Below, in pieces: positions 1-5,796 of a stretch of DNA of 5,796 nt. The stretch's first letter is position 1. Every line of letters starts with the position of its first letter. This DNA is from an uncultured Fretibacterium sp. (lineage in GTDB: Bacteria; Synergistota; Synergistia; Synergistales; Aminobacteriaceae), in assembly GCA_905373185.1 (NCBI GenBank), contig CAJPSE010000116.1, positions 1 to 5,796 of the forward strand. Direction: 5' to 3'. A model generated the notes under the pieces. The model saw only the letters and a program-made list of their open reading frames with translations. It had not been told where the DNA came from and did no database searches. Position numbers and translations under genes: made by a program.

Positions 1-1585
1 GGGCAAACAGATCGCCCTTGACGGCCTTCATGCTCTCAAGGCCCTCCCCCTCTTTCACCAGCGCCTCCTTCGCAGCCAGGACGATTTGCGCCCCCAACTT
101 TGTTGCAAGGGCAATTTGATCCTTTGTCATGCCTTTAGCCATGCCTCTTTTCTCTCCTTCCTCCGAATCCCGACAATGCGCCACCAGCTCGTAGGCCATC
201 ACGAAGAACAGGATACGGCCAAAGCTCGGGTAATCGACCGCCAGAGATTTTTTGAACACGAAACTCTCCACACGGCACACGATGGACTTCTTCTCGAACA
301 CACATCGCAGCAGGCCATTTCGATCCATTCCATTCAGAGGATCGTAAGGTTTTTGCGGATTGGGAAGTTCCAAGTCCTCAAAGAGGCGCTCGAAAAAACG
401 CCCAAGATCCTGGGCCATCGCCTCCGGGGCCTCGGTACGGATATATTTCTTGATAAAGCCGATCAGCCGGAACAGGTAGGCCGTATCGGTATAGGTGACG
501 ACCTCCTTGGTGATGAACGTACTCCCCTTGGAGTCCAGAGCCGCAAGGACGACGTTCAGCGCGGCCGTTCGCCTGAGGGACTCCTCGTCGATCTCATCCT
601 CATCCAGTTCCTCCAAGGCGCGCGCCTCGTTGCGGCGCTTCTGCTGGTTCTTCAAGACCAGCTCGTAGGCCGCCAGATAGAAGCCCCACAGAACCTCGTA
701 GGATAATCGGGCATTCTGCAAAATACGGCTCTTTTCTCCGAAGTTGTAGAAATAAATCTTGTCGTCTTCCAATAGGAGTCGCAGTGGGGAGGGAATCCCA
801 AACGTCAGGTGAGCATCCTTCAAAGCCCTCAGGTCTCCGGAGTTCAGCTGCATGATGTAGGTCAGGGAATCCGCAACCTTGTAGTACGACGCGTGAACGG
901 CAAACTTGCCCAACAACTGGCATTCCCAGCAGATGAGGTCGGGCGATCCCAGGTTGGAATTGAAGGAGAAGGTCGCACTCTGGCTCGAGAAGAGGGGAAA
1001 AGAGGTCTGAGAGACCCTGTCGCAGACGGAGGTCTGCCCACAGACGGAGCACACGGCCCCTCCCCCTCGCCTGACCTTGGGAAAAACATCCAGTTGGGGA
1101 TGGCAGACGGGCTGCCCGTAACAGAGCTTTTTCTTCGTGCCCCATAGAGACTTCTTATGCTCCTTCAGGTAAGCTGTTACCTCCTCCTGGAGCGACGCAG
1201 ACAAGTCCTCGAACGCCTCCGCCTCCCCCCTCCAGCTTGTGGCGCTTACCGACAGGGCGGGAACCGGCGTCGGCATCCGCTTCGGCAAACACAGCAGCTT
1301 TTTTTTCTCTTGGTCATAGCAAACGAGTTCCAGATTCTCCTTTTGCTTTTTCGTCGATCGATTCCACCAGTCGGAGGCCAGTTCCTCATAACAGGCCTCC
1401 AGAAACGGCGTCATCCGGTCATCCGGCGCCTCGATCGATACACCGTCAATATCCAGAACAACTTTGACATCCGGCCAGCGTTCCGCCTCCAAAGTCGTCT
1501 TATCTTTGGCGATGAAGTACAGCCCCATCAGGCCGGAATCGAACCACCAGTGCCCTCTCGCCTTGAACGTGTGTTGTATGACCAT
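1..1585 (-). CDS. cas8b: Type I-B Cascade large subunit Cas8b (Cst1-like, CXXC-CXXC), C-terminus outside window
   Basis: Large subunit of the type I-B CRISPR effector, expected to recognise the PAM and help open target DNA in the cytoplasm. The frame is open without a stop from ATG 1585 to the left edge, giving 528 visible residues. The N-terminus contains GHWWFDSGLMGLYF (residues 11-24), the kind of opening seen in Cst1 proteins. Two cysteine pairs, CSVC (179-182) and CWEC (219-222), form the family's CXXC-CXXC zinc-ribbon-like region. Position 18 nt after a small ORF and downstream of cas6 fits the I-B order; cas7, cas5 and cas3 would follow to the left. The start is ambiguous: GGAGGTG ends directly at ATG 1585, an unusually short spacing, and an in-frame GTG lies at 1594. 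The subtype rests on motif recognition, not a search. The family is fairly sure; the exact Cas8 subclass is less so. Confidence 0.82.
   Translation of the reverse strand, partial: MVIQHTFKARGHWWFDSGLMGLYFIAKDKTTLEAERWPDVKVVLDIDGVSIEAPDDRMTPFLEACYEELASDWWNRSTKKQKENLELVCYDQEKKKLLCLPKRMPTPVPALSVSATSWRGEAEAFEDLSASLQEEVTAYLKEHKKSLWGTKKKLCYGQPVCHPQLDVFPKVRRGGGAVCSVCGQTSVCDRVSQTSFPLFSSQSATFSFNSNLGSPDLICWECQLLGKFAVHASYYKVADSLTYIMQLNSGDLRALKDAHLTFGIPSPLRLLLEDDKIYFYNFGEKSRILQNARLSYEVLWGFYLAAYELVLKNQQKRRNEARALEELDEDEIDEESLRRTAALNVVLAALDSKGSTFITKEVVTYTDTAYLFRLIGFIKKYIRTEAPEAMAQDLGRFFERLFEDLELPNPQKPYDPLNGMDRNGLLRCVFEKKSIVCRVESFVFKKSLAVDYPSFGRILFFVMAYELVAHCRDSEEGEKRGMAKGMTKDQIALATKLGAQIVLAAKEALVKEGEGLESMKAVKGDLFA
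140..164 (-). promoter_or_regulatory. Internal ribosome binding site and in-frame ATG in cas8b, candidate Cas11 start
   Basis: Inside cas8b, the minus strand of 152-164 reads GGAGGAAGGAGAG, a strong Shine-Dalgarno-like tract. It lies 11 nt (from AAGGAG) before an in-frame ATG at 142, which is codon 482; a second ATG follows at 130. The peptide from there (MAKGMTKDQIALATKLGAQI onward) is lysine- and alanine-rich and looks helical. In several type I systems, including I-B, the small subunit Cas11 is translated from an internal start near the 3' end of cas8. This site has the right form and place, but the product's end lies outside the window. GAG/GAA/GGA codons could also create such a tract by chance. 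Confidence 0.45.
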
Positions 1586-1603
1586 CACCTCCACAGCGAT
1601 AAA

Positions 1604-1810
1604 TTAGCCCTGAACGGGCTTAAAAAAATCAGCAATCCCCTTTAACGCCTGGAGTATCAAGCCCCAAACGCCATTGGTTTTTCCAATATTGACCGGGCCA
1701 TTGATGACAGTGTAGGAGCAGCCATAATAGTTCTTAACCATACAGACATCAAGAGGCTTTTCTGTCGCCTCTTTTCCTTTCCTGTTTTTTCTTCTACGAA
1801 AATAGGACAT
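1604..1810 (-). CDS. 68-aa basic small protein or CreT-like toxin ORF between cas6 and cas8b
   Basis: Unrecognised as a protein family. The start ATG 1810 is preferred because AAGGGGG lies 7 nt upstream and the promoter -10 box is at 1837-1842; the in-frame ATG at 1846 would lie upstream of the transcription start. The N-terminus is very basic (MSYFRRRKNRKGK). Codons 5-7 are CGT AGA AGA and codon 10 is AGG, whereas Arg codons in the neighbouring genes are mostly CGN. Two Cys (23, 31) sit in the middle, and residues 48-63 (VWGLILQALKGIADFF) look like an amphipathic or membrane-active helix. Location between cas6 and cas8, a strong promoter, a good ribosome site and early tandem AGA codons match the plan of CreT, the tRNA-sequestering RNA toxin of type I-B CreTA. 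The toxic agent could instead be the peptide. The ORF ends with TAA in the same frame as cas8b, 18 nt before its ATG. A plain accessory protein cannot be excluded. Confidence 0.6.
   Translation of the reverse strand: MSYFRRRKNRKGKEATEKPLDVCMVKNYYGCSYTVINGPVNIGKTNGVWGLILQALKGIADFFKPVQG
1606..1620 (-). other. Hairpin at the stop codon of the small ORF
   Basis: The minus strand reads AGCCC-GTTCA-GGGCT, a perfect 5-bp GC-rich stem with a 5-nt loop. The T of GGGCT is the first base of the TAA stop. It is followed by AATTTAT, too poor in T to be a convincing terminator. It might partly attenuate transcription into cas8b or make cas8b translation depend on ribosomes finishing the small ORF. It may also be incidental. 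Confidence 0.35.
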
Positions 1811-1836
1811 AACTATACCCCCTTCTTTTCCAAGAG

Positions 1837-1865
1837 AGTATAGCATTCCTTTATCACACAGTCAA
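1837..1865 (-). promoter_or_regulatory. Strong sigma70-type promoter for the small ORF and cas8b
   Basis: On the minus strand, -35 TTGACT (1860-1865) is separated by exactly 17 bp from -10 TATACT (1837-1842); each box matches consensus at 5 of 6 positions. Transcription should start near 1830, giving a leader of about 20 nt before ATG 1810. No terminator is evident before cas8b, so this promoter probably also drives cas8b and the genes beyond it. Confidence 0.75.
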
Positions 1866-1873
1866 CATCATAT
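1848..1873 (+). promoter_or_regulatory. Predicted Cascade target (PAM CCT plus protospacer) over the small-ORF promoter
   Basis: The plus strand 1851-1873 matches the spacer-like stretch 1923-1945 at 17 of 23 positions (offset 72). Matched blocks are CACAG, CAACA and CATAT. Mismatches fall at spacer positions 1, 3, 6, 12 and 18, with 24 next; position 3 could be a G:T wobble. The preceding bases 1848-1850 are CCT, a sequence of the type accepted as PAM in several bacterial I-B systems. The site covers the -35 box and part of the -10/-35 spacer, so bound Cascade would block RNA polymerase. Similarity stops after position 23, which should favour binding over cleavage. Confidence 0.68.
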
Positions 1874-1896
1874 TGATATCGTTAACGCCGTATCAA
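1873..1896. repeat. Imperfect inverted repeat TTGATA...TATCAA around CGTTAACG
   Basis: TTGATA (1873-1878) and TATCAA (1891-1896) are inverted arms around the palindrome CGTTAACG (1880-1887). The arms are not exactly symmetric about its centre. The element lies 7 bp upstream of the -35 box of the minus-strand promoter and over the likely plus-strand promoter, so it could be an operator for a dimeric regulator. It could also arise from promoter boxes alone. Confidence 0.35.
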
Positions 1897-1901
1897 ATAA
1901 A
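1873..1901 (+). promoter_or_regulatory. Candidate promoter of the crRNA-like RNA
   Basis: -35 TTGATA (1873-1878, 5 of 6) is followed after 17 bp by AATAAA (1896-1901, 4 of 6), giving a start near 1908 inside the degenerate repeat. An alternative pair is TTAACG (1882-1887), 17 bp, TATAAA (1905-1910), starting near 1917. The alternative would yield an RNA beginning with a short 5' handle directly before the spacer-like part, needing no upstream Cas6 cut. Neither is certain. Confidence 0.4.
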
Positions 1902-1922
1902 ACCTATAAAAGGAATTTTTAT
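1890..1922 (+). repeat. Degenerate type I-B CRISPR repeat (psi-repeat)
   Basis: The plus strand contains ACCTATAAAAGGAATT (1902-1917). Many bacterial I-B repeats, recalled from general knowledge, end in ACCTATAAGGAATTGAAAC. The window copy differs by a 2-nt AA insertion in the loop and by TTTAT in place of the terminal GAAAC. The short stem CCT (1903-1905)/AGG (1911-1913) is kept. The 5' half is poorly conserved. Counting five bases after GGAATT puts the repeat end at 1922. This is a single diverged copy, not an array, and the genome's own repeat is not visible here. Confidence 0.55.
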
Positions 1923-1991
1923 CTGTCCCACAGGCAACAACATATCTTTCCATCCCCAGAACAAGCTCGGGAAGAATCGCTTTTTAATTTT
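1908..1991 (+). ncRNA. creA: CreA-like crRNA-like RNA directed at the small-ORF promoter
   Basis: Predicted small RNA made of the 3' part of the degenerate repeat, a spacer-like segment from 1923, and a T-rich end near 1981-1991. Its spacer-like part matches the promoter of the small ORF as expected for CreA, the antitoxin RNA of CreTA that loads into Cascade and represses creT with only partial complementarity. No clear second repeat follows; GCTTTTTAATTTTA (1979-1992) vaguely resembles a repeat start. The 5' end is inferred from weak promoter boxes. The symbol is given by analogy. Evidence is the repeat similarity, the target match with 6-nt periodic mismatches, and the position between cas6 and cas8. 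Confidence 0.6.
1963..1991 (+). terminator. Weak intrinsic-terminator-like end of the crRNA-like RNA
   Basis: AAGC (1963-1966) can pair with GCTT (1979-1982), with one further G-C pair if TC is bulged. The pairing runs into TTTTTAATTTT (1981-1991). The stem is short, but the T-tract is in the right orientation to end a plus-strand transcript before it runs antisense through cas6. Confidence 0.3.
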
Positions 1992-2040
1992 ATCACGCTC
2001 AATGACAATGATTTTGTTCGATCTCTCCTTCATTCTCTCT

Positions 2041-2784
2041 CTACTCCCGCGTCACGCACCCCCATCCCGCGCTGTTCTTCGCTCCCAGGCCGCAGTCGAG
2101 AGCGATTTGAAGCAGCTCCTGAGGCCCCTCGAGACGAAAGCGGCCCGACCAGCCCTTGATGGGAAAGGAGGACTCGGGGCTGAAGATCGCCACCCGCTCC
2201 AGCACGCGCCCCACGGGGGCGATGCGGACTGTCCCCTCCGGAACGGCCCGATCGGGGAAGAGCGCGCGGAACTTGCGCACCAGGTTGTTGTGTGCCGACA
2301 CGGCAAAATCCCTCTGGTACGGGCTGAAGTAAACCGTATAGGGCTTGCCGTTCCGATCCACCTGGCCGTAACAGGTGATGGGCGACAAGGTACGCACGGT
2401 CAGGGTCTCCCCATCCGCCCGCTGCTGTTCCGCCTCGATGCGTTCGCAGCGGACGACATTGTTGCCCAGCCGCAGATCCCCGGCGTTCAGCGCACCGCCG
2501 GCGATGCCGTCCATGGTATCGGTCACGGGCGTGGAGACCACCAGACGCAGCGGCAGCGGAAACAGGATGGCCCCATCCTCGAAGACGGGACGCTCCGCGG
2601 CGATGGGCCAGCTCATCGCAAAGAGCTTCATCCTCCGCCCATCGACACAATATCCCTCGTCGTGCAGGAACGCCGCCCGCTCGGGAGGCAGAACCGCATA
2701 GAGCATGGACTGGAACAGATGCAGGTTGGAGCGGGGAACTCGTATCCGACCCCCATCCCCCGTCAACCACAGCGTGATGTGCAT
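2041..2784 (-). CDS. cas6: CRISPR pre-crRNA endoribonuclease Cas6
   Basis: Metal-independent RNase that cuts CRISPR transcripts within the repeat to give crRNAs with an 8-nt 5' handle. Its 247 aa are normal for Cas6. The C-terminus carries the glycine-rich loop GLGAKNSAGWG (residues 232-242), the family signature, nearly at the end of the chain. Near the N-terminus, Tyr29 and His41 (FLHDEGY) sit where the catalytic Tyr/His of Cas6 proteins usually lie. The gene starts 5 nt after the stop of the upstream FAH-family gene with only a weak ribosome site, so translation is probably coupled to it. It is separated from cas8b by about 455 bp holding the CreTA-like module. With its own supply from the upstream operon, Cas6 would remain available even when the cas8b promoter is repressed. 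Family assignment is confident; subtype follows from context. Confidence 0.92.
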   Translation of the reverse strand: MHITLWLTGDGGRIRVPRSNLHLFQSMLYAVLPPERAAFLHDEGYCVDGRRMKLFAMSWPIAAERPVFEDGAILFPLPLRLVVSTPVTDTMDGIAGGALNAGDLRLGNNVVRCERIEAEQQRADGETLTVRTLSPITCYGQVDRNGKPYTVYFSPYQRDFAVSAHNNLVRKFRALFPDRAVPEGTVRIAPVGRVLERVAIFSPESSFPIKGWSGRFRLEGPQELLQIALDCGLGAKNSAGWGCVTRE

Positions 2785-2789
2785 GGTCC

Positions 2790-3575
2790 CTAGTCCCCGG
2801 CCCCGACGAAGCGGTTTCTCAGCACGCCGATACCGTCGATCTCCACCTCCACGCTGTCCCCGTCATGCACGGGAGCAACGCCGCTGGGCGTCCCCGTCGC
2901 GATGACGTCCCCCGCACGCAGCGTGGCGAAGCGGCTGATGTGCGCGATGATCCGGGGGACCCCGAAGATCATCTCCCCAAGATGGGCCTCCTGGACCACA
3001 CGGCCGTTCAGGCGGGTGCGGAGCACGGCCTCCGCGGGCATCTCCCGGCGCAGCAGGAGGCAGGGCCCCAGTGGGGCGAATCCGTCGAACCCCTTGCCCC
3101 GCGTCCACTGCCCATCCGCGCTCTGGAGCTCCCGCGCCGTGACGTCGTTGAAGCAGGCGTACCCCATCACGACGTCCAGGGCGTCCGCCTCGGGAACATT
3201 CTTGCAGTCGTGCCCGATCACGACGGCCAGCTCGCCCTCGTAGTCGATGCGCCCGGCCCAGGCGGGAAAGCGCACCGGCGCCTCATGTCCCGAGAGTGCG
3301 GTCAGGGCCTTCAGGAAGATGCAGGGCTCCGGCGGCAGCGCACTCTCCATCTCCCTCGCGTGATTGAGATAATTTATGCCCACGCACCAGATCGCCCGCG
3401 GCTCGCAGGGCGGCAGGCAGCGCATCCCCTCCAGGCTCTCCATCCGCCCCGTCGGTACCCCGCGCTCGTCCAGGAGCTCCACAAGCGCATCCCCTGACAT
3501 GCGCCCCACCATCACCCGTCCATCCCGCTCGAAGCGGACGATGCGGTCCCCGCAGTTCCATTTTCCCTCCGTCAT
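2790..3575 (-). CDS. Fumarylacetoacetate hydrolase (FAH) family protein
   Basis: Cytosolic metal-dependent enzyme of the FAH superfamily, which cleaves or decarboxylates/isomerises acylpyruvate-type oxo-acids such as fumarylpyruvate, HHDD or oxaloacetate. The exact substrate cannot be told here. The 261-aa protein shows IWCVGINYLNHA (62-73), YEGELAVVIG (112-121) with metal ligands Glu113 and Glu115, FNDVTAREL (142-150) with ligand Asp144, GKGFDGFAPLGP (160-171) and ATGTPSGV (226-233). ATG 3575 is chosen because AGGAGG lies 9 nt upstream; a TTG 21 nt further upstream would place that site inside the gene. The C-terminal FAH fold is complete, with a short N-terminal domain. It is the first gene of the minus-strand set and overlaps cas6 transcriptionally (5-nt gap). 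No neighbouring catabolic genes are visible, so its pathway is unknown. Confidence 0.93.
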   Translation of the reverse strand: MTEGKWNCGDRIVRFERDGRVMVGRMSGDALVELLDERGVPTGRMESLEGMRCLPPCEPRAIWCVGINYLNHAREMESALPPEPCIFLKALTALSGHEAPVRFPAWAGRIDYEGELAVVIGHDCKNVPEADALDVVMGYACFNDVTARELQSADGQWTRGKGFDGFAPLGPCLLLRREMPAEAVLRTRLNGRVVQEAHLGEMIFGVPRIIAHISRFATLRAGDVIATGTPSGVAPVHDGDSVEVEIDGIGVLRNRFVGAGD

Positions 3576-3613
3576 CTCATTGCGCCTCCTCTTCAAGATC
3601 GTCCTCCTGTCTC

Positions 3614-3642
3614 ATACTAACAAAAAGTGGGGGCTCGGGAAA
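3614..3642 (-). promoter_or_regulatory. Weak candidate promoter for the FAH-family gene and cas6
   Basis: On the minus strand, TAGTAT (3614-3619, 4 of 6 to the -10 consensus) lies 17 bp from TTTCCC (3637-3642, a poor -35), about 40 nt before ATG 3575. It is the best placed candidate but weak; the real promoter may use another sigma factor or an activator. Confidence 0.25.
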
Positions 3643-3710
3643 GTGGAAAAGCGTACCGGAACGCCGCCAGGGGATAATGAATCTACCGTTCGGAGCATGG
3701 GGCACGACCG

Positions 3711-3839
3711 TTCGTTCGGACGCGAAAAGGCCGGTACCCAGCGGGATAGTTTTCCATCCCAATGCTTGCCTTTTATCGGCATTTTTATACAATAGAGCGG
3801 GAGAACATCGGAATGGCGAAACGTCGAAGTCCGAACGAA
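3711..3839. repeat. 11-bp inverted repeat flanking the divergent promoter region
   Basis: TTCGTTCGGAC (3711-3721) is exactly inverted as GTCCGAACGAA (3829-3839), 107 bp apart. A third copy of the core CGTTCGGA occurs at 3687-3694. The copies bracket the predicted promoter of the cyclase gene and could be binding sites for one regulator with DNA looping. No coding use of this stretch is convincing. Confidence 0.35.
3766..3793 (+). promoter_or_regulatory. Candidate promoter of the DISM-GGDEF gene
   Basis: TTGCCT (3766-3771, 4 of 6) and TACAAT (3788-3793, 5 of 6) are separated by 16 bp. Transcription would start near 3800, giving a leader of about 60 nt before ATG 3862. Confidence 0.5.
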
Positions 3840-3861
3840 GCCCGAAAGGATTGGAGCGCTC

Positions 3862-5139
3862 ATGCGTCGAAACCGCGTTTTGAAGTTTTTTCTTGTTCCT
3901 TTCCTCATCATCCTGGGCAGCGTCCTTTCCGAAAGAGCCGACGCCGACTTTAATAACGCCCTTTTCCCTCTCTTGCTGGGAATCGAGAAGATGACCGTTC
4001 ATTCGCCGAGCCTCAAGGACCCCGGAAAGGATATCCCCTTTGAATCGATATCGGGCGACATCATTACGCAGAACTCCTTCAACGGCTCGAGCTGGTTTCG
4101 CATCCCCATGGAGGACTTGGTACGAAATATCGAGGGCGTGTCCCTGCGTCCCGATGAGGGCGGGGTCCTGATGATCACCTCGCCCCACATCACACACGTG
4201 GACTGCTTCGTCCCCAAGACGCTCTCCTCCTACGAGCACTACTCCTACAACAAGGATTCGAGGAATGCCCTCCAGTTCCTCTATACACGCTATCCGGTCC
4301 TCTGGCTGCCGCCCCTGAATGGGGCCACCAGGGATGGCTACGTCTATCTGAACGTGCGCTCCGATTACCCCGTCGCCGCCAGGCTGTGCCTGCTGTCGCC
4401 GCTGTCCTTTATCCGTTTCTTCTTCAAATCCATGATTATCCAGATCGTTTTCGTGGGGATCATGATTGCGTTCGTCGTGACGTACTTCCTCTTCTACATG
4501 ATGACCGGCGAAAAGGTATACCGCACCTTCATGATCATTCAGCTGAGTAATACTTTGCTCGCCGCCTCCTTCAACGGGCACTTTCATGCCTATCTGAAGC
4601 TGCCGGCCCCGCTCTCCGTATTCATGACCTGGTCGGTGTTCGGGTTGACAAACGTCGTAGGATCCCGCTTTTTCCTATCCGAGCTTCAGGGGGCCCCAAG
4701 AATCCGAAAGGCCTACAGGCCAGTCTTCTACATCCAGTCCGCCCTGGCGCTCGGGGTTCTGGCCGCGGCCATGAGCGGCCGTTTCTTCTGGGTCTGTATC
4801 GGCGCCACCTTTGCCTTCTTTCTGAGCCTCGTCGGCTCCGTGCTTCTGTTCGTCCAGATGGTCAGGACGAGGACCCCCCTGCGCAGCCTGCTCCTCTATG
4901 CGGGGTCCTACACCGTCTTTTTCTTTGGCATAGGGAGCATGTTTCTGGGAACGTACTACAACCCCTACTATCTCAGCAGGCTTTCCTATCCGGACATCCT
5001 CTACATGACGCTGCTGACCGCCGCTCCTTTTTTTCTATTCTGCGGAAGCTCTTCGAGAGCCGGGCTCGATTCGACAACTACAACCTCCTGCAGGCGCAGA
5101 GCGCCCACTATCGCGAGCTCAGCCAACGGGACGGACTGA
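3862..5139 (+). CDS. 7TM-DISM sensor half of a diguanylate cyclase, frameshifted before its GGDEF domain
   Basis: Membrane receptor module in the inner membrane. Residues 1-28 form a signal peptide (basic MRRNR, then a hydrophobic core). Residues about 30-185 are an extracytoplasmic, probably beta-rich domain resembling the DISMED ligand-binding domains. Seven hydrophobic segments follow at about 190-213, 219-240, 252-272, 286-305, 308-333, 340-362 and 377-395, matching the 7TM-DISM family. ATG 3862 has GGAG 5 nt upstream. From residue 392 the frame reads an unrelated Ser/Thr/Arg-rich tail to a stop at 5139, while the -1 frame continues into linker and GGDEF domain. The sensor therefore normally should be one chain of about 613 aa with the next entry. 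As read, this half would give a receptor without output. The ligand is unknown. Confidence 0.85.
   Translation: MRRNRVLKFFLVPFLIILGSVLSERADADFNNALFPLLLGIEKMTVHSPSLKDPGKDIPFESISGDIITQNSFNGSSWFRIPMEDLVRNIEGVSLRPDEGGVLMITSPHITHVDCFVPKTLSSYEHYSYNKDSRNALQFLYTRYPVLWLPPLNGATRDGYVYLNVRSDYPVAARLCLLSPLSFIRFFFKSMIIQIVFVGIMIAFVVTYFLFYMMTGEKVYRTFMIIQLSNTLLAASFNGHFHAYLKLPAPLSVFMTWSVFGLTNVVGSRFFLSELQGAPRIRKAYRPVFYIQSALALGVLAAAMSGRFFWVCIGATFAFFLSLVGSVLLFVQMVRTRTPLRSLLLYAGSYTVFFFGIGSMFLGTYYNPYYLSRLSYPDILYMTLLTAAPFFLFCGSSSRAGLDSTTTTSCRRRAPTIASSANGTD
5028..5034 (+). other. T7 run at the frame change (possible -1 slip site)
   Basis: Frame 1 reads CCT TTT TTT CTA here; the GGDEF frame is reached by slipping back one base or by one extra T (T8). 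T TTT TTT fits the -1 slippery pattern X XXY YYZ. A 5-bp hairpin (TCGAG 5053-5057 / CTCGA 5065-5069) lies 18 nt downstream, further than the usual 5-9 nt for a stimulator. Homopolymer mutation, phase variation or a sequencing undercall are at least as likely. Confidence 0.6.
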
Positions 5140-5702
5140 CAGGGCTGTACAATCGCTCCTACCTGGAACAGATCCTCAACGAGAGCGTCCGGCATGCCGA
5201 GAAGATGGGGAAGAACCTTTCCTTCATCATGCTCGACATCGATCATTTCAAAAATTTCAACGACACGTGGGGACACCAGGAGGGGGACCGGGCACTTGCG
5301 TTCGTGGCCCGGATCATCCGGGATTCCCTTAGGGAACAGGACGTCGCCACACGCTACGGAGGGGAGGAGTTCAGCATCGTTCTGGCCGGGGCGGACCTGC
5401 TCATCGCAAACATCGTTGCGGAACGAATCCGCAGAAGCTGCGAGACCCGCTCCCTCTCTCTCGGCAAGTACAAGACCCTGACGGTCTCGCTGGGGATCTC
5501 CCTGTTCCGCCCCGGGGAGACGCCGGAAAGTCTGATTCGGCGAGCCGACGAGGCCCTCTATCGGGCAAAGAGGAATGGGCGAAACCGCGCGGAAGCGGAG
5601 GCTCCTCGACCGTCCCATGCCCCCCGGAAACCTTCGCTGTCCCCCTCAGCGGCCGACGGCTCCCCCCGTCCCCAAGCCCCGAAAAAAGGGTCGGAACGAT
5701 AG
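5034..5702 (+). CDS. GGDEF diguanylate cyclase half (continuation of the DISM sensor gene)
   Basis: Cytoplasmic output domain making cyclic di-GMP from two GTP. Read in the -1 frame from 5034, a linker (RKLFESRARFDNYNLLQAQ) leads to DGLTGLYNR, the usual GGDEF entry motif. LDIDHFKNFND follows, with the metal-binding Asp, and then the active-site GGEEF at about residues 500-504 of the joined chain. REQD ending five residues before GGEEF is an RxxD inhibitory I-site, so product feedback is expected. The domain ends with ADEALYRAKRNGRN, followed by a Pro/Ser/Arg-rich tail of about 35 residues that looks disordered. The frame has no ATG, GTG or TTG between the slip site and ATG 5205, and that ATG lies inside the domain after DGLTGLYNR. 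An independent gene could therefore not encode a whole cyclase, so this is one gene with the preceding entry. Confidence 0.85.
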   Translation, partial: SILRKLFESRARFDNYNLLQAQSAHYRELSQRDGLTGLYNRSYLEQILNESVRHAEKMGKNLSFIMLDIDHFKNFNDTWGHQEGDRALAFVARIIRDSLREQDVATRYGGEEFSIVLAGADLLIANIVAERIRRSCETRSLSLGKYKTLTVSLGISLFRPGETPESLIRRADEALYRAKRNGRNRAEAEAPRPSHAPRKPSLSPSAADGSPRPQAPKKGSER

Positions 5703-5719
5703 AACGGGGAGGCGCGGGC

Positions 5720-5796
5720 ATGGCGTTCTACATCGGGGTGGATATCGGCGTGTTCGGCATCGACGAGGTGTACAACCAGCAGCGCCTGAACGACAT
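5720..5796 (+). CDS. N-terminus of an unidentified protein, truncated by window end
   Basis: ATG 5720 is preceded by GGGGAGG with 7-nt spacing and lies 17 nt after the cyclase stop, so it is probably in the same operon. Only 25 residues are visible, beginning MAFYIGVDIG and continuing VFGIDEVYNQQRLND. The YIGVDIG opening resembles the first strand of actin-like ATPase/sugar-kinase folds, but what follows lacks the expected phosphate-loop pattern, so no family is assigned. Confidence 0.5.
   Translation, partial: MAFYIGVDIGVFGIDEVYNQQRLND

Follow-up and report, generated by a model that had tools for sequence, protein, structure and literature searches.

A predicted CRISPR-guided repression module in the cas6-cas8b gap of an uncultured Fretibacterium species

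Introduction

What fills the gap between cas6 and cas8b in a type I-B locus of an uncultured Fretibacterium sp. (Synergistota), and does it act on the genes beside it? The stretch analyzed here (5,796 nucleotides, contig CAJPSE010000116.1; hereafter the window) holds both genes and the 445-nt gap that separates them. A preliminary description of this DNA proposed a CreTA-like module, in which a plus-strand degenerate repeat and spacer-like segment would lie divergent to a small ORF and match its promoter. A CRISPR-guided repression module at this place is, as a prediction from sequence, well supported, because the handle, the PAM-like flank, the seed at positions 1-5 and 7-11, the mismatches at sixth positions and the pairs in relatives all point to it. 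The strict CreTA form, a toxin with its antitoxin guide, does not follow: CreR autorepression fits at least equally well, as the target promoter heads an apparent operon into cas8b. CreR is a cas-regulating RNA that mediates autorepression of type I-B, I-E and V-A systems (its primary paper dates from 2023).

Organization of the locus

2041..2784, minus strand: cas6 (TIGR01877, 100.1 bits against a cut-off of 58.65; PF01881, E 1.1e-29)
1604..1810, minus strand: small ORF of 68 aa, likely the first gene of the operon (the creT position; database homologues P0001-P0005)
2..1594, minus strand: cas8b, large subunit of the type I-B effector, C-terminus cut by the window end (PADLOC Cas8b, E 5e-10)

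The product of cas8b in the window has no Pfam or NCBIfam match and is 91% identical to that of the corresponding gene in the relative G030. There, cas8b is followed by cas7, cas5, cas3, cas4 and cas1, with Cas7 and Cas1 of type I-B. The gap thus lies in a type I cas setting near cas6, the location of CreTA modules. Guide, target, small ORF and cas8b all read in the minus direction, and 9 nt separate the stop of the small ORF from the start of cas8b. Rfam returns four sub-threshold matches in the window, every one outside the gap. A DNA search with the gap as query yields short matches only (best E 0.0078), with G030 absent from them, and neither Cas8b nor the small ORF has a relative in the viral contigs searched.

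A lone putative guide on the minus strand

1987..1995, minus strand: putative guide promoter, an extended -10 (TGaTAAAAT), recognized by eye
1946..1975, minus strand: psiR1, degenerate CRISPR repeat TCTTCCCGAGCTTGTTCTGGGGATGGAAAG, 15/30 identical to the G030 repeat
1912..1945, minus strand: psiS, spacer-like guide segment of about 34 nt, located by its promoter-site match, with a presumed 3' boundary
1882..1911, minus strand: psiR2 candidate, a more degenerate second repeat (weak)

The CRISPR repeat of G030, CTTTGAAACCTTCCTTTGAGGGATGGAAAC, served as reference. The last 8 nt of psiR1, corresponding to the 5' handle GATGGAAAG, agree with it at 7/8 positions, as expected of the psiR1 of a CreTA, and its last 11 nt at 10/11, the best value within the gap. 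Over its full length the match is modest by itself, as 15/30 leaves psiR1 outside the top six minus-strand places of the window; its last 14 nt score 10, which four other listed minus-strand places equal and one exceeds (11). What makes psiR1 convincing is that this copy is in phase with the guide/target pairing. The psiR2 candidate is the best among 17 offsets tried and matches the repeat weakly (13/30; first 22 nt, 11/22). Together, psiR1 and psiS form a lone crRNA-like guide outside an array, as CreR does. The putative guide promoter was not picked up by the promoter scan, and G030 has TGcTAAAAT at the same place, by eye. The fold of the guide RNA is no better than that of shuffles (z -0.96).

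The degenerate repeat and spacer lie on the opposite strand to the one proposed in the preliminary description: among plus-strand matches, neither the top six to the full repeat nor the top six to its last 14 nt fall within the gap. Handle and spacer read in the minus direction, as do the small ORF and the cas genes, which makes the layout co-directional and not divergent. The expected RNA shifts accordingly from about 1908-1991 of the plus strand to about 1980-1882 of the minus strand.

The guide segment matches the promoter of the small ORF

1874..1876, minus strand: TCA, a PAM-like flank (type I-B PAM) directly 5' of the target
1854..1873, minus strand: promoter site targeted by the guide, paired with psiS over a 20-nt span
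1837..1865, minus strand: target promoter TTGACT-17-TATACT, near-consensus (10/12)

The first 20 nt of psiS match the site 1873-1854 at 17/17 non-sixth positions and mismatch at 6, 12 and 18, which is the Cascade pattern. Extended to 22 nt, the pair keeps 18/19 non-sixth positions, and none of 2000 dinucleotide shuffles of the gap gives one as good; the next best match to psiS, in the whole window and on both strands, reaches 12/20. The seed (positions 1-5 and 7-11) pairs at 10/10 beside TCA. In CreA, these same seed positions are required by experiment (PMC8501985), and TCA is a type I-B PAM (PMC4860712; PMC8482600). Guide positions 9-14 cover the -35 box. Two earlier claims, a minus-strand ORF with a near-consensus promoter and a spacer-like segment matching that promoter over its -35, hold up well; the flank named then, CCT, gives way to TCA on the true strand of the guide. 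The spacers of a relative's array, compared with phages for derivation of the PAM, gave zero matches; those to genomes look mostly like other arrays, as judged without checking them one by one.

A second promoter site of equal score (TTGATA-18-TATGAT, 1896-1867) has its -10 within the target. Of the strong promoters upstream of cas8b, the target promoter lies closest to this gene. Inside the small ORF lies a weaker promoter-like site (TTGATG-17-TATTAT, 1752-1724, 9/12), which may be a separate promoter of cas8b and counts against a shared operon.

Guide/target pairs in relatives

Fifteen relatives have usable upstream DNA: L001-L005, L007, L014, L015, L016 (G030), L018 (G129), L043, L044, L046, L049 and L051. 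We left out L006 and L048 (same place, less than 180 nt upstream), L045 (240 nt), and L008, L009 and L050 (no upstream DNA); L040, L041 and L047 repeat L003, L004 and L007. Four of the fifteen carry strong pairs and two weak ones, so that the match recurs in related loci, where its absence had been set as grounds for rejecting the proposal. The strong pairs are those of L001 (17/19, 1/2000 shuffles; handle 8/8 against the G030 repeat, seed mismatch at 5), L003 (13/13 over 15 nt, 2/2000), L007 (13/13, 1/2000) and L014 (15/15 over 17 nt, with positions 6, 12 and 18 paired too); the shuffles cover the first three. The pair in G129 is marginal (14/19, 42/2000; handle 8/8), with seed mismatches at 4, 5 and 9, and another site there has a better seed (8/10).

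In G030 (handle 7/8), the homologous site is flanked by TCA and pairs at positions 1-5, 7 and 8 only, short of the seed 1-5 plus 7-11 needed in haloarchaea. Compared with the window, 6 of its 7 paired positions (8 positions in all) have changed in guide and target alike. A blind scan of G030 finds at best 11/19, a value reached in 1629/2000 shuffles, and its -35/-10 over the target, seen by eye, was not picked up by the promoter scan. In G030 and L014, as in the window, the target overlies the -35 box, which for these two relatives was judged by eye.

Six pairs (window, G030, L001, G129, L003 and L007) were found without use of the sixth positions. Among them, position 12 matches in two of the six and positions 6 and 18 in none, compared with 5.33/6 on average for the other positions from 1 to 17; with L014 added, the sixth-position matches become 1, 3 and 1 of 7. 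The signature is present in 6/7 natural pairs. The flanks over the seven are TCA three times, TTA three times and TTG once, all on the printed I-B PAM list (PMC8482600).

Could the guide be an ordinary relic of immunity, a single repeat-spacer unit that survives from an older array and whose promoter match arose by chance or local duplication? The 15/30 of psiR1, the weakness of psiR2 and the L014 pairing without sixth-position gaps would suit such an origin. The match in the window, however, is far above chance, and similar pairs of different sequence occur in relatives. Moreover, six pairs mismatch at sixth positions and stop pairing near position 20, which a duplication would not produce. 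We regard a relic as very improbable.

The two copies in the window are direct repeats 72 nt apart, and the guides of L003 and L007 share the start TAGTTTTTT, as might operator sites of an ordinary protein repressor. Yet one copy is preceded by an in-phase CRISPR handle and the other by a PAM-like flank. The orientation also varies, being direct in the window, L003 and L007 and inverted in L001 and L014, and beyond the start common to L003 and L007 the seven pairs have no motif in common, by eye. Operator sites are accordingly a reading to which we give hardly any credence.

In L004, L005, L015, L043, L044, L046, L049 and L051, a cas6-length frame abuts cas8b (taken as cas6 by length and place in L046, L049 and L051), and the upstream stretch searched holds no comparable pair; in L002, the gene located about 120 nt ahead of cas8b is not cas6. 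In most relatives that lack a pair, cas6 and cas8b lie too close together to accommodate one. The best pairs among these negatives (L044, 12/15; L005, 14/19; handles 7/8) were judged to be chance, the L005 score being the same as that of G129, and the top matches in L049 are copies of array units. These negatives depend on the threshold, since L014 escaped a first scan that demanded a stricter handle and came up in a looser one.

The small ORF and the reach of the predicted repression

1818..1824, minus strand: Shine-Dalgarno sequence AAGGGGG, by eye
1790..1795, minus strand: two consecutive rare AGA codons, the sixth and seventh in the ORF
1751..1773, minus strand: possible RNA stem-loop AAGAGGC / GCCUCUU within the ORF

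We place the start at 1810 (68 aa), as the 80-aa start at 1846 is upstream of the -10 box. Among 5.8 billion proteins, five homologues are found by sequence, and a profile search returns the same five; P0002 is identical to the product in the window. The first 43 residues are nearly constant among the variants and are followed by two different C-termini. The frame is open in the window, in L001 and in four other database variants, and the ORFs at this place in L001 and G129 differ, by eye. A search of 180 genomes from the class gives matches at E of 1 or below in 36 (best 0.012), among them the homologous place in G030 (E 0.096). The ORF belongs to no Pfam or PADLOC family and so shows no KilA-N domain of the CrePA kind; its predicted structure (mean pLDDT 49) was dropped from further use. 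AGA accounts for 19/4283 codons in 11 genes of the window and the relative. The stem-loop folds with z -2.28, and a second fold gives z -3.55 in a stretch picked after the first. From its sequence variants, the small ORF appears to be a fast-changing element that the switch would control and that would act as a toxin, by CreT logic, or as a helper. That it is toxic, as peptide or RNA, is a serious possibility, although we lean somewhat against it.

One reading takes guide and ORF as a CreTA addiction pair, in which the guide mainly silences a toxin and cas8b is merely a neighbor. The toxin may be an RNA sequestering the rare AGA tRNA, by analogy with Haloarcula hispanica, or a small basic peptide. 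The Shine-Dalgarno sequences are good in the window, G030 and L001 (by eye), and the window adds AGA AGA and a stem-loop; all three are elements listed for H. hispanica CreT (PMC8501985). The fast change of the ORF fits as well, and in G030 the ORF frame is interrupted and the guide seed shortened, which would suit an order of events in which the toxin went first. A passage of PMC10097628 further places the creTA genes identified earlier around cas6. On the other side, early tandem rare codons are absent from the ORF starts of G030 and L001, the AGA pair of the window is at codons 6-7 and not right behind the start, and AGA carries little weight as evidence when the ORF is AT-rich. The guides in L003, L007 and L014 have no visible small ORF. 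Finally, cas8b begins only 9 nt behind the ORF, and the target promoter therefore likely drives cas8b too. An addiction pair of this kind is plausible, short of what we would expect. As a general mechanism, tRNA sequestration was rejected, as the tandem AGA is not common to the relatives.

The guide could instead be a pure CreR that just tunes the cas8b operon, the ORF being a leader with no important product. Targets lying just ahead of cas8b in L003 and L007, or of a cas6-like frame in L014, with no small ORF seen, speak for it, as does the poor conservation of the ORF C-terminus. The Firmicutes guides of L003 and L007 read away from cas8b. Against a mere leader stand the open frame with a good Shine-Dalgarno sequence in the window and L001, the frames open in four other variants, and the near-constant 43 N-terminal residues. 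We consider this reading credible but doubtful.

Proposed model

The guide RNA probably directs type I-B Cascade to repress the target promoter, and hence the small ORF and cas8b, which are predicted to form an operon. Transcribed from the minus strand, it would span about 1980-1882 and be processed by Cas6 into an RNA that begins with AUGGAAAG at 1953 and ends near 1890. Since pairing fades beyond position 20, Cascade would bind the promoter site but not cleave it. The small ORF and cas8b would share one transcript. As the guide matches the promoter of a small gene ahead of cas8b, Cascade likely turns down its own genes, holding its own level down by CreR logic. Were Cascade lost or inhibited, by mutation or an anti-CRISPR protein, fresh Cas proteins and the small ORF would both be released.

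A bolder reading, which we hold less likely than not, is a two-output switch: one guide would limit Cascade production and also silence a fast-evolving toxin gene heading the cas8b operon. If so, Cascade loss would yield toxin (addiction) and an anti-CRISPR protein would yield toxin plus fresh Cas proteins, and the Synergistota loci would link CreR to CreTA, a toxin gene having been placed under a CreR promoter. A toxic ORF would show an autoregulatory guide becoming an addiction module and make the relation of CreR to CreTA testable in one locus. The predicted module extends repression by Cascade guide RNAs to Synergistota loci and sets a cargo ORF immediately ahead of cas8b, behind a promoter that is likely self-repressed. 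The sixth-position signature offers a simple way of finding more such guides without RNA data.

Comparison with known systems

CreR guides generally have no coupled toxin gene. The window resembles them in its lone degenerate guide within the cas locus, in partial complementarity to a promoter likely feeding an effector gene, and in the predicted repression by Cascade; it differs in the small ORF between the regulated promoter and cas8b. In CreTA, creT is toxic unless repressed, and its repression depends on Cascade. Among CreTA members, psiR2 is present in most but not all, and the tRNA-sequestering anatomy of creT (strong Shine-Dalgarno, start codon with tandem rare codons, stem-loop) is that of H. 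hispanica and H. hubeiense. Like the type I-B CreTA of H. hispanica and relatives, the module lies between cas6 and cas8. It also shares with H. hispanica the degenerate repeat, the seed 1-5 plus 7-11, the PAM beside a target in a small-gene promoter and, in the window, the strong Shine-Dalgarno, tandem AGA (at codons 6-7) and possible stem-loop. Unlike in CreTA, the guide precedes the small gene and has a likely promoter to itself, the ORF has 68 aa and reaches up to cas8b, and pairing extends to position 20.

CrePA, a CRISPR-regulated protein toxin, likewise has a guide-repressed gene that anti-CRISPR proteins would release, as predicted here; CreP typically carries a KilA-N domain (PMC12737573), whereas the ORF of the window has no Pfam match. 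In the introduction to PMC9458426, the scaRNA of Francisella novicida acts with Cas9 through a degenerate repeat and short complementarity, turning the effector into a transcriptional repressor. The window guide shares the degenerate repeat and short complementarity, although scaRNA is of type II, with other RNAs and targets. Autorepression of a type I-B system by CreR is described in a passage of PMC13131331.

The cas locus and the small ORF ahead of cas8b

On the minus strand of the window, cas6 is followed by a gap of 446 nt and then by cas8b, with a G+C content of 40% in the gap vs 58% in the window. The features are listed below, where guide denotes the spacer-like segment and target the promoter site ahead of the small ORF.

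2784-2041, minus: cas6 (TIGR01877)
1975-1946, minus: degenerate repeat copy TCTTCCCGAGCTTGTTCTGGGGATGGAAAG, 15/30 identical to the G030 repeat
directly after the repeat copy, minus: spacer-like segment ATATGTTGTTGCCTGTGGGACAG..., matching the promoter site
from 1911, minus: candidate second repeat, weak (13/30)
1873, minus: target ATATGATGTTGACTGTGTGAT
start 1810, stop 1604, minus: small ORF, 68 aa, with AAGGGGG 7 nt before the start
1594 to past the window end, minus: cas8b (PADLOC Cas8b, 5e-10)

Searches of Pfam and NCBIfam gave no match for the 531-aa cas8b frame. The nearest relative with DNA, G030 (Cas8b 91% identical), has the gene order cas6, cas8b, cas7, cas5, cas3, cas4, cas1, followed by a CRISPR array in which the repeat CTTTGAAACCTTCCTTTGAGGGATGGAAAC, our probe for repeat copies in the gap, occurs at least 86 times. 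The relationships suggest Synergistota: L001 is a named Synergistaceae MAG, and the protein P0035 carries the name Cloacibacillus evryensis.

The small ORF stops (1604) 9 nt before the GTG of cas8b (1594), and therefore the two look like one operon. The start of an alternative 80-aa version would precede the -10 box. No family was found for the ORF in Pfam and PADLOC. A sequence search matches five database proteins (P0001-P0005), the same five as a profile search, and P0002 is identical to the window ORF. Their first 43 residues are near-constant and are followed by one of two alternative C-termini, as if these parts had been swapped by recombination. P0004 and P0005 have SLWR as their last residues and would overlap with the cas8b start.

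Elsewhere in the window, a 7TMR-DISM-like frame (3862-5139, below the Pfam cut-off) lies beside a GGDEF frame (5205-5702) in a different frame; the two (3862-5702) are perhaps a single interrupted signalling gene.

Pairing of the guide with the promoter

The repeat copy at 1975-1946 keeps seven of eight identities in its last 8 nt, the crRNA 5' handle; alone it is modest, as other minus-strand sites of the window equal or beat it over 14 or 30 nt. By eye, an extended -10 TGNTAAAAT lies upstream of the guide repeat in both the window and G030.

Type I complexes leave every sixth guide base unpaired. The guide matches the target at positions 1-5, 7-11, 13-17, 19 and 20, and the mismatches fall at 6, 12, 18 and 21. 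This pair scores 18/19, vs a best of 15 in 2000 dinucleotide shuffles of the gap (0/2000 reach 18). The target covers the -35 box of the promoter TTGACT-17-TATACT and also contains the -10 belonging to a second promoter-like sequence (1896-1867). Since pairing fades after position 20, we infer that binding is favoured over cleavage. Immediately before the target stands TCA, which excerpts of PMC4860712 and PMC8482600 list among type I-B PAMs. In experiments on a CreA, as an excerpt of PMC8501985 gives it, positions 6 and 12 were free while 1-5 plus 7-11 were needed.

Pairs in related loci

Two relatives have a guide handle with full identity.

L001, handle ending at 6724: 8/8 against the G030 repeat
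G129, handle ending at 12857: 8/8

In L001 the guide matches an inverted site at 6399 in 17/19 positions, with 1/2000 shuffles as good. Between target and guide lies an ORF of 65 aa, preceded by a good Shine-Dalgarno sequence and followed by cas8b. The best all-position site of G129 (14/19) overlaps the -10 of TTGACA-17-TAAACT and is marginal (42/2000 shuffles); a different site has a better seed. Downstream of the marginal target is a 51-aa ORF (12669-12824 of its locus, L018) for a very hydrophobic peptide, by eye like many small toxins.

The G030 guide handle is 7/8, and a blind scan for a pair gave 11/19, which is not significant (1629/2000 shuffles reach it). At the homologous place, TCA-GTGGT.CT, positions 1-5, 7 and 8 pair (expected by chance at 7e-5 for a single named place), and eight positions differ from the window both in the guide and in the target. 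The promoter there was seen by eye; the promoter scan did not call it. The small ORF frame (51 aa; 16455-16670 of its locus, L016) is interrupted, possibly by a draft-genome error; its later part, in another frame, resembles the C-terminus of the window ORF. The guide seed is also shortened in G030.

Guides in two Firmicutes loci, L003 and L007, point away from cas8b, with spacers of ~15 nt and targets ~15 and ~145 nt, respectively, before the ATG of cas8b; a small ORF was seen in neither. They are lone mini-CRISPRs (339-295 and 3975-3931, minus), the ~15-nt spacer standing before the next repeat (by eye), aimed just ahead of cas8b. Such short crRNAs would suit repression without cleavage, going by an excerpt of PMC10551041.

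Non-sixth positions served to select the pairs of the window, G030, L001, G129, L003 and L007, which leaves the sixth-position counts as the only selection-free ones: matches at positions 6, 12 and 18 are 0/6, 2/6 and 0/6, with 5.33/6 on average at the other positions within 1-17. A later find, L014 (G027), also matches at the sixth positions, and the counts become 1/7, 3/7 and 1/7. All of its first 20 guide positions pair, by eye over the -35 box of TTGACT-17-TATAAT. The guide (3971-3885, minus) lies ~260 nt ahead of a cas6-like frame, with no frame of 60 codons between them; the targeted near-consensus promoter probably serves the guide itself and, after it, the cas6-like frame, a self-limiting layout. 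A frame of cas6 length directly adjoins cas8b in eight loci (L004, L005, L015, L043, L044, L046, L049 and L051), none of which showed a comparable pair in the stretch searched upstream.

Proposed mechanism and comparison with known systems

Transcription of the guide RNA would run the same way as the cas genes. Cas6 would cut this RNA, which, once loaded into Cascade, would bring the complex to the -35 box, where RNA polymerase would be blocked. Expression of the small ORF would be lowered, as would that of cas8b and later genes if the transcript runs on into them; falling Cascade, crRNA competition or anti-CRISPR proteins could lift the repression. This scheme follows the logic of the autorepressing, cas-regulating CreR, as described in excerpts of PMC12737573 and PMC13131331. 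The extra ORF, if toxic, may add the logic of CreTA (toxin plus antitoxin guide) or CrePA (a CRISPR-regulated protein toxin). The window ORF has AGA AGA as codons 6-7 (across 11 genes, AGA makes up 4.4 of every 1000 codons) and contains a predicted stem-loop, which recall the CreT of H. hispanica; such early tandem rare codons are, however, absent from the G030 and L001 ORFs.

Among the matches listed, the open-licence literature on CreTA, CreR and CrePA held no such locus, and that joining Synergistota names with CreTA or CreR held neither CreTA nor a cas-regulating RNA. CreTA, CreR and CrePA are already in print, the first CreTA paper reportedly from 2021 and the primary CreR paper from 2023; the new part is the variable small ORF sitting between a self-targeted promoter and cas8b.
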